64,000 nt of DNA from Caproicibacterium sp. BJN0003 (GTDB lineage: Bacteria; Bacillota; Clostridia; Oscillospirales; Acutalibacteraceae), in contig NZ_CP111108.1 in the NCBI RefSeq assembly GCF_026314295.1, positions 806,001 to 870,000 on the forward strand, in the 5' to 3' direction. The notes beneath the pieces are model-generated. The model saw nothing but the letters and a program-made list of their open reading frames with translations. It did no database searches and was not told the origin of the DNA. Numbering within the stretch: the stretch's first letter is position 1; each line of letters starts with the position of its first letter. Both the position numbers and the translations under genes were made by a program. Positions 1 through 64,000 of this stretch are shown piece by piece.

Positions 1-1
1 A

Positions 2-70
2 GGTTTTACCGGCTCCGGAGAGGGAATCGCCGCTCACTGTGTTTGTCTTTTAACAGAAAAAAATAATTAA
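2..70 (+). CDS. Possible 3' end of an upstream gene (partial)
   Basis: Reading from base 2, an open frame of 22 codons runs to a TAA at 68-70 and includes a Gly/Ser-rich stretch (GFTGSGEGIAAHCVC). Codon use looks like that of the neighbouring genes. The two other plus frames close earlier or at about the same place and look less protein-like. The gene would start outside the window and I cannot identify the family. This is a weak call. Confidence 0.25.
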   Translation, partial: GFTGSGEGIAAHCVCLLTEKNN

Positions 71-151
71 ATACTTTCTTTTCTTGAATCGAAAATAGTC
101 AGATTGGCGTCCTTCTGCATACTCTGGAGTAAAACAGAGGGGTGGTTAGCT

Positions 152-382
152 ATGGAAAGACCAATGATTCTGGTTAGCTCAATTACGTATGCATTAAAAG
201 GGCGGGATCTCCTGCTTTCTTATAGAATTTCTTCTTTTGTAGAACGAATTCCTCATTTATCGAAACAAACAGGCTGTGGATATGCTTTGTATGTGCCAAA
301 GAAAACGGATGAAGCAGAAACGATTCTCAAAGAAGCTGGTATCAGAGTTCTCGGGCGTGAGAAAAGGGCGAGTACAGTATGA
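152..382 (+). CDS. DUF3343 family protein (putative Se/S carrier-like)
   Basis: A 76-residue protein of the DUF3343 type, a small family often found beside class V aminotransferases of the cysteine desulfurase/selenocysteine lyase group and suggested to carry sulfur or selenium. The start at 152 is chosen because a purine-rich AGAGGGG lies just upstream; a longer frame from 104 has no comparable site. The stop overlaps the start of the next gene (ATGA at 379-382), so the two are translationally coupled and probably work together. Function is inferred from family and context only. Confidence 0.7.
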   Translation: MERPMILVSSITYALKGRDLLLSYRISSFVERIPHLSKQTGCGYALYVPKKTDEAETILKEAGIRVLGREKRASTV

Positions 383-1521
383 TTTATCTTGATAATGCGG
401 CAACTACATTCCCAAAACCAACAGAAGTTTGGAAGGCAATGCAGCTTGCTTTAGTACGTTATGGGGCAAATCCGGGCAGATCCGGACACAGTATGAGTCT
501 GCGTGCTGCAGAGGAGGTTTATCGCTGTAGGGAAGCGGCTGCAAAACTTTTTGATGCTGAAGGACCAGAAAATGTGGCCTTTACAATGAACTGCACGCAA
601 TCCCTGAATTTTGCAATTAAAGGACTGGTGAAAACTGGGGGGCATGTGGTTACTTCTAATTTGGAGCATAATGCCGTAATGCGTCCTCTCGAAGCGCTGC
701 AGAAAGAGGGAATCATTACTTATACACAGGCAAAAGTTGTTCCTGAAGATCATGATGCCACACTGGAGAATTTTAGAGAGGCATTGAGGGAGAATACTTG
801 TTTAGTCGTCTGCACACAGGCTTCCAATGTTTGGGGCATTCGGGTTCCGGTAGAACGAATCTGTGCAATGGTCAATCAGTATCAAATTCCGATGGTAGTA
901 GACTGTGCTCAGACGGCAGGAGTGGTTCCGATTTCCATGAAAGACGGATACGCGTGCATTTGTATGGCAGGTCATAAGGGACTCTATGGCCCTATGGGAA
1001 CCGGCATTATGATTATGCGCTCCGGACTTTCTATGAAAACGTTGATAGAAGGGGGAACTGGAACAGGTTCTATGAATCTTTCACAGCCAGAGACGATTCC
1101 AGACCGTTTTGAAAGTGGAACTGTTAATCTTCCTGGAATTGCCGGACTTCATCAAGGAATTTTATTTGTTCAAAAGAGAACGCCGCCTAAAATTGCAGAT
1201 TACGAGATGAAGCTTTCGCAAATGTTTTATGCTGGCTTGAGTCACATGAAAAATGTGAAACTCTATACACCAATGCCATCATTGCCTGATTATGTTCCGG
1301 TTATTTCTTTTAATATTGAAGGAATGGAAAGTGAGGTAGCCGGGGAAAATTTAAACAAAGAGGGAATTGCAGTGCGTGCTGGTCTGCACTGCGCCCCCTG
1401 TGCACATCGGACATTTGGAACTTTAGAAAGCGGAGCTATCAGAGTTTGCCCTTCTGCTTTTACAACAGAAAAAGAAATCCAGATGGCTTTGAAAGCGGTG
1501 AAAAAAATTTCTGCTAGCTAA
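379..1521 (+). CDS. Class V aminotransferase, cysteine desulfurase family
   Basis: A 380-residue PLP enzyme of the cysteine desulfurase/selenocysteine lyase-like family (TIGR01977 type). The PLP lysine is K200 in the motif AGHKGLYGP. The catalytic-loop cysteine is C338 in GLHCAPCAHR, with a second cysteine at 341. N-terminal YLDNAATTFPKP is the usual start of the family. It would mobilise sulfur (or selenium) from cysteine and hand it on as persulfide. Coupling to the DUF3343 gene suggests a donor/carrier pair. It is not clearly IscS or SufS: no scaffold gene sits beside it. Confidence 0.88.
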   Translation: MIYLDNAATTFPKPTEVWKAMQLALVRYGANPGRSGHSMSLRAAEEVYRCREAAAKLFDAEGPENVAFTMNCTQSLNFAIKGLVKTGGHVVTSNLEHNAVMRPLEALQKEGIITYTQAKVVPEDHDATLENFREALRENTCLVVCTQASNVWGIRVPVERICAMVNQYQIPMVVDCAQTAGVVPISMKDGYACICMAGHKGLYGPMGTGIMIMRSGLSMKTLIEGGTGTGSMNLSQPETIPDRFESGTVNLPGIAGLHQGILFVQKRTPPKIADYEMKLSQMFYAGLSHMKNVKLYTPMPSLPDYVPVISFNIEGMESEVAGENLNKEGIAVRAGLHCAPCAHRTFGTLESGAIRVCPSAFTTEKEIQMALKAVKKISAS

Positions 1522-1533
1522 ACAGAAAAGGTG

Positions 1534-1562
1534 TTTTCATCTTCCAACAGATATGTTAGAAT
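1534..1562 (+). promoter_or_regulatory. Putative sigma-A promoter for cdaA-cdaR
   Basis: TTTTCA (1534-1539), 17-bp spacer, TAGAAT (1557-1562), about 50 bases before the chosen cdaA start. The -10 box matches at five of six positions and the -35 at four. Confidence 0.45.
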
Positions 1563-1614
1563 AAAAAAGAAATATATGATTTTCAAATAAATGAAGTTAA
1601 AAGGGGGCATTTCT

Positions 1615-2502
1615 ATGGGGCAGTTTGTAACATTTTGGACTGCTTTGGGAAGATTATTCCAAAGTTTCCAGCTCAAAGATTTACTGGATGTCGCCCTTGT
1701 CTCCTTTATTATTTATAATGCAATTAAATTAATTCGAGAAACCCGCGCTGCGCAGTTGGTCAAAGGAATTATTTTAGTAGCAGGGGTCTGGTTGATTGCG
1801 CTGGCGTTTAATCTTTATGTGATGACTTCGCTTTTGCAGTATCTGTTTCAGTTTGGACTTTTAGCGGTTGTCGTGCTGTTTCAGCCGGAACTGCGCCGTG
1901 CTTTGGAACAAATCGGTCGTAGTGGAAACTTGAACGATGCTGGAAAAAAGTTTTTTGGCACTCAGCGCAACTGGAAAAGTGAGGAACGTGAGACTCGTAA
2001 GCTGAGAGGGATCATTGCGATTGTAGATTCCTGTGAAGCAATGTCCAAGTCAAAAACCGGTGCTTTGATTGTCTTCGAACGTCACACTCGTTTGGGAGAA
2101 ATTATTAATACAGGGACTGTTGTGAATGCGGTTCCTTCAGCGCCGATTATCTGTAATATCTTTTTTAACAAAGCGCCGCTTCATGACGGTGCAATGATTA
2201 TTCGTGACGGAATGGTTTATGCTGCTGGATGCATTTTGCCTTTGACAAAAGATGAGACGGTGGATATCAATCTTGGAACCCGACATCGTGCCGCAATCGG
2301 CATGAGCGAAAATTCTGATGCCGTTGTTGTAGTCGTTTCAGAGGAGACCGGGCAGATCTCTATTGCGCTCAACAGTTCGATTACGCGGAATTATACAAGG
2401 GAGACACTGAAAGAAAAGTTGTGCTCTCTACTTCTGGAAGAACCTGTCCCAAAGAAAAAATGGAACGGCTTCTTTTCCAAAAGGGGGCGGAAAGAATCAT
2501 GA
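1615..2502 (+). CDS. cdaA: Diadenylate cyclase CdaA
   Basis: Makes cyclic di-AMP from two ATP at the membrane. About 295 residues: a hydrophobic N-terminal region with about three membrane segments (to roughly residue 90), then a DisA_N-type cyclase domain with the DGA motif (D191) and the RHR motif (R223-R225). I choose ATG 1615 over 1591 because AAAGGGGG sits seven bases before it. The stop overlaps the start of cdaR (ATGA at 2499-2502). In many Firmicutes cdaA-cdaR is followed by glmM; here glmM lies some 45 kb away at 48325. Confidence 0.95.
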   Translation: MGQFVTFWTALGRLFQSFQLKDLLDVALVSFIIYNAIKLIRETRAAQLVKGIILVAGVWLIALAFNLYVMTSLLQYLFQFGLLAVVVLFQPELRRALEQIGRSGNLNDAGKKFFGTQRNWKSEERETRKLRGIIAIVDSCEAMSKSKTGALIVFERHTRLGEIINTGTVVNAVPSAPIICNIFFNKAPLHDGAMIIRDGMVYAAGCILPLTKDETVDINLGTRHRAAIGMSENSDAVVVVVSEETGQISIALNSSITRNYTRETLKEKLCSLLLEEPVPKKKWNGFFSKRGRKES

Positions 2503-3848
2503 ACCAGGAACCAAAACAAGATGAGATACTCCGAATTTTAACAGAAGAGCCGGAGAAAAAGAAGAAACAAAGGATTCGTCCTGGGGATTGGTTTTATAAC
2601 AACCGATTTGTTATGGTCTTTTCTATCGTGATTTCTTTAGCTTTATGGCTCTTGATGGCTTATAACGATACACAGAGAAATCCGGTGATTGTCAGTGATG
2701 TTCCAATCAGCGTGACACTTCCGGAAACATTGCAGCAAAAAGAGCTCAAGGTTTACGGGCTTGCTTCCGATGCGACTGCAAAAGTTGGTGTTACCGGAAC
2801 TCCTACCATCGTTTATGCTTTAAATAGCACAAATATGGAAGTGGTGCCGGAAAGCCTTTCGGAAATTAGCGGTCCGGGCAATTATAATCTGAAGCTTAAA
2901 GTGAATAAAACGGGCGCTTACAGCAATTATGATGTCAAAAGTATTTCTCCTTCCAGTATTTCTGTAACGGTCGATTATGCGGCAGAAAAAACTTTTGAAA
3001 TCAAGCTGCCCTCTGTGATGGATCAGATCAATAATGACAGCTATTTTAGTCCTGGGCCGACGCTTTCCATGGAGAATGTAACGGTTTCAGGTCCAAAGAG
3101 CGAAATCGATAAAATTGACCATGTTTCGTTTAACTATACGCCGAGCCCTAGTCCTTTGGAAGAGACAAAGAAGACCTCAGCAAGTTTGATCCTTTATGAT
3201 TCGGATAATAAAGAGATTCATTCCAAACTTCTTTCAATGAGTCCTTCTGTTGTCGATATCAGTGTGCAGGTGATGCCAAAAAAGACAGTCACCTTGGTAC
3301 CGACCTTTAAGAATAAGCCTGCTGGAATTACTCTTTCAAAAGATTCCTATACGGTAAGTCCTGCAACAATTGAAGTGGCAGCGCCCAAGAATGTGTTGTC
3401 TAAGCTTTCTGATACACTGGAATTGGCGCCAGTCGATTTCTCTCAGATTTCTACCACACAGTATGCATTTAATCAGGGGATTACGCTGCCGACAGATTGC
3501 CAAAATCTGAGTGCTTCTTCTACGGCAAAAGTTACCCTTAATAATCTTGCAAATTATACGACCAAGAACTTGGAAGTCACGAACTTTACGCTCACGAATA
3601 TTCCTACAGGAACTTCGGCAAAGATTTTGACGGAGAAGCTGGAAGTGATGGCAGTTGGACCAGAGGCAGATCTGGAATCAATGACAGACTCCAATCTGAT
3701 TGCAACGGTAGACCTTTCCGGAAGAGAGGGCAGTATCGGAACGATTCCAGTTCAGGTTTCCGTTGCAGTAAGCGGTTCGAACCGCAGTTGGATTTATGGG
3801 AATTATACGGTGAATGTTGTCTTTTCGGGAACGGCTAGTACGGGTTAG
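2499..3848 (+). CDS. cdaR: YbbR-domain protein CdaR, regulator of CdaA
   Basis: A 449-residue protein with one N-terminal membrane segment (about residues 25-48) followed by an extracytoplasmic region of repeated YbbR-like beta domains. CdaR proteins bind CdaA and modulate c-di-AMP synthesis. ATG 2499 is preceded by AAGGGGGCGG and overlaps the cdaA stop, so translation is coupled. An in-frame extension back to 2421 would lie inside cdaA and lacks support. A terminator follows. Confidence 0.9.
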   Translation: MNQEPKQDEILRILTEEPEKKKKQRIRPGDWFYNNRFVMVFSIVISLALWLLMAYNDTQRNPVIVSDVPISVTLPETLQQKELKVYGLASDATAKVGVTGTPTIVYALNSTNMEVVPESLSEISGPGNYNLKLKVNKTGAYSNYDVKSISPSSISVTVDYAAEKTFEIKLPSVMDQINNDSYFSPGPTLSMENVTVSGPKSEIDKIDHVSFNYTPSPSPLEETKKTSASLILYDSDNKEIHSKLLSMSPSVVDISVQVMPKKTVTLVPTFKNKPAGITLSKDSYTVSPATIEVAAPKNVLSKLSDTLELAPVDFSQISTTQYAFNQGITLPTDCQNLSASSTAKVTLNNLANYTTKNLEVTNFTLTNIPTGTSAKILTEKLEVMAVGPEADLESMTDSNLIATVDLSGREGSIGTIPVQVSVAVSGSNRSWIYGNYTVNVVFSGTASTG

Positions 3849-3872
3849 CGGCAGACCCAAAATGAGAGAATA

Positions 3873-3925
3873 AAAGGATACCTTTCAAATCCGGCTTTTT
3901 CGGAGGCGAGAGGTATCTTTTTTAT
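3873..3925 (+). terminator. Terminator of cdaA-cdaR
   Basis: Inverted repeat AAGGATACCTTTC ... GAGAGGTATCTTTTTT, about ten base pairs with one G-U pair, followed by six T. Confidence 0.75.
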
Positions 3926-3946
3926 TGCAGACTTTTGAATTGCAGG

Positions 3947-3975
3947 TTGAAACAAAGTGCTAAAAATGATAAAAT
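3947..3975 (+). promoter_or_regulatory. Promoter of the recJ-rel block
   Basis: TTGAAA (3947-3952), 17-bp spacer, TAAAAT (3970-3975), some 45 bases before recJ. Both boxes match five of six positions of the sigma-A consensus. Confidence 0.65.
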
Positions 3976-4021
3976 ATATTATTCCGTCATTATTTGAAAA
4001 ATGAAGGGGAGGAGGATAGGA

Positions 4022-6103
4022 ATGAAGCATTGGAAGGTTGCACCATGCGATCATGCTGCTGCTGTTAAGTGTGCGCGGCAGCTCGGAATTCCAGCGATGA
4101 CTGCTGCTTTGCTGCAGAACCGTGGATTTGATGATTCCCAAAAAATGCATGAAATGCTGGAAGGTCAGTCAATTTCGGATCCGCTTTTGATGCTGGATAT
4201 GGGAAAAGCAGTTTCTGCAATTCAGCAAGCAATCGATACGGAGGAACGGATCGCGGTTTATGGAGATTACGATGCGGATGGTGTAACTGCAACGGCAATG
4301 CTTGTTTCCTATCTTGCGAGCTGCGGGGCAGATGTGAATTACTATATTCCGGAGCGGGAAGGTGAAGGTTATGGGATGAATCTTCACGCCATTGAAAAGC
4401 TGAAAGAATTTGGAATTCAGTTGATCGTTACGGTCGACAATGGGATCGCGTCCATTGCAGAAGCAAAGAGAGCAGCAGAACTGGGAATGAAACTGGTCAT
4501 TACGGATCACCATCAGCCGCAGGGAGAGATTCCACAGGCCGAAGCGGTGGTGGATCCTCATCGGAAAGAAGATCAAAGTCCCTGCAAGATGCTTTGTGGA
4601 GCTGGGATCGCTTTTAAACTGATTTTGGCAATGGAAGGCGAATATGCGGATACAGAGAGCCTTTTAGAAGAATATGCGGAACTCGCCATGCTTGGAACGA
4701 TCGGGGATGTGGTTCCGCTGGTTGGAGAAAATCGTATTTTGGTAAAAGAGGGATTACGTCTTTTACCAAGAACCAATCGCCCGGGACTGCGTGCTTTAAT
4801 GGAATACGCAGGAGTAAAAGAGCAGGCATTGAGCGCTACTACCGTTGCGTTTTCGCTGGTACCGCGTCTGAATGCCACCGGTAGAATGGGGTCTCCAAAG
4901 AGAGCGGTAGAACTTTTGATTGGGGAGAATCCTATGGAGACGGATTCGCTTGCTGCCCAAATCTGTGCAGATAATGACCGGCGTCGGGAAACAGAGGAAC
5001 AGATTATGGAAGAGGTAATGGAGCTCTTGCATAGGGAACCTCAACGCCTTTTAGATCGTGTGATTGTGGTGGAAGGACAAAACTGGCATCATGGTGTGAT
5101 TGGAATTGTTTCATCGCGCCTGACCGAACGGTTCGAAAAGCCCAGCATTGTAATTTCTGTTACCGGAGAGGAAGCAAGAGGCTCTGGGAGAAGTGTAGAG
5201 GGCTTTTCCCTTTTTGATGCGGTTTATAGCTGCCGGGATCTTTTGACCCGCTTTGGTGGACACCCTATGGCCGCAGGACTTTCACTCGCTCCACAAAATC
5301 TCGAATTGTTCCGAACCCGTATCAATCATTATGCTTATGCTTTAAACTGTCCGATGCCGGTTCCAGAACTCATGTTGGATGGTATTTTAAAGCCGTCAAA
5401 AATCAGTTTGGAGATTCCAAGAGCTGCTTCTCTTCTGGAACCATTTGGAACCGGGAATCCGGCACCGCTTTTTGGAATCTTTGGGGTCACTTTAACAAGC
5501 ATTCATCCGGTCGGAAACGGAAAGCATTTGCGCCTGCAGGTGGAAAAGGACGGAACCTTTTTGCAGTGTATGAAGTTTGGTATGACCGAAGAACAGCTTC
5601 CCTATCAAATCGGGACGAAGCTCGATCTGGCAGTCACTTTGGAATGTCACCCATTTCGTGGGCAGGATACCCTGTCCATTTATATTAGAGAGATGAAGCT
5701 GAGTGCCTGTTCTCCAGAATTGATGATTGCAGGCAGGCAGAATTATGAAAAAATGCTTCGGAAGGAAGCACTTTCACCGAAGGAAGCCACTGCAGTTTTG
5801 CCAAGTCGCAGCGACGCAGCGCAGCTTTATCGGATTTTGCGGGCCCAAAATGGATATCAGGGCTCAGAAGAGGGAATTTCTCGTTTAATTGAACTTCCAA
5901 TGGAGAAGATATTGACAATTCTGTATATTTTTTCTGAGAAAAATTTGATTCATATGGAAGACTTTGGTGGACAGTATCAAATTAAGATGATTCCAAATCC
6001 GCAGAAAGTTGATTTGATGGATTGTTCTGCAATTCATTATATCGAACAGTTTCTGCCAGAAAGAGAGGTGAGTGTGTATGGCGTATCCGCTGAAAACGTA
6101 TGA
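4022..6103 (+). CDS. recJ: Single-stranded-DNA-specific exonuclease RecJ
   Basis: 5'-3' ssDNA exonuclease used in recombination and mismatch repair. About 693 residues. N-terminal DHH domain with YGDYDADG (about residue 80) and the DHH triad at 162-164; DHHA1 domain with GGHPMAAG near residue 413; then an OB-like region and an extra C-terminal part of roughly 130 residues, as in longer Firmicutes RecJ proteins. ATG 4022 is chosen for the AGGGGAGGAGG just upstream; 4001 would precede that site. The 3' end overlaps the start of rel by about 26 bases, so the two are cotranscribed. Confidence 0.95.
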   Translation: MKHWKVAPCDHAAAVKCARQLGIPAMTAALLQNRGFDDSQKMHEMLEGQSISDPLLMLDMGKAVSAIQQAIDTEERIAVYGDYDADGVTATAMLVSYLASCGADVNYYIPEREGEGYGMNLHAIEKLKEFGIQLIVTVDNGIASIAEAKRAAELGMKLVITDHHQPQGEIPQAEAVVDPHRKEDQSPCKMLCGAGIAFKLILAMEGEYADTESLLEEYAELAMLGTIGDVVPLVGENRILVKEGLRLLPRTNRPGLRALMEYAGVKEQALSATTVAFSLVPRLNATGRMGSPKRAVELLIGENPMETDSLAAQICADNDRRRETEEQIMEEVMELLHREPQRLLDRVIVVEGQNWHHGVIGIVSSRLTERFEKPSIVISVTGEEARGSGRSVEGFSLFDAVYSCRDLLTRFGGHPMAAGLSLAPQNLELFRTRINHYAYALNCPMPVPELMLDGILKPSKISLEIPRAASLLEPFGTGNPAPLFGIFGVTLTSIHPVGNGKHLRLQVEKDGTFLQCMKFGMTEEQLPYQIGTKLDLAVTLECHPFRGQDTLSIYIREMKLSACSPELMIAGRQNYEKMLRKEALSPKEATAVLPSRSDAAQLYRILRAQNGYQGSEEGISRLIELPMEKILTILYIFSEKNLIHMEDFGGQYQIKMIPNPQKVDLMDCSAIHYIEQFLPEREVSVYGVSAENV

Positions 6104-8264
6104 TGATCTGACCGCATTGATGTCAGGCAGTGAACATGATTATGATATGGATCTGATCCGGCGTGCTTATGATGTTGCGCTGGCGTCTCATGGAGATCAG
6201 AAACGGCTTTCCGGTGCGCCGTATATTTCGCATCCGGTGGCGGTTGCCTGTACTCTGGTAGAGCTGGGAATGGATTCTGAAAGTGTCGCAGCAGGCCTTT
6301 TGCATGATGTAGCGGAAGATACTGCTACCGACCTTACAAAACTTCGTAAATTGTTTGGACCGGAAATTGCAGGGCTGATTGACGGCGTGACAAAACTCGG
6401 AAAAATTCCGCATTCTTCGCGTGAAGTGCAGCAGGCGGAGAATATCCGCAAAATGCTGATTGCAATGAGTGAGGATATTCGGGTTATCATTATCAAATTG
6501 GCAGACCGGCTGCATAATATGCGTACACGGGAATTTTGGAGTCCGCAGAAGCAGCGCGATAAGGCTTTGGAAAACATGGAGGTTTATGCTCCTATTGCAG
6601 ATCGCCTTGGTATCCGTACGATCAAAGAGGAACTAGAAGATATTTCTCTGCGATGCCTTGATCCGGTTGCATACGAAGAAATTGAAAACAGTTTAAAACA
6701 GCGCAGCAATCTGCACAACGAGTTTATTGAACGAACGAAAAGGGGAATTAAAGAACGCCTGCAGCAGATCATTCCGAATGTTTATATCGAAGGACGTGTT
6801 AAGAGCATCACCGGAATTTATCGAAAAATGTTTATTCAAGGCAGAAACTTTGATGAGATTTATGATGTGTATGCCGTGCGTGTCATTGTTGATACCGTAA
6901 ATGACTGTTACAACGTGCTTGGAGTCATTCATGATATGTTTCGTCCGCTGCCAAACCGTTTTAAAGATTATATTTCAACGCCAAAGCCAAATATGTACCA
7001 GTCTCTGCATACGACGGTACTCTCAGAAGATGGCGTCCCGTTTGAAGTGCAGATCCGTACATGGGAAATGCACCATACAGCTGAATATGGTATTGCTGCA
7101 CATTGGAAATATAAGTTGGGAGTCGGCAAAGATGGTCGTGGAGGAAAAGATTCCTTTGAGAAACGGCTGGCATGGATTCGTCAGCTTTTGGAAACGCAGC
7201 AGGATGATGCCGATGCGACCGATTTAATTCGAACGATCAAAAGTGACCTTGCGCCGGAAGAAGTTTTTGTCTTTACGCCGCAAAGCAAAGTGATTAATCT
7301 GCCGGTTGGCAGTACCGTGATTGATTTTGCCTATGCGATTCACAGTGAGGTCGGTAACCGAATGGTGGGGGCCAAAGTAGATAAGCGGATCGTCCCGATT
7401 GATACGAAGGTAAAAACGGGTCAAATTGTTGAGATCCTCACCAGTAAAGAGGCCAGAGGTCCCAGCCGTGACTGGCTAAAAATTGTAAAGACAAGTGAAG
7501 CGCGCAATAAGATTCGCACATGGTTCAAAAAAGAGAAGCGCGAAGAAAATATTATTGAAGGGCGAGAAGAACTCGAGCGCGAACTAAAGCGCGGTGGAAT
7601 TAGTTATACAGAGGAAGAACGGAAAGCAGTTCTGATGAAATTGGGCGCAAAGCAGTCGTGCGATACAGAGGACGACGTTTATGCTGCCATTGGTTATGGT
7701 GGCATTCAGCTTTGGAAAATAATGCCGAGGCTCAAAGAAGAATATCAGAAGAACCATCATGCTCTGGAGAATGAAATAAAGCCGGCTGCTGCGAAACCAT
7801 CTTCGGGAAAAGCAGTAGAAGGCGTCATCGTAGATGGAATGGATAATTGCCTGATTAAGTTTTCTCGCTGCTGCAATCCGCTTCCGGGAGATGAGATTAT
7901 CGGTTTTGTCACCCGGGGATATGGTGTTTCCATTCATAAGCGTTCCTGCAGCAATGTACCGCGTCGGATTTCTGATGCACCGGAACCGGAACGCTGGATT
8001 AGCGTTCATTGGGCAGGAGAAGTTAAGGAGCAGTTTAAGACAACACTGGAGATTGTGGCGCAGGATCGTTCCGGACTTCTTGCGGATATTACGCAGCAAT
8101 TTTTCAACATGCGCCTTTTTATTCATTCGTTAAATTCTCGCCAGACAAAAGATGGGAATGCAGTGATCTCAGCTTCTATTACGGTAAATGGAAGAGATCA
8201 TCTGGAGAGCATTATCAGTCGTCTGGAAATGGTTAACGGGATCATTTCAATTCGGCGTTCCTGA
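6078..8264 (+). CDS. rel: Bifunctional (p)ppGpp synthetase/hydrolase Rel
   Basis: A 728-residue long RSH enzyme of the stringent response. HD hydrolase domain with LLHDVAEDT (H77-D78 region). Synthetase domain with RFKDYISTPKPNMYQSLHT near residue 293; the RxKD form is that of bifunctional Rel rather than RelA. A TGS domain follows (about 395-455), then a zinc-finger/helical part with a CC motif (SRCCNPLPGDE), and a C-terminal ACT domain. ATG 6078 is preferred to the GTG at 6072 because GAGGTGAG precedes it. Both catalytic halves appear intact. Confidence 0.96.
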   Translation: MAYPLKTYDDLTALMSGSEHDYDMDLIRRAYDVALASHGDQKRLSGAPYISHPVAVACTLVELGMDSESVAAGLLHDVAEDTATDLTKLRKLFGPEIAGLIDGVTKLGKIPHSSREVQQAENIRKMLIAMSEDIRVIIIKLADRLHNMRTREFWSPQKQRDKALENMEVYAPIADRLGIRTIKEELEDISLRCLDPVAYEEIENSLKQRSNLHNEFIERTKRGIKERLQQIIPNVYIEGRVKSITGIYRKMFIQGRNFDEIYDVYAVRVIVDTVNDCYNVLGVIHDMFRPLPNRFKDYISTPKPNMYQSLHTTVLSEDGVPFEVQIRTWEMHHTAEYGIAAHWKYKLGVGKDGRGGKDSFEKRLAWIRQLLETQQDDADATDLIRTIKSDLAPEEVFVFTPQSKVINLPVGSTVIDFAYAIHSEVGNRMVGAKVDKRIVPIDTKVKTGQIVEILTSKEARGPSRDWLKIVKTSEARNKIRTWFKKEKREENIIEGREELERELKRGGISYTEEERKAVLMKLGAKQSCDTEDDVYAAIGYGGIQLWKIMPRLKEEYQKNHHALENEIKPAAAKPSSGKAVEGVIVDGMDNCLIKFSRCCNPLPGDEIIGFVTRGYGVSIHKRSCSNVPRRISDAPEPERWISVHWAGEVKEQFKTTLEIVAQDRSGLLADITQQFFNMRLFIHSLNSRQTKDGNAVISASITVNGRDHLESIISRLEMVNGIISIRRS

Positions 8265-8301
8265 GAAAACAAAATTTTCAAAAAGCATAGGAGGTTCTGA
8301 T

Positions 8302-8934
8302 ATGACCATAGAAGAAATTGCCGGGGGTCCGCTGCCGACGAACTGTTATTTGCTGACAGATGACGAAACAAAAAAAACGGCGGTGATTGATCCCGGCTTT
8401 TGGGATCAGAAACTTGCAGATGCAATTCGGGGAAAAAATGTGGAATTGATCTTATTGACCCATGCACATTTTGATCATATTATGGGAGTTGCTCAAGCAG
8501 TAAAAGAAACACAGGCAAAAGTTTATCTGCAAAAAGAAGATCAGCAGATGGCAACTGACAGCAGTCTCAATCTGACGAGCGAAGTAGGATTTCCGCCGAT
8601 TGAAACGTTTCCAATTGAACGGCTTTTAGGAGAAGATGAAACATTTTCTCTTGGTAATTTGGATATTCGAGAGATTCATACACCTGGTCATACAAAGGGA
8701 AGCTGCTGCTTTTTAACCGGAAATGCTATTTTTTCCGGAGATACTTTGATGAAAGGAACAGTTGGCCGTACAGATTTTCCAAGCGGCAGTTATCAAGATA
8801 TGATTCATTCCATTGGAAAATTAAAAGCGCTTTCCGGTGATTATAAAATTTATCCTGGACATGAAGAAAAGACAACTCTTTCGTGGGAGAGAAAGTATAA
8901 TCCCTATATGGATACGGAAGCAGGTTCTCTATGA
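8302..8934 (+). CDS. MBL-fold metallo-hydrolase (glyoxalase II-like)
   Basis: A 210-residue metallo-beta-lactamase-fold protein with THAHFDHIMG as the metal motif, followed by GHTKGSCC and FSGDTL, the usual order in the short YcbL/glyoxalase II-like group. Such proteins hydrolyse thioesters or similar bonds; the substrate here is unknown. ATG 8302 has GGAGG at 8290-8294 (TAGGAGGTTC) upstream; longer frames run into rel. Its stop overlaps the hemZ start (ATGA at 8931-8934). Confidence 0.88.
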   Translation: MTIEEIAGGPLPTNCYLLTDDETKKTAVIDPGFWDQKLADAIRGKNVELILLTHAHFDHIMGVAQAVKETQAKVYLQKEDQQMATDSSLNLTSEVGFPPIETFPIERLLGEDETFSLGNLDIREIHTPGHTKGSCCFLTGNAIFSGDTLMKGTVGRTDFPSGSYQDMIHSIGKLKALSGDYKIYPGHEEKTTLSWERKYNPYMDTEAGSL

Positions 8935-10412
8935 ATCTGATTCTTGACGGACATGACTTTCATTATGAGATGGAAGCGCTTTGCCGACTGTTTTATCCCC
9001 TTCAGCCAATTTATGTAATCGAAAAGGGGAATGGCTTGGAAGAACAGTCAAAAGAGGACCCGATTACTGCTTATACCGGAATTCATGCTGAAAACGGAAA
9101 AATTAGATTAACGGCTAGTCTTCAGATTGGATCAAAAAAAGAAACAGCAGAAGATTTTTATCATGCGGAAGATCCGGTGCTTTTTGGAGATGAAAAGGAG
9201 CGGCAGTTGGCGGTCCTCCTTTTTGGACTTTTAAAGGAAGCCTGTGGATTTACGCCGCGTTGGGGGCTCTTAACGGGTGTTCGACCGGTCAAGTTATTTC
9301 GTCGCTTAACAGAAGCCTATGGAGAAAAGGAAGCTTCAAGATATTTTTGCGAGGCCTATTTGGTCAGTCCTGAAAAAATTTCGCTTGCGTCAAAGACGAT
9401 GCATCGAGAAGAAAAAATTCTGGCTCAGAATTCACCGCAGGATTTTAGCTTGTATCTTTCGGTGCCGTTTTGTCCAACCCGGTGTGCCTATTGTTCGTTT
9501 GTTTCTTCCAGTGTAGAAAAAACAATGAAATTAATTCCGCAGTATGTAGAGTTGCTCTGCAAAGAAATAGAGGCTGCGGCGAAGCAGGCGAAAAAGTTAA
9601 ATTTACATCTTGTTTCTGTTTATATGGGTGGTGGAACTCCGACTACTCTGACGGCACAGCAACTAGATCAGGTACTTAGTTGTGTAAAGCGTTTTTTTGA
9701 TCTTTCGTTTTGTCGGGAATATACGGTGGAAGCAGGAAGACCAGATACGATTACATCAGAAAAACTTGCAGTGCTGAAAAAATGCGGTGCAGACCGAATC
9801 AGCATTAATCCACAGACGCTTAACGACCGGATTCTCGAGGTGATCGGAAGACGTCATACGGCAGAACAGACAAGGGAAGCCTTCCTGATGGCAAGAGAAG
9901 CGGGATTTGACAATATCAATATGGATTTGATTGTAGGGCTTCCGGGAGAACCTGTCGAAAGCTTTTATAATACGCTGAATACGCTTTTAGAATGGGCACC
10001 GGAGAGTATAACGGTGCACGATCTCGCACTAAAGCGTTCCTCTCGTCTTTATCAAGAAGGAAAAATTCAGGAAGACGCAGCAGCAGCATCCGTCATGTTG
10101 GATTATGCGGATCGGATTCTGCCGGAAAACGGATATACCCCATATTATCTTTATCGCCAAAGCAGGATGGTTGGCAATTTGGAAAATGTCGGCTTTGCAA
10201 AACCGGGATTTGAAAGTCCTTATAATGTGTTTATTATGGATGAAAGCCAGCATATTTTAGGTTGTGGAGCGGGGGCAGTCACAAAACTCTGTGTACCGCA
10301 GAAATCCGGTCAGCGTATCCGCAGAATTTTTAATTTTAAATATCCTTTTGAATATATTTCTCGTCATGAAGAAATTCTTGAGAGAAAAGAGCAGGTGAGC
10401 GAACTGTCATGA
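8931..10412 (+). CDS. hemZ: Coproporphyrinogen dehydrogenase HemZ-like radical SAM protein
   Basis: A 493-residue radical SAM enzyme of the HemZ/HemN family. The cluster cysteines are C181, C185 and C188 in VPFCPTRCAYCSF; MGGGTPT follows as the SAM-binding glycine motif. The HemZ subgroup has an extra N-terminal domain of about 160 residues, also seen here. Other haem genes are absent nearby, so the true reaction could be coproporphyrinogen oxidation or another HemN-like role. It overlaps both neighbours by four bases (ATGA), so it is part of one translationally coupled run. Confidence 0.87.
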   Translation: MNLILDGHDFHYEMEALCRLFYPLQPIYVIEKGNGLEEQSKEDPITAYTGIHAENGKIRLTASLQIGSKKETAEDFYHAEDPVLFGDEKERQLAVLLFGLLKEACGFTPRWGLLTGVRPVKLFRRLTEAYGEKEASRYFCEAYLVSPEKISLASKTMHREEKILAQNSPQDFSLYLSVPFCPTRCAYCSFVSSSVEKTMKLIPQYVELLCKEIEAAAKQAKKLNLHLVSVYMGGGTPTTLTAQQLDQVLSCVKRFFDLSFCREYTVEAGRPDTITSEKLAVLKKCGADRISINPQTLNDRILEVIGRRHTAEQTREAFLMAREAGFDNINMDLIVGLPGEPVESFYNTLNTLLEWAPESITVHDLALKRSSRLYQEGKIQEDAAAASVMLDYADRILPENGYTPYYLYRQSRMVGNLENVGFAKPGFESPYNVFIMDESQHILGCGAGAVTKLCVPQKSGQRIRRIFNFKYPFEYISRHEEILERKEQVSELS

Positions 10413-11362
10413 AAGAGCAGAAAAATTATGTAAAGCATCTAAACCAGGTAGAGGCAATCAATGACTGTGCAATTCGAAATCCCCAACACCTGATCGATTT
10501 AAGTGAAAAATCGTTTCATAAAGAACTTTCGAATATTGCCGCCGATCTTTTAAAAAGAAAGACAAAAATAGTGCTTTTGGCAGGTCCCAGCAGCAGTGGG
10601 AAGACGACAACAGCTCACATGCTCGGACAGTGTCTCATTGAATTAGGAAATGATGCTCAGGTTATTTCATTGGATGATTTTTATAAAATGCCACAGGAGG
10701 CACCGAAAAACGCAGATGGAACGCCGGATTTTGAATCGATTTATGCGTTGCGGATTGAAGATGTTCAGCGTTCATTAAAAGATCTGATGGAACATAGTGC
10801 ATGTGATAAACCGCAGTTCGATTTTCATCATCACTGTCCTTTTAAAGAATTACAACATATTGCATTGAAACCGGGCGGCATCGCAATTGTAGAAGGCATT
10901 CATGCATTAAATCCAATTTTTTCGGGCGGTATTCCAAAAGAGGGACTTATTAAAATCTATATTAGTGTTAAGCAGGGCATTGAGTATAAAAATGAGCAGC
11001 TTTTAGGGCCAAATGAAGTACGGATGATTCGCAGAATCGTGCGTGATTATGCATTTCGCAGCACAAATCCAGCTCAAACGATTGCCATGTGGCCTTCTGT
11101 GATGAATGGAGAATATCGGTACATTAAGCCATTCCGTTCACAAGCGGATTATACGATTAATTCTCTTCATGCTTATGAGCCCTGTGTCTTTCGAACGCGT
11201 GCAATGGGACTTCTGAGAGATGTGGAAGAATCGGAAGGAAAAGAATATGAGATTGCACAGCAGCTGTTTTTTGTATTGAAACTGTTTCGAGCCATTTCAC
11301 CGGAATTGGTTCCCAAAAATTCTCTTTTAAGAGAATTTCTTGGCGGTGGGTTTTATGATTAA
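10409..11362 (+). CDS. Nucleoside kinase-like protein (PRK/uridine kinase family)
   Basis: A 317-residue P-loop kinase of the phosphoribulokinase/uridine kinase family. Walker A is AGPSSSGKTTTA near residues 58-69; LDDFYKMP and VEGIHALNP are the typical substrate-lid and Walker B motifs. Relatives in Clostridia often carry an N-terminal TGS/threonyl-tRNA-synthetase-like part and reach about 550 residues; here only some 55 residues precede the P-loop. Substrate specificity is uncertain. It starts inside the end of hemZ (ATGA). Confidence 0.82.
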   Translation: MKEQKNYVKHLNQVEAINDCAIRNPQHLIDLSEKSFHKELSNIAADLLKRKTKIVLLAGPSSSGKTTTAHMLGQCLIELGNDAQVISLDDFYKMPQEAPKNADGTPDFESIYALRIEDVQRSLKDLMEHSACDKPQFDFHHHCPFKELQHIALKPGGIAIVEGIHALNPIFSGGIPKEGLIKIYISVKQGIEYKNEQLLGPNEVRMIRRIVRDYAFRSTNPAQTIAMWPSVMNGEYRYIKPFRSQADYTINSLHAYEPCVFRTRAMGLLRDVEESEGKEYEIAQQLFFVLKLFRAISPELVPKNSLLREFLGGGFYD

Positions 11363-11384
11363 CGAATTGTTTACGATTAGGTCA

Positions 11385-11413
11385 TTGCTTTTATCGATTT
11401 AATTTGTTATAAT
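11385..11413 (+). promoter_or_regulatory. Promoter of the zinc-ribbon gene
   Basis: TTGCTT (11385-11390), 17-bp spacer, perfect TATAAT (11408-11413), 66 bases before the start codon. Confidence 0.65.
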
Positions 11414-11478
11414 CAACCCATTATATGGGAAATATACAGAAAATTTTTATCAAAATAGAAACAAAGGAGCGTGTTTTT

Positions 11479-11874
11479 ATGGGACTTTTTGAGGACGTTG
11501 TAATCAATGCAAAATCTGCCGCTGATGTCGTTGGGAAAAAAGCAGAAAAATTTATTGATGTATCAAAGCTTCGGATTAATGCAGCTGATGTGAATAATGA
11601 GATTAGTAAGCAGTTTGAAGCACTTGGACGCGTTGTATACGATGCAAAAAAGACAGATAATCTCTCGGATGAATTGTTGGACGAAAGTGTCAAAACAATC
11701 GATGAACTGTATGAGCAGCTCGATGCAATTAACAATCAGCTTTCTGCAAGCAGCAACAAAATCATCTGCAAGAAGTGTGGCGCTGAAAATGTTTCAGATG
11801 CCACTTACTGCAGCAAATGCGGGAATAAACTTCATGAAGACGAAGAGCAGCAGGAAGGCCCGAAAGAAGAGTAA
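11479..11874 (+). CDS. Zinc-ribbon domain protein, function unknown
   Basis: A 131-residue acidic protein. Residues 1-90 are helical and likely coiled coil (FEDVVINAKSAADVVGKKAE...); a C-terminal zinc ribbon has two CxxC pairs (CKKCG ... CSKCG). ATG 11479 has AAAGGAG upstream. The architecture resembles the small zinc-ribbon proteins common in Clostridia whose role is not known. It stands alone between its own promoter and terminator. Confidence 0.75.
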   Translation: MGLFEDVVINAKSAADVVGKKAEKFIDVSKLRINAADVNNEISKQFEALGRVVYDAKKTDNLSDELLDESVKTIDELYEQLDAINNQLSASSNKIICKKCGAENVSDATYCSKCGNKLHEDEEQQEGPKEE

Positions 11875-11885
11875 TTTTCAAAAGC

Positions 11886-11925
11886 AAAGCGCCCTCAGCA
11901 ATGATTAGCTGGGGGTGTTTCTTTA
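11886..11925 (+). terminator. Terminator after the zinc-ribbon gene
   Basis: Stem GCGCCCTCAGC ... AGCTGGGGGTGT with a seven-base loop, followed by a short T-rich run (TTTCTTT). Confidence 0.6.
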
Positions 11926-11964
11926 TGAGGATCATAGGCTAAAAAGGAAGGGGCTTTAATAAAA

Positions 11965-12798
11965 ATGAGTTATAAAGTGTGGGCATCCTATTTTAGTGCG
12001 ACCGGCACAACAGAGAGAGTTGTAGAACGGATCGCGCAGAGAACAGCAGAAGTTTTGAAGGCAGGAAAAGCGGAAACCTTTGATTTTACTTTGCCGGGAG
12101 CAAGAGAAAATGTCAAGGAATTTTCCAAAGGAGATCTAGTGATTTTTGGAGTTCCTGTTTATGCCGGAAGAGTGCCGAATGTTCTGGTCAAATATTTACA
12201 TACGATTAAGGGAAACGGAGCATTAGCAGTTCCGGTTGTCTGTTATGGAAATCGAAATTTTGATGATGCTCTGATTGAACTGCGTGATATTTTGGAAGAA
12301 GACGGCTTTTTAACAATTGCAGGTGCTGCTTTTATTGGAGAACATTCTTTTTCGACGATTTTGGCAGCAGGACGTCCGGATGCGGATGACCTCCAGAAAG
12401 CGGATCGTTTTGCAGAAGAAGTTTGCGCGATACTTCCTCATTTGCCGCAGGAGCACCAGCCGGTCAAAGTAGAAGGCGAGGAGCCGTATCGCCCCTATTA
12501 TGTGCCGCGGGACCGCAAGGGAGAAAAGGTTAATATCCTAAAAGTAAAGCCGAAGACGAACGATGATTGCATTAACTGCGGACTTTGTGCCAGAGTTTGT
12601 CCGATGGGTTCGATCAGCGCAGAGAATGTCCGAGAATTTATCGGGATCTGCATTAAATGCGGGGCCTGCGTGAAAAAATGTCCTCAGCACGCCAAATATT
12701 ACGATGATCATAACTATCTCTATCATCAGCGTGAGTTGGAACTAGGATTTGAACGTCGGGCAGAGCCGGTTACTTTTTTGTCGGAATCGATGGGATAA
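11965..12798 (+). CDS. EFR1-family flavodoxin-ferredoxin protein
   Basis: A 277-residue two-part redox protein. The N-terminal half is flavodoxin-like (SYFSATGTTERV near residues 9-20 for FMN phosphate). The C-terminal part holds two 4Fe-4S sets: C202/C205/C208/C212 and C229/C232/C235/C239. This arrangement is the EFR1 family of anaerobes; the electron partner is unknown. The start has AAGGAAGGGG about 11 bases upstream. Single-gene unit ended by a strong terminator. Confidence 0.88.
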   Translation: MSYKVWASYFSATGTTERVVERIAQRTAEVLKAGKAETFDFTLPGARENVKEFSKGDLVIFGVPVYAGRVPNVLVKYLHTIKGNGALAVPVVCYGNRNFDDALIELRDILEEDGFLTIAGAAFIGEHSFSTILAAGRPDADDLQKADRFAEEVCAILPHLPQEHQPVKVEGEEPYRPYYVPRDRKGEKVNILKVKPKTNDDCINCGLCARVCPMGSISAENVREFIGICIKCGACVKKCPQHAKYYDDHNYLYHQRELELGFERRAEPVTFLSESMG

Positions 12799-12805
12799 AA
12801 GAAGG

Positions 12806-12845
12806 AAAAACGGATTGGAATGAAAAATTCTGATCCGTTTTTTTC
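12806..12845 (+). terminator. Terminator after EFR1 gene
   Basis: AAAACGGATTGGAAT ... ATTCTGATCCGTTTTTTT: about 13 pairs with one mismatch, then a T run. Confidence 0.8.
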
Positions 12846-12923
12846 ATTTTGGGGAAATCATCATAATCTGTCCGTTTTTTCCGTATTTATCAAACAAGCA
12901 GATACGGGAAAAGAGGATGCATT

Positions 12924-14648
12924 ATGAAAACACGTCGGCAGGGGTTTTTAAAAGGAGCAGCGATCCTGATGGGCGCTGTAGCAATTGTAAAACTTCTCGG
13001 GGCTTTTTTTAAGATTCCGCTGAGCTGGATCTTAACTCCGGTTGGAATGTCTTATTTTGGCAGCGCATATTCTTTGTATTTTCCAATTTACAGTTTATCG
13101 GCGGCCGGATTTCCAGTGGCTATTTCTCACCTTGTCAGTGAATGCTGTGCAAAAGGAAGATTTCGCGATGTTCGTATCATTCATCAGATTTCGGTCAAGC
13201 TATTCCTATGTGTTGGGCTCTTTGGTTTTACACTGATGCTCCTTTTGGCGCCGCCGTATGCGCAGCTGTCATCTGCCGGACAGGCGAGAAGTTTGCTGCC
13301 GGCAATTTGGGCATTGGCACCGAGCATCTTTTTTTGCAGTATGATCTCAGTTTACAGAGGATTTTATGAGGGACTAAGAGATATGGTCCCTACAGCAGTT
13401 TCTCAAATTTTAGAGGCACTTTGCCGATTGATTTTTGGGCTTGCTTTTTCGATTAAGACTGTGCAGATTGCTGCCGAGGAGTATGCAGCAAGCAAGACTG
13501 TTTGGGGCGTTTCACAACCTACAGAGGAATATGCACGTTTAGCGGCACTCCCAATGGCAGCTGCCGGAGCAATTTTCGGCGTCACGATCGGCAGCGTGGT
13601 CAGCTTCTTTTATCTCTGGTGCCATTATCGAAAGACTGGGGATGGAATCACACAGCAGCAGATCACAGCTTCTCCAAAGGCATCGGAACCAAAGCTGCTT
13701 CTCAAAAATTTATGGCATATGGCACTGCCTGTAGCGTTGGGATCACTGGCGGTCAATCTTTCTACTCTGGCAGATGCAGCGTGGCTCAATGCAGGGCTGC
13801 GGATTTTAATGGGGAAAAACGCCGCTTCTTTATTAACTCAGTATGCAGGAGAACTGCCTACGGAAGTAATTCGCTTGGGAGAGGTTCCCTCTTACCTTTA
13901 TGGGTGTTTTACAAATGCGACCACTTTGTTTTTGCTGATTCCAACGCTTACTCAGGCTCTTGGAATCAGTGCACTTCCCAATGTTACTGCCGCATGGGCA
14001 GCAGGTTCTAAAAAACAAATTGCAGATTCTTTAAAAATGGTTTTTAGTGTCGCTGCACTTTTGGCAATTCCGGCGGGACTTGGAATCTCTTTTCTGGCAA
14101 AACCGATCTGTACTTTTCTTTATGGACCACAAAACGCTCCTGGAATCACAGGCAAAATTTTGTTTTATCTCGGCTTTGCTGCAATCTTTTCTGCCCTTGG
14201 CACCTCGGTTAACAGTTTGCTGCAGGCGGTAGGAAGAGCGGATATTCCTGTTAAAATTCTTGGAGTCGGATTACTTGTCAAGGTAATCATGAACTGGATC
14301 TTGGTGCCTATGCCGCAGTGGAATGTGCTGGGAGCAGCGTTCAGCACACTTTTGAGTTATTTTGTTATTTTGGTACTTGGGCTTCATTTCCTGCACAAAG
14401 TTACAGGGGTTCAGATGCGAATGTTTTCATTGCTTTGGAAACCAATATTAGGCGGAATATGCTGTGTAGCGGTTGCCCTAACGACTGAAAAGATACTCAG
14501 TGGATATTTTCACATAGCTGTTGCTGTTTTAGCCGCTATTTTGGCTGCAGTGGTTATATATTTGCTGATTTGTGCAATCCTACATGCGATTCCACGTGAG
14601 GTCGCAAAGAAACGCAGATTTCGGGAAAAAAAGAAGGATTGTACTTGA
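12924..14648 (+). CDS. Oligosaccharide flippase-family protein (SpoVB/YabM-like)
   Basis: A 574-residue polytopic membrane protein of the MOP/MviN-MATE superfamily with about 14 hydrophobic segments. The N-terminus (FLKGAAILMGAVAIVKLLGA) is typical of the SpoVB/YabM group, thought to flip lipid-linked glycan precursors. It is followed by mazG, HU and rqcP, the order known from the Bacillus yabM-yabN-yabO region, which favours a YabM-like assignment over SpoVB proper. The exact substrate is not visible from the sequence. Confidence 0.85.
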   Translation: MKTRRQGFLKGAAILMGAVAIVKLLGAFFKIPLSWILTPVGMSYFGSAYSLYFPIYSLSAAGFPVAISHLVSECCAKGRFRDVRIIHQISVKLFLCVGLFGFTLMLLLAPPYAQLSSAGQARSLLPAIWALAPSIFFCSMISVYRGFYEGLRDMVPTAVSQILEALCRLIFGLAFSIKTVQIAAEEYAASKTVWGVSQPTEEYARLAALPMAAAGAIFGVTIGSVVSFFYLWCHYRKTGDGITQQQITASPKASEPKLLLKNLWHMALPVALGSLAVNLSTLADAAWLNAGLRILMGKNAASLLTQYAGELPTEVIRLGEVPSYLYGCFTNATTLFLLIPTLTQALGISALPNVTAAWAAGSKKQIADSLKMVFSVAALLAIPAGLGISFLAKPICTFLYGPQNAPGITGKILFYLGFAAIFSALGTSVNSLLQAVGRADIPVKILGVGLLVKVIMNWILVPMPQWNVLGAAFSTLLSYFVILVLGLHFLHKVTGVQMRMFSLLWKPILGGICCVAVALTTEKILSGYFHIAVAVLAAILAAVVIYLLICAILHAIPREVAKKRRFREKKKDCT

Positions 14649-14673
14649 AAAAACTGTAAAGATACGGTAAAAT
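14645..14673 (+). promoter_or_regulatory. Promoter of mazG
   Basis: TTGAAA (14645-14650), 17-bp spacer, TAAAAT (14668-14673), overlapping the end of the flippase gene. Confidence 0.6.
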
Positions 14674-14715
14674 AAAAATACCCAGTTTTTGAGTCAAAGG
14701 GGGAAGCATCTTCTG

Positions 14716-15387
14716 ATGGCTTTTTCGATCAAAGAACATTATGATTTTCAGGATATGCTGGAGATCATGAAAATCCTGCGGGCACCGAATGGCTGCCCAT
14801 GGGATCGGGAGCAGGATCATCATTCCATTCGCAATAATTTTATCGAAGAAACTTATGAGGCGGTTGAAGCCATTGATACAGATAATGTCGACCTTATGCG
14901 TGAGGAGCTAGGCGATGTTTTGCTGCAGGTGCTTTTTCACTGTCAGATTGAAAGTGAAAAAGGGAATTTTACTTTTGCTGACGTGGTAGATGAATTGGCA
15001 CATAAGATGATCGAACGTCATCCGCATGTCTTTTCTACGGTAAAAGTGAATTCTTCTAAGGAAGTGCTCAAGAATTGGGATGTGATTAAGAATCACACCA
15101 AACATCGGGATTCTGGTTCTGAGGTATTAAAAGCAGTTTCACCGGCGTTGCCTGCACTGATGCGTGCGGCAAAAGTACAAAAGAAAGCTCAGAAACTTGG
15201 TTTTCCAGAAGAGATCAAAGCAGAAGAAAATGAGAAAACAATTTCGCCGGAAAAAGCGGGAGCGTATTTGTTTGAAGCCGTTCGGGCTGTCAAAAAGGCC
15301 GGTGTAGAGCCGGAAGAAATGCTCTCCAAAGAAACAGAAGCATATCTTTCGAGATATGAATCATGGGAAAAATCTTCCGGAAAATAA
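14716..15387 (+). CDS. mazG: Nucleoside triphosphate pyrophosphohydrolase MazG
   Basis: A 223-residue house-cleaning NTP pyrophosphatase. [15 protein letters not shown] and [11 protein letters not shown] with [13 protein letters not shown] give the EExxE ... ExxD metal motif. ATG 14716 lies 12 bases after AAAGGGGG; a TTG at 14689 is the alternative but would precede that site. It is slightly shorter than the two-domain E. coli protein (about 260). The gene sits between the flippase and HU genes, as in other Clostridia. Confidence 0.92.
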
Positions 15388-15460
15388 AAATGGTTTGTTC
15401 TCGGCATCTGCCGATGAATATGAAAGGAAATTGCTAGAAATTTTAGGAGGTAAAAAGATT

Positions 15461-15736
15461 ATGAACAAAACGGAACTGATCGCTGCCGTAGCAGAAAAGG
15501 CTAATCTTTCTAAAAAGGACGCAGACAGTGCAATCGCTGCTGTCATTGATACTGTCGTAGAAACTGTTGCAAAAGAAGATAAGGTTCAGCTGGTAGGTTT
15601 TGGTACTTTTGAGTGCCGTCATCGCAGTGCCCGTAAAGGCCGCGATCCCCGTACCAATAAAGAGATCGAGATCCCCGCTTCCAAGATTCCGGCATTTAAG
15701 GCTGGCAAAGCGTTTAAGGACGCAGTTTCTAAGTAA
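15461..15736 (+). CDS. hup: HU family DNA-binding protein
   Basis: A 91-residue nucleoid protein. [21 protein letters not shown] begins the helical dimerisation part; [20 protein letters not shown] is the DNA-embracing arm with the RxxRxGRxP signature. ATG 15461 has TAGGAGG upstream. It lies between mazG and rqcP and is ended by a strong terminator. Confidence 0.96.
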
Positions 15737-15751
15737 GCGAAAGATGAATGC

Positions 15752-15798
15752 GGCAGTGATGTGATTTTTTAGATCATATTGCTGCCTTTTATTTTTTT
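15752..15798 (+). terminator. Terminator after HU gene
   Basis: GGCAGTGATGTGAT ... ATCATATTGCTGCC with a six-base loop, followed by TTTTATTTTTTT. It lies just before rqcP, so rqcP expression may depend on read-through or on an unseen promoter. Confidence 0.75.
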
Positions 15799-15817
15799 GA
15801 AAGAAGGAGACGACAAA

Positions 15818-16072
15818 ATGCGTCTTGACAAGTATTTGAAAGTTTCCAGACTGATTAAACGGCGTACCGTTGCAAACGAAGCTTGCGATGCCGGAAAAGT
15901 TTTGGTCAATCAAAAGCCTGCACGAGCCTCTTATGACGTCAAAGAGGGAGATCTTTTGGAGATTACGCTCGGCTCAAAAATGATTCGGGCAAAAGTGTTG
16001 TCGGTTCAGGAATATGCGACAAAAGATTATGCGGGGACCATGTACCAAATTTTGGAGGATTCTCAATCTTAA
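15818..16072 (+). CDS. rqcP: S4-domain protein RqcP (YabO-like)
   Basis: An 84-residue S4 RNA-binding protein (MRLDKYLKVSRLIKRRT at the start, GKVLVN and ITLG later). RqcP binds the large ribosomal subunit and helps RqcH add C-terminal alanine tails on stalled nascent chains. ATG 15818 has AGAAGGAGA upstream. In many endospore formers the next genes are yabP and yabQ; here a terminator and a convergent gene follow instead. Confidence 0.9.
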   Translation: MRLDKYLKVSRLIKRRTVANEACDAGKVLVNQKPARASYDVKEGDLLEITLGSKMIRAKVLSVQEYATKDYAGTMYQILEDSQS

Positions 16073-16160
16073 TTCATTCGCAGTAATTACAGAAAAAATA
16101 AATTTGAGCATTTTGGGGTCCCATATTTATTTTTAAAATACTTCTTAAAATTTGAAATAT

Positions 16161-16197
16161 AAAAATCGGCATGATAACGCATCATGCCGATTTTTTA
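16161..16197. terminator. Bidirectional terminator
   Basis: Perfect stem AAAATCGGCATGAT ... ATCATGCCGATTTTTT with a five-base loop; A tract on one side and T tract on the other, serving rqcP and the convergent gene at 16218. Confidence 0.85.
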
Positions 16198-16217
16198 AGA
16201 TCAAATATTTTTGGTGA

Positions 16218-16607
16218 TTAGGTTTTCTTTACAAACACAGTTTGGCATTTCGGACAGGTGATTTCAATTTTTCCCCGTCCTTTTGGAACACGAAGGGTGG
16301 CTTTGCATTTTGGACAATGAAAATACCGATGTGTTTTGTCCTTTTGATGTCTAAAAAGGCTTAAGATGCGGCTGGAGATAGGACTCCAGATTCCCAGGAA
16401 AGCCTGATTTTCCGCCCAGCGTTTTTCGTGATTGCGCGAAAACATTCGGAAAAAGGACCAAATGATAGCAGCAAACCCGAGGTAATAAAGGAACCATAAG
16501 CCGGTTAGTTGACCAATGAGAGCAAGGACCATGTAAAGAACCAGTAAAGCAATATTTAATTGGTCGGTACCGTGTCGCCCATACATAAATTTTTGAAGCC
16601 AATTCAT
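16218..16607 (-). CDS. Small membrane protein with C-terminal zinc ribbon
   Basis: Called here as 129 residues: N-terminal MNWLQKFMYGRHGTDQLN, two hydrophobic segments (about 17-36 and 38-55), a basic linker, and a zinc ribbon with CPKCKATL and CPKCQTVF. The RHGTDQLN start and RYFHCPKC region match a conserved unknown family in Clostridia as I recall it, so I prefer ATG 16607, with AAGGGA about 12 bases upstream. In-frame extensions to ATG 16691 or TTG 16724 exist and would add a third hydrophobic segment. No function is assigned. Confidence 0.7.
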   Translation of the reverse strand: MNWLQKFMYGRHGTDQLNIALLVLYMVLALIGQLTGLWFLYYLGFAAIIWSFFRMFSRNHEKRWAENQAFLGIWSPISSRILSLFRHQKDKTHRYFHCPKCKATLRVPKGRGKIEITCPKCQTVFVKKT

Positions 16608-16812
16608 CAGAAAGAACATTCCCTTCGTCACTATTGAAATGATTGTAACGCCAATGCTTATGAAAAACAATCCCTTTTTGAAAGGATTCATAAAAAGTTC
16701 AAGATGATGGAAAGCTTTTTCCAAATTTGATAATTCTAAAAGAGAATTTATTAAATCTTATTTTGCTTATAATGGAAAAAGAACTGTTCAAAAGAATGAA
16801 AGAGGAATTATC

Positions 16813-17967
16813 ATGAAAACAGAGACAATTTATTATGAGAACCCGTATTGCAGGCGCTTTCGGGGAAAAGTTCTCTCCTGCGAACCAAAAGGGAAAACCT
16901 GGCAGGTAGAACTTGACCGTACTGCTTTTTATCCGGAAGGGGGAGGCCAGCCGGGGGATCAGGGAGTCCTTAATACGGTCAATGTGTTGGATACAAAGGA
17001 AAAAGACGGAATTATCTTTCATGAGACAGACTGCCCTTTAGAAGAGGGCTCTTATGTGACGGGTGGCATTAATTGGTCGCTTCGTCTTTCGAGAATGCAG
17101 GAGCATACAGGAGAACATATCGTATCAGGAATTATTCATCGGCTGTTTGGCTTTAATAATGTGGGATTTCATATGGGCAGCGAATGTGTTACGCTGGATT
17201 TGGACGGCGTTTTAACGCAAGATCAGCTGCATATTGTAGAGTTGATGGCAAACGATGCGGTCTACCAAAATGAAAAGGTAGAGATCACCTACCCGAGTGC
17301 AGAAGAATTGGAGAAGATTGATTATCGCAGCAAAAAGGAATTGACAGGCGCAGTGCGAATTGTAACGATTCCGGGGTATGATGTTTGTGCTTGTTGTGGG
17401 ACACATGTTTCTCATACCGGAGAGATCGGAGCAATTAAACTGATTGGGTTCTTGCATTATAAAGGCGGAATTCGGATCAGTATGCTCTGCGGAATTCGGG
17501 CGGTACAGGATTACGAAGTGAGACAAAACAGTGTATCAGCTGTCAGTGCCCTCCTTTCTGCAAAGCCAGGAGAGATTGCGAAGGCCGTCGAACGCCTAAA
17601 AGAAAGTGAAACACAGCTTCGTCAGGAGAATGCTGAACTTCGGCATCAGCTCTTGGAGATGAAAGCAAAAACGCTGGTCCCAGAAAATGGAGTCTTTTGT
17701 ATTTTTGAAAAGGGCTTAAAAGGGGACGACCTGCGTAGCTTTTGTCTGGAGCTAAAGAAAAAGAGCCGTTTGGCGGCTGTCTTTAGCGGGGAAGACGAAA
17801 GATATCAGTATGCGCTTTCTTCGGACAATGATTCCCGCGCGGTTGGAAAGGCGCTCAATGCAGCACTTCATGGCCGTGGGGGAGGAAAACCGGAATTAGT
17901 ACAGGGAAGTGTACAAGCCCAAGAAGAAAAAATCAGAGATTATTTTAAAGCTCTCAACCAAAAATAG
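16813..17967 (+). CDS. Alanyl-tRNA editing protein (AlaX-L type)
   Basis: A 384-residue free-standing editing enzyme that hydrolyses mischarged Ser- or Gly-tRNA(Ala). FYPEGGGQPGDQG and the zinc ligands HTGEH (H98, H102) with CACCGTHVSHTGEIG match the AlaRS second additional domain; a C-terminal DHHA1-like part with coiled coil (about 250-280) follows and ends with HGRGGGKPELVQG. That full set corresponds to the long AlaX form. ATG 16813 follows AAAGAGG. Ends at a shared terminator facing metH. Confidence 0.92.
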   Translation: MKTETIYYENPYCRRFRGKVLSCEPKGKTWQVELDRTAFYPEGGGQPGDQGVLNTVNVLDTKEKDGIIFHETDCPLEEGSYVTGGINWSLRLSRMQEHTGEHIVSGIIHRLFGFNNVGFHMGSECVTLDLDGVLTQDQLHIVELMANDAVYQNEKVEITYPSAEELEKIDYRSKKELTGAVRIVTIPGYDVCACCGTHVSHTGEIGAIKLIGFLHYKGGIRISMLCGIRAVQDYEVRQNSVSAVSALLSAKPGEIAKAVERLKESETQLRQENAELRHQLLEMKAKTLVPENGVFCIFEKGLKGDDLRSFCLELKKKSRLAAVFSGEDERYQYALSSDNDSRAVGKALNAALHGRGGGKPELVQGSVQAQEEKIRDYFKALNQK

Positions 17968-18008
17968 AACAAAAAAAGGGACGGAAAATTCCGTCCCTTT
18001 TTTGTTCT
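17968..18008. terminator. Bidirectional terminator between alaX and metH
   Basis: Nearly perfect 19-bp inverted repeat (GAACAAAAAAAGGGACGGAA and its complement) with a two-base loop, with A and T tracts on either side. Confidence 0.9.
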
Positions 18009-18013
18009 AAGCT

Positions 18014-20425
18014 TTATTTGTGAAAGATTTTTTCTGCATAGCGGACGCTGCCCATCGCATCTTTTCCATAGAAATCCGCATGAATTTTTTCTGCATATTG
18101 AGGATTTAAAACGGCACCACCGACCATCACTTTGCATTTTGGAGCCTTTTGGTGGAGCAACTTAATGGTTTCTTCCATATTGACGACCGTTGTAGTCATC
18201 AGTGCAGAGAGCCCACAGAGCTTCACCCCATTTTGCTGGACTGCTTCTAGGACCTTCTGTGGGTCAACATCTTTTCCTAAATCAATGACATCGTATCCGT
18301 AGTTTTCCAAAAGCACTTTAACAATGTTTTTTCCAATGTCATGGATATCTCCCTTGACGGTAGCAAGAACAATTTTCGCTTTTTTTTGAGTGGAACCTGA
18401 TTTTCTCATTTCATTTTGCAGAACTTCAAAGGCGGATTTGGCAGCTTCTGCGCTCATCAAAAGCTGCGGCAGGAATAGGGTGCCTTCTTCGAAGTCTTTT
18501 CCGACTTTATCGAGTGCGGGCATCAGATGTTGATTGATGATCTGGAGCGGAGAAATCCCCTCATTTAAGAGTGCTGCGGCTGTGTCGTGCGCACTTTCTT
18601 TCAGTCCCTTTTCGATCGCTTTTCGAAAAGCATTTTGAGTGTCACCCGGAGCAATCTCTTTTTGGGGAGCAGAAGTTAAGATTTTTTGGGAGACTGTTTT
18701 TTGCGGTTTTACATCTTTATAGGCATTGATATATTCCATGCACTGTGTGTCAAACCCCATCAGTGCATTGTAGGAGCGAAAAGCATCCATCATAGCGCCG
18801 TTATTTGGATTCATGATGGCGGCGGAAAGACCTGATTGCATTGCCGTTATAAAGAAAGCAGCGTTAATTTTTTCCCGGCAGGGAAGGCCAAAGGAAATAT
18901 TGGATACGCCAAGGGATGTTTTCATTCCCAGCTCTTCATGGACACGGCAAAGCGTTTCCAGCGTAACGGCCGCACTTTTTTGTCCCGCAGAAATTGTCAT
19001 TGCAAGAGCGTCGATAATTAAATCCTTTTTTGGAATCCCATATTTTTGTGCTTCTTTTTGAATTTTTTCAGCAATTTTAATCCGACCGTCGGCAGTTTCC
19101 GGAATTCCGGATTCGTCCAGTGTTAAAGCGATGACAGCACCGCCGTATTTTTTGACTAAAGGAAAGATGGCATCCATTACTTCCTGCTTGCCGTTTACGC
19201 TGTTAATGAGAGGTTTTCCATTATAAATGCGAAGTGCGTTTTCCATTGCGGCAGGATCGCTGGTGTCGAGTTGCAAAGGAAGATCGGTGATCCCCTGCAA
19301 GGCTTTTGTAATCTCAGGAAGAAGCTTTTTTTCGTCAATATCGGGAAGACCGACGTTAACATCCAGCACATCGGCACCGTTTTCCTGTTGCGTGATTCCT
19401 TCCCGTAGAATATAATCGATATCGTTTTCACGCAGCGCCTGCTGAAAACGCTTTTTCCCGGTAGGGTTGATTCGTTCTCCAATAAGGATTGTGCGATCCT
19501 TTAGGAAAACAGCGTGACTATAGCTTGAAATGACAGTCTCATCGTGGACGGAAAGCCACTTCGGAACGATTTCTCTGCAGGCTTCGACCGTTTTGCGAAG
19601 ATAGTCCGGCGTTGTGCCGCAACACCCGCCCAAAATCCATGCCCCGTCTTCCGCCATTTCCCGCATTGCTGCCGCAAATTGGTCGGGGGTAACATCATAA
19701 AGCGTTTCTCCATTTATCACTTTCGGAAGGCCTGCGTTCGGCTGAATCAAGATCGGAAGAGAAGTGCATTTTTGCAGACGCGGAAGGAATTGCTTCATTT
19801 GGTTAGGACCAAGCCCACAGTTAAAGCCGATCGCATCTGCATGTAGACTTTCCAGCAAAACGGCGGCCGCTTCAATATCACCGCCTGTTAAAAGTTTTCC
19901 TTTTTCGTCGAAAGTCATCGTGACGAGTACTGGAAGTGAAGTTGCTTCTTTGGCGGCAAGCAGTGCCGCTTTGCATTCGAAGGTATCGCTCATGGTTTCA
20001 ATTAAAATCAGATCAGCACCGGCTTTTTCACCAACAGAAGCAGCTTCAAAATAGGCTTCATATGCTTTTTCAAAATCGAGGTCTCCCATAGGCTTTAGGA
20101 GATGTCCGGTTGGTCCCATATCGAGAGCAACGAGCTTTTCTCTGGGAGCGGCAACTTCTTTAGCCAATGTAACAGCTGCCGTGACAACGTCTTTTACAGA
20201 AGCTTTTCCTTGTAGTTTGATTTTGTTGGCGCCAAAGGTGTTGGTTGTAATAATATCAGAACCAGCTCGAAGATAGTCTTCATGAATCTTCTTCAGAATT
20301 TTCGGATGCGAAAGATTCCAGAGTTCTGGTGTTTCTCCGGCTTTCAGTCCGTATTTTTGCAGTTGTGTTCCCATTGCGCCATCAAAAAAGAGAATGCGTT
20401 TTCCTAAAGTCTCTAAAAAATTCAT
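18014..20425 (-). CDS. metH: B12-dependent methionine synthase lacking the reactivation domain
   Basis: An 803-residue homocysteine methyltransferase. In order: homocysteine-binding zinc domain with GFNCGLG and GGCCGTT cysteines; pterin-binding domain (GERINPTGKKRFQQ, DVLDVNVG); helical cap domain; cobalamin domain with the axial His H695 in GDIHDIGKN and the GGAVL loop. The C-terminal AdoMet reactivation domain of E. coli MetH (about 1220 residues) is missing and appears as a separate gene upstream. AAGGGAG precedes ATG 20425. Last gene of the metF operon, with only about 35 bases between it and the activation gene. Confidence 0.92.
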   Translation of the reverse strand: MNFLETLGKRILFFDGAMGTQLQKYGLKAGETPELWNLSHPKILKKIHEDYLRAGSDIITTNTFGANKIKLQGKASVKDVVTAAVTLAKEVAAPREKLVALDMGPTGHLLKPMGDLDFEKAYEAYFEAASVGEKAGADLILIETMSDTFECKAALLAAKEATSLPVLVTMTFDEKGKLLTGGDIEAAAVLLESLHADAIGFNCGLGPNQMKQFLPRLQKCTSLPILIQPNAGLPKVINGETLYDVTPDQFAAAMREMAEDGAWILGGCCGTTPDYLRKTVEACREIVPKWLSVHDETVISSYSHAVFLKDRTILIGERINPTGKKRFQQALRENDIDYILREGITQQENGADVLDVNVGLPDIDEKKLLPEITKALQGITDLPLQLDTSDPAAMENALRIYNGKPLINSVNGKQEVMDAIFPLVKKYGGAVIALTLDESGIPETADGRIKIAEKIQKEAQKYGIPKKDLIIDALAMTISAGQKSAAVTLETLCRVHEELGMKTSLGVSNISFGLPCREKINAAFFITAMQSGLSAAIMNPNNGAMMDAFRSYNALMGFDTQCMEYINAYKDVKPQKTVSQKILTSAPQKEIAPGDTQNAFRKAIEKGLKESAHDTAAALLNEGISPLQIINQHLMPALDKVGKDFEEGTLFLPQLLMSAEAAKSAFEVLQNEMRKSGSTQKKAKIVLATVKGDIHDIGKNIVKVLLENYGYDVIDLGKDVDPQKVLEAVQQNGVKLCGLSALMTTTVVNMEETIKLLHQKAPKCKVMVGGAVLNPQYAEKIHADFYGKDAMGSVRYAEKIFHK

Positions 20426-20460
20426 GGAGATCTCCCTTCTTTTTCTGTGAAAAATAATTT

Positions 20461-21108
20461 TTATGCGTCTGGATCTCGAAATTCGCAGTCTGTTTTTTTG
20501 CAGGAGCTACAATGCCCTTCGTGGCAGTCTTGTCCTTCTGTGGTGACGCCGATAACTGCTGTTACACTTTTGGAGGGGGCAAGAATATCGCTTTCGGTAG
20601 CAGTCAGGCCAATTCGTTTTTCGGCCTCTAAAATTCGAAGCAGAGAGCCTTGACCGGAGAGCGGAAAATCTCCATATCCCGGAGAAAAGCGCGGCTTGAG
20701 GAAGAGGCCGTCTGAATGAATAGACGACCGCAGAGAAGAGCAGATCTCATTGCAGTAGGATTCGATCAGCGCTGCGGAACTTGCCTGATAAATGAGGGCA
20801 AGACTCATATCTTGTGTGGTTGCGCGGCGAATCAGAAGATCAGGCACGGGACCAAGTGTCGCTGCAAAAAGATAGGCGCTTTTACAGAGATTAAGATGGT
20901 GAGCTAAATCATGGCTTTCTGTTTTAAAAGGGCCAATTTTGCAGAGAGAACCAGATAACGTTACTGGATAATTTGCATAAATGCTTCGCGGCCGAATTCT
21001 ATCGAGAAGTTCTTTTAAGCAGGATTCGATCCGTTCTCTGGTTTGGGGATCGGCCGGATGTCCCCGAAACCCTAGATAACGTTCGATTTCCCGACGGTTA
21101 ATTTCCAT
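20461..21108 (-). CDS. Stand-alone methionine synthase activation-domain protein
   Basis: A 215-residue protein resembling the B12-dependent methionine synthase activation domain. RSIYANYPV matches the family, and a Cys-rich tail (CHEGHCSSCKKTDCEF) may bind metal. It probably supplies the AdoMet reactivation that the neighbouring MetH lacks. The start at 21108 overlaps the end of metF by 11 bases, and no clear ribosome site is seen, so translation is likely coupled. An in-frame extension to 21153 would lie within metF. Confidence 0.8.
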   Translation of the reverse strand: MEINRREIERYLGFRGHPADPQTRERIESCLKELLDRIRPRSIYANYPVTLSGSLCKIGPFKTESHDLAHHLNLCKSAYLFAATLGPVPDLLIRRATTQDMSLALIYQASSAALIESYCNEICSSLRSSIHSDGLFLKPRFSPGYGDFPLSGQGSLLRILEAEKRIGLTATESDILAPSKSVTAVIGVTTEGQDCHEGHCSSCKKTDCEFRDPDA

Positions 21109-21973
21109 CGCAGGAGATGACGTCGGAGAGGTTGTGAAAAATTGCCGCAGCAATATCAGGCTTGTTCATCGTATAAATGTGGATGTGGGGAACCCCGTTG
21201 CTGATTAAGTTGATGATCTGTTCGGTGGCATAAGCAATTCCAGCTTGTTTCATCGCTTTCGGATCAGAACCAAAGCGGTCGGCGATCGCCTTGAATCTCT
21301 GGGGAAGAATTGTTCCGGAAAGTGAGCAGATGCGGGTAATCTGTTTTGCATTTGTCACCGGCATAATGCCTGCAATAATCGGCACATTGACGCCGCCTGC
21401 CAAAGCGCGAAACATAAAATTATAGAATAGATCATTATCAAAGAACATCTGGCTGGTCAGAAAATCACAGCCGGCTTCAACTTTTTCATGCAGATGACGA
21501 ATATCCTCCGTCTTATGCGCACATTCCACATGACCTTCGGGATAACAGGCTCCGCCGATACAAAAGTCACCCTGTGTTTTAATTTCCCGAATCAGTTCGC
21601 TCGCATAGTGATATTGATTTGGTGTGGGGAAATCTTTGCCTTCCGGGATATCGCCTCTCAGTGCCAAAATATTTTCAATTCCAGCTTTTTTCAGTCCTGC
21701 GAGACGCTCAGAAATCTCATCCCGCGTAGAAGAGACACAGGTTAGGTGTGCAAGAGCCGGCACATGACTTTTTTGAATTTCCTGTGCAATTCGAACGGTT
21801 GTCGCACTTGTTCCGCCGCCTGCTCCGTAAGTAACACTCATAAAAGCGGGATGCAGAGCGGAAATTTGCTTTACAACTTCCTGCGCCTGGGGTAGATCTT
21901 CTCCCTTTTTGGGAGGAAACAGCTCACAGGAAATGGTAGTATGTCCGCTATTTAATAGGTCGATAATTTTCAT
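21098..21973 (-). CDS. metF: Methylenetetrahydrofolate reductase
   Basis: A 291-residue TIM-barrel flavoprotein that makes 5-methyl-THF for methionine synthase. CELFPPKKGED near the start, MSVTYGAGGGTS, ALRGD, and DFLTSQMFFD are conserved MTHFR motifs. AAGGGGAT precedes ATG 21973. First gene of the minus-strand metF/activation/metH operon. No S-box, T-box or cobalamin riboswitch can be fitted in the roughly 230 bases before it. Confidence 0.93.
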   Translation of the reverse strand: MKIIDLLNSGHTTISCELFPPKKGEDLPQAQEVVKQISALHPAFMSVTYGAGGGTSATTVRIAQEIQKSHVPALAHLTCVSSTRDEISERLAGLKKAGIENILALRGDIPEGKDFPTPNQYHYASELIREIKTQGDFCIGGACYPEGHVECAHKTEDIRHLHEKVEAGCDFLTSQMFFDNDLFYNFMFRALAGGVNVPIIAGIMPVTNAKQITRICSLSGTILPQRFKAIADRFGSDPKAMKQAGIAYATEQIINLISNGVPHIHIYTMNKPDIAAAIFHNLSDVISCDGN

Positions 21974-22102
21974 AATGAAATCCCCTTTTGTAACTGCGCC
22001 AAATCTTTTGTTTCATATTATAACAAAAAAGGTGGGAAAAAGAAACTCCCTTTTAAAAAAAGGAAAAAGCAGAGCTTGATGGGGAAAAACAGGTGGTTTT
22101 TC

Positions 22103-22131
22103 TTGTCATTTTGTATAAAATGATTTATAAT
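22103..22131 (+). promoter_or_regulatory. Promoter of the NSS transporter gene
   Basis: TTGTCA (22103-22108), 17-bp spacer, perfect TATAAT (22126-22131), 75 bases before the start codon. Confidence 0.7.
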
Positions 22132-22205
22132 GCAATCTATGTGACACTTATTTGTTTTTGTTTTAAAGTAAGGAAAAAAAGAGAAAAGAGAAGGATTTTT
22201 AAAAG

Positions 22206-23594
22206 ATGCAAGAGAGAGAAAAGTTTTCATCGCGCCTAGGATTTCTGCTGATTTCCGCAGGATGTGCAATCGGTCTTGGCAATGTTTGGAGATTCCCTTA
22301 TATTACAGGGAAATATGGCGGCGGTGCATTTGTGCTGGTGTACCTATTTTTCCTTTTAATTCTGGGACTGCCAATTATGGTCATGGAATTTTCAGTGGGG
22401 CGTGCAAGTCAAAAGAGCGCAGCGCGTTCTTTTCATGTTTTGGAGCCTGCGGGCAGTAAATGGCATCTCTACAGTTATGGAGCAATCGCGGGAAACTTTT
22501 TGCTGATGATGTTCTATACGACGGTTGCCGGCTGGATGCTGGATTATTTTGTGAAATTTTTAAGAGGCGAATTTCAGGGGCGTTCTCCGGAAGAAGTGAA
22601 AACCGTTTTCGGAACGATGCTTACGAATTCCGGTGAAATGACCTTTTGGATGGTTGTTGTGGTTCTGCTGGGCTTTGGAATTTGTGCCATGGGGCTCAAA
22701 GACGGAGTAGAGCGGATTAATAAAGTTATGATGGTCAGCCTATTTGTGGTAATGATTATTTTGGCGGTTCGTTCGGTAACACTGCCGGGTGCCTCAGAAG
22801 GAATGAAATTTTATCTGCTGCCGGATTTTGGGCGTATGATGGAAGCAGGCTTCGGAGAAGCTGTTTTTGCAGCGATGGGACAGGCTTTCTTTACTCTCAG
22901 CCTTGGAATCGGTGCGCTTGCTATTTTCGGCAGCTATATTGGAAAGGACCGTTCTCTGACAGGCGAAAGCATCAGAATCGCCGGATTGGATACCTTTGTC
23001 GCTCTGGTTGCAGGCATGATTATTTTTCCGGCATGCTTTGCATTTAATATTCCGACAGACAGCGGCCCGGGACTTGTATTTATTACCTTGCCGAATGTTT
23101 TTGAACAAATGTCCGGGGGAAGAATCTGGGGTGCGCTTTTCTTCCTATTTATGAGCTTTGCAGCTTTGAGCACCGTAATTGCTGTCTTTGAAAACTTGTG
23201 CGCCTTTGGAATGGAGCTCAAACACTGGAGCCGGAAAAAAGCGGTCTTAATTAATTTAGTTCTCGTTTTGGTCCTCTCGCTTCCCTGTGTATTGGGCTTT
23301 AATCTGTGGAGCGGATTTACTCCTTTTGGTGCGGGTTCAACGGTACAGGATCTCGAGGACTTTTTGGTGAGTAACAATCTTCTTCCATTAGGCAGTCTTG
23401 TTTATTTACTATTTTGTGTTTCGAAAAAAGGCTGGGGTTGGGATCACTTTATCGAAGAAGCGAATAGTGGTGAAGGCCTTAAATTTCCAAAATCGATTCG
23501 CTTTTATGTGACTTGGGTGCTGCCCTTTATTGTGCTGTTGATTTTTGTACAGGGATATCTGGCAAAATTCTGGCCGGGAGTTTTTAATGTCTGA
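22206..23594 (+). CDS. Sodium-dependent transporter, NSS/SNF family
   Basis: A 462-residue LeuT-fold symporter with about 11-12 membrane segments. The first segment carries AGCAIGLGNVWRFPY followed by GGGAFVLVYL, the signature of the family around the sodium and substrate sites. It probably imports an amino acid with sodium; the substrate cannot be read from the sequence. ATG 22206 has AAGGAT upstream. Only 40 bases separate it from the methyltransferase gene. Confidence 0.92.
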   Translation: MQEREKFSSRLGFLLISAGCAIGLGNVWRFPYITGKYGGGAFVLVYLFFLLILGLPIMVMEFSVGRASQKSAARSFHVLEPAGSKWHLYSYGAIAGNFLLMMFYTTVAGWMLDYFVKFLRGEFQGRSPEEVKTVFGTMLTNSGEMTFWMVVVVLLGFGICAMGLKDGVERINKVMMVSLFVVMIILAVRSVTLPGASEGMKFYLLPDFGRMMEAGFGEAVFAAMGQAFFTLSLGIGALAIFGSYIGKDRSLTGESIRIAGLDTFVALVAGMIIFPACFAFNIPTDSGPGLVFITLPNVFEQMSGGRIWGALFFLFMSFAALSTVIAVFENLCAFGMELKHWSRKKAVLINLVLVLVLSLPCVLGFNLWSGFTPFGAGSTVQDLEDFLVSNNLLPLGSLVYLLFCVSKKGWGWDHFIEEANSGEGLKFPKSIRFYVTWVLPFIVLLIFVQGYLAKFWPGVFNV

Positions 23595-23634
23595 ACATTG
23601 AGCGGAACAGAGTATCAAAAAAGAAGGTGAAAGC

Positions 23635-26600
23635 TTGGATAAGAGTGCTGTGCGTGAAGTAGCGCAGAAAGCTAGACAGCAGTTGGAAGAAATGGTTCAA
23701 AAAAATCTTTCTGCACTTCATGCCTGCCGCCTTTCGGGGGATGATGCTTTTCGGCGGGACATTCTCCTCAAAGAAGAAGAGCAGCAAGGAACTTTGGCAC
23801 TTTGCAAAAAAGCTGCTTACCGATTTTTCCGGGAACTGATTGCTGTTCGGTATATGGAACTAAATGGCTATTTGCCATATCGGGTTCTGTCTTCTCAAAA
23901 GTCAAATACGGTTGAACCTGATTTTTTGGCGCATTGGCTTTTAACCCATCAAGATACCTTGGATCGGGATGCACTTTTTACCAAGCTGTTTCAAAGGACC
24001 TGTCTGTCCCTTGCTTCTCAGATGCCGGATTATTTTCCAGTGCCGGATGAGATGGACTTACTTCTCAGTTTAAGCTATCGAAAAGGCGTTGTCCGAACTT
24101 TGTGCGACGGCCTTTCCGAGGAAGAATGGCTGGGACAGGTAGAATTGATCGGTTGGCTTTATCAGTCTTATCACCTACAAGAAAAAAATGCGGCGATTGA
24201 CCTTTATGCCGGTAAAGTTAAAATGAAAAATTTGACTGCGGCAACACAGTTCTTTACAACGGATTGGGTCGTTCGCTATATGGTCGAAAATTCTCTCGGC
24301 AGAGTCTGGCTGGAAGGACACCCGGAAAGCCGTCTGCGAAGGGAGATGCCCTATTATCTTGATCTTCCGGAAGAAACAAAGCGTGCTCCGATGGAACCGA
24401 GAGATTTAAAGATTCTGGATCCCTGTATGGGCGGTGGACATATTCTTGTCTATGCCTTTGAACTTTTGCTCAAAATTTATTCGGAATGTGGGGTTCCACC
24501 AAAGCGCGCCGCTTCTTTAATTTTGCAGGACAATCTTTATGGATTGGATATTGATGAACGCAGCCGGGAACTGACGGCATTTGCACTTTTAATGAAAGCT
24601 CGTTCCTGTGATCCGGATATTTTTGAGAAGGGGGTTACTTTGCATTTTGCGGCGATTCATCACAGTCGTAAAATTGACAAAGAGGCACTTCACTATGCGT
24701 CTGGTGGAAATGAAGCTTTATATGATGATTTACAGAAACTGACGGCTGCTTTTTATTATGGCGATCAGTTTGGTTCGATCCTGAATGCCCCAAAAGTGGA
24801 TCTCAAAGCACTTAAATCCCGCTTTTCGGTGATTCGTGGGGAACAATATCCAGATAATTTGTTTCGTATGGAAGCACAGCGAAAAGCCCTGCAGGAATTG
24901 TGGCCGCTTGTTTGCCAAGCTGAGATTATGGGGCAAAAGTACATGTGCGTTGTCACGAATCCTCCTTACCTTAACCATATGGATAAGCCTCTTAGAAATT
25001 ATGTAGATAAGAATTTCCCGGATTATAATAACGATCTTTTTGCAGTCTTTATGGTACATAATTTTGATTTTTGCAAGGAAGATGGCTATTGCGCATTCAT
25101 GACGCCGTTTGTCTGGATGTTTATCAAATCTTATGAATCGCTGCGGCGCTTTCTAATTCAGGAAAAAAGTGTTTCCTCTTTGATACAAATGGAATATTCT
25201 GCTTTTGAAGAAGCAACCGTTCCACTTTGTTCTTTTGTTTTGCAGAACCAAAAGGAAAAATATCCGGGGATTTATCTGCGCTTGACGGATTATAAAGGTG
25301 GCATGGAGGAGCAGAAAAAGCGTGTTCTTTATGATTCTCTCCATCCGGACAGCAAAGATCGTTTCGAGGCGTCTTTAAAAGATTTTAGAGAGATCCCGGG
25401 AATGCCGTTTGCCTATTGGGCTGATAGAAATGTTGGCAGGGCCTTTCAGGAGGGTGCCCCTCTTGGAAAAGTTGCACAGATCAGCAACGGACTTTTTACC
25501 TGTAATAATCAGCGCTTTTTGAGATTCTGGTATGAGGTAGAGCCGGAAGAAATTGATTTCTGGTGTGAAGATGAGTCTGATTGCCGAATGAGCGGAAAAC
25601 GCTGGTTTCCTTACAACAAAGGCGGTGCCTTCCGAAAATGGTATGGAAATCAGCTCTATGTAGTGGATTTTGCGGATTTCGGCAGGGATATTTGTGCTTA
25701 TCGGATTAAAAGCGGGCAGTCTGCGGCCATGCCTGGTAGACAGAACTATTTTCAGCCCAGTCTTTCTTGGTCTTTTGTCAGTTCCAGTACGTTTGGAGTA
25801 CGGTATTATCCGAAAGGATTTGTTTTTGATATTGCGGGCTCTTCGATTTTTCCGCCAAAAGAGGATCGATTGTATCGCTTAGGATTCCTTAATTCTTCCA
25901 CAGCATTTCAGATTTTGGGGTTTTTGAATCCGACCCTCAATTATCAGGCTGGGAATCTTGCTCTTTTGCCGATTTTGGAAAGTTCAGAAAAAGAGCAGAT
26001 TTGGCGACTGGTACAAAGGAATATTGATCTTTGCAAAGCAGACTGGGACGACCATGAAATCAGTTGGAACTTTAATGGAAATTCACTTCTGAAAACAGGC
26101 GCGTTGACTTTGCAGGAGGCTGTGAAAATTTGGAGCCGGCAGGTAGAAGACCGCAGAGAAGAACTGCGGCAGAATGAAGAAAAGATTAACCGTCATTTTG
26201 CTGATTTGTATCAAACCGGTGCACCGGTCGAGGTGGGAGATAAAGCGCTTTCGATTGCGCCGCCGGAACCGGAAAAGGCAATCAAAGAGCTTGCTTCTTA
26301 TTTTGTTGGACTATTATTTGGACGTTATAGAGAAGATCATTTTCATGAGAAATCTGTCTCTTGGTGCAGCCCCTGCGAGATTGCATCTGCTTTTTCAGAG
26401 TTTCTCAAAAAACGTTTTGGAGAAGATGCGGTTTCTTTTGCCGCTTCATTTTTAGGAAAGGGAACAGCGGAGAAAGTTTTAGAAGCCTACTTCGAAAAAA
26501 AATTTTTTACAGAACATTGCAAACTTTATCACAAAAGGCCAATTTATTGGCAGATAAAAAGCGGAGAAAAAGAGTTTGTTTATTATCATGGGAATGTTTG

Positions 26601-26745
26601 GAAGGCCTTCTGCCAAATTGCAGAGAACGATCCCAAAAATGAGATACCAAAATCGATACTTTCTTCGGAAATCCCTTTTGATCGCAGCCTTGGAATTTCT
26701 CAGAATTATGAGTCATATCAAGAGATTTTGCGAAAGATTCCATAA
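23635..26745 (+). CDS. PglX-like adenine-specific DNA methyltransferase, orphan
   Basis: A 1036-residue protein resembling the BREX-type N6-adenine methyltransferase PglX. N-terminal helical domain (about 1-230); SAM motif I LDPCMGGGHILVYAF (D262 onward); target motif NPPY at 442-445; recognition-type region to about 780; then the C-terminal helical part typical of PglX (FGRYREDH, KRPIYW). The family usually has GSGH where this protein has GGGH, and usually runs to about 1200 residues. TTG 23635 is chosen because AAGAAGGTGA precedes it. No brx, pglZ or restriction gene is near, so it is either a solitary methyltransferase or a remnant. No nuclease motif was seen. Confidence 0.82.
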   Translation: MDKSAVREVAQKARQQLEEMVQKNLSALHACRLSGDDAFRRDILLKEEEQQGTLALCKKAAYRFFRELIAVRYMELNGYLPYRVLSSQKSNTVEPDFLAHWLLTHQDTLDRDALFTKLFQRTCLSLASQMPDYFPVPDEMDLLLSLSYRKGVVRTLCDGLSEEEWLGQVELIGWLYQSYHLQEKNAAIDLYAGKVKMKNLTAATQFFTTDWVVRYMVENSLGRVWLEGHPESRLRREMPYYLDLPEETKRAPMEPRDLKILDPCMGGGHILVYAFELLLKIYSECGVPPKRAASLILQDNLYGLDIDERSRELTAFALLMKARSCDPDIFEKGVTLHFAAIHHSRKIDKEALHYASGGNEALYDDLQKLTAAFYYGDQFGSILNAPKVDLKALKSRFSVIRGEQYPDNLFRMEAQRKALQELWPLVCQAEIMGQKYMCVVTNPPYLNHMDKPLRNYVDKNFPDYNNDLFAVFMVHNFDFCKEDGYCAFMTPFVWMFIKSYESLRRFLIQEKSVSSLIQMEYSAFEEATVPLCSFVLQNQKEKYPGIYLRLTDYKGGMEEQKKRVLYDSLHPDSKDRFEASLKDFREIPGMPFAYWADRNVGRAFQEGAPLGKVAQISNGLFTCNNQRFLRFWYEVEPEEIDFWCEDESDCRMSGKRWFPYNKGGAFRKWYGNQLYVVDFADFGRDICAYRIKSGQSAAMPGRQNYFQPSLSWSFVSSSTFGVRYYPKGFVFDIAGSSIFPPKEDRLYRLGFLNSSTAFQILGFLNPTLNYQAGNLALLPILESSEKEQIWRLVQRNIDLCKADWDDHEISWNFNGNSLLKTGALTLQEAVKIWSRQVEDRREELRQNEEKINRHFADLYQTGAPVEVGDKALSIAPPEPEKAIKELASYFVGLLFGRYREDHFHEKSVSWCSPCEIASAFSEFLKKRFGEDAVSFAASFLGKGTAEKVLEAYFEKKFFTEHCKLYHKRPIYWQIKSGEKEFVYYHGNVWKAFCQIAENDPKNEIPKSILSSEIPFDRSLGISQNYESYQEILRKIP

Positions 26746-26751
26746 ACAAAA

Positions 26752-26803
26752 TAAAGAGCAGACTCTTGTGAAAGTTTTTCTTCACAAAGCCTGCTCTTTT
26801 TAT
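26752..26803. terminator. Bidirectional terminator
   Basis: AAAGAGCAG ... CTGCTCTTT with an inner TTGTGAA/TTCACAA stem, A and T tracts outside; serves the methyltransferase gene and the convergent lipoprotein gene. Confidence 0.8.
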
Positions 26804-26821
26804 TGGCCGCCGAACTTTTAT

Positions 26822-27352
26822 TTATGATCCTATTGAAAATCTGCGTTTTACATCGTTTTCAGAAAGTGCCATACTGTTATATAGGTCGGCTTCTTTTCCG
26901 ATGGGAAGAGAACAACTTTCCGGCAGGACAGCGTAATAATATCCGCCGCTATTTTCTCCAAGAAAAAAAACGTTTTGATCTTTGCAGAGAGATGAAAATT
27001 GTACCGAAAATTCATCGCTGCTGTATTTCTGTGATTCCAAGAAAATCCGCAGAAGGGGAACAGAAGGATCATGGGCATAATAAAACGAGGTGTATCCATT
27101 TTTAGAAGATTCGTCGAAAATGGTTTCTTGTGTGTAAAGAGGGCTTTCGGAAATCCAGCAAGGTGGAATTCGAAAAGTAAAATGCAGTTGTTCATCTTGA
27201 TAGAATTCTGCAGTTTCCGGCTCTGAAGCGATAGAAGAGAAAGAGGAAGGCTGCTTATAAGGAGCTTGTCCGGAGCAACCGGAGATTTCCAGCATAAAAA
27301 ATAAAAAGCATTCGCAGCATAATAGAATTCGAAACCATTTTTTTCTGCCCAT
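26822..27352 (-). CDS. Putative lipoprotein, function unknown
   Basis: A 176-residue secreted protein. The start has RKKW charges, a hydrophobic core, and a lipobox ending ISGC, so lipid attachment is expected. The mature part has no motif I recognise. GAGGTGA precedes ATG 27352; the frame could extend to 27391 without a ribosome site. It has its own promoter. Confidence 0.7.
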   Translation of the reverse strand: MGRKKWFRILLCCECFLFFMLEISGCSGQAPYKQPSSFSSIASEPETAEFYQDEQLHFTFRIPPCWISESPLYTQETIFDESSKNGYTSFYYAHDPSVPLLRIFLESQKYSSDEFSVQFSSLCKDQNVFFLGENSGGYYYAVLPESCSLPIGKEADLYNSMALSENDVKRRFSIGS

Positions 27353-27386
27353 TTTGTCACCTCGCTTTTTAGGATTACTAAAATTC

Positions 27387-27416
27387 ATCATAATAAAGTG
27401 GAAGTGAGAAAGTCAA
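27387..27416 (-). promoter_or_regulatory. Promoter of the lipoprotein gene
   Basis: On the minus strand TTGACT (27416-27411), 18-bp spacer, TATGAT (27392-27387), about 35 bases before the start codon. Confidence 0.6.
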
Positions 27417-27457
27417 TAAATTCGTCGGAATTGTAATAGAAGGTTACAAAATTGTGA

Positions 27458-27486
27458 TTGACTTTTTTAATGAAATACAATACAAT
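27458..27486 (+). promoter_or_regulatory. Promoter of the FAD-dependent oxidoreductase gene
   Basis: TTGACT (27458-27463), 17-bp spacer, TACAAT (27481-27486), 35 bases before the start codon; five of six matches in each box. Confidence 0.7.
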
Positions 27487-27520
27487 AAATCGGTTTATGA
27501 GAAAAACAATGGAGGAAAAC

Positions 27521-28954
27521 ATGAGACAATTTGACTATGATTTATTAGTAATTGGAGCTGGCCCTGCGGGAATATTTACCGCTTTGGAAATGAATCGGCT
27601 GGCGCCTGAAAAGAAAGTTCTGGTGATAGATTCCGGCAGCGCAATTGCCAAAAGAACATGTCCGGCCAGAACCAGCGGTCAATGTGTACATTGTAAGACC
27701 TGCAATATTATGAACGGCTGGGCAGGAGCCGGAGCATTTTCAGACGGAAAACTTTCTCTTTCGGAGGAAGTTGGCGGGCATATTACGGATTTTATGAGCA
27801 CACAGGAAGCGGAAAAGATGATTCATTACTGCGATGAAATCTATCTGAAATTTGGTGCGCCCAAAAAAGTGTTTGGAGAAGGCAACAAATTTGCCGATAA
27901 GATTGCCTATGAAGCCCGCAAGGAAAATATTCAGCTGATTCATTGCCCGGTACGTCATATGGGAACGGAATACAGCTTTCAAGTTCTCAGCGCTATGTAT
28001 GATTATTTAGCTGCACAGCCGAATTTCGAGTTCCGTGCGCATACGACTGCCGATACTATTTTTGTAGAAGACGGCCGTGCCTGTGGAGCATATCTTTTAG
28101 GACCGGACGGAAAAAAAGAACTTGTGAGGGCTAAGCGTGTTGTGGCAGCCCCCGGCCGCGGCGGTGCAGACTGGTTGAATCGAATCAGCAAAGAAACCGG
28201 GCTGTCAGTTACCAATAATGAAGTGGATATTGGAGTGCGGGTAGAAGTACCGAATGCGGTGATGGATCACCTGACGAAAAATCTTTATGAAGCAAAATTG
28301 ATTTATTATTCTGATACTTTTGAGAATAAAGTGCGTACTTTTTGCATGAATCCCGGAGGAATCGTCAGCGAAGAACATTATGATGGACCTAACGGAGGAA
28401 TTGCAGTTGTAAATGGGCATTCCTATGCAGATGAAGATCGCCACAGCGATAATACAAACTTTGCACTGCTTGTTTCCACAAAATTTACGCAGCCGTTCCA
28501 TCAGCCGATTGAATATGGGCGATATATCGCCCAGTTGGGGAATATGCTTACCGGCGGCGGAATTATGGTACAGCGGCTGGGAGATTTGCTTTTGGGGCGC
28601 CGTACCGATGAGACGCGGCTGCAGAAAAGCACTACGATCCCGACGCTGAAAAATGCGGTGCCGGGAGATCTTTCTTTCGTTCTGCCACATCGTCATTTGA
28701 CTTCTATTGTAGAGACGCTGCGGGCGCTTGATAAGCTGGCGCCGGGTCTCTACAGCAGAAATACGCTGCTTTATGGAGTGGAAGTTAAGTTCTATTCCGC
28801 TAAAGTCGCGGTCAATCAAAACTTTGAAACGCAGCTTCCGGCACTTTATGCGATCGGTGACGGCGCCGGGATTACTCGTGGATTGATGCAGGCATCTGTT
28901 ACCGGGGTCATGGCAGCTCGTCATATTATAGAAAGCCTGAAAGAAACAAATTAA
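27521..28954 (+). CDS. NAD(P)/FAD-dependent oxidoreductase
   Basis: A 477-residue flavoprotein. The Rossmann motif VIGAGPAGIFTALEM (about residues 9-23) binds FAD. A Cys-rich element CPARTSGQCVHCKTCNIM follows near residues 47-64, then SDGKLSL. The C-terminus has the FAD-closing motif YAIGDGAGITRGLMQA. This belongs to a widespread FAD-dependent dehydrogenase family of unknown substrate; the Cys-rich element may hold a cluster or a redox disulfide. ATG 27521 has GGAGG five bases upstream. Confidence 0.83.
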   Translation: MRQFDYDLLVIGAGPAGIFTALEMNRLAPEKKVLVIDSGSAIAKRTCPARTSGQCVHCKTCNIMNGWAGAGAFSDGKLSLSEEVGGHITDFMSTQEAEKMIHYCDEIYLKFGAPKKVFGEGNKFADKIAYEARKENIQLIHCPVRHMGTEYSFQVLSAMYDYLAAQPNFEFRAHTTADTIFVEDGRACGAYLLGPDGKKELVRAKRVVAAPGRGGADWLNRISKETGLSVTNNEVDIGVRVEVPNAVMDHLTKNLYEAKLIYYSDTFENKVRTFCMNPGGIVSEEHYDGPNGGIAVVNGHSYADEDRHSDNTNFALLVSTKFTQPFHQPIEYGRYIAQLGNMLTGGGIMVQRLGDLLLGRRTDETRLQKSTTIPTLKNAVPGDLSFVLPHRHLTSIVETLRALDKLAPGLYSRNTLLYGVEVKFYSAKVAVNQNFETQLPALYAIGDGAGITRGLMQASVTGVMAARHIIESLKETN

Positions 28955-29059
28955 AATAAAGTTTTTATGCGATCGCTTTTTGGAAAACAAAGGAATTTAA
29001 TCATAATCGTTTTCTGTGCGCATACTTTTTGAAAGAGATTCTTTTATGGGGGTGCGCTC

Positions 29060-30067
29060 ATGGAAAACAGGGTACGGAATTATTTCGTGGATGCTAACAC
29101 GGCCAGAGGATGGATCGATTTTTATGATTCTAATTTTAGTCCTTTGGAAACGGCCGTCTGCCTTTATGGCTGGCCGTCTATGATGATTTCTGAATTGATT
29201 GCCGATATTTGTCATACGGCGAAAGAAGAAGAGACCTCAATCGAGCTGATTCATGACAGCTTGGATAATCATATGGCAGGAATTATTTTACCAAAGTTTT
29301 CAGCCGGCATTATTAATGAACCGATTTTTGCAGGGTATAGTGTTCAACGCCTGCTCGGTGGAAAAGAACTGGATTGTGCATTTGCAGCGCTGCAGCAGGC
29401 CAAAGAAGATTTTGCCTCTGCACTTAAAGTTCATGATGGATGGGAAAAAATTTATCTGGGGCGGATTGACTTTCAAAAGTTGGATCAAGTATTTACTTTT
29501 ACATCAGATCGTTTGCTTCAGGATGCTCTGCCCAAAACCGGAAAGGCTGTTCATCGCTTTTTCGGTGCGGCAACTGCGGATGGTTCTCTCGATTACATTC
29601 CGAATTTGACAGAAGACCTCAGTCGCAGAATCTTTTTAAAGGGACGTCCGGGCACTGGAAAATCGACTTTGCTCAAGCGCTTTGCACATAAGGCAATGGA
29701 ATCTGGATATGATTGTGAAATTTATCATTGCGGCTTTGACCCGGAGAGCTTGGATATGGTGATTGTACGAGAGCTTTCTCTCTGTATTTTTGACAGTACG
29801 GCTCCGCATGAATATCAGCCTTCTCGCCCGGGAGACGAAGTGCTGGACCTTTATAAAGCAGCGGTCGTTCCGCATACCGATGAAACCTGTGCCGCAGAAA
29901 TAGCAGCCAGTGCAGCAGCGTACCATACACAGATCAATAAAGCGGTTTCTGCTCTTTCACAAGCAAAAGAATTTCTGAATGAACATTCCAAGAGAATTTT
30001 GGAAGATGTCCGAATGGAACATTTTTGTACAGTGCGGGATGAAATTACAGAAAAAATATTTTCATAA
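29060..30067 (+). CDS. P-loop ATPase-like protein (PRK06851-type), N-terminal site degenerate
   Basis: A 335-residue protein made of two related halves. The second half has an intact Walker A, KGRPGTGKST (near residues 195-204), followed by EIYHCGFDPESLDMV and CIFDSTAPHEYQP, conserved in the PRK06851-type family. The first half starts with NTARGWIDFYDSNF and has the matching place, but its loop reads YGWPSMMIS with no GKS/T, so it should not bind nucleotide in the usual way. Role unknown. GGGGGTG precedes ATG 29060. Confidence 0.75.
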   Translation: MENRVRNYFVDANTARGWIDFYDSNFSPLETAVCLYGWPSMMISELIADICHTAKEEETSIELIHDSLDNHMAGIILPKFSAGIINEPIFAGYSVQRLLGGKELDCAFAALQQAKEDFASALKVHDGWEKIYLGRIDFQKLDQVFTFTSDRLLQDALPKTGKAVHRFFGAATADGSLDYIPNLTEDLSRRIFLKGRPGTGKSTLLKRFAHKAMESGYDCEIYHCGFDPESLDMVIVRELSLCIFDSTAPHEYQPSRPGDEVLDLYKAAVVPHTDETCAAEIAASAAAYHTQINKAVSALSQAKEFLNEHSKRILEDVRMEHFCTVRDEITEKIFS

Positions 30068-30098
30068 CCTTTTTTACGAGATTAGAATACTTTGTTGT

Positions 30099-30134
30099 GA
30101 GCCGCGGCTTTTAGAAGCCACGGCTTATTTTTTG
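30099..30134 (+). terminator. Terminator after the P-loop gene
   Basis: AGCCGCGGCTT ... AAGCCACGGCT with a short loop, followed by TATTTTTT. Confidence 0.75.
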
Positions 30135-30158
30135 AGGAAAGCTTTTTAAAGAGAGCGG

Positions 30159-30187
30159 TTGACAAAAAGTATGGGACTCGATAAACT
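30159..30187 (+). promoter_or_regulatory. Promoter of the CrtI-like oxidoreductase gene
   Basis: Perfect TTGACA (30159-30164), 17-bp spacer, TAAACT (30182-30187), 37 bases before the start codon. Confidence 0.65.
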
Positions 30188-30223
30188 AAAAACGAATGTT
30201 TAGCAGAAAGTAGGGAAGATTTG

Positions 30224-31711
30224 TTGAAAAGAGTCAATAAAATTGCCATTATTGGTGGTGGTATTTCCGGACTTGCTGCCGGAATCTGGGGGCAGAAGCA
30301 AGGATTCCAAACGGTTATTTTTGATAAGAACAGTGCGCCCGGCGGCTTTTGTGCCGGATGGAAAGCAGGAGTGCAGCAGGTTGGATTTTGTTTTCGCGGG
30401 CTGATTGGAACAAAAGAAAATACGGTGTTAAACCATTTATGGAGAGAGACAAGGGCTCTTGGGAATACATTGATTATTCAGCCGGAAAGTTTTTTAAGTG
30501 TTTCGGAAAATGATAGGTCTATTACACTTTGGCAGGATTTGGAACGCTTTGAACGTGAGGCAAAGAAGCTTTCTCCCGAGGATGCTCCCACTATTTCCAT
30601 GTTTTGCGATGCAATTCGTACGATTGCAGAGTATGAAATTCCGGCCCAAAAGCCGGATGAACTTTTAGGACCTTTAGAGCGCTTAAAAGCTGGGAATAAA
30701 GAAGCAGAAAAGCTTTTGCAGAAAGCCTCTGAAGTCAGTATGAAGCAGTTTGTTAATGAGTTCAGAAACCCGGTGCTGCGGCGCCTATTTTCTTCAGTTC
30801 AGCCCCAGAATGGAACATTGGCGTCATTTTTGTTTCAGTATGCGATGTTCGTCAGCGGAAACTATGGGCTTCCCGTTGGGGGCGCTGCTGCTATGGCAAG
30901 GAGAATGGCGGAGCAATATCAGCGTCTCGGCGGAGTTTTGCGGCTAAATGCCACGGTTGAGCAGATCTTGACGGCGAATGGAGCGGCAAGAGGAGTTGAA
31001 TTGCACAGCGGTGAACGCTATTTTGCGCATTGGACGATTGCGGCATGTGATCCGGATATTACGACTCATCATCTGATTCCCCCTAATACAGAATTAGATA
31101 AAAATTTTCAACAGCGATATGAAGACCGACTTCACAATCCAATTTTCACCGGCTTTTACTGCGCTTTTCGTACGAACCAGGATCCCGGACTGATGCTGCA
31201 TATGCAGGATTTTGAGGTGGAACCTTTTTCAATCGGAAAAACTTTGATTAACCGTCTCTGTCTGATACAGTCAAGCTATGATTCTCAACTGGGTCAAAAT
31301 GCGAACGCTCAGTTTGTGTGTCTGATTCCACAGGCGGAAGAGAGTTACAATTATTGGGAGGAATTATCTCAAAACGAAGTTCTGTATGAGGCGGAGACCA
31401 ATAAAATTATGAAAAAAGTGCTGGAACAGCTTCGAAAAAGATTTCCTGAATTGGATTTAAAACCTGTATGCTGTGCGGCACCGGATTTTTTCAGCCGACG
31501 TTTTGGCGCTTATCACGGAACTTGGAGCCCGTTTGTTACACTGCCGGGGATTAAATATCAGCCGATGCCGTTTACGGTGCCGGGAGTTCGTCGGCTGCTT
31601 CTTTCTGGTCAATGGATGCATGCAGAAGGCGGTCTTCATGCCGCACTGATCGAGGGCCGCTTTTCAATTCAGCGTATTTGTCATAAAGAACGACTGCCGT
31701 TTTCTGAATAA
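30224..31711 (+). CDS. NAD(P)/FAD-dependent oxidoreductase, phytoene desaturase-like
   Basis: A 495-residue flavoprotein of the CrtI/amine oxidase-like group. IAIIGGGISGLAAGIWGQ near the start binds FAD, with GGFCAGW as the following conserved loop; the end has LLSGQWMHAEGGLHAAL. Such proteins include carotenoid desaturases and prolycopene isomerase relatives, but no carotenoid gene is nearby, so the substrate is open. The start is probably TTG 30224 (TAGGGAAG upstream); TTG 30221 is adjacent. Confidence 0.8.
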   Translation: MKRVNKIAIIGGGISGLAAGIWGQKQGFQTVIFDKNSAPGGFCAGWKAGVQQVGFCFRGLIGTKENTVLNHLWRETRALGNTLIIQPESFLSVSENDRSITLWQDLERFEREAKKLSPEDAPTISMFCDAIRTIAEYEIPAQKPDELLGPLERLKAGNKEAEKLLQKASEVSMKQFVNEFRNPVLRRLFSSVQPQNGTLASFLFQYAMFVSGNYGLPVGGAAAMARRMAEQYQRLGGVLRLNATVEQILTANGAARGVELHSGERYFAHWTIAACDPDITTHHLIPPNTELDKNFQQRYEDRLHNPIFTGFYCAFRTNQDPGLMLHMQDFEVEPFSIGKTLINRLCLIQSSYDSQLGQNANAQFVCLIPQAEESYNYWEELSQNEVLYEAETNKIMKKVLEQLRKRFPELDLKPVCCAAPDFFSRRFGAYHGTWSPFVTLPGIKYQPMPFTVPGVRRLLLSGQWMHAEGGLHAALIEGRFSIQRICHKERLPFSE

Positions 31712-31866
31712 ATAAAAGACAAATATCCAAAATAATGTTATTTGGGAAAAGTTTCTGCTTCTTTTTTTGCTTTGAGTGTGCTAGAATAAAGGCGTTTTAG
31801 AAAAAAACGAAGCAATTAGTCTAGATAATTTGTCTATTATATAATTTGAAAGAGGTTGAACTTTTT

Positions 31867-32355
31867 ATGATGTGGGATTCTGTAGATTTAAAAGCATATC
31901 ATGATTGTGTTGCTGATCTTTTGGGAACAAAAGAAGTCAATGAAATGCGCGATCTGGACCACCACGCACATATTAGCTGTTATGAACACTCTGTGTTTGT
32001 TTCCTATTTAAGTTTTCGAATCTGCCGTAGGCTGCATATTGATTATCGGGCGGCTGCCAGAGGAGGACTTTTACATGATTTGTTTCTTTATGATTGGCAT
32101 ACGGACCCACATGAGGGAATGCACGGATTTTCTCATCCGAAAGCAGCACTAAAAAATGCAAAGGAATTATGCCCGCTGACTCCTAAAGAGGAGGATATTA
32201 TTTTAAAGCATATGTGGCCTCTTACTTTGCGTCAGGTTCCAAAATATCGTGAGTCTTTTGTCGTTTCGGGGGCTGATAAGCTCTGTGCATTGATGGAGAT
32301 GTTTTCATTTTATAGAATTTTGAAAATCAAACGCCACCTCGCTCTAGCAGTTTAA
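31867..32355 (+). CDS. HD domain protein
   Basis: A 162-residue putative metal-dependent phosphohydrolase. Metal ligands are suggested by CYEHSVFVSY, then LLHDLFLYDWH, and a later ILKHMWPLT. The short single-domain form resembles the uncharacterised HD family proteins of Clostridia. ATG 31867 lies after AGAGG. No partner gene is evident; downstream is a long hairpin and then the peptide importer. Confidence 0.75.
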   Translation: MMWDSVDLKAYHDCVADLLGTKEVNEMRDLDHHAHISCYEHSVFVSYLSFRICRRLHIDYRAAARGGLLHDLFLYDWHTDPHEGMHGFSHPKAALKNAKELCPLTPKEEDIILKHMWPLTLRQVPKYRESFVVSGADKLCALMEMFSFYRILKIKRHLALAV

Positions 32356-32367
32356 AGCGTTTTCTAC

Positions 32368-32455
32368 AAAAATGCAGGATTGGAAAGCTATAATTACAAA
32401 AATTCACTAAAAATATGGTGATAGCTTTAAAATGAAGAGCTTTTTGCATTTTTTT
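32368..32455 (+). terminator. Long hairpin, probable terminator of the HD gene
   Basis: Outer stem AAAAATGCA (32368-32376) with TGCATTTTT (32445-32453) and inner stem AAAGCTAT (32384-32391) with ATAGCTTT (32421-32428), followed by T residues. The large interior loops make it an unusual terminator. Confidence 0.4.
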
Positions 32456-32457
32456 AC

Positions 32458-32486
32458 TTGCCAACCGTAAATGTGCGCGCTATAAT
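32458..32486 (+). promoter_or_regulatory. Promoter of the peptide ABC importer operon
   Basis: TTGCCA (32458-32463), 17-bp spacer, perfect TATAAT (32481-32486). Transcription would begin near 32493, about 130 bases before the first gene. Confidence 0.7.
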
Positions 32487-32493
32487 AATACAA

Positions 32494-32534
32494 AGCACGG
32501 GTGCTTGACCAGAAGAGGGAGAGCGCCTTTTTTT
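32494..32534 (+). promoter_or_regulatory. Candidate attenuator in the peptide importer leader
   Basis: Two mutually exclusive stems: AGCAC/GTGCT (32494-32505) and GGTGCTT (32500-32506) with GAGCGCC (32521-32527), the second followed directly by seven T. The second would terminate transcription within about 40 bases of its start. The trigger is unknown; the inner loop of 14 bases is long for a terminator. Confidence 0.4.
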
Positions 32535-32623
32535 GTATATGGACTTTATTTTTTAAAGGGTATCACAAATGTGCTTTTGCAAATTGTGCAGAATACTGCA
32601 GAAGATTGAAAAGGGGTAGTTTT

Positions 32624-34228
32624 ATGAAGAAGAGCAAAAAGCTGCTTGCACTGGCGCTGGCTACAGCAATGGTGGGTGCAAGCATGGTTGGCTGCGGCAG
32701 TAGCCGCGCGGGCAGCAGCGCCTCCGGGACTACATCCGGAAGCCAAATGGCAGATACCATTACGTATGCGCAGGGCGCAGATCCTCGTGGACTGGATCCG
32801 GCCTATGTTGATGACGGCGAATCTGCTAAGATTATGTGCAATATTTATGAGGGACTTTTAAAGTACAACAAGGACTCCACCGAAGTAGAGCCCTGCCTTG
32901 CAAAGAGTTGGGATATCAGTGATGACGGACTTACTTATACTTTCCACCTTCAGGAGGGTGTTAAGTTCCAGGATGGTACTGATTTTAATGCAGATGCTGT
33001 TAAAAAGAGTATCGACCGCCAGCTGGAGCCGAACCGTAGTTCCGATATGCCGTATGCTTCCTTTGTTTATGGATCTGAAGCAGACAATACCGGTGTAAAA
33101 GCAGTCAAGGTAGTAGATGCCAACACAGTCGAAATTGATCTGCGTTCTGCTAATACTGCATTCCTTAAAAATATGGCAATGTGTATGGCAGCTCCGATCG
33201 TCAGCCCCACTGCTCTCGACAAGAACAACGGGAATTTGAACGAAGCTCCCTGCGGCACCGGCCCTTATACCTTTGTTTCTTGGAACAAAGGCCAGAGTGT
33301 TGTTTTAAAGAAGAACGACAATTATTGGGATAAGGATAACGCGGCAAAGACCGAGAACGTTGTTTTCCGCTTTATTGCTGAAAATGCTGCTCGTGTAACG
33401 GCTCTCGATAATGGCGAAGTTGATGTAATCGATGGAATTGATGATACGGTAGTACCCACCATTGAGGACGCCGGCAACAAGATCTTTAATGAAGACGGCA
33501 TGACTATTAACTACATGGCGTACAACACCAAGAGTGATATCTTCAAGAATGCAGCTGCTCGTAAAGCTGTCAGTGAAGCAATTAATGTTCCTGAGCTCGT
33601 AAAAGCACTTTATGGAGATTATGCCTCTGTTGCAAATTCCGTAATGCCTACTTTTATGGCACCGTATGATACCGATATTAAGCAGACTCAGTATGACCCG
33701 GATAAAGCAAAAGCAGATCTGGCTGCAGCCGGTGTTACTAAGATTAAGATGCTTACCTATACGAATCCTCGTCCGTATAACGCAAAAGGCGGTCAGCAGC
33801 TCGCAGAGACTATTAAGGGATATCTGGATAAAGTCGGCGTTGACTGTGAGATTGATGCTTATGACTGGACTACTTATAAGCAGAAAATCGAGACAGAATC
33901 CTACGATGTTGCGTTCTATGGCTGGACCGGTGATAATGGTGACCCGGATAACTTTATGAACCTGCTTGCCGATAAGACCGTTTCCATGAATCTTTCTCGT
34001 TACGATGATCCTACTTATAGAGCACTGATTCAAAAGGGCATTGCTACAAAAGACGGTGCTGATCGTGACGCAGTTTATAAACAGTGTGAACAAATGGTTG
34101 CCGATCAGAATGTCTGGCTTTTGATTTCACATTCCAAGAACCTGTGTGGCTACAATCCAAAGGTTCAGGGCTTCTACTATCATCAGACTGGTATTACTCC
34201 GTTTGCTGGAGTTACCAAAACGAAATAA
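32624..34228 (+). CDS. Peptide ABC transporter substrate-binding lipoprotein
   Basis: A 534-residue SBP family 5 protein that captures oligo- or dipeptides (nickel or glycans in some relatives) outside the cell. Signal peptide MKKSKKLLALALATAMVG with lipobox cysteine C24; then a Ser/Gly-rich linker and the motif GADPRGLDPAYVDDGE. EGLLKYNKDSTEVEPCLAKS is the usual family region. ATG 32624 has AAGGGG upstream. Codon use in this gene is more biased than in its neighbours, which suits high expression. First of five importer genes. Confidence 0.92.
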   Translation: MKKSKKLLALALATAMVGASMVGCGSSRAGSSASGTTSGSQMADTITYAQGADPRGLDPAYVDDGESAKIMCNIYEGLLKYNKDSTEVEPCLAKSWDISDDGLTYTFHLQEGVKFQDGTDFNADAVKKSIDRQLEPNRSSDMPYASFVYGSEADNTGVKAVKVVDANTVEIDLRSANTAFLKNMAMCMAAPIVSPTALDKNNGNLNEAPCGTGPYTFVSWNKGQSVVLKKNDNYWDKDNAAKTENVVFRFIAENAARVTALDNGEVDVIDGIDDTVVPTIEDAGNKIFNEDGMTINYMAYNTKSDIFKNAAARKAVSEAINVPELVKALYGDYASVANSVMPTFMAPYDTDIKQTQYDPDKAKADLAAAGVTKIKMLTYTNPRPYNAKGGQQLAETIKGYLDKVGVDCEIDAYDWTTYKQKIETESYDVAFYGWTGDNGDPDNFMNLLADKTVSMNLSRYDDPTYRALIQKGIATKDGADRDAVYKQCEQMVADQNVWLLISHSKNLCGYNPKVQGFYYHQTGITPFAGVTKTK

Positions 34229-34347
34229 GTAGAGTCGACTGCATTTTATAAACGCAGTGTTTGCCGGAAGCTGTCGGCAGTGATAGCTTCCGGCAATGCG
34301 TTTATATTGGTTACTATTTGGAAAAAGAAGGAAAGGACGTATACAGC

Positions 34348-35364
34348 TTGTTTAAATATACTATAAAACGCATTTTGCAGCTGATTCCGGTCCTTTTGGG
34401 TGTTTCCATTATCGTTTTTCTGATTATGCGTGTCTTTTCACCGGATCCGGCAGGTGTTGTGCTTGGACAGCATGCAACTCCGGCTGCCATGCAGGCATGG
34501 CGCCAGGAAAACGGCTTGAATGATCCCATTTGGCTTCAATACTGGAATTTTCTTATCGATGCGCTTCGTGGAGATCTAGGGACCTCCTATTACACACATT
34601 CTCCTGTAACGCAGGAAATTGCTTCTCGTTTTCCTGCAACTGTTGAGTTGGCAATTTGTGCGATTATTCTTGCTTCTGTTTTTGGAATCCTGCTTGGAGT
34701 CATTAGCAGTGTTAAGAAAAATTCGCTTGCAGATCATGCCAGTATGATTTTGGCACTGATTGGTGTCTCTATGCCGATCTTTTGGTCCGGCATGTTGATG
34801 ATTATCCTTTTTTCCGGTACATGGCATCTTTTGCCGAGCAGCGGACGAATCGACCCAATGCTTCAGCCGGTTGGAGGAACAGGGCTCTATTTGATTGATA
34901 CCTTGTTTTCCGGCGACTTTGAAGCTTTTGGCAATGCCCTGCAGCATTTGATTTTGCCGACAGTTGCGCTGAGCCTTTACTCGATGGCGATTATTACTCG
35001 TATGACTCGTTCCAGTATGTTGGAAACATTAGACCAAGATTACATACGTACTGCTGAAGCAAAAGGACTGACAAGAGGACGCGTGGTGCAGCACCATGCG
35101 CTGCGCAATGCGATGATTCCGGTTACGACAGTAATCGGATTGCAGTTTGGCAGTCTTCTTGGCGGCGCTGTTTTGACGGAGACGGTGTTTGCATGGCCTG
35201 GTATTGGAAAATATACGGTCGAATGTATTTTAAAATCCGACTTCCCGGTTGTTCAGGGAGTCGTTCTGCTGATAGCAGTGATCTTTGTTTTGCTGAATTT
35301 GGTGGTTGATATCATCTATGCATTCTTGGATCCGCGCATCAAGTACGCAAAGAAAGAAGGTTGA
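34348..35364 (+). CDS. Peptide ABC transporter permease (DppB/OppB type)
   Basis: A 338-residue inner permease. N-terminal YTIKRILQLIPVLLGVSIIVF is the family start, six membrane segments follow, and the EAA loop is RTAEAKGLTRGRVVQHHALRN spread near residue 240. The likely start is TTG 34348, with GAAAGGACG upstream. The stop overlaps the region just before the next permease. Confidence 0.9.
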   Translation: MFKYTIKRILQLIPVLLGVSIIVFLIMRVFSPDPAGVVLGQHATPAAMQAWRQENGLNDPIWLQYWNFLIDALRGDLGTSYYTHSPVTQEIASRFPATVELAICAIILASVFGILLGVISSVKKNSLADHASMILALIGVSMPIFWSGMLMIILFSGTWHLLPSSGRIDPMLQPVGGTGLYLIDTLFSGDFEAFGNALQHLILPTVALSLYSMAIITRMTRSSMLETLDQDYIRTAEAKGLTRGRVVQHHALRNAMIPVTTVIGLQFGSLLGGAVLTETVFAWPGIGKYTVECILKSDFPVVQGVVLLIAVIFVLLNLVVDIIYAFLDPRIKYAKKEG

Positions 35365-35369
35365 TCGCG

Positions 35370-36278
35370 ATGAAAAAACGACGAACTTCTGAAGCGGCCG
35401 CTTCTACGGAGATTCTTGAAAAGCCCGAATCCTTATGGCGTAGTATGTGGGACTCTCTGAAAGAGAACCGCGCAGCGATGATCAGCCTTTTTGTAATTGC
35501 TGCTTTAGTATTGATTGCGGTAACGACAGCAATTTTTCCTAAAATTTTGCCGTATGATCCTTATGATCAAGACCTTTCACAGGCGAAACTGTGGCCGAGT
35601 CCAGCACATATCTGTGGAACAGACCAGAATGGCCGTGATATTTTTGCACGTATCCTTGTAGGGACGCAGATTAGTCTTTCCGTTGGTTTGGCAGCTGTTA
35701 CGATCAGCTTAGTGATTGGTGTTGTATTAGGTTCAATCGCTGGTTATCGCGGCGGAAAAATTGATGCGGTTATCATGCGTTTTATGGACATTATGCTGAG
35801 TATTCCTTCTATCCTGCTGGCAATCGCTTTTATGGCTGCTTTAGGAAAAGGAATTGACAAGGCTGTTATCGCGATCGGGCTGGTTTCTATTCCGGAGTAT
35901 GCGCGAATTGTCCGCAGTCAGATCCTCTCCGTAAAAGAGAATGATTATGTGCAGGCGGCCCGTGTAATTGGTGATAAGGATGGACGAATTATTTTCCGTC
36001 ATATTTTACCGAACGTAACTTCTTCCATTGTTGTTCGTGCAACTTTGGGTATTTCTTCCGCAGTGCTGGATACAGCCGCCTTGGGCTTTTTGGGCTTAGG
36101 CGTACAGCCGCCTTTGGCAGAATGGGGCGATATGCTGGGAAGAGCTCGCGGAATGATCTTGCAGTTCCCTTATATGCTGGTTTTTCCGGGCCTTGCGATC
36201 ACGATTACCGTGCTTGCATTTAACTTGCTTGGAGATGGCCTTAGGGATGCGCTTGATCCGAAATCCAGAAAGAATTGA
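35370..36278 (+). CDS. Peptide ABC transporter permease (DppC/OppC type)
   Basis: A 302-residue permease pairing with the preceding one. A first membrane segment (about 35-58) is followed by the soluble loop with CGTDQNGRDIFARIL, the DppC/OppC signature, then five more segments and the EAA loop YVQAARVIGDKDGRIIFRH. GAAGG at 35355-35359 lies about ten bases before ATG 35370. Confidence 0.9.
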   Translation: MKKRRTSEAAASTEILEKPESLWRSMWDSLKENRAAMISLFVIAALVLIAVTTAIFPKILPYDPYDQDLSQAKLWPSPAHICGTDQNGRDIFARILVGTQISLSVGLAAVTISLVIGVVLGSIAGYRGGKIDAVIMRFMDIMLSIPSILLAIAFMAALGKGIDKAVIAIGLVSIPEYARIVRSQILSVKENDYVQAARVIGDKDGRIIFRHILPNVTSSIVVRATLGISSAVLDTAALGFLGLGVQPPLAEWGDMLGRARGMILQFPYMLVFPGLAITITVLAFNLLGDGLRDALDPKSRKN

Positions 36279-36287
36279 GGCGTGACA

Positions 36288-37265
36288 ATGCTGCTAGAAG
36301 TAAAAAACTTAGTGACGGAATTTCATATGAAACGCGGCACGGTCAAAGCGGTCAATAACATAAGTTATCAGGTGGATCAGGGAGAAATTCTTGCCATCGT
36401 TGGAGAATCCGGCTCCGGAAAGAGCGTTTCCTCTTTGTCGATTATGGGATTGATTAGAAGCCCTGGCGAAATTGCTGCCGGTGAAATTATTTATAACGGA
36501 CAGGATCTTTTGAAGCTTTCTCAAAAAGAGATGCAGAAAATCCGCGGCGACAAAATCAGCATGATTTTTCAGGAGCCGATGACGAGTTTGAATCCGGTGT
36601 ACCGGGTAGGCGATCAGATTACAGAGAGCATTTTGACGCATATGAAAATCTCCAAAGAAGAGGCTAAAAAGCGTGCGATTAAGATGCTGGAAATTGTAGG
36701 AATCCCAAGTCCGGCAGAACGTTTTAACGATTATCCACATCAGATGAGCGGTGGCATGCGCCAGAGAGTGATGATTGCAATGGCACTTTCCTGCGATCCG
36801 GAGCTACTGATTGCTGATGAACCAACAACGGCTTTGGATGTAACCATTCAGGCACAGATTCTGGACCTGCTCAAACAGATGCGGGATAAATTTCATATGG
36901 CCGTACTCCTGATTACGCATGACCTTGGTGTGGTTGCTGAGACTGCTGATCGTGTGCTTGTCATGTACTGCGGCCAAGTTGTGGAAGAAGCCGATGTAAA
37001 AGAATTGTTTGAAAAACCGCTGCATCCATATACGCTTGGATTGCTCAAGTCGATTCCGAGATTGGAAGATGAGAGCAAAGAGCCGCTTTATATGATTAAA
37101 GGAATGGTCCCGAATCCGCTACATATGCCTTCCGGATGCCCGTTTAGTGACCGTTGTGAGCGCTGTATGGAGCGCTGCCGGAAAGAAATGCCGGAGCTTC
37201 AGGAAATAAATGGACGTAAGGTGCGCTGTTTCCTGTATGATCAGAAAGAGGAGGCGCAAGCATGA
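36288..37265 (+). CDS. Peptide ABC transporter ATPase (DppD/OppD type)
   Basis: A 325-residue ATPase. Walker [10 protein letters not shown]-loop [12 protein letters not shown], signature [12 protein letters not shown], Walker [13 protein letters not shown]. The C-terminal oligopeptide/dipeptide extension holds the four-cysteine motif [14 protein letters not shown] that carries an iron-sulfur cluster in some relatives. ATG 36288 has TTGAGG upstream. It overlaps the next ATPase by four bases. Confidence 0.92.
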
Positions 37266-38245
37266 CAGATGAAGTCTTGATTGATGTACAGCATCTTTCT
37301 AAGCGGTTTGTTGTCGATACCAACTTCTTTGGACGTCCTACTTCGGTGCTGAAAGCTGTTGATGATGTTTCTTTTCAGATCCATAAAGGGGAAGCTTTCG
37401 GTTTGGTAGGAGAGTCCGGTTGTGGAAAGACGACAATTGGAAAAATGTTAGTAAATCTTTATACGCCTTCCGAAGGAAAGATTTTCTTTGAGGGAAAAGA
37501 ATTGACCGCAATGAAACCAAAGGAGCGCCGGGAATACTGCAAGGACATTCAGTTGATTTTTCAGGACCCATACGCTTCTCTGAATCCTCGTATGACGGTA
37601 GGGGATATTATTGCAGAGCCGATTCGAATCAATCATTTGCTTCCGGATAATGAAGTCGAAAACAGAGTCACCTATCTGCTTAACTGTGTCGGATTGGCAA
37701 ATCATATGCGTAACCGTTATCCGCATGAATTTTCCGGCGGTCAGCGGCAGCGTGTCGGGATTGCCCGCGCTTTGGCAGTTCAGCCGAAGTTGATCGTTTG
37801 TGATGAACCGGTTTCTGCTTTGGATGTGTCGATTCAGGCACAGGTCTTAAATCTTTTGGATGATCTGAAAGATGAGTTTGGGCTGACCTATCTGTTTATA
37901 GCGCATGGACTAAATGTTGTGAAACATATCAGTGATCGGGTGGGCGTTATGTATCTTGGAAAACTGATGGAGATAGCGCCAAAGCATGAATTATATGCGA
38001 ATCCGCTCAATCCTTATACGAAAGCGCTACTTTCTGCGATTCCTTCAGTGAATCCGGAAACACGCCGGAAGCGTATTATTTTACAAGGAGATGTTCCGAG
38101 TCCGATCGATCCGCCTGCAGGCTGCCGCTTTTGTAGCCGCTGCTTTGAAAAGGTAGATGGGTGTGATTCGGTTACGCCGGAACTTCGAATGGTACAACCG
38201 AATCATTGGGTTGCATGTCATCGCTTTGATGATCAGAATTTGTAA
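37262..38245 (+). CDS. Peptide ABC transporter ATPase (DppF/OppF type)
   Basis: A 327-residue ATPase, second of the pair. Walker A GESGCGKTT, Q-loop LIFQDPYASLNP, signature FSGGQRQRVGIARAL, Walker B LIVCDEPVSALDVS, and a C-terminal Cys-containing tail (CRFCSRCFEKVDGC). AGAGGAGG precedes ATG 37262. Its end is closed by a terminator, so the operon is complete in the window. Confidence 0.92.
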   Translation: MTDEVLIDVQHLSKRFVVDTNFFGRPTSVLKAVDDVSFQIHKGEAFGLVGESGCGKTTIGKMLVNLYTPSEGKIFFEGKELTAMKPKERREYCKDIQLIFQDPYASLNPRMTVGDIIAEPIRINHLLPDNEVENRVTYLLNCVGLANHMRNRYPHEFSGGQRQRVGIARALAVQPKLIVCDEPVSALDVSIQAQVLNLLDDLKDEFGLTYLFIAHGLNVVKHISDRVGVMYLGKLMEIAPKHELYANPLNPYTKALLSAIPSVNPETRRKRIILQGDVPSPIDPPAGCRFCSRCFEKVDGCDSVTPELRMVQPNHWVACHRFDDQNL

Positions 38246-38278
38246 AGATTTTAAAAATCCCTTTCCTTCTTTTGCCTT

Positions 38279-38318
38279 TAAGCTGGTGTTTCTCATAAAG
38301 AGGACACCGGCTTTTTTT
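38279..38318 (+). terminator. Terminator of the peptide importer operon
   Basis: TAAGCTGGTGT ... ACACCGGCTT with a loop of about 14 bases and seven T. Confidence 0.8.
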
Positions 38319-38494
38319 GACTTTGCATTGAAAATGTTTTATAATAAAACAAGAAAAAATAAAAACTGACGGATTTTAAAAATAAAATTCAAAACTGATG
38401 AAATGAGAAAATCATTTTTTCTATAAAATTGAATGAACGCGATTTTAGAAAGTCATTATAAAAATTCACGCGTCAAAAATAAAAGAGGAAATTC

Positions 38495-38782
38495 ATGGAA
38501 GAAAAGAACTGGACTTATATCCTCCTTTGTGCAGATGGGACACTTTATACTGGATGGACAAATGATTTACCAGCTCGTATAAAAACGCATCAGGACGGAA
38601 AAGGAGCCAAATATACGCGGGCTCGGAGACCGGTAAAACTTGTCTATCAGGAATGCTTTCCGAGTCGCCGAGAAGCAATGCAGCGTGAGTGCGAGATTAA
38701 ACAAATGCCACGAAAGAAAAAGTTGGAACTGGTGTGTAATGCACAAGAAAATGCAGAATTTTTAAAATATAAATTTTGCTGA
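38495..38782 (+). CDS. GIY-YIG nuclease-domain protein (UPF0213/YhbQ-like)
   Basis: A 95-residue protein with TYILLCADGTLYTGWTNDL as the GIY-YIG core, followed by RIKTHQDGKGAKYTRARRP and a C-terminal KQMPRKKK. It fits the small single-domain YhbQ/UPF0213 group, which has a nuclease fold and little known function. ATG 38495 has AGAGGA upstream. Stands alone. Confidence 0.88.
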   Translation: MEEKNWTYILLCADGTLYTGWTNDLPARIKTHQDGKGAKYTRARRPVKLVYQECFPSRREAMQRECEIKQMPRKKKLELVCNAQENAEFLKYKFC

Positions 38783-38837
38783 CTGATGAAAAATTTATTC
38801 TTTATGAAACAAAATAAAGAAAAATTTCAAAAAAGAC

Positions 38838-38866
38838 TTGCTTTTTAAAGAAAGTTGTTACATAAT
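38838..38866 (+). promoter_or_regulatory. Putative promoter of the Lrp-like gene
   Basis: TTGCTT (38838-38843), 17-bp spacer, CATAAT (38861-38866). Transcription would start near 38873, just before a strong hairpin. Confidence 0.5.
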
Positions 38867-38881
38867 ATAAGTATCACGCAG

Positions 38882-38914
38882 GGACGCGTGCCACAAGGGG
38901 CACGTGTCCTTTTC
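38882..38914 (+). promoter_or_regulatory. Terminator-like hairpin in the Lrp gene leader
   Basis: Stem GGACGCGTGCC (38882-38892) with GGCACGTGTCC (38899-38909), eleven pairs including one G-U, then TTTTCT. It lies between the promoter and the start codon, so it could attenuate expression or protect the 5' end. Confidence 0.45.
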
Positions 38915-38946
38915 TATTGCGGGAAATAAGTTTTCATGGAATTGAG

Positions 38947-39417
38947 ATGATGAATTTGGATAAGATCGATGTTACTCTGTTGGAATCTTTGCAGGAGGAT
39001 GCACGAATCCCGGTAAAGTCTCTGACAAAAAAAGTGTTTCTTTCTGCCCCTGCAATTTCTGCAAGAATTGAAAAATTGGAAAAGCAAGGGATCATAAAAG
39101 GATATCGAGCGGTTGTTGATCCCATTAAACTAGGCTATCATATCAAAGCCTATATTAATCTGGAAATGAGTCCTTCTCAGAAGCCGGAATTTTATCCTTT
39201 TATTAGTGCATGTCCAAATGTGCTGGAATGTGATTGTGTAACTGGGGATTACTCTATGCTGATTAAAGTAGCATATCCGAGCACCTCAGAGCTGGATACT
39301 TTTATTGGTCAGCTGCAAAAATTCGGTTCCACTTCTACACAGATCGTTTTTTCTACACCGGTGGAGTCTCGTGGCGTTCATCTCACATTAGAAAATGCTG
39401 ATAAAAGTCATTCGTAA
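38947..39417 (+). CDS. Lrp/AsnC family transcriptional regulator
   Basis: A 156-residue regulator. Winged helix-turn-helix at the start (LDKIDVTLLESLQEDARIP, then SAPAISARIEKLEKQGII), followed by an Lrp-type ligand domain with CDCVTGDYSMLIK. Such proteins sense amino acids and control transport or metabolism. The start is ATG 38947 or 38950; only a weak GGA precedes. The gene sits after a leader hairpin and is followed by a structured region. Confidence 0.87.
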   Translation: MMNLDKIDVTLLESLQEDARIPVKSLTKKVFLSAPAISARIEKLEKQGIIKGYRAVVDPIKLGYHIKAYINLEMSPSQKPEFYPFISACPNVLECDCVTGDYSMLIKVAYPSTSELDTFIGQLQKFGSTSTQIVFSTPVESRGVHLTLENADKSHS

Positions 39418-39425
39418 GTTTTTTC

Positions 39426-39548
39426 GGCGATAATCTGCATGTTAAGGCAGACAAAATCTTCGCCTTTACATACTGTCACATTCGTGTGACGGGAGCGGTT
39501 TATCTTATTTGGTTGGGGGAATAAGATAGGTGCGGGTGGCAGAAATGT
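39426..39548 (+). other. Highly structured intergenic region, candidate non-coding RNA or 3' UTR element
   Basis: Three hairpins in a row. Hairpin one: GGCGA (39426-39430) with TCGCC (39460-39464), plus TCTGC with GCAGA. Hairpin two: CTGTCACA with TGTGACGG closed by a TTCG tetraloop (39481-39484). Hairpin three: TATCTTATT (39501-39509) with AATAAGATA (39520-39528), loop TGGTTGGGGG. A terminator follows at 39552. No coding frame fits. It matches no RNA family I can name. I could not find a convincing promoter of its own, so it may be the tail of the Lrp transcript. Confidence 0.45.
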
Positions 39549-39551
39549 CAC

Positions 39552-39590
39552 AAAAAAGCGTCCATTCTGATTTAGAATGGACGCTTTTTT
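39552..39590. terminator. Bidirectional terminator
   Basis: Perfect stem AAAAAGCGTCCATTCT ... AGAATGGACGCTTTTTT with a five-base loop; serves the structured region on the plus strand and the small ORF on the minus strand. Confidence 0.9.
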
Positions 39591-39604
39591 ATATGCTTTT
39601 TATT

Positions 39605-39781
39605 TTAAGAAAATCGGGGAGAGCTTAATTCTGGGCAAATTCGGTCATATCGTTCAATGTCGCCAATGGAATGAGGATACTCTTTGGAGTGATCATAGGC
39701 GGGACCAATATTAGAGCCTTGCAGTAAATCTTTTTCTTCTGTTGCATAGCAGCCTGCATTGTCTGGTTTTAAAATAATCAT
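39605..39781 (-). CDS. Small hypothetical protein, 58 residues
   Basis: ATG 39781 with a strong GGAGG eight bases upstream; the frame ends just before a bidirectional terminator. The product begins MIILKPDNAGCYATEEKDLL and has no membrane segment or motif I recognise. The good ribosome site and the terminator placement argue that it is real. No clear promoter was found, and no partner gene is evident. Confidence 0.55.
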   Translation of the reverse strand: MIILKPDNAGCYATEEKDLLQGSNIGPAYDHSKEYPHSIGDIERYDRICPELSSPRFS

Positions 39782-39914
39782 TTTATTTTCCTCCTGCCGT
39801 TTGATCCATTTCATTTTAGAATGTCTTTATCTTATCAGATTCCAAATAAAAACGGAATAGCAGAGCGAAAATTCAAAAACTTTCAAATATTTTGTATCAG
39901 ATGGCTTTTTAAAT

Positions 39915-39962
39915 CAAAAAAGAGCAGCTCTTCTTTTTAAAAAAAGAAATAAACTGCTCTTT
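39915..39962 (-). terminator. Terminator of prfC
   Basis: AAAGAGCAG (minus-strand 5' arm at 39962-39954) with CTGCTCTTT (39927-39919), inner A/T stem, and a T tract on the minus strand. Confidence 0.7.
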
Positions 39963-39970
39963 CAAAAAAA

Positions 39971-41566
39971 TTAAGCTTTTCCAAATTCGCTGAGGGTAAG
40001 TCCTTTGTTGTGTTCATTTGCCCAGCGAATATTCCATTCACTGGAAAACAAAAGCAGATGATGTCCTTTTAGATCCTGAATCCTTCTGGTATCACTGGTG
40101 AGATCCAGCGTTTTAGGATCCAACTCATCATCGTCAATCCAACGAATATATTCATAGGGTAGATTTTCCATATAAATATCTACATTGTATTCGTTCTCCA
40201 GACGATATTCCAACACATCAAACTGCAAAACACCCACTACGCCGACGATGACTTCTTCCATGCTGCCGTTTAGTTCCTGGAAAACCTGAATAGCGCCTTC
40301 CTGCGCAATCTGAGAGATTCCTTTTACAAATTGTTTGCGCTTCATGGTGTCTTTAGGAGAAACTCTGGCAAAATGCTCCGGAGCAAAGGTTGGAATTCCA
40401 CCGAAACGTAATTTTTTAGCGGATGTGCAGAGCGTGTCACCGATTGAAAAAACACCTGGGTCAAAAACACCAATAATATCGCCGGCATAGGCGTGATCGA
40501 TCACTTCTCTTTGTTCTGCCATCAGCTGCTGGGGAGCCATCAGCTTCATCTTACGGTCTCCCTGTACATGATAAACTTCCATACCACGGTCAAATTCGCC
40601 GGAACAAATCCGCATAAACGCAATACGATCTCGGTGTGCCTTATTCATGTTTGCCTGAATTTTAAAGACAAAAGCGGAAAAATGGTCGTCCATGGGGTCT
40701 ACAAGGCCAATATCGGCTTCTCGTGGAAGGGGCGGCGTCGTCATCTTTAAAAATTCCTGCAGAAAAGGTTCAACGCCGAAATTTGTCAGAGCGGAACCGA
40801 AGAACACAGGGGAAAGCTTTCCAGTCCGGACGTCATCCAGTGAAAATTCTTCGCCGGCACCATCCAGAAGTTCAACATCGTCCTGAAGTGTAGAAAGCAA
40901 ACTTTCGCCTAAAAGATCTTTTAACCGGGAATCATTCAGGTCACTGGCTGATTCTGCTACCTGATGTGCGCCGTTTGCAGTTTCTTCTGCAGTAAAAGTT
41001 AAAATTTTTCGGCTTGCTCTGTCATAAACACCCTTAAACTCTTTTCCTGAGCCGATCGGCCAATTGACCGAATAAGTTTTAATCCCAAGCTCTTGTTCGA
41101 TCTCGTCCATTAAATCATAAGGGCTGCGGGCATCTCGATCCATTTTATTGATAAAAGTAAAAATCGGAATATGACGTAGCGTACAGACCTTGAATAGCTT
41201 TCGGGTTTGCTTTTCAACGCCTTTGCCGGCGTCAATGACCATTACGGCGCTGTCGGCAGCCATCAGCGTACGGTAGGTATCCTCGGAAAAGTCCTGATGC
41301 CCCGGCGTATCCAAAATATTGATGCAGTAGTCGTGATATTCGAACTGCATTACAGAAGAGGTCACGGAAATTCCGCGCTGCTTTTCAATTTCCATCCAAT
41401 CGGATACGGCGTGACGCATATGGCGTTTTCCTTTTACCATACCTGCCTGTTGAATCGCGCCTCCGTACAGAAGCAACTTTTCTGTCAGCGTTGTTTTACC
41501 TGCATCCGGATGCGAAATAATTGCAAAAGTACGTCTCTTTTTAATTTCTGCTTTATAATTGCTCAC
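39971..41566 (-). CDS. prfC: Peptide chain release factor 3
   Basis: A 531-residue GTPase that recycles RF1/RF2 from the ribosome after termination. G1 is ISHPDAGKTTLTEK near residues 18-31, switch and G3 DTPGHQDFSEDTYRT, G4 FINKMDRD. Length equals the usual RF3 (about 525-530). The start codon is GTG 41566 with GGAGG seven bases upstream. It forms a single-gene unit with its own promoter. Confidence 0.96.
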   Translation of the reverse strand: MSNYKAEIKKRRTFAIISHPDAGKTTLTEKLLLYGGAIQQAGMVKGKRHMRHAVSDWMEIEKQRGISVTSSVMQFEYHDYCINILDTPGHQDFSEDTYRTLMAADSAVMVIDAGKGVEKQTRKLFKVCTLRHIPIFTFINKMDRDARSPYDLMDEIEQELGIKTYSVNWPIGSGKEFKGVYDRASRKILTFTAEETANGAHQVAESASDLNDSRLKDLLGESLLSTLQDDVELLDGAGEEFSLDDVRTGKLSPVFFGSALTNFGVEPFLQEFLKMTTPPLPREADIGLVDPMDDHFSAFVFKIQANMNKAHRDRIAFMRICSGEFDRGMEVYHVQGDRKMKLMAPQQLMAEQREVIDHAYAGDIIGVFDPGVFSIGDTLCTSAKKLRFGGIPTFAPEHFARVSPKDTMKRKQFVKGISQIAQEGAIQVFQELNGSMEEVIVGVVGVLQFDVLEYRLENEYNVDIYMENLPYEYIRWIDDDELDPKTLDLTSDTRRIQDLKGHHLLLFSSEWNIRWANEHNKGLTLSEFGKA

Positions 41567-41597
41567 AGTGTGACCTCCGAAAAATCAAATACATTTT

Positions 41598-41626
41598 ATT
41601 TTACCGCAAAAAAAGGAATTTAGCAA
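41598..41626 (-). promoter_or_regulatory. Promoter of prfC
   Basis: On the minus strand TTGCTA (41626-41621), 17-bp spacer, TAAAAT (41603-41598), about 30 bases before the start codon. Confidence 0.6.
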
Positions 41627-41760
41627 GAAAGTTGTTTAAGCACAAGCAGTATTTTTTATTGGGTATACTGAGAAAAAATTTTTTCGATAGGTTAGGCTCA
41701 AAATAAGTTTATAAAAGTTCTAAAGTGACAAAATGGAGAAAATTATAAAAGAAAAAGAAA

Positions 41761-41789
41761 TTGACTTTTTGAGAGAGGCAGAGTACAAT
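41761..41789 (+). promoter_or_regulatory. Promoter of the feo operon
   Basis: TTGACT (41761-41766), 17-bp spacer, TACAAT (41784-41789), 41 bases before feoA. Confidence 0.7.
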
Positions 41790-41802
41790 AAATTTAAAGA
41801 GA

Positions 41803-41814
41803 TAGCATATGCTA
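41803..41814 (+). promoter_or_regulatory. Palindromic operator candidate before feoA
   Basis: Perfect 12-base palindrome TAGCATATGCTA between the -10 box and the feoA ribosome site. A DtxR-like half-site, TAGGTTAGGCT, also lies at 41688-41698, upstream of the promoter. Iron-regulator binding is inferred from position and gene content only. Confidence 0.4.
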
Positions 41815-41830
41815 ACTTTGGAGGGATGAT

Positions 41831-42061
41831 ATGAAATTAAACGAATTACCAATTGGAAAAGAAGCGATTATTAAGGAAGTACAGGGGAAAGGAGCTTTAC
41901 GGCGTCATATGCTGGATATGGGGTTGACCCCTCATACGCAAGTGAAAATTCAGAAGGTAGCCCCGATGGGAGATCCGATCGAATTGACCTTGCGTGGGTA
42001 TGAGTTAACTCTTCGAGTGGACGATGCAAAAAATGTCATCGTACAGGAGGTGGGCAAATGA
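41831..42061 (+). CDS. feoA: Ferrous iron transport protein FeoA
   Basis: A 76-residue SH3-like cytoplasmic protein that supports FeoB. LRRHMLDMGLTPHTQVKI and GDPIELTLRGYELTLR are the family core. TTTGGAGGGATGAT upstream gives the ribosome site. The stop overlaps the feoB start (ATGA at 42058-42061). Confidence 0.93.
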   Translation: MKLNELPIGKEAIIKEVQGKGALRRHMLDMGLTPHTQVKIQKVAPMGDPIELTLRGYELTLRVDDAKNVIVQEVGK

Positions 42062-44061
42062 TTTTTGCGTTGGCAGGAAATCAAAACTGTGGTAAAACAA
42101 CTTTATTTAATCAGCTGACAGGCTCTAACCAGCATGTCGGAAATTTTCCCGGAGTTACAGTAGAAGGAAAAGACGGAATTGTTCGTGGGCACAAAGATAC
42201 GATTGTAGTGGATTTGCCTGGAATTTATTCGCTTTCTCCGTATACCAGTGAAGAAATTGTAACCCGGGATTTTTTATTGAAACAGCATCCGGATGGAATC
42301 ATTAATATTGTAGATGCAACCAATATTGAGAGAAATCTTTATTTGACTCTACAGCTTCTGGAATTGCAGATTCCCATGGTTGTATGTCTCAATATGATGG
42401 ATGAGGTACGTGCAAACGGTGGGACCATTCATATTCAGACGCTGAGCAAAGAACTAGGAGTTCCGGTGATTCCGATTGTAGCGAGTAAGAATGAAGGAAT
42501 TGAAGAAGTTGTCGATACGGCGCTGGAAGTTGCGCAGAAAAAGCAGCGCCCGACTCGGATTGATTTTTGTTCCGGAGCAGTTCACCGTGCAATTCATGCA
42601 GTTGCGCATTTGGTAGAAGATCATGCGCAGAGAATCCATGTGCCGCCTCGCTTTGCAGCTGTTAAGCTGATCGAGGGTGACGATCCGATGATGAACTCCT
42701 TGCAGCTTTCGGATAACGAAAAAGACATGGTCGGGCATTCTGTTACTGAGATGGAGCGCGAAGTTCATACGGACCGCGAAGCTGCGCTTGCCGATATGCG
42801 GTACACTTTTATCGAAAATCTTTGTAAAGATGCAGTGGTCAAACCTCATGAAAGCAAAGAACATAAGCGCAGCGTTAGAATTGATGCGGTATTAACGAAT
42901 AAATATGGGGCGATTCCGATCTTTCTTGGAATCATGGCCTTGATTTTTTATCTGACTTTTGGCGTGATTGGGGCTTTTTTGAGCAATGCGCTTAGTAACG
43001 GAATTGATGCACTTTCCGGTGCGGTCGGGAATGCATTGACCGCTTATGGGCTGAATCCGGTGATTCGTTCCTTGGTTATCAACGGCGTTTTTGCCGGGGT
43101 TGGAAGCGTTTTAAGCTTTCTTCCGACGATTGTGGTACTGTTTTTCTTTCTCTCGATTCTGGAAGACAGCGGATATATGGCGCGGGTAGCGTTCGTTATG
43201 GATAAGCTTTTGAGAAAAATCGGACTTTCAGGCAGAAGCTTCGTACCGATGCTGATCGGCTTTGGATGTTCGGTTCCTGCCATCATGGCGACCAGAACCC
43301 TTTCGAGTGAACGCGACCGCAAGATGACCATTCTGCTGACCCCGTTTATGAGCTGCAGTGCAAAACTGCCGATCTATTCGATGTTTACAATGGCGTTTTT
43401 CCCGAAGAATGGGGCGCTTGTGATGATTTGTCTCTACATAGGCGGAATCATAATGGGCATTCTCAGCGCGCTTCTTTTTAAGGGGACACTGTTTCATGGA
43501 GAACCGGTGCCGTTTGTAATGGAATTGCCAAACTATCGGATGCCCAGTGCAAAGAGTGTCTGCCTTTTGATGTGGGATAAAGCGAAAGACTTTTTGCAGC
43601 GTGCATTCACTGTAATTTTTCTGGCAACCATTATTATCTGGTTCCTGCAAAACTTTGATACGCGCTTAAATGTCGTAGCAGATAGTACGCAGAGTCTTCT
43701 TGCCATGGTCGGAAGATTTATTTCGCCGATATTTGCACCAATGGGATTTGGAGATTGGCGCGCTGCGACGGCTTTGGTTGCCGGATTTACTGCAAAAGAA
43801 GCAGTGGTCAGTACTTTCGCAGTCCTTACCGGAGCCAGCAGTGCCATGCTTCCACAGGCTCTTGCTCAAATCTTTACACCACTTTCGGCTGCTGCATTTT
43901 TAGCTTTTACATTGCTTTATACGCCTTGTATTGCTGCAATCAATGCAGTTAAGCACGAGATGCATTCCACAACTTCTGCGGTTTCCGTGGTACTTTACCA
44001 GTGTGGTGTGGCATGGCTTGCTTCTTTTGTCATTTATCAAATCGGAAATCTGATTTTTTAA
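42058..44061 (+). CDS. feoB: Ferrous iron transporter FeoB
   Basis: A 667-residue Fe(II) importer. N-terminal G domain with GNQNCGKTTLFNQLTG (G1) and VDLPGIYSLSPYTSEE (G3), NMMDE (G4); a helical linker follows; the rest is a polytopic domain with the Gate motifs (GCSVPAIMATRTL and MSCSAKLPIY) and CIAAINAV near the end. Length is typical for Clostridia FeoB. Coupled to feoA and followed 12 bases later by the small Cys-rich gene. Confidence 0.95.
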   Translation: MIFALAGNQNCGKTTLFNQLTGSNQHVGNFPGVTVEGKDGIVRGHKDTIVVDLPGIYSLSPYTSEEIVTRDFLLKQHPDGIINIVDATNIERNLYLTLQLLELQIPMVVCLNMMDEVRANGGTIHIQTLSKELGVPVIPIVASKNEGIEEVVDTALEVAQKKQRPTRIDFCSGAVHRAIHAVAHLVEDHAQRIHVPPRFAAVKLIEGDDPMMNSLQLSDNEKDMVGHSVTEMEREVHTDREAALADMRYTFIENLCKDAVVKPHESKEHKRSVRIDAVLTNKYGAIPIFLGIMALIFYLTFGVIGAFLSNALSNGIDALSGAVGNALTAYGLNPVIRSLVINGVFAGVGSVLSFLPTIVVLFFFLSILEDSGYMARVAFVMDKLLRKIGLSGRSFVPMLIGFGCSVPAIMATRTLSSERDRKMTILLTPFMSCSAKLPIYSMFTMAFFPKNGALVMICLYIGGIIMGILSALLFKGTLFHGEPVPFVMELPNYRMPSAKSVCLLMWDKAKDFLQRAFTVIFLATIIIWFLQNFDTRLNVVADSTQSLLAMVGRFISPIFAPMGFGDWRAATALVAGFTAKEAVVSTFAVLTGASSAMLPQALAQIFTPLSAAAFLAFTLLYTPCIAAINAVKHEMHSTTSAVSVVLYQCGVAWLASFVIYQIGNLIF

Positions 44062-44073
44062 AGGAAGATTTTT

Positions 44074-44238
44074 ATGAATCTAATTGATTATTTAGTACTT
44101 TTACTAATCTTAATTCTGATCGTTTTGGCGGTGCGCTATTGTCACCGTCACCCGGGATGCAATGGAGACTGTACGAATTGTCCTTATTGCACGAATGGTT
44201 CCTGTGAAGTAAAAAAAACAAAAAAGAAAAAGCCATAA
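44074..44238 (+). CDS. FeoB-associated Cys-rich membrane protein
   Basis: A 54-residue protein that is easily missed. AAGGAAG precedes ATG 44074. An N-terminal membrane segment (residues 5-20) is followed by a Cys/His cluster (C23, H24, H26, C29, C33, C36, C39, C44) and a Lys-rich tail. Size, layout and place directly after feoB match the FeoB-associated Cys-rich family, thought to take part in Fe(II) handling, though its role is not established. Confidence 0.85.
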   Translation: MNLIDYLVLLLILILIVLAVRYCHRHPGCNGDCTNCPYCTNGSCEVKKTKKKKP

Positions 44239-44272
44239 CCACAACAGCATATATAGAATATAGAAATATAGA

Positions 44273-44316
44273 AAAAGAACTCATTCAAAGCCGGAAAGCT
44301 AAGAATGAGTTCTTTT
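44273..44316. terminator. Bidirectional terminator between the feo operon and the PPK2 gene
   Basis: AAAAGAACTCATTC ... GAATGAGTTCTTTT, 14 perfect pairs with a 16-base loop. Confidence 0.8.
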
Positions 44317-44351
44317 CAAATCGGGTGGGAAGAAGGATTTTCACCCGGTTC

Positions 44352-45851
44352 TTAATAGCTTTTTAGTGCCTTTTGGAGCGTGTCGTTGATAATTTTTAGG
44401 GTCTTGATTCGGGCGTAATATTTGTCGTTTGATTCGATAATATGCCAGGGCGCAAACTGAGTGTTGGTATATTTCAGCATATCATTGACAGCTTCTTCAT
44501 ATAGCGGCCATTTTTCCCGATTCCGCCAGTCTTCATCTGTAATTTTCCATTGCTTTGAGGGCGTGTTTTGCCGTTTTTCAAAGCGACGCAGTTGTTCATC
44601 TTGATCAATTTGCAGCCAAAATTTTAAAATGACGGCCCCCCAATTATGAAGTTGCTTTTCAAATTCATTGATCTCTCGATAGGCACGGTGCCAGTCTCCT
44701 TCGGAACAAAAGCCTTCAATGCGCTCCACCATAACTCTTCCATACCAGGTACGGTCAAAAATAGCGATGTGGCCTTCTTTGGGAATCTTTTTCCAGAACC
44801 TCCATAAATAATGGCGGGAGATTTCTTCGTGATTGGGTGCTGCGATTGGAACCACTTCATATCCACGGGGATCAAGTGCTGCAGAAACTCTGCGGATATT
44901 TCCGCCCTTTCCCGCGGCATCCCAACCTTCATAGGCAATTATGACAGGCATTTTTTTAAGGTAAAGAACATTATGAAGATGTGAAAGTCTTTTTTGCTCT
45001 GCTTTTAATTCTTCCTGATATTTTTGAGAAGACAGTGACTTATCCAGAGAAACGTCGCTTAGCTTTTGAATTTCTAGAATTGGAAAGTTTCCGGGATCGA
45101 TAACAGCAGAAGGTGCTGCCGGATGTTTTTCCTGTTCTGCTTTTTTCTGTAGGGCTTTATGAATTTCATCATTTACAGTGCGCAAAACTTCCAGCGTACA
45201 GAGACGGTGATCCATCCCGGAAATTACATGCCACGGCGCATAGTCGGTATCAGTCGCTTCGAGCATCTCGTCGAAGATCTGATAGTATTTATCATATTGG
45301 CGGTTCCTGCGCCAATCTGTTGAAGTGACTCGCCATTCTGTATCTTTGTCGCTGTCCAGCTTTTGAAAGCGCTCTTTTTGTTCTTTTGCGCTAATGTGCA
45401 GGAAAAATTTTAAAATAAGATAACCATTATTGGTAAGATTTCGTTCGAAAGCATTAATTTCTTCGATTCGCTGCAAGTTGGTTCGGTCGTCGATTTCATC
45501 TTCCAAACGTCCTGTGGAAACTTCCATATACCAGCTGCGGTCGAAAATCATCATTTGCGAAGCTTCCGGAAGTTCCATAAAATGTCGCCGCAGAATCGGA
45601 TACCGCTTTTCTTCTGCCGTGGCAGGTACGGTGGAAACTACTTGAAACCATCGCGGATCAAAATTCTTGATGAGTTCTCCGATAACACGTCCTTTTCCAG
45701 CGGCTCCCCAGCCCTCAAACAGGATAATTACCGGAAGTTTTTCTTTTTTTAAGGGCGATTCTAATGAAAAAAGAGCCTCTTTAATTGGTGCAATTTGTTT
45801 TTTATAAGCTTCTTTTTCAATTTGTTCCTTCAAATTTACATTTTCCAGCAT
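44352..45851 (-). CDS. pap: Two-domain polyphosphate kinase 2 (polyphosphate:AMP phosphotransferase type)
   Basis: A 499-residue protein of two tandem PPK2 domains. Domain one has FEGWGAAGKGR and IFDRSWYMEV; domain two has YEGWDAAGKGG and IFDRTWYGRVMVER. The two-domain form is the class II PPK2 that phosphorylates AMP to ADP with polyphosphate. AAGGTGAG precedes ATG 45851. A -10 box TATACT lies upstream without a clear -35 box. Stands alone. Confidence 0.9.
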   Translation of the reverse strand: MLENVNLKEQIEKEAYKKQIAPIKEALFSLESPLKKEKLPVIILFEGWGAAGKGRVIGELIKNFDPRWFQVVSTVPATAEEKRYPILRRHFMELPEASQMMIFDRSWYMEVSTGRLEDEIDDRTNLQRIEEINAFERNLTNNGYLILKFFLHISAKEQKERFQKLDSDKDTEWRVTSTDWRRNRQYDKYYQIFDEMLEATDTDYAPWHVISGMDHRLCTLEVLRTVNDEIHKALQKKAEQEKHPAAPSAVIDPGNFPILEIQKLSDVSLDKSLSSQKYQEELKAEQKRLSHLHNVLYLKKMPVIIAYEGWDAAGKGGNIRRVSAALDPRGYEVVPIAAPNHEEISRHYLWRFWKKIPKEGHIAIFDRTWYGRVMVERIEGFCSEGDWHRAYREINEFEKQLHNWGAVILKFWLQIDQDEQLRRFEKRQNTPSKQWKITDEDWRNREKWPLYEEAVNDMLKYTNTQFAPWHIIESNDKYYARIKTLKIINDTLQKALKSY

Positions 45852-46021
45852 TTTTATCTCACCTTCTGGGAATCATTTTGGCTTTAGTATACACGTTTTT
45901 TATAAAAACACAATAAAATATGAGAAAAGTTTACAAAGCTTTTCAGAAAAAGAATTCGTCTTTTCTTCGAAAAAGAACTGTGATATAATAAAACGGATAT
46001 TATGGAATGGAGGCGGAACAT

Positions 46022-46531
46022 GTGGTGATTCTGGGCATCGATCCCGGTTATGCAATTGTTGGCTACGGTGTTCTGCGGGCCGAAAGAGGACGCTATATCC
46101 CATTGGAACACGGAGCAATCACCACCAAAGCAGGAACTCCATTCGGACGCCGCCTACAGATTATCTACCATTCTTTGATGGTCATTCTGGAAAAATGGCA
46201 TCCTGAGGCGGTCGCACTAGAGAAACTCTATTTTCAAAATAACAAGACAACCGCAATCGGAGTTGCGCAGGCGCGCGGTGTAATTTTACTTGCCTGCGAA
46301 GAAATGAAAGTGCCGGTTTACGAATATACACCTATGCAGATTAAAATGGCAGTCACCGGATTTGGGGGTGCAAAAAAGCCGCAGGTCATGGAGATGACAA
46401 GGCGTCTTTTGTGTCTAAAAGAGGTGCCGAAGCCCGATGATACGGCCGATGCACTTGCGATGGCGATTACCCACGGACAAGCGGCAGGCAGTGCGCTTAA
46501 GAGACAAATGCTCAAGCCATTTCGATCCTGA
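46022..46531 (+). CDS. ruvC: Holliday junction resolvase RuvC
   Basis: A 169-residue endonuclease that cuts Holliday junctions. Acidic residues: D7 in LGIDPGYAIVGYG, the Glu in VALEKLYFQNN, and the C-terminal DDTADALAMAITH. The GTG at 46022 is chosen because GGAGG lies eight bases upstream; ATG 46007 would overlap that site. A TATAAT box lies at 45984-45989. First of the ruvC-ruvA-ruvB set. Confidence 0.95.
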   Translation: MVILGIDPGYAIVGYGVLRAERGRYIPLEHGAITTKAGTPFGRRLQIIYHSLMVILEKWHPEAVALEKLYFQNNKTTAIGVAQARGVILLACEEMKVPVYEYTPMQIKMAVTGFGGAKKPQVMEMTRRLLCLKEVPKPDDTADALAMAITHGQAAGSALKRQMLKPFRS

Positions 46532-46564
46532 ATAGAGTAAAATAAAATTGTGGAGGGAAGCCTC

Positions 46565-47170
46565 GTGTTTTATAGTTTAAACGGAACTTTAATTCATATA
46601 GAGCCGGGAATGGCCGTAATTGAATGCGGAGGAGTCGGCTTTGAATGTCGTACTACCCGGAACACAGAGTCTGTTTTACCTAAAATTGGGGAAAAAGCAA
46701 CGCTCTATACTCATTTAAATGTTCGTGAAGATGCGCTGACCCTTTTTGGTTTTGCTACACAGGCAGAACTCAGCTGTTTCCGCATGCTTACAACGATCAC
46801 CGGAGTAGGTCCAAAAGCGGGACTTGCAATTCTTTCGGTGCTGACACCGCAGCAGGTCGCAATGGCTGCTGCAACGGGAGATAGTAAAGCATTTACAAGA
46901 GCGAGCGGCGTTGGGCCAAAATTGGGACAGAGAATCGTTTTGGAATTAAAGGATAAAGTGAAAGACTTAGCGGCAAAAGATGAAAAATTTGTGCCGGATA
47001 TGGGAATTCCAAGTGCTGCCGGAAACGCTGAAGCGGCGGTCAATGCGCTGACTGTCCTGGGGTATACACCCAGCGAAGCTGCTTCTGTAGTCGGAAAATT
47101 TGACAGTCAGCTTCCGGTAGAGGAACTGATCCGCCTTTCCCTCAAGTCGATGGGATCAAATCTAAAATAA
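46565..47170 (+). CDS. ruvA: Holliday junction branch migration protein RuvA
   Basis: A 201-residue junction-binding protein. The start is GTG 46565 (FYSLNGTLIHI follows), with GGAGGGAAG upstream; a GTG at 46550 would place the ribosome site inside the gene. N-terminal OB domain, two HhH motifs (ITGVGPKAGL and ASGVGPKLGQRI), and the C-terminal RuvB-binding domain (VNALTVLGYTPSEA). Thirty-three bases after ruvC. Confidence 0.95.
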   Translation: MFYSLNGTLIHIEPGMAVIECGGVGFECRTTRNTESVLPKIGEKATLYTHLNVREDALTLFGFATQAELSCFRMLTTITGVGPKAGLAILSVLTPQQVAMAAATGDSKAFTRASGVGPKLGQRIVLELKDKVKDLAAKDEKFVPDMGIPSAAGNAEAAVNALTVLGYTPSEAASVVGKFDSQLPVEELIRLSLKSMGSNLK

Positions 47171-47210
47171 TTGAAAGATAAAGACTAAAAAAAGAAGGGA
47201 GGGCAGTTCT

Positions 47211-48269
47211 ATGGAATATCAGGAAGATGATTTTGATCTGGAAAATCGTATGGTTGCTCCGGAATATAATCCGGAAGATGCAGAGGTGGAAAATCCGCTG
47301 CGCCCGAAATGTCTAAGTGATTATATTGGGCAGGAGAAGGTTAAGGAAAATTTATCAATTTTTATCGAGGCTGCAAAGCAGCGGAAAGAAAGTCTTGACC
47401 ACGTCTTGCTTTATGGCCCGCCGGGACTCGGCAAAACAACACTTGCGGGGATTATTGCAAATGAATTGGGCGTCAATCTGCGCATTACGAGTGGCCCTGC
47501 TATCGAGAAACCCGGTGATTTAGCAGCTATTTTGACGAATCTCAATCCTGGAGATGTGCTGTTTATTGATGAGGTGCATCGCCTTCCGCGAACGGTGGAG
47601 GAAATCCTTTACCCTGCGATGGAGGATTATGCGATCGATATTATTACCGGTAAGGGACAGATGGCGGCAAGTTATCATCTGCCGCTGCCTAAGTTTACAC
47701 TAGTTGGTGCAACGACCCGTGCGGGGCAATTAAGTGCGCCTTTACGAGACCGCTTTGGAGTCGTGCTGCGCCTGGAACTTTATTCTCCGCAGGAGCTTGC
47801 CAAAATTGTGGAGCGCAGCGCAGGAATCCTGGGGATTAAAATTGAGGCGGACGGCGCTTTGGAGATTGCCTCCCGCAGCCGTGGAACGCCGCGAATTGCT
47901 AATCGCATGCTTAAACGAGTGAGAGATTTTGCACAGATGATGACAAACGGCGTGATCACCTATGAATCCGCCAAGCTTGGACTGGATCGGATGGAAGTGG
48001 ATGAAATTGGCCTGGATGCCAATGACCGCCGTATGCTTCGTACCATGATCGAGTATTATAATGGTGGGCCCGTTGGGTTGGATACGTTGGCGGCGGCCAT
48101 CGGAGAAGAAGCGATTACATTGGAGGATGTTTATGAGCCTTATTTGATGCAGATCGGCTTTTTGGCAAGGACGCCTAGGGGAAGAGTGGCGACAAAAGCT
48201 GCTTATCTGCACCTTGGAATTACGCCGCCGGAATCAGATACCGACGATAACCAACAAAAATTATTTTGA
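47211..48269 (+). CDS. ruvB: Holliday junction branch migration ATPase RuvB
   Basis: A 352-residue AAA+ motor. [18 protein letters not shown], Walker [13 protein letters not shown], Walker [12 protein letters not shown], the sensor region GATTRAG, and the C-terminal winged helix ([16 protein letters not shown] and [13 protein letters not shown]). AGGGAGGG precedes ATG 47211. Completes the ruv operon. Confidence 0.97.
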
Positions 48270-48324
48270 ATTTTCTGCTTTTCATGCTTAAAATATAGAA
48301 TCAAGAACGGAGTGTAAAGAAACA

Positions 48325-49674
48325 ATGGGAAGATTATTTGGAACAGATGGTGTGCGCGGGGTCGCGAATAGCGAATTGACTTGCGAAATGGCGCTTCAAA
48401 TTGGGCGCGCTGCAGCAATGGTACTGACCGACAGCACACACCGCCATCCCAAAATTTTGATCGGCAAGGATACCCGCCGGTCTTCCGATATGCTGGAAGC
48501 GGCAATGACCGCAGGACTCTGCAGTGTGGGGGCCAACGTGGTTCAGCTTGGTGTTGTGCCGACTCCGGCGGTGGCATTTCTCGTTGGAAAATATAAGGCG
48601 GACGCTGGCGTGATGCTAACCGCCAGCCATAATCCCTGTGAGTTTAATGGCATTAAAATCTTTTCCGGTGACGGCTATAAACTGCCCGATGCGCTGGAAG
48701 AGCAGATCGAAGCGATTGTTCTCGACAAGGCTCAGACACCGCCTACGCCGATTCGTGGCAATGTTGGCTGTGTTTCAACTGCCCCAAATGTAGTCAGAGA
48801 TTATGTGGATCATATTAAAAGTGCAGTCCCGTTTTCTCTTGATGGTATGAAAATTGCGATCGACTGCGCCAATGGGGCTGCTTCCCGTACAGCAGAGCTG
48901 CTCTTCACAGAGCTCGGTGCAGAATGCCATATGCTGTCTAATCATCCGGATGGGGTCAATGTAAACGACAACTGCGGCTCTACCCATATGGAAAATTTGA
49001 TGCTGTATGTGAAAGAACACCAGCTGGATGCCGGGGTGGCCTTTGATGGAGATGCTGATCGGTGCTTGGCGGTCGATGATAAAGGACAGCTGGTGGACGG
49101 CGATTTTGTCATGGCTATTTGCGGCGCCGATATGAAATCCCGCGGCAAATTAAACCGTGATACGATTGTCGGTACCATTATGACGAATATGGGATTTAAG
49201 CGCTTTTGTGAGGAAAACGGGATGCACTTTTGTTCCACGAAGGTCGGAGATCGCTATGTACTGGAAGAAATGCAGCAGGAAGGCTATAATTTTGGCGGCG
49301 AGCAAAGCGGCCATGTGATCTTCCTTGATTTTGCTACTACCGGAGACGGTCAGCTGACCGCTACACAGCTTTTGTCGCTTGTTAGGCGCCGCGACGCAAA
49401 GCTTAGTTCCCTTGCAACTTTGATGACTCGTTATCCGCAGGTAATGGTCAACGTAGAGGTTGCAGCGGAAGGAAAACTGCGCTTTTATACCGACAATGAG
49501 GTCAAAGAAGCGATCGAAGCCGCAAAAAAGAAGCTGGGAAATGCCGGACGGGTCGTGGTTCGGCCTTCCGGGACAGAGCCGCTTCTGCGCGTGATGATTG
49601 AAGGAGAAGATCCTTCCTATATTGAAGCACTCGCCAATTCCGTCGCAGATGTGATTCGGGAGCGGTTGAGCTGA
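48325..49674 (+). CDS. glmM: Phosphoglucosamine mutase
   Basis: A 449-residue enzyme converting glucosamine-6-phosphate to glucosamine-1-phosphate for cell-wall precursors. FGTDGVRGVANSELT at the start, the phosphoserine S101 in TASHNPCEFNG, the metal loop FDGDADRCLAVD, and the C-terminal RPSGTEPLLRVMIEG. GGAGTG precedes ATG 48325. The stop overlaps the next start (TGATG at 49672-49676). Confidence 0.96.
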   Translation: MGRLFGTDGVRGVANSELTCEMALQIGRAAAMVLTDSTHRHPKILIGKDTRRSSDMLEAAMTAGLCSVGANVVQLGVVPTPAVAFLVGKYKADAGVMLTASHNPCEFNGIKIFSGDGYKLPDALEEQIEAIVLDKAQTPPTPIRGNVGCVSTAPNVVRDYVDHIKSAVPFSLDGMKIAIDCANGAASRTAELLFTELGAECHMLSNHPDGVNVNDNCGSTHMENLMLYVKEHQLDAGVAFDGDADRCLAVDDKGQLVDGDFVMAICGADMKSRGKLNRDTIVGTIMTNMGFKRFCEENGMHFCSTKVGDRYVLEEMQQEGYNFGGEQSGHVIFLDFATTGDGQLTATQLLSLVRRRDAKLSSLATLMTRYPQVMVNVEVAAEGKLRFYTDNEVKEAIEAAKKKLGNAGRVVVRPSGTEPLLRVMIEGEDPSYIEALANSVADVIRERLS

Positions 49675-50534
49675 TGCGCGCGTCACAGTGGCAGGATTAT
49701 GAACTGCTGGATACTTCCGGCGGAGAACGACTGGAACGTTGGGGCGATGTGCTTTTGATTCGGCCGGATCCACAGATTATTTGGAATACGCCGAAAAAAG
49801 ATCCTCGATGGAAACAAGCGGCGGCGCGATATGTGCGTTCTTCTTCCGGCGGTGGGCACTGGGAAACTTTTCATAAGGTTCCGGCTGTTTGGAGTATCCG
49901 TCGAAATGAGCTTACTTTCCGACTCAAAATGATGGGCTTTAAGCATACGGGAATTTTTCCGGAGCAGGCGGTCAACTGGGATTTTGCCGCGGAAAAGATC
50001 AAAAATGCGGGACGCCCGATTAAAGTGCTCAACTTGTTCGGCTATACCGGTGCCGCGACCCTCGCTTGTATGCAGGCGGGCGCTACGGTCACACATGTAG
50101 ACGCAAGCCGCGGCATGGTTCAGTGGGCAAAGGAAAATGCAGCAGCAAGTGGGCTTGCAGATAAACCGGTTCGCTGGCTCGTTGATGATTGTACGAAGTT
50201 TGTGGAGCGGGAAGAAAGACGCGGACATCACTATGATGGAATCATTATGGACCCGCCTTCTTATGGCCGAGGACCGGGGGGAGAAGTTTGGAAATTGGAA
50301 GAACAGCTTTATCCTCTCGTTTTGCAGTGCTTACCGATTTTAAGCGAAAAGCCGCTGTTTTTCCTGCTGAATTCTTATACGTCAGGGCTTTCTCCGGCGG
50401 TGATGCAGTATCTGCTCGGTGTTCTGATGAAACCAAGATTCGGCGGACAAGTTTCTGCTGATGAGATTGGTCTTCGGGTCACATCGACCGGAATGGTTTT
50501 GCCCTGCGGCAGTACGGCGATTTGGGAATCTTAA
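49674..50534 (+). CDS. Class I SAM-dependent methyltransferase (RlmI/RlmK-like)
   Basis: A 286-residue methyltransferase related to the rRNA 5-methylcytosine or RlmI/K-like group. VLNLFGYTGAATLACMQAGA is SAM motif I, followed by THVDASRGMVQWAKENA and MDPPSYGRGPGGEVWK as the catalytic-region motif. It lacks an obvious PUA domain. Translationally coupled to glmM. The RNA target is not visible. Confidence 0.82.
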   Translation: MRASQWQDYELLDTSGGERLERWGDVLLIRPDPQIIWNTPKKDPRWKQAAARYVRSSSGGGHWETFHKVPAVWSIRRNELTFRLKMMGFKHTGIFPEQAVNWDFAAEKIKNAGRPIKVLNLFGYTGAATLACMQAGATVTHVDASRGMVQWAKENAAASGLADKPVRWLVDDCTKFVEREERRGHHYDGIIMDPPSYGRGPGGEVWKLEEQLYPLVLQCLPILSEKPLFFLLNSYTSGLSPAVMQYLLGVLMKPRFGGQVSADEIGLRVTSTGMVLPCGSTAIWES

Positions 50535-50593
50535 TAAAATAAATACAATACTGTAATGTAACCCTTTTGGGGTATGTATACAAGGAGAGTTTT

Positions 50594-51448
50594 ATGAGCT
50601 TTATCACAGTAGACAATGTCCGCTTTTCCTATGGAGAAGAGGCAGGTGAGCCCGAGGTACTCAAAGGGATTTCCCTTTCTGTGGAACGTGGTGAGTTTTT
50701 AGCGCTTTTGGGGCATAACGGTTCCGGGAAAAGCACGATGGCAAAGCTTTTTAATGCAATGCTGCTGCCTCTTTCCGGTACTGTGACCGTAGATGGCATG
50801 GATACCAGAGAGGACGATAAAAAATTTGAGATTCGTCGCAAAGTAGGCCTTGTTCAGCAGAATCCGGACAACCAGTTGGTTGCATCGATTGTAGAAGAAG
50901 ATGTAGCATTTGGACCGGAAAATTTAGGACTTCCTCCGAAAGTGATTCGTGAGCGCGTGGATCGTGCGCTCAAAGCGGTAGAAATGTACGATTATCGTAC
51001 GCATGCGCCGTATAAGCTTTCCGGTGGACAGAAACAGCGAGTCGCGATTGCTGGAATCATTGCAATGGAGCCGGATTGTATTGTATTGGACGAGCCTACT
51101 GCTATGCTGGACCCCCGCGGTCGGCAGGAAGTCATGGATACCATTCATAAGCTGAATGAAGAAGATGGGATTACCATTATTCTCATTACGCATTATATGG
51201 ATGAAGCGGTGCAGGCCGGTCGTGTGATCGTGATGGACAGCGGTGAGGTCTTGACGGAAGGTACGCCGGAACAGGTTTTTTCACAAGTAGAACTTTTAAA
51301 AAAACATCGGCTCGATGTACCGCAGGCTACCGAATTAAACTTTCGGCTGCGCGGAGCGGGCTGCCCGATGCCGAAGTGTGCTCTTTCGATTGAAGATTGT
51401 GTGGCGGCCATTGAACCGCTGCTCAAAAAGAAAAAGGAGGCTCTCTGA
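50594..51448 (+). CDS. ecfA1: ECF transporter ATPase A1
   Basis: A 284-residue ATPase of the energy-coupling factor module for vitamin import. Walker [15 protein letters not shown]-loop VQQNPDNQL, signature [13 protein letters not shown], Walker [17 protein letters not shown] 50594 has AAGGAG upstream. The stop overlaps the ecfA2 start (TGATG). Confidence 0.94.
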
Positions 51449-52311
51449 TGGCATTACTGGAAGTGAAAAATCTTTCTGTGGTTTATGGCAAAGGAACTCC
51501 TTTTGAAAAAGCTGCTGTGCAGAATGTGAACTTTTCGATTGAGGCCGGCGAATTTATCGGAGTGATCGGACACACCGGCAGCGGAAAAAGTACGCTGATT
51601 CAGACTTTGAATGGGTTAATCAAGCCAACGGACGGACAGGTTTTGCTGGAAGACCGTGATATCTGGGCAGAACCCAAAAAGATTCGCGCTGTGCGGTTTA
51701 AAGTTGGGATGGTGTTTCAATATCCGGAAAATCAGCTGTTTGAAGAAACGGTACTCAAAGATATCAGCTTTGGTCCTGGAAATATGGGCTTGACAGCTGG
51801 AGAAATTGAAACGCGTGCACGCAATGCCGCAAAATTTGTCGGTCTTCCGGATGCACTTTTGGAGAAGAGCCCCTTTGAACTTTCCGGAGGTGAAAAACGT
51901 CGGGTTGCAATCGCTGGTGTGATTGCTATGGACCCCGATGTTTTGATTTTGGATGAACCAACGGCGGGATTGGATCCCGCTGGCAGAGATGTGCTTTTGA
52001 GTCAGCTTTTAAGCTATCATGCACAGCGCCATAATACAATTCTGCTTGTTTCTCATAGTATGGAAGATGTGGCACGGGTTGCCGACCGGGTTCTCGTCAT
52101 GAACGATTCTCATTTGGAAATGTTGGATAAAACAGCTAATGTTTTTGCGCAGGATCAACGGTTGGAACAAATTGGACTAAAGGTGCCGCAGATTACGAAG
52201 ATTATGTCGATTCTCAAATCCGACGGATATCCGGTAGAGACTGTTTTAACAATGGAGCAGGCAGTTACTCAGCTCCTTTCTTTGGTCAATAAAGGAGGTG
52301 CTGCCGTATGA
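51448..52311 (+). CDS. ecfA2: ECF transporter ATPase A2
   Basis: A 287-residue partner ATPase. Walker A GHTGSGKSTLIQT, Q-loop VFQYPENQLFEE, signature LSGGEKRRVAIAG, Walker B VLILDEPTAGLDPAGRD. Coupled to both neighbours. Together A1, A2 and T serve several substrate-binding S subunits encoded elsewhere. Confidence 0.94.
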   Translation: MALLEVKNLSVVYGKGTPFEKAAVQNVNFSIEAGEFIGVIGHTGSGKSTLIQTLNGLIKPTDGQVLLEDRDIWAEPKKIRAVRFKVGMVFQYPENQLFEETVLKDISFGPGNMGLTAGEIETRARNAAKFVGLPDALLEKSPFELSGGEKRRVAIAGVIAMDPDVLILDEPTAGLDPAGRDVLLSQLLSYHAQRHNTILLVSHSMEDVARVADRVLVMNDSHLEMLDKTANVFAQDQRLEQIGLKVPQITKIMSILKSDGYPVETVLTMEQAVTQLLSLVNKGGAAV

Positions 52312-53123
52312 TGCGTGATATTACATTGGGACAGTATTTCCCGGGAAAATCACCAGTTCATAAACTGGATCCCCGCATTAAGATCGTTTTGACGATTGCT
52401 CTGATCGTTTATGTCTTTCTGGCACGCAATTTTGTGTCGCTTGGATTTTTGGTAGCAACGGTCTTTATTGTTCTTCTGATGTCCGGTGTGCCGCTGAAAC
52501 TCTATTTTAAGAGCATCAAAGGCGTGATTTTTATTGTGATTTTTACTTCGATTCTGAATCTTTTCTATGGAACCGGAGAACCTTTGATTACGCTTTTTGG
52601 ATTTATGACCATTACTTGGAACGGCATCTGCAATGCAATTTTTATCAGTGTTCGGATTATCAGTCTGATTCTTTTCAGCTCTGTTTTGACGTTCACAACT
52701 TCTCCTACAGAACTGACGGACGCTTTGGAACGCATTTTAAAGCCGCTTAAAGTGTTTCATGTAAAGGTACATGAAATTGCCATGATGATGACGATTGCGC
52801 TGCGCTTTGTTCCAACTTTGCTGGAAGAAACGGATAAAATTATGTCTGCACAGAAGGCACGCGGTGCCGATATGGAATCGGGGGGGCTTATGCAGCGGAT
52901 TAAGGCGCTGATTCCGGTGTTGATTCCCCTTTTTGTCAGCTCGTTCCGTCGCGCCTATGACCTTGCCATGGCAATGGAGTGCCGCTGCTATCACGGCGGT
53001 GAAGGCCGCACCAAGATGAAGGTGCTGCATATGGGTGGCCGTGATGTCGTAGCTTGTATCTGCGCTGCATTTGTGCTTACGGCTATTTTGTTTCTGAATG
53101 GCATCATGCCGGTACAGCTGTAA
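52308..53123 (+). CDS. ecfT: ECF transporter transmembrane subunit T
   Basis: A 271-residue membrane coupling protein with about five hydrophobic segments. The conserved start is LGQYFPGKSPVHKLDPRIK, and the coupling-helix motif QKARGAD is followed by a second motif MAMECRCYHGG. ATG 52308 overlaps the ecfA2 stop; ATG 52311 is adjacent. AAAGGAGG lies upstream. Confidence 0.93.
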   Translation: MMRDITLGQYFPGKSPVHKLDPRIKIVLTIALIVYVFLARNFVSLGFLVATVFIVLLMSGVPLKLYFKSIKGVIFIVIFTSILNLFYGTGEPLITLFGFMTITWNGICNAIFISVRIISLILFSSVLTFTTSPTELTDALERILKPLKVFHVKVHEIAMMMTIALRFVPTLLEETDKIMSAQKARGADMESGGLMQRIKALIPVLIPLFVSSFRRAYDLAMAMECRCYHGGEGRTKMKVLHMGGRDVVACICAAFVLTAILFLNGIMPVQL

Positions 53124-53224
53124 CCTTTTTGGGTTCGTTTATTTTTAATTCATATTTTAGGAATATAATATCTCTTTATGTTTATGAAAATAGATTGCTG
53201 ATTTTTAGGGAAGGGAGCACTTTT

Positions 53225-53983
53225 ATGCGGAATTTACTCCTGAGAATCTGCTTTGATGGAGCAAAATATCATGGCTGGCAGATTCAGGAGAATGCGATAA
53301 CGGTACAGGAAGTGTTCCAAAAAGCTTTGGAAGATGTCCTTCATGAAACGCCGGAATTAAAAGGATGCTCCCGAACAGATTCCGGTGTGCATGCAAACGA
53401 GTTTTGCATTTCTCTCAAAACGGAGCGCAAAATTCCAGCACAGCGTTTGCCGTTTGCATTGAATCATTTTTTGCCGGAGGATGTGGCAGTACTTTCCTGC
53501 GAGGAAGTTCCGAAAAGTTTTCATGCAAGGTATTCCTGCAAAGGAAAAGAATATATTTATAGAATATGGACCTCTCCTGTTCGCAATCCGTTTCTTAGGG
53601 GACGGGCACTTCATTACTGGTACCCGCTCGACGAGCAGAAAATGCAGGAAGCCGCAGAATACTTTTTAGGGTCGCATGATTTTACTTCTTTTTGTACGCT
53701 GGATCAGCGAGAAATGGGAGATTTTGTCCGTACAGTGACGACTGCAAAAATTGAGCGAAAAGAGAATTTCTTAACTTTTACAGTAGCTGCTGATGGATTT
53801 TTGTATCATATGGTTCGAATTATGGTTGGAACGCTGCTCATGGTGGGAGAAGGGAAACTTTCGCCGGAGTCGGTGGAAAGAATTTTAAAAGCAAAGGATC
53901 GCTCAGCGGCAGGACCTACTGCGCCGTCGCAGGGGCTTTATTTGAATCGGGTATTTTATGATGAGAAGGAAGTGATGGGATGA
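53225..53983 (+). CDS. truA: tRNA pseudouridine synthase A
   Basis: A 252-residue enzyme that modifies U38-U40 of tRNA. The catalytic aspartate is D52 in CSRTDSGVHANEF; the start FDGAKYHGWQIQ and the later FLYHMVRIMVGTLL are conserved. AAGGGAG precedes ATG 53225. It follows ecfT, a gene order common in Firmicutes. The stop overlaps the next gene by four bases. Confidence 0.95.
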   Translation: MRNLLLRICFDGAKYHGWQIQENAITVQEVFQKALEDVLHETPELKGCSRTDSGVHANEFCISLKTERKIPAQRLPFALNHFLPEDVAVLSCEEVPKSFHARYSCKGKEYIYRIWTSPVRNPFLRGRALHYWYPLDEQKMQEAAEYFLGSHDFTSFCTLDQREMGDFVRTVTTAKIERKENFLTFTVAADGFLYHMVRIMVGTLLMVGEGKLSPESVERILKAKDRSAAGPTAPSQGLYLNRVFYDEKEVMG

Positions 53984-55248
53984 AGCTGTTTTCGTCCAAG
54001 CAGACAAAGGATGATTCGGAATCGTCCTCTGTTGATGAACGTGCGCTAAATGCAAAAGATAAAGAATTAAAAGCAAAAGAACGGCTTCCCCATGTGCCAA
54101 AGTGGGCATATCGTGTGATTGTGATTTTGATGATTACGGTTGTGGGATTAGGAATTTGGATGAATCGTGATAATCTTTCTCCACAGAATATAGGAGACTG
54201 GGTACAGACACAGTTTTTAGGAATGGGAGTCGGAGAAGGATATCCGCTGAACCTCAATGGGGACGAAGTGGAAGCCCAAAATTTTTGTGTGTCAGATGGC
54301 CGCCTGCTTTTAACGGGGAATACGACGATTCTTTCCCTTAATAGCAGTGCAAAACAAATTTTCAGCCGAAAACATGGCTTTTCTAATCCAGTGATGCTTG
54401 CAAAGGGACAAAAGGTTTTAGTTTATAATCAGGGAGGAAAAGGATATCGGATAGAAAATCAGATTAAGACGCTGGTTTCTGACAACGCTTCTCAAAATAT
54501 TGTAACAGCAGCCCTTGCTTCGAATGGAGCTTATGCGCTGATTTTGGAAGACTCCGGGTATTGCGGCAAATTAACCGCTTATACCAAAGATAATAAAGAA
54601 GCTTACAATTATTGGTTTTCCGATGCTTATCCTACAGCAATTGCACTTAATGAGGAGGGAAACCGTGCAGTGGTCACAGCGGTCACTGTAAATAATGGAG
54701 TTTTGCAGAGTAGCTTTTATTTGCTCGATTTTAATAGTACTGATCCTGTTACTCCTGTAGGGACTTATCCCAATACGGTGTTTACAAAAGTTTCCTATCA
54801 AAACGGCAGTATTACTGCAGTTGGAGATACTCGTACGGTTGTTATGTCTGAAAAAGGAAAAGAGATTGCTAACTATGATTACCAGGGCGCAAAATTGGTT
54901 TGCGCTGCACTTGATCAGAATCGGGCGGCACTTTGTCTTTCTTCTTTCGAAAATGCTTCAGCGGTCAAACTTGTAACGCTTTCAAACCAAGGAACCCAAG
55001 AGAGCAGCATTGATGTTGATTCTCGCGTGACGGCAGTTTCCCTTTATGGTGATACAATGGCCGCTCTTTTGGATGGACAGGTTTGTGCCTATTCTGTATC
55101 CAGAGGGACACAGACAGGCTCCTGTGATATAAAGAGCGATATGCGTACAATTGCGCTTAGTTCTGAAAAACAAGTCTATTTATTGGGCGTTTCCGAAGTG
55201 AGTTGTGCGACGTTTCAGGCTTCAACAGCTTCTTCCGGCGTTTCCTAA
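53980..55248 (+). CDS. DUF5711 family protein
   Basis: A 422-residue membrane-anchored protein. Residues 1-35 are charged with an Ala/Lys-rich coil; one membrane segment lies at about 42-60; the outer part is a series of short beta repeats like a propeller, as in the DUF5711 family. No catalytic motif is evident. Placed between truA and a CvpA-like gene; translationally coupled to truA. Confidence 0.75.
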   Translation: MKLFSSKQTKDDSESSSVDERALNAKDKELKAKERLPHVPKWAYRVIVILMITVVGLGIWMNRDNLSPQNIGDWVQTQFLGMGVGEGYPLNLNGDEVEAQNFCVSDGRLLLTGNTTILSLNSSAKQIFSRKHGFSNPVMLAKGQKVLVYNQGGKGYRIENQIKTLVSDNASQNIVTAALASNGAYALILEDSGYCGKLTAYTKDNKEAYNYWFSDAYPTAIALNEEGNRAVVTAVTVNNGVLQSSFYLLDFNSTDPVTPVGTYPNTVFTKVSYQNGSITAVGDTRTVVMSEKGKEIANYDYQGAKLVCAALDQNRAALCLSSFENASAVKLVTLSNQGTQESSIDVDSRVTAVSLYGDTMAALLDGQVCAYSVSRGTQTGSCDIKSDMRTIALSSEKQVYLLGVSEVSCATFQASTASSGVS

Positions 55249-55278
55249 GGTTTCGAACCAAGAAAGGAGATCGATTTT

Positions 55279-55812
55279 TTGACGGTATTTGATGGAATTA
55301 TGCTGATTCTTTTCCTTTTATTCGCAATAACAGGAATCCGGCAAGGCTTTTTGCATTCAGTTTCCGGTTTGGTCAGCATATTGTTGGCGTCACTTTTGGC
55401 TCCTTCCGTTGGTTCTATGGCAATGGTATGGATCGGAGACCAGCCGGCAGCTTCTCCAGAGGATATGATGATTCACCACATGGTGGTAATTGGAATCTCA
55501 TTTTTGGTACTGCTGATTATTGGGAGTGCCGTGATGCGGATTTTAACAGCACTTGTTCATCTCCCGGGGCTGAAGCTTCTAAATCGGATTTTAGGCGGTG
55601 TTTTTGGTGCGCTGCAAGGCGGCGTGTTGATCCTTTTGATTTGCGCGTTGGCAAATTTTTGGATCCCAGAAGCAGAAAAACAAATTCCGCAATTTCGGTC
55701 TGAAATGGTTACCCAATCTTCTGTTTATCAGTTTGTAGAGGAGAAAAATCCATTTTTATTGATTTACCAAAATGCGATGGAATGGCAGAAAGAGATGAGA
55801 GAGAAAATATGA
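55279..55812 (+). CDS. CvpA family membrane protein
   Basis: A 177-residue protein with four hydrophobic segments and the CvpA-like start FDGIMLILFLLFAITGIRQGF. CvpA proteins are linked to envelope functions, but the biochemical role is unknown. TTG 55279 follows AAAGGAGATC. The stop overlaps the next start (ATGA at 55809-55812). Confidence 0.8.
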   Translation: MTVFDGIMLILFLLFAITGIRQGFLHSVSGLVSILLASLLAPSVGSMAMVWIGDQPAASPEDMMIHHMVVIGISFLVLLIIGSAVMRILTALVHLPGLKLLNRILGGVFGALQGGVLILLICALANFWIPEAEKQIPQFRSEMVTQSSVYQFVEEKNPFLLIYQNAMEWQKEMREKI

Positions 55813-56426
55813 CATACCATAATAAAAATCTGAATATTCCAAATGCTTTAACAGTCCTGCGAATGATTTTGATTATTCCGTTTGTTATTTTTTATGTGAA
55901 CAAACAGTATATTCCAGCGGTCGTGGTTTTGATCATTTCCGGTATTACGGATGCATTAGATGGCTTTGTAGCGCGCCATTTTAACCAATTTACAGAGCTT
56001 GGGAAAATGCTGGATCCTCTTTCGGATAAACTGACGCAAGGTTCGGTTGCCCTTTGCCTTGCAATTCAGTATCCAATTTTGTTACCTTTCTTTCTGGTTT
56101 TTATTATCAAGGAAGTTGGTATGGTAATTGCGGCACTGGTTCTGATCAAAAAGAGAAAAAAACCCTGTGGTTCCAAATGGTACGGAAAAATTGCTACCAT
56201 TCTGTTTTACATCTCTTTTGTCACCATTGTGGCTATGCGAATTTGGAATATTGATAATATGACGCTTACAGTCGTTTTGCTCAGCATTACGGCATTCTTT
56301 ATGATTTATGCATTGATTCGCTATTTTGTTATTTTCCTTTCGATCCTTAGAAGCGATGATCCGGAAAACCATTTGGATATCAATGAGGTAATGGATAAAC
56401 AGATCACATCAGACCGAAAAGATTAA
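55809..56426 (+). CDS. pgsA: CDP-alcohol phosphatidyltransferase (PgsA-like)
   Basis: A 205-residue membrane enzyme, likely CDP-diacylglycerol-glycerol-3-phosphate phosphatidyltransferase of phospholipid synthesis. NIPNALTVLRM at the start and the metal motif DALDGFVARHFNQFTELGKM with DPLSDK are typical. Four to six hydrophobic segments follow. Coupled to the CvpA-like gene. Confidence 0.85.
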   Translation: MTYHNKNLNIPNALTVLRMILIIPFVIFYVNKQYIPAVVVLIISGITDALDGFVARHFNQFTELGKMLDPLSDKLTQGSVALCLAIQYPILLPFFLVFIIKEVGMVIAALVLIKKRKKPCGSKWYGKIATILFYISFVTIVAMRIWNIDNMTLTVVLLSITAFFMIYALIRYFVIFLSILRSDDPENHLDINEVMDKQITSDRKD

Positions 56427-56455
56427 AAAAGTTTACATTTGATTTGAAAAGAATA

Positions 56456-56484
56456 CGAAATATTCAAAATTTATTGATATTTCG
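56456..56484 (+). promoter_or_regulatory. Inverted repeat upstream of the Clp ATPase gene
   Basis: CGAAATAT (56456-56463) and ATATTTCG (56477-56484), perfect arms with a 13-base gap. It overlaps the likely -35 region of a TATAAT box at 56500-56505. No T tract follows, so it is more likely an operator than a terminator. It does not match the CtsR or CIRCE consensus. Confidence 0.4.
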
Positions 56485-56537
56485 GCGTCCATGAGGGATT
56501 ATAATAAATTAACTGCTGAGAGGAGTGGTGAATAAGT

Positions 56538-58832
56538 ATGTTATGTTCTAGATGCCATAAGCGGCCGGCAGTGGTCTTTGTTTCACAGTCAGCGGATTCC
56601 AATGATACGCAGGGACTGTGCCTGGTTTGTGCGAAAGAACTTGGAATCAAACAGGTTGATGACCTGATGAATAAGATGGGAATTACCGAGGAACAGATGG
56701 AAGCAATGGAAAACGAATGGGGTGCACTCATGAATCCCGAAGATACCGATGGAGAAGACGGTGACGATTCGTTTACGCCGGGCGGTGCAGCAACCTTCCC
56801 GAATTTTCTGCAAAATGTTTTTCACGCGGGTTCATCCGGAAGTCAGGACGATTCATCTTCTAATGGGAACGGTGCCAGAACGGGACAAAAGGAGAAAAGG
56901 GAAAAGCCAAAGAGTAAGCGGAAGTACCTGAATGCCTATTGTACTGATTTGAACGCTAAAGCACGGGCAAACCAAATTGATGCAATTGTTGGCAGAGAAA
57001 AAGAGATTGCTCGTGTCATTCAGATTTTGTCTCGCCGGACAAAGAATAATCCATGCTTAATTGGGGAACCTGGTGTAGGCAAGACAGCCGTTGCAGAAGG
57101 GCTTGCTCTGAGAATTGCTTCTGGAGATGTACCTGCAAGACTGCGGAAAAAAGAAATTCATCTGTTGGATTTGACTGCGCTGGTAGCAGGCACACAGTTT
57201 AGAGGCCAGTTTGAGAGCCGAATTAAAGGATTGATCGATGAGGTCAAGGCAGAAGGCAATATTATTCTCTTTATTGATGAGGTGCATAATCTCGTTGGTA
57301 CAGGAGATGCCGAGGGCAGTATGAATGCTGCCAATATTTTAAAGCCTGCACTTTCTCGTGGAGAGATTCAGGTGATCGGTGCGACTACTTTTACAGAGTA
57401 CCGTAAGCATATCGAAAAAGATACGGCTTTAGAGCGCCGTTTTCAGCCGGTAACGATTGCAGAGCCTTCTACGAAGGAAGCAACCGAAGTGCTCAAAGGC
57501 ATTAAATCCTATTATGAGAACTTTCATCGTGTAAGAGTCAGCGACGACTTGTGCCGCAGAGCGGTTGTACTTTCGGAACGCTATATTACAGATCGTTTTC
57601 TGCCGGACAAGGCGATCGACCTTCTGGATGAAAGCTGTGCCTGCGCAGCACTGCGGAATAAGCCGATGGAGGAATACGATCGAACTTCGGAACGGTTGGA
57701 TGATCTGCGCAAAGAAGAAGAGACACTGACTGCCGAAGGAGCAGAGCCAGATTATAAAAAGCTAGCCGAAGTCCGTACTGAGATTTCTAAATTAGAGCAA
57801 AAAGAAGTACAGTTGGCGCCGCTTGCTTTGGGAGCACCGGTAGAGGAAGCAGATCTTGCAAAAGTAATTGAGCTTTGGACTGGAATTCCTGCCAGCCGTA
57901 TTCGTGAAAATGAGCTGAAAAAACTCGCACATCTTGATGACACTCTGAATCAGAAGGTGATTGGTCAAGAAGAAGCTGTTAAGGCGCTTTCTGATGCAAT
58001 CTGCCGGAGCAGAGTTCAGCTGAGCCCTCGCCGCCGTCCGGCAAGTTTTATCTTTGTTGGACCAACAGGCGTTGGAAAGACCGAATTGGTCAAGGTTTTG
58101 TCACAGGAACTGTTTGATACACCGGAGACGCTCATTCGTCTTGATATGAGCGAATTTATGGAGAAGCACAGTGTTTCCCGCATTATTGGTTCTCCTCCGG
58201 GATATGTAGGCTATGATGAGGCCGGACAGGTTACAGAAAAGGTTCGTCGTCGTCCTTATAGTGTGCTCCTTTTTGATGAAATTGAAAAAGCGCACCCAGA
58301 TGTGATGAACATTCTGCTGCAAATTCTCGATGAAGGACGTATCACAGATGCACACGGTCGTACGGTCAATTTTGAGAATACTGTGATCGTGATGACTAGT
58401 AATGCCGGCAGCAATTTGAAAGAAGGCAGTCTTGGCTTTGCTAGAAGCGATCAGGAGATTACCCGCGAACGTGCAATGAAGGGACTTTCTGAGTTTTTGC
58501 GCCCGGAATTCCTGAGCCGTGTAGATGAGATTATTGTTTTCCGTCAGCTGAGTGTAGATGATTTCCAAAAAATTGCTGCCTTAATGCTGAATGAATATGT
58601 TGGAACACTCAAGGAACGTGGGACTATTTTCACTTATGATGAAAAAGCGACTCGCTGGCTTGCGGAGCATGCTCATGGGAAAAAGAGTGGTGCACGAGAC
58701 CTGCGCAATCTGATTCGCAAAGAAGTGGAAGACCGTTTAGCAGCGGCGATCATTGATTCCGGCGATATGACATTGAGCGGAGTTGCTCTGACAACCGACG
58801 ATAATGGAATTAAACTGAATATTTTAAAATAA
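56538..58832 (+). CDS. ATP-dependent Clp protease ATP-binding subunit (ClpC/ClpE-like)
   Basis: A 764-residue Hsp100 unfoldase. An N-terminal zinc site (C3, C6, C28, C31) like that of ClpE replaces the usual ClpC repeat domain; a Gly/Ser/Asp-rich linker (about 70-115) follows. First AAA+ domain with [12 protein letters not shown] near residue 176, a short coiled middle region (about 375-420), second domain with [12 protein letters not shown] near 508. The loop LGFARSD near 632 is the expected ClpP-docking tripeptide. GAGGAGTGG precedes ATG 56538. Confidence 0.9.
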
Positions 58833-58838
58833 CGGAAT

Positions 58839-58883
58839 TAAGAGCCGACAAGACCAATTAAAAATGGAATTGTCGGCTCTTTT
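58839..58883 (+). terminator. Terminator after the Clp ATPase gene
   Basis: AAGAGCCGACAA ... TTGTCGGCTCTTTT, 12 perfect pairs, with inner CAATT/AATTG. Confidence 0.85.
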
Positions 58884-58884
58884 C

Positions 58885-58912
58885 TTGACAATCGAAAACC
58901 AGGTGCTAATAT
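58885..58912 (+). promoter_or_regulatory. Promoter of the PatB/MalY-like gene
   Basis: Perfect TTGACA (58885-58890), 16-bp spacer, TAATAT (58907-58912), 59 bases before the start codon. Confidence 0.6.
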
Positions 58913-58971
58913 AGAAAGACAGAAGAATTTGTTAAGGAATAATCCCAAAGATGAAAAGGGAGTAATCGTTT

Positions 58972-60150
58972 ATGAATTATCATTTCGACCAGGTCGTTGA
59001 TCGGAGAGGAAGCAATTCCATCAAATACGATTTCACCAGGGAATTGGGAAAGCCACAGGATATACTTCCGATGTGGGTGGCAGATATGGATTTTCCTTCA
59101 CCGCCGGAAGTTCGGGAAGCACTGCATAAAGCTTGTGATTACGGCATTTTTGGTTATACACAGCCAAAAGAGCTTTATATAGAAGCAGTTTCCAACTGGT
59201 TTCTCAAGCATCATGGATTTTGTCCAAAAGCGGAGTGGCTGGTCTTTTCGCCGGGTGTTGTGTTTGGACTTTCTGCTTCGGTAAGAGCATTTACTGAACC
59301 GGGAGATTCTGTTTTGATTCAGCAGCCTGTTTACTATCCGTTTGGAAAAGTTGTTGTTAATAACGGCAGAAAACTTGTTATCAATGAATTGTGCCTTCAT
59401 GACGGGCATTACGAGATCGATTTTAAAGATTTCGAAGAAAAAATTGTAAAAGAACATGTAAAGCTTTTTCTTCTCTGTAGTCCGCACAATCCGGTTGGAC
59501 GTGTCTGGAAAAGGGAAGAATTAATGCGGATAGGGCAGATCTGCCTTGCCCATCAAGTATTAGTTGTATCAGATGAAATTCACTGCGATTTTACTTATCC
59601 AGGATTTTCTCATATGATGTTTCCGTCGTTGAGTGAAACTTTTGCACAGAATTGTATTCTCTGTACGGCGCCGAGTAAAACCTTTAATCTTGCAGGGCTG
59701 CAGGTGAGCAATCTGTTCGTTCCGAATGAGTCCTTGAGAAAAAAGCTCGACGAAGAAATCAAAAAGACAGGCTATGTGGGGCCAAATCAGTTGGGCACGA
59801 TCGCCTGTGAGGCTGCTTATCGGTATGGTGATCTGTGGCTCAAAGAGTTATCTTCCTATCTTAAAGAAAACCTTGATTTTGTGCGGAAATATCTTGCCGA
59901 AAAGCTGCCGCAGATCCATCTCATTGAGCCGGAAGGAACCTATTTGCTTTGGCTTGATTTTCGTGCATTGAAGCTTTCTTCGTCTGAATTGGATGATTTT
60001 ATCACAAAGAAAGCGCGGCTGTGGTTAGATGATGGTCCAATCTTCGGACAGGGCGGAGAGGGCTTTCAGAGAATGAACATTGCTTGTCCGCGTTCCGTTG
60101 TGGAAATAGCGATGGATCGTTTGAAATGGGCAATCGATGGATTAAATTAG
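58972..60150 (+). CDS. PatB/MalY-type pyridoxal-phosphate C-S lyase/aminotransferase
   Basis: A 392-residue fold-type I PLP enzyme of the PatB/MalY family, often cystathionine beta-lyase-like. ILPMWVADMDFPSPPEV is the family start; the PLP lysine is near residue 236 in APSKTFNLAGLQ; NIACPRSVVEIAMDRL closes the protein. Reaction: likely beta-elimination of a sulfur amino acid; an aminotransferase role is possible. AAAGGGAG precedes the start. First of three adjoining genes. Confidence 0.88.
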   Translation: MNYHFDQVVDRRGSNSIKYDFTRELGKPQDILPMWVADMDFPSPPEVREALHKACDYGIFGYTQPKELYIEAVSNWFLKHHGFCPKAEWLVFSPGVVFGLSASVRAFTEPGDSVLIQQPVYYPFGKVVVNNGRKLVINELCLHDGHYEIDFKDFEEKIVKEHVKLFLLCSPHNPVGRVWKREELMRIGQICLAHQVLVVSDEIHCDFTYPGFSHMMFPSLSETFAQNCILCTAPSKTFNLAGLQVSNLFVPNESLRKKLDEEIKKTGYVGPNQLGTIACEAAYRYGDLWLKELSSYLKENLDFVRKYLAEKLPQIHLIEPEGTYLLWLDFRALKLSSSELDDFITKKARLWLDDGPIFGQGGEGFQRMNIACPRSVVEIAMDRLKWAIDGLN

Positions 60151-60161
60151 GAGGGGTTTTT

Positions 60162-60731
60162 ATGCCTTATGTACCAACGGTTGATGAGGCCAGAAAGATT
60201 TTGGAAAAGTACAATCAAGATGCGTTCCATTTGCGCCATGGAGAAATCGTTTCAGGAGTCATGGGATATTTTGCAAAGGAGTATGACCCTGAGCGGGTGG
60301 ATTTTTGGCGTGCTGTGGGGATGCTCCATGATCTGGATTTTGAGCGCTGGCCGGAAGAACATTGCGTAAAAAGTCAGGAACTCATGAAAGAATTGGATTT
60401 AGATCCGGAATTGATTCGTGCAACGGCGAGTCATGGATGGGGAATCCGTGTTGATATTGAGCCTAAATTGATGATGGAAAAGGTACTTTATGCGGTCGAT
60501 GAGCTGACAGGCTTAATCGGTGCGGTTGCTCTTGTAAGACCCAGCCGCAGCATTATGGATATGGAACCGAAATCCGTCAAGAAAAAGTTTAAAGATGTAA
60601 AGTTTGCAGCCGGCTGTTCTCGGGATGTCATTCGAAAAGGTGCCGAAATGCTAGGTTGGACAATGGATGAATTGATCTCAAAGACACTCCTCGCGATGAA
60701 GAGTCTAAAAGAGACCATTCCGGATCTGTAA
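60162..60731 (+). CDS. HD domain protein
   Basis: A 189-residue putative phosphohydrolase with GMLHDLDFERWPEEH as the HD core, preceded by LRHGEIVSGVMGYFA and followed by ATASHGWG. This matches the HDIG-type hydrolase group of unknown substrate. ATG 60162 has GGAGGGG upstream and lies 12 bases after the lyase gene, so the two are probably cotranscribed. Confidence 0.8.
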   Translation: MPYVPTVDEARKILEKYNQDAFHLRHGEIVSGVMGYFAKEYDPERVDFWRAVGMLHDLDFERWPEEHCVKSQELMKELDLDPELIRATASHGWGIRVDIEPKLMMEKVLYAVDELTGLIGAVALVRPSRSIMDMEPKSVKKKFKDVKFAAGCSRDVIRKGAEMLGWTMDELISKTLLAMKSLKETIPDL

Positions 60732-60733
60732 AA

Positions 60734-61846
60734 ATGAAGATCGTTATTATTGGGGCGGGATTTCTTGGTGGAGATTACCTGATCCCCGGGTATCAATTAT
60801 TGACTTCTGACCTCTCGAAAGAGGTACGCGCAGTAAAAGGCAGCTTTGAAAATCTGGAACAGCGCGAACAGGAGCTTCCTTTTCCTTTAAGCGCAGGAAA
60901 CGGCCGCGAGGTTTTGAAACAGTTTCAACCGCAGATGATTATTTTTTCTCCTCCACCGGATCAGGCAAAGGAAATTGCGGAAAATACCATTTTCCCGTAT
61001 TGCAAAGAGCGGTCGAAACAGAATTTATCTTTACCGGAAATTGTTTCCGCGATTCCAGGGCTTTCTGCAGACTGGTTTTCTAAAAAATTAGAGCTTCCAA
61101 TTTCTGCTGCAAAGATCATGCCCAGCATGGCGGAACCGATCGCCGGGGTGGAAGCAGGTGCTTTGGGCGCAAGTTTCGTTTCTCTTTCTCAGAATGCGGG
61201 GGAAGATTTTCGGCAGAGGGTGCAGACCTTGCTTTCCAAAACAGGAGAAGTCTTTTTCCTCAGTGACCATGATGTTATTTCACTTTTGGCAGTTAAGATC
61301 AGCAGCCATCTTTGGAGTAATGCGGCTATGGATATTTGTGATGCGGCACAGGCGTGTGGGCAGCAGATTTCCACCCAGGAAATTGGTTCTGCGGTGCGGT
61401 TTTATCATCGTAAAAGAGAAGCGAATGCACCAAAGTCTGTCTATCCGTGCGGAGAAGATGGCTTACCAAATTGGGCACGCTATTTTCTCGATTCGATGGA
61501 AAATGCATGGTTTTCCGGACTTAGCCAATATACAGCGAAACAGGAGCTTTCAATTTCATTGGAAGAAGCTGAACAAATCAATCACTTGTCTTATGAGATG
61601 AATTTATTGAATGTACAGCTGGAATCAAGAGAGAAACTGCTTTTAAATATCAAACATCATGCAACGTCGGGCGGCCTTCTGGAAAGAGGCTGCATGCTCT
61701 ATGAACAAACTTTATCCGAACCGCTGAGAAGAGCAGTGGGGCAGGCAATCAGAAGTAGTTCTCCAAATGAAGCGTTTTTATTCTTGCAGGATGAGATTGA
61801 CGGGATTACCAAAGCAGTGCGAAGGCATGGAATGAATCTGCAATAA
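60734..61846 (+). CDS. Rossmann-fold protein resembling pyrroline-5-carboxylate reductase
   Basis: A 370-residue protein. VIIGAGFLGGDYL at the start is a nucleotide-binding loop; AAKIMPSMAEPIAGVEAG resembles the ProC-type active-site region; a long helical C-terminal part follows. Typical ProC is about 270 residues, so this has about 100 extra. I treat it as ProC-like of unknown substrate. No clear ribosome site precedes the start; it begins two bases after the HD gene and is likely coupled. Confidence 0.65.
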   Translation: MKIVIIGAGFLGGDYLIPGYQLLTSDLSKEVRAVKGSFENLEQREQELPFPLSAGNGREVLKQFQPQMIIFSPPPDQAKEIAENTIFPYCKERSKQNLSLPEIVSAIPGLSADWFSKKLELPISAAKIMPSMAEPIAGVEAGALGASFVSLSQNAGEDFRQRVQTLLSKTGEVFFLSDHDVISLLAVKISSHLWSNAAMDICDAAQACGQQISTQEIGSAVRFYHRKREANAPKSVYPCGEDGLPNWARYFLDSMENAWFSGLSQYTAKQELSISLEEAEQINHLSYEMNLLNVQLESREKLLLNIKHHATSGGLLERGCMLYEQTLSEPLRRAVGQAIRSSSPNEAFLFLQDEIDGITKAVRRHGMNLQ

Positions 61847-61860
61847 TAAATAATAGATAA

Positions 61861-61904
61861 AAAGGAAGCCAACAGAATTACCGTTTCTGTCGGCTTCCTT
61901 TTTT
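61861..61904. terminator. Bidirectional terminator
   Basis: AAAGGAAGCCAACAGAA ... TTCTGTCGGCTTCCTTTT with one bulge and T tract; shared by the ProC-like gene and the importer ATPase gene. Confidence 0.85.
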
Positions 61905-62664
61905 ATGATGTTCCGTTGAGCTTTAATAATGATAAAATTTTCCTTTTGTAATTTAAAAAGGTAGAAGTCAGGGGAAAATCACTGGAACGTGGACGTGGCT
62001 CAGCAATTTTTATTTCGGCGGTAATGGTTGATGGGGTGCCGGAAAGAATATAAATACGGTCGGAAAGAAGGATGGCTTCATTAATATCATGAGTGATAAA
62101 GAGGGTGGAAAGTTTAATTTTTTCCATCACATTCAGATACCAGTGATGGATGGAACTTTTGGTGATCGTATCTAAAGCTGAAAATGGCTCATCTAAGAGG
62201 GCAGCGCCATCATTTGAAAGATAGGTCCTTAAGAGGGCAACCCGCTGCCGCATCCCGCCTGAAAGTTGAGAGGGCCATTTGTTTTCCGTGCCGGAAATTC
62301 CAAACTCCGGGAAAAATGCAGCTGCTTTTTCTCTGGCTTGTGCTTTTGTTTCGCCGCGGATTAAAAGGGGCAGTGCTGCATTATCAAGCACAGTGCGATA
62401 AGGAAGCAGCAGATCTTTTTGCAGCATATAAGCAAGATGCCCGGCTTCTCCTGTGATCTCTTTTTCGTGCAGAAAGACATGACCGCTTTTTGGCATTTGA
62501 AGGCCGGAGAGAACATTAAACAGAGTGGTCTTTCCAGCACCGGAAACGCCGAGCAGGCAGATAAGTTCACCTTCTGCGAGATAAAGATTTACCTCTTTAA
62601 AAATCGTTGTGCCGGAAAACTCCTGTGAGAGATTTTCCGCTTTTAAAAGAAATGATTCCCTCAT
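61903..62664 (-). CDS. ABC transporter ATPase, thiamine-precursor type (ThiZ-like)
   Basis: A 253-residue ATPase with Walker A GVSGAGKTTL, signature [11 protein letters not shown] and Walker B ALLDEPFSALD. It resembles the nitrate/sulfonate/taurine and ThiZ group. The start overlaps the end of the substrate-binding gene by four bases. With the two genes upstream it forms an importer, probably for a hydroxymethylpyrimidine-like compound. Confidence 0.85.
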   Translation of the reverse strand: MRESFLLKAENLSQEFSGTTIFKEVNLYLAEGELICLLGVSGAGKTTLFNVLSGLQMPKSGHVFLHEKEITGEAGHLAYMLQKDLLLPYRTVLDNAALPLLIRGETKAQAREKAAAFFPEFGISGTENKWPSQLSGGMRQRVALLRTYLSNDGAALLDEPFSALDTITKSSIHHWYLNVMEKIKLSTLFITHDINEAILLSDRIYILSGTPSTITAEIKIAEPRPRSSDFPLTSTFLNYKRKILSLLKLNGTS

Positions 62665-63713
62665 TTTTCGTTTGGCAGATAGTCGTTGGAGAAGCCTTCT
62701 CCAGCAGGAATTTCTTTTTGGATCAGCTGATTATCATAGAGCCATTTATAAAAGCCATTCCAACGGGAAGCATCAATGATTCCCCATTGAGGGGCGTCAT
62801 CTTGATATTTTGAAGCAAGCCATTCTTGGCTCTCTTTGACTAAAGCTTCATTGCTGCGAAGCTCCGGCGCTGCATCCATCAAAATTTCTGCAGCATCATC
62901 AGGATGATCGATTGCATATTGATACCCTTTTTGTACGGCAGAAAGAAATTTCTTTGCTGTTTCGGGCTCTTTTTTAAGGAAGTCATTGTTGGCAATTAAA
63001 ACCGGGGTATAACAATCAAATACCGGGTCAATATCTTTAAATGCAAAATAGTTTGTTTCGACTCCTTGCACTTTAGCAGAAAGGCCATCCCAAGCATAAT
63101 AAACCCATGCAGTATCAACATTGGACTGAATGGCAGCAACAGCGTCAAAACTGTTTCCACAAGGGACCATCTTGAGCTTTGTTGCATCGCCGCCGTCTTT
63201 TTGAATGATGTAATTGACCATGGCTTTTTCTACCGGGGTATCCCAAGTAGCATAAGTATGACCTTCCATCTCTTTTGGAGAAGTAATTCCCTTGCTTTTT
63301 AGAGAAATAATTCCACTGGTGTTGTGCTGAATCAGCGCGGCAACGGCTGTAATTGGGACGGGAGTATCGGCGGATAAAGCAGGAGCAATATCGGAATCCT
63401 GAAATCCTACACCGAACTGTGCTTTTCCGGAGCCGACTAAAGAAACAGCACCATCTTCCGGAGGCTGTTGGATCTCCACGTCCAACCCTTCGTCGGCAAA
63501 GTAGCCGAGCTTTTGTGCGGCATAGATTCCGGTATGATTGGTATTCGGAGTCCAATCAAGGACAAACGTGATTTTTTCCAGATTCTGCGTTTGCGAGGCA
63601 GCCTGAGAAGAAACTGCCGTGTTGGAAGAGGAAGCTTGTGTACTGCCGCAGCCGGCGATCCCGAAAGGAATGGATAGCGCTAAAAAACAGGCTGCAAATT
63701 TTTTTAATTTCAT
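62661..63713 (-). CDS. ABC transporter substrate-binding lipoprotein, ThiY/NMT1-like
   Basis: A 350-residue lipoprotein with lipobox cysteine C22 after a short signal peptide. VLDWTPNTNHTGIYAA is the start of the ThiY/NMT1-type family, which binds pyrimidine precursors of thiamine. GGAGTTAAAT precedes ATG 63713. The family and the order permease, binding protein, ATPase support a ThiXYZ-like importer; sulfonate import is the main alternative. Confidence 0.87.
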   Translation of the reverse strand: MKLKKFAACFLALSIPFGIAGCGSTQASSSNTAVSSQAASQTQNLEKITFVLDWTPNTNHTGIYAAQKLGYFADEGLDVEIQQPPEDGAVSLVGSGKAQFGVGFQDSDIAPALSADTPVPITAVAALIQHNTSGIISLKSKGITSPKEMEGHTYATWDTPVEKAMVNYIIQKDGGDATKLKMVPCGNSFDAVAAIQSNVDTAWVYYAWDGLSAKVQGVETNYFAFKDIDPVFDCYTPVLIANNDFLKKEPETAKKFLSAVQKGYQYAIDHPDDAAEILMDAAPELRSNEALVKESQEWLASKYQDDAPQWGIIDASRWNGFYKWLYDNQLIQKEIPAGEGFSNDYLPNEK

Positions 63714-63723
63714 ATTTAACTCC

Positions 63724-64000
63724 TTAATTGGTTTTTGAAGATTGCTTTTCAGATTTTTCCCAAGGCATGCAGAACTTTTGCAGAAGGTCCACGGCCTTCA
63801 TTAAAAGCAGACTGATGATACTGGTGAGTAAAATAACAGCAAACATGTTGTTGTAAGCATAGGCTTTGCGAACGCGGGTCATATAGACGCCAAGACCGTT
63901 GGTGCCGCCTAACCATTCTGCAACGACAGCACTGACCATCGCATAAGTGGTACTGATTCTGAGTCCCGCAAAAAAGCGGCTCAGGCTTGCAGGAAATTTA
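63724..64000 (-). CDS. ABC transporter permease, ThiX-like (5' part missing)
   Basis: The last 92 residues of a permease; the frame is open to the window end. FPASLSRFFAGLRISTTYAM followed by SAVVAEWLGGTNGLGVYM is the EAA loop and next membrane segment of SsuC/TauC/ThiX-type permeases; one more hydrophobic segment follows. The gene precedes the binding protein by ten bases, so it is first or upstream in the operon. Any promoter or TPP riboswitch would lie beyond 64000. Confidence 0.85.
   Translation of the reverse strand, partial: KFPASLSRFFAGLRISTTYAMVSAVVAEWLGGTNGLGVYMTRVRKAYAYNNMFAVILLTSIISLLLMKAVDLLQKFCMPWEKSEKQSSKTN

What the first reader, a model, noticed from the sequence alone, without database searches (positions are those of the whole stretch)
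23635..26745. Orphan PglX-type DNA methyltransferase without a BREX cluster
The protein shows the SAM motif I, NPPY and C-terminal motifs of BREX PglX. Yet an amino-acid symporter lies on one side and a lipoprotein on the other, with no brxA, brxB, brxC, pglZ or brxL gene within the window. A lone PglX-like enzyme may serve gene regulation, protect against a foreign BREX system, or be a Type IIG-like relic. The motif GGGH in place of the usual GSGH also deserves a test of activity.
Basis: partly seen in the sequence, partly recalled or inferred. Interest (0 to 1): 0.6.

Follow-up and report, generated by a model that had tools for sequence, protein, structure and literature searches.

The report
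Lineage-conserved solitary BREX-type DNA methyltransferase
A DNA-methylating enzyme normally found inside a multi-gene anti-virus system (BREX) has here become a permanent, stand-alone chromosomal gene kept by every sampled species of the genus, with a frozen DNA-recognition domain, so it probably marks the bacterium's own DNA for regulation rather than for defence.

Summary
The gene is real: a 1,036-aa BREX-1 PglX/BrxX homologue with an intact NPPY active site. It is solitary, but the genome is not BREX-free: it carries two BREX relics elsewhere, one with its own PglX and a brxC lacking its first ~395 residues. The lone enzyme does not depend on them: a full-length orthologue occurs in 11/11 genomes of the genus and 8/11 of a sister genus, PglZ in only 3/11. 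Orthologues keep their neighbours, co-diverge with them (r 0.95-0.98) and evolve under strong purifying selection (dN/dS 0.05-0.08). The target-recognition domain, the most variable part of BREX PglX, is here the best conserved; 12 aligned DNA-contact positions are almost invariant. N- and C-terminal domains are shortened and the CTD metal site is lost or degraded. The model matches BrxX end to end and lacks the nuclease domain of Type IIG/IIL enzymes. Best reading: a BrxX domesticated into a housekeeping adenine methyltransferase, working like CamA. Activity and target motif are untested.

The parts
23635..26745 (+). Solitary BREX-1 PglX/BrxX-type DNA adenine methyltransferase, 1,036 aa, TTG start
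23635..24135 (+). N-terminal helical domain (about aa 1-167; 36 aa shorter than the BREX median); no nuclease fold
   Evidence: boundaries transferred by alignment from E. coli BrxX (PMC11842806)
24136..25386 (+). Methyltransferase domain (about aa 168-584), active-site residues of BrxX kept
24418..24444 (+). SAM-binding motif I, DPCMGGGHI (aa 262-270)
24958..24969 (+). Catalytic motif IV, NPPY (aa 442-445), invariant
25387..25989 (+). Target-recognition domain (about aa 585-785), best conserved part of the protein across orthologues
25990..26742 (+). C-terminal domain (about 250 aa against a median of 353 in BREX); metal ligands and part of the two-helix bundle lost
22206..23594 (+). Sodium-dependent transporter directly upstream (40-bp gap), same strand; probably co-transcribed, but this pairing is confined to the G000/G010/G001/G003 subgroup
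22103..22131 (+). Promoter-like site (11 of 12 consensus bases) before the transporter; the number of such sites in the region is at chance level
26753..26799 (+). Intrinsic terminator hairpin followed by a T run, between the methyltransferase and the convergent lipoprotein gene
   Evidence: -20.3 kcal/mol, z -4.1
26822..27391 (-). Small lipoprotein; neighbour conserved in the G000 subgroup and in most of the sister-genus group
27458..28954 (+). FAD-dependent oxidoreductase; neighbour in 10 of 11 genus genomes and all 6 sister-group loci examined
21098..21973 (-). metF (methylenetetrahydrofolate reductase); neighbour of the methyltransferase in 7 of 10 genus loci long enough to tell

Best explanation
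It is a domesticated BrxX/PglX: a solitary N6-adenine DNA methyltransferase, inherited vertically in the chromosome of this genus and its sister group. It methylates one fixed, probably asymmetric site on host DNA and acts as a housekeeping epigenetic mark, working like the orphan methyltransferase CamA. Shown by computation: homology and fold, solitary state, conservation, vertical descent, purifying selection, a frozen recognition domain, and shortened BREX-specific domains. Inferred: that it is active without BrxB, BrxC and PglZ; that the trimmed NTD/CTD and lost metal site freed it from the inhibition proposed for BrxX; and that the mark regulates genes.
For: Full-length orthologue in 11/11 genus genomes and 8/11 of the sister genus, against PglZ in 3/11. 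FAD-oxidoreductase neighbour in 16 of 17 loci examined. dN/dS 0.054-0.082, close to the metabolic neighbours; identities co-vary with three neighbours at r 0.95-0.98. TRD/MTD identity ratio at least 1.02 in all 49 orphan pairs against a median of about 0.67 in 53 BREX/other PglX pairs. Twelve contact positions read NFPVSSIALNAT with only a few P>T, I>V and similar exceptions. Active-site residues intact. Orphans monophyletic (SH 0.88 whole protein, 0.99 MTD only). No nuclease domain, full-length match to BrxX. Streptomyces PglX, which lacks BrxX-type NTD and CTD, methylates alone (PMC11842806).
Against: No methylation data. E. coli BrxX alone does not methylate and needs BrxB, BrxC and PglZ (PMC11842806); the orphan still keeps much of the NTD and CTD and the whole MTD insert (93-94 aa against 93). 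MTD-only bootstrap for the whole orphan clade is 37/60. No regulated gene is known. 3 of 11 sister-genus genomes lack it, although two of these are only 85-87% complete.
Confidence: 0.7

Rival explanations
1. Anti-BREX or anti-restriction protection: the enzyme pre-methylates host DNA at the site of a common foreign BREX or R-M system, so that such an element cannot attack or addict the cell.
For: A BREX-associated PglX from an Agathobaculum MAG (L063) shares almost the same contact pattern (NFPVSAIAINAT, TRD identity 0.53). Solitary methyltransferases with protective roles are known (general knowledge).
Against: The PglX of resident BREX loci in the same genomes (G000, G006, G009) and a second PglX in G418 carry different contact residues. 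A gene kept in 11/11 species for as long as its metabolic neighbours suggests constant selection rather than an episodic threat.
Confidence: 0.13
2. Not a methyltransferase on its own but a SAM-dependent, sequence-specific DNA-binding regulator, possibly of the methionine/SAM-cycle genes it sits beside.
For: E. coli BrxX alone binds its site, binding is enhanced by SAM, and it does not methylate (PMC11842806). metF lies beside the gene in 7 of 10 testable genus loci, and the methyltransferase is directly upstream of metH in four genomes, overlapping it in G007.
Against: Complete active site under purifying selection, though NPPY is also needed for binding in BrxX. The metF/metH link is absent in three genus genomes and in the sister genus.
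Confidence: 0.08
3. Partner of the BREX components elsewhere in the genome: it supplies a second specificity to a BREX complex.
For: The own genome has pglZ (two), brxL and a brxC fragment; BrxX works in a complex (PMC11842806).
Against: 8 of 11 genus genomes have no PglZ match yet keep the gene. The own brxC lacks its first ~395 residues and no BrxB was found. Resident BREX loci in relatives have their own PglX.
Confidence: 0.04
4. Type IIG/IIL restriction-modification enzyme or a relic of one.
For: PADLOC Type IIG model PDLC03600 scores 776 bits.
Against: No nuclease domain: the N-terminal part is helical, and DrdV/MmeI align from their residues 151/161 to residue 1 of the model. The PglX model scores higher (916 bits).
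Confidence: 0.03

Closest known systems
BrxX/PglX of Type 1 BREX (Salmonella 8c45, E. coli HS 9ewz)
   Same: Same full-length fold (about 1,000 residues aligned, Z 43-46), same active site, about 31-33% identity
   Different: No BREX genes beside it; TRD frozen rather than variable; shorter NTD and CTD; CTD metal ligands lost or degraded; vertical core gene
CamA, orphan adenine methyltransferase of Clostridioides difficile
   Same: Solitary, lineage-conserved adenine methyltransferase without nuclease; next-best fold match after BrxX (Z about 28 over about 500 residues); CamA is in all C. difficile genomes and unassociated with a restriction enzyme (PMC8187626)
   Different: Only 15-16% identity; CamA is about 577 aa and lacks BrxX-type NTD/CTD; target site and phenotype are known for CamA, not here
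Streptomyces PglX (Type 2 BREX/Pgl)
   Same: PglX family; methylates alone (PMC11842806)
   Different: Part of a multigene defence system; lacks the NTD/CTD that the orphan still partly has

Membership tests
BREX-1 PglX/BrxX protein family | Match above the curated family cut-off and full-length fold | tested here: met
   NF033452 864 bits against 500; Z 43-46 over about 1,000 residues
BREX-1 PglX/BrxX protein family | NPPY and SAM-binding residues | tested here: met
BREX-1 PglX/BrxX protein family | CTD metal site (D997, D999, D1012, Y1113 in E. coli) conserved in BrxX | tested here: not met
   not intact in any of the 11 genus sequences, degraded or partial in the sister group; largely kept in BREX PglX
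Type 1 BREX system | Encoded with brxA, brxB, brxC, pglZ, brxL | tested here: not met
   none of pglZ, brxB, brxC, brxL in the window; gene present in genomes without PglZ; brxA not searched
Type 1 BREX system | Variable target-recognition domain | tested here: not met
   TRD best conserved in the orphan clade
Solitary (orphan) DNA methyltransferase | No cognate restriction gene nearby | tested here: met
   neighbours are transporter, lipoprotein, oxidoreductase, metF/metH
Solitary (orphan) DNA methyltransferase | Conserved across a lineage and vertically inherited | tested here: met
Solitary (orphan) DNA methyltransferase | Methylates host DNA at a defined motif | not testable with these tools
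   needs long-read methylation data or biochemistry
Type IIG/IIL restriction-modification enzyme | Fused nuclease domain at the N-terminus | tested here: not met
   helical N-terminus; DrdV and MmeI chains align from residue 151/161 on; no nuclease family in the Pfam scan

The most novel reading that the evidence does not exclude
A BREX sensor-methylase has been domesticated into an autonomous, SAM-dependent epigenetic or DNA-binding regulator; its escape from BrxBCZ control came from trimming the NTD and CTD and losing the CTD metal site. At the far end of this reading it acts as a SAM-sensing regulator of the methionine-cycle genes beside it.
Probability: 0.35. Interest if true: 0.75.

Novelty: new variant of a known kind. 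Interest (0 to 1): 0.55.

Why it matters
How BrxX is kept from methylating without its BREX partners is an open question (PMC11842806). A natural lineage that has kept BrxX alone, under selection, with trimmed NTD and CTD, is a ready experiment: if it methylates alone, comparing it with BrxX points to the inhibitory parts. It would also be an example of an anti-phage protein turned housekeeping gene. A search of open papers found no report of a solitary BrxX/PglX with lineage-wide conservation, though absence from that library is weak evidence.

Tried and rejected
The first structure prediction with 12 sequences was poor (pLDDT 60); repeated with 62 sequences (pLDDT 91). The IQ-TREE run stopped without support values; replaced by FastTree with 60 resamplings. 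Considered and rejected: Type IIG enzyme (no nuclease domain); partner of resident BREX (gene kept without PglZ); pseudogene or decaying relic (dN/dS 0.05-0.08, complete active site); GGGH as a sign of inactivity (varies among orthologues); recent mobile acquisition (conserved neighbours, co-divergence). Target-motif prediction was not attempted: contact residues differ from those of E. coli BrxX. Papers on methylation in these genera: none relevant found.

Full report
OBSERVATION. The ORF at 23635-26745 is real: 1,036 aa, TTG start with AGAAGGTG just upstream, NF033452 BREX-1 PglX score 864 bits against a cut-off of 500, Pfam Eco57I and N6_Mtase. A strong terminator hairpin follows it (26753-26799, -20.3 kcal/mol, z -4.1). 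A sodium-dependent transporter lies 40 bp upstream on the same strand; a lipoprotein gene converges from downstream.

OWN GENOME. The window is 806001-870000 of a single-contig 2.46 Mb genome. PglZ is found twice, both outside the window. Locus A (1.635-1.647 Mb) has brxL, pglZ, a 1,119-aa PglX and a brxC that matches only positions 396-1172 of 1173; beyond it lie phage-like genes (judged by eye). No other brxC piece and no BrxB were found. Locus B (about 1.894-1.899 Mb) has a second pglZ, a PLD-like protein and the last quarter of a PglX. So BREX exists here only as relics, each with its own PglX or a remnant of one.

DISTRIBUTION. All 10 other genomes of the genus in the search have a full-length orthologue at 50-96% identity; 8 of 11 genomes of the genus of G035 have one. 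PglZ is present in only three of the 11 own-genus genomes. Related loci in named genomes include Caproiciproducens faecalis, C. galactitolivorans, bacterium MS4 'Amazonia massiliensis' and unnamed Ruminococcaceae/Oscillospiraceae MAGs; the G035 contig has the same length as the C. faecalis contig. I believe the own genus is Caproicibacterium in GTDB terms; that is from memory and was not tested.

NEIGHBOURS AND DESCENT. The FAD-oxidoreductase neighbour is found in 10 of 11 own-genus loci and in all 6 sister-group loci examined, and the lipoprotein is shared between the window's subgroup and the sister group. metF is nearby in 7 of 10 own-genus loci long enough to tell; in G002, G004, G005 and G007 the gene is directly upstream of metH, overlapping it by 4 bp in G007. 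Pairwise identities of the methyltransferase co-vary with those of FADox, metF and metH at r 0.95, 0.97 and 0.98. dN/dS among the four closest genomes is 0.054-0.082, similar to metF and well below the lipoprotein (0.13-0.29). In trees the orphans form one clade (SH 0.88 on the whole protein; 0.99 on the methyltransferase domain, but only 37 of 60 resamplings).

RECOGNITION DOMAIN. Domain limits and contact residues were taken from the E. coli BrxX-DNA structure paper (PMC11842806) and transferred by alignment, so exact equivalence at 31% identity is not certain. At 0.55-0.75 identity in the methyltransferase domain, all 49 orphan pairs have TRD/MTD identity ratios of at least 1.02; the 53 BREX or other PglX pairs lie between 0.49 and 0.85, with two exceptions (1.1 and 1.27). 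Pairs are not independent. One of the two search patterns lies in the TRD, which would make the BREX TRDs look more alike than they are; the genomes were not chosen through the TRD. Twelve contact columns read NFPVSSIALNAT in orphans with few exceptions (P>T in G005, I>V in two, one S>N seen) and vary widely among BREX PglX. The same N-F-P start of the pattern also occurs in a Lachnospiraceae group without BREX genes nearby (L076, L081, L086, L104), in one BREX PglX (L063) and in distant relatives from Obscuribacterales and Melainabacteria MAGs (L117, L121).

BREX-SPECIFIC PARTS. The orphan NTD is about 167 aa against a median of 203, and the CTD mostly 250-303 against 353. The CTD metal ligands D997, D999, D1012, Y1113 are mostly kept in BREX PglX but not intact in any of the 11 genus sequences and degraded or partial in the sister group. 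The MTD insert keeps its length. [quoted passage not shown] it cites Streptomyces PglX, without such NTD/CTD, as active alone. The orphan's reduction is therefore suggestive, not proof, of independence.

STRUCTURE. AlphaFold2 with 62 sequences gives pLDDT 91.3 and pTM 0.83. The best matches are BrxX/PglX (Z 40-46, about 1,000 residues); the next is CamA (Z about 28, about 500 residues); DrdV and MmeI align from their residues 151 and 161 to residue 1 of the model, so their nuclease domain has no counterpart.

INTERPRETATION. A vertically inherited, strongly constrained, solitary enzyme with one frozen specificity fits a housekeeping epigenetic methyltransferase much better than a defence gene, whose recognition domain would be expected to vary. 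That it is active alone and regulates genes is inferred. A protective role against foreign BREX, and a SAM-dependent DNA-binding role without methylation, remain open.

Noticed in passing
G000:C1:1635000-1660000 (L003, L004), outside the window: A BREX-1 locus whose brxC has lost its first ~395 residues next to phage-like genes; brxB not found in the genome.
   Followed up: partly
G000:C1:1894000-1899000 (L005 9359-13534): Second BREX relic: pglZ, a PLD-like protein (weak NucT/DpdK similarity) and the C-terminal quarter of a PglX.
   Followed up: partly
L105, L106, L108, L110, L114: Another lone, short PglX-like protein (about 709 aa, no CTD; split in L114) in Ruminococcus flavefaciens-type genomes, mostly at a conserved position, with identical contact residues (KSALSGNGLNAT).
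   Followed up: partly
L077, L085, L087: Further PglX-like proteins without BREX genes nearby; L085 and L087 share neighbours, and all three keep the same TRD contacts.
   Followed up: partly
L076, L081, L086, L104: Lachnospiraceae PglX-like proteins without BREX genes nearby that share the N-F-P contact pattern of the orphan clade although the methyltransferase domain is only 34-37% identical.
   Followed up: partly
L092, L109, L116: Gastranaerophilales PglX with 98-99% identical methyltransferase domains but TRDs only 43-46% identical: looks like natural swapping of the recognition domain.
   Followed up: no
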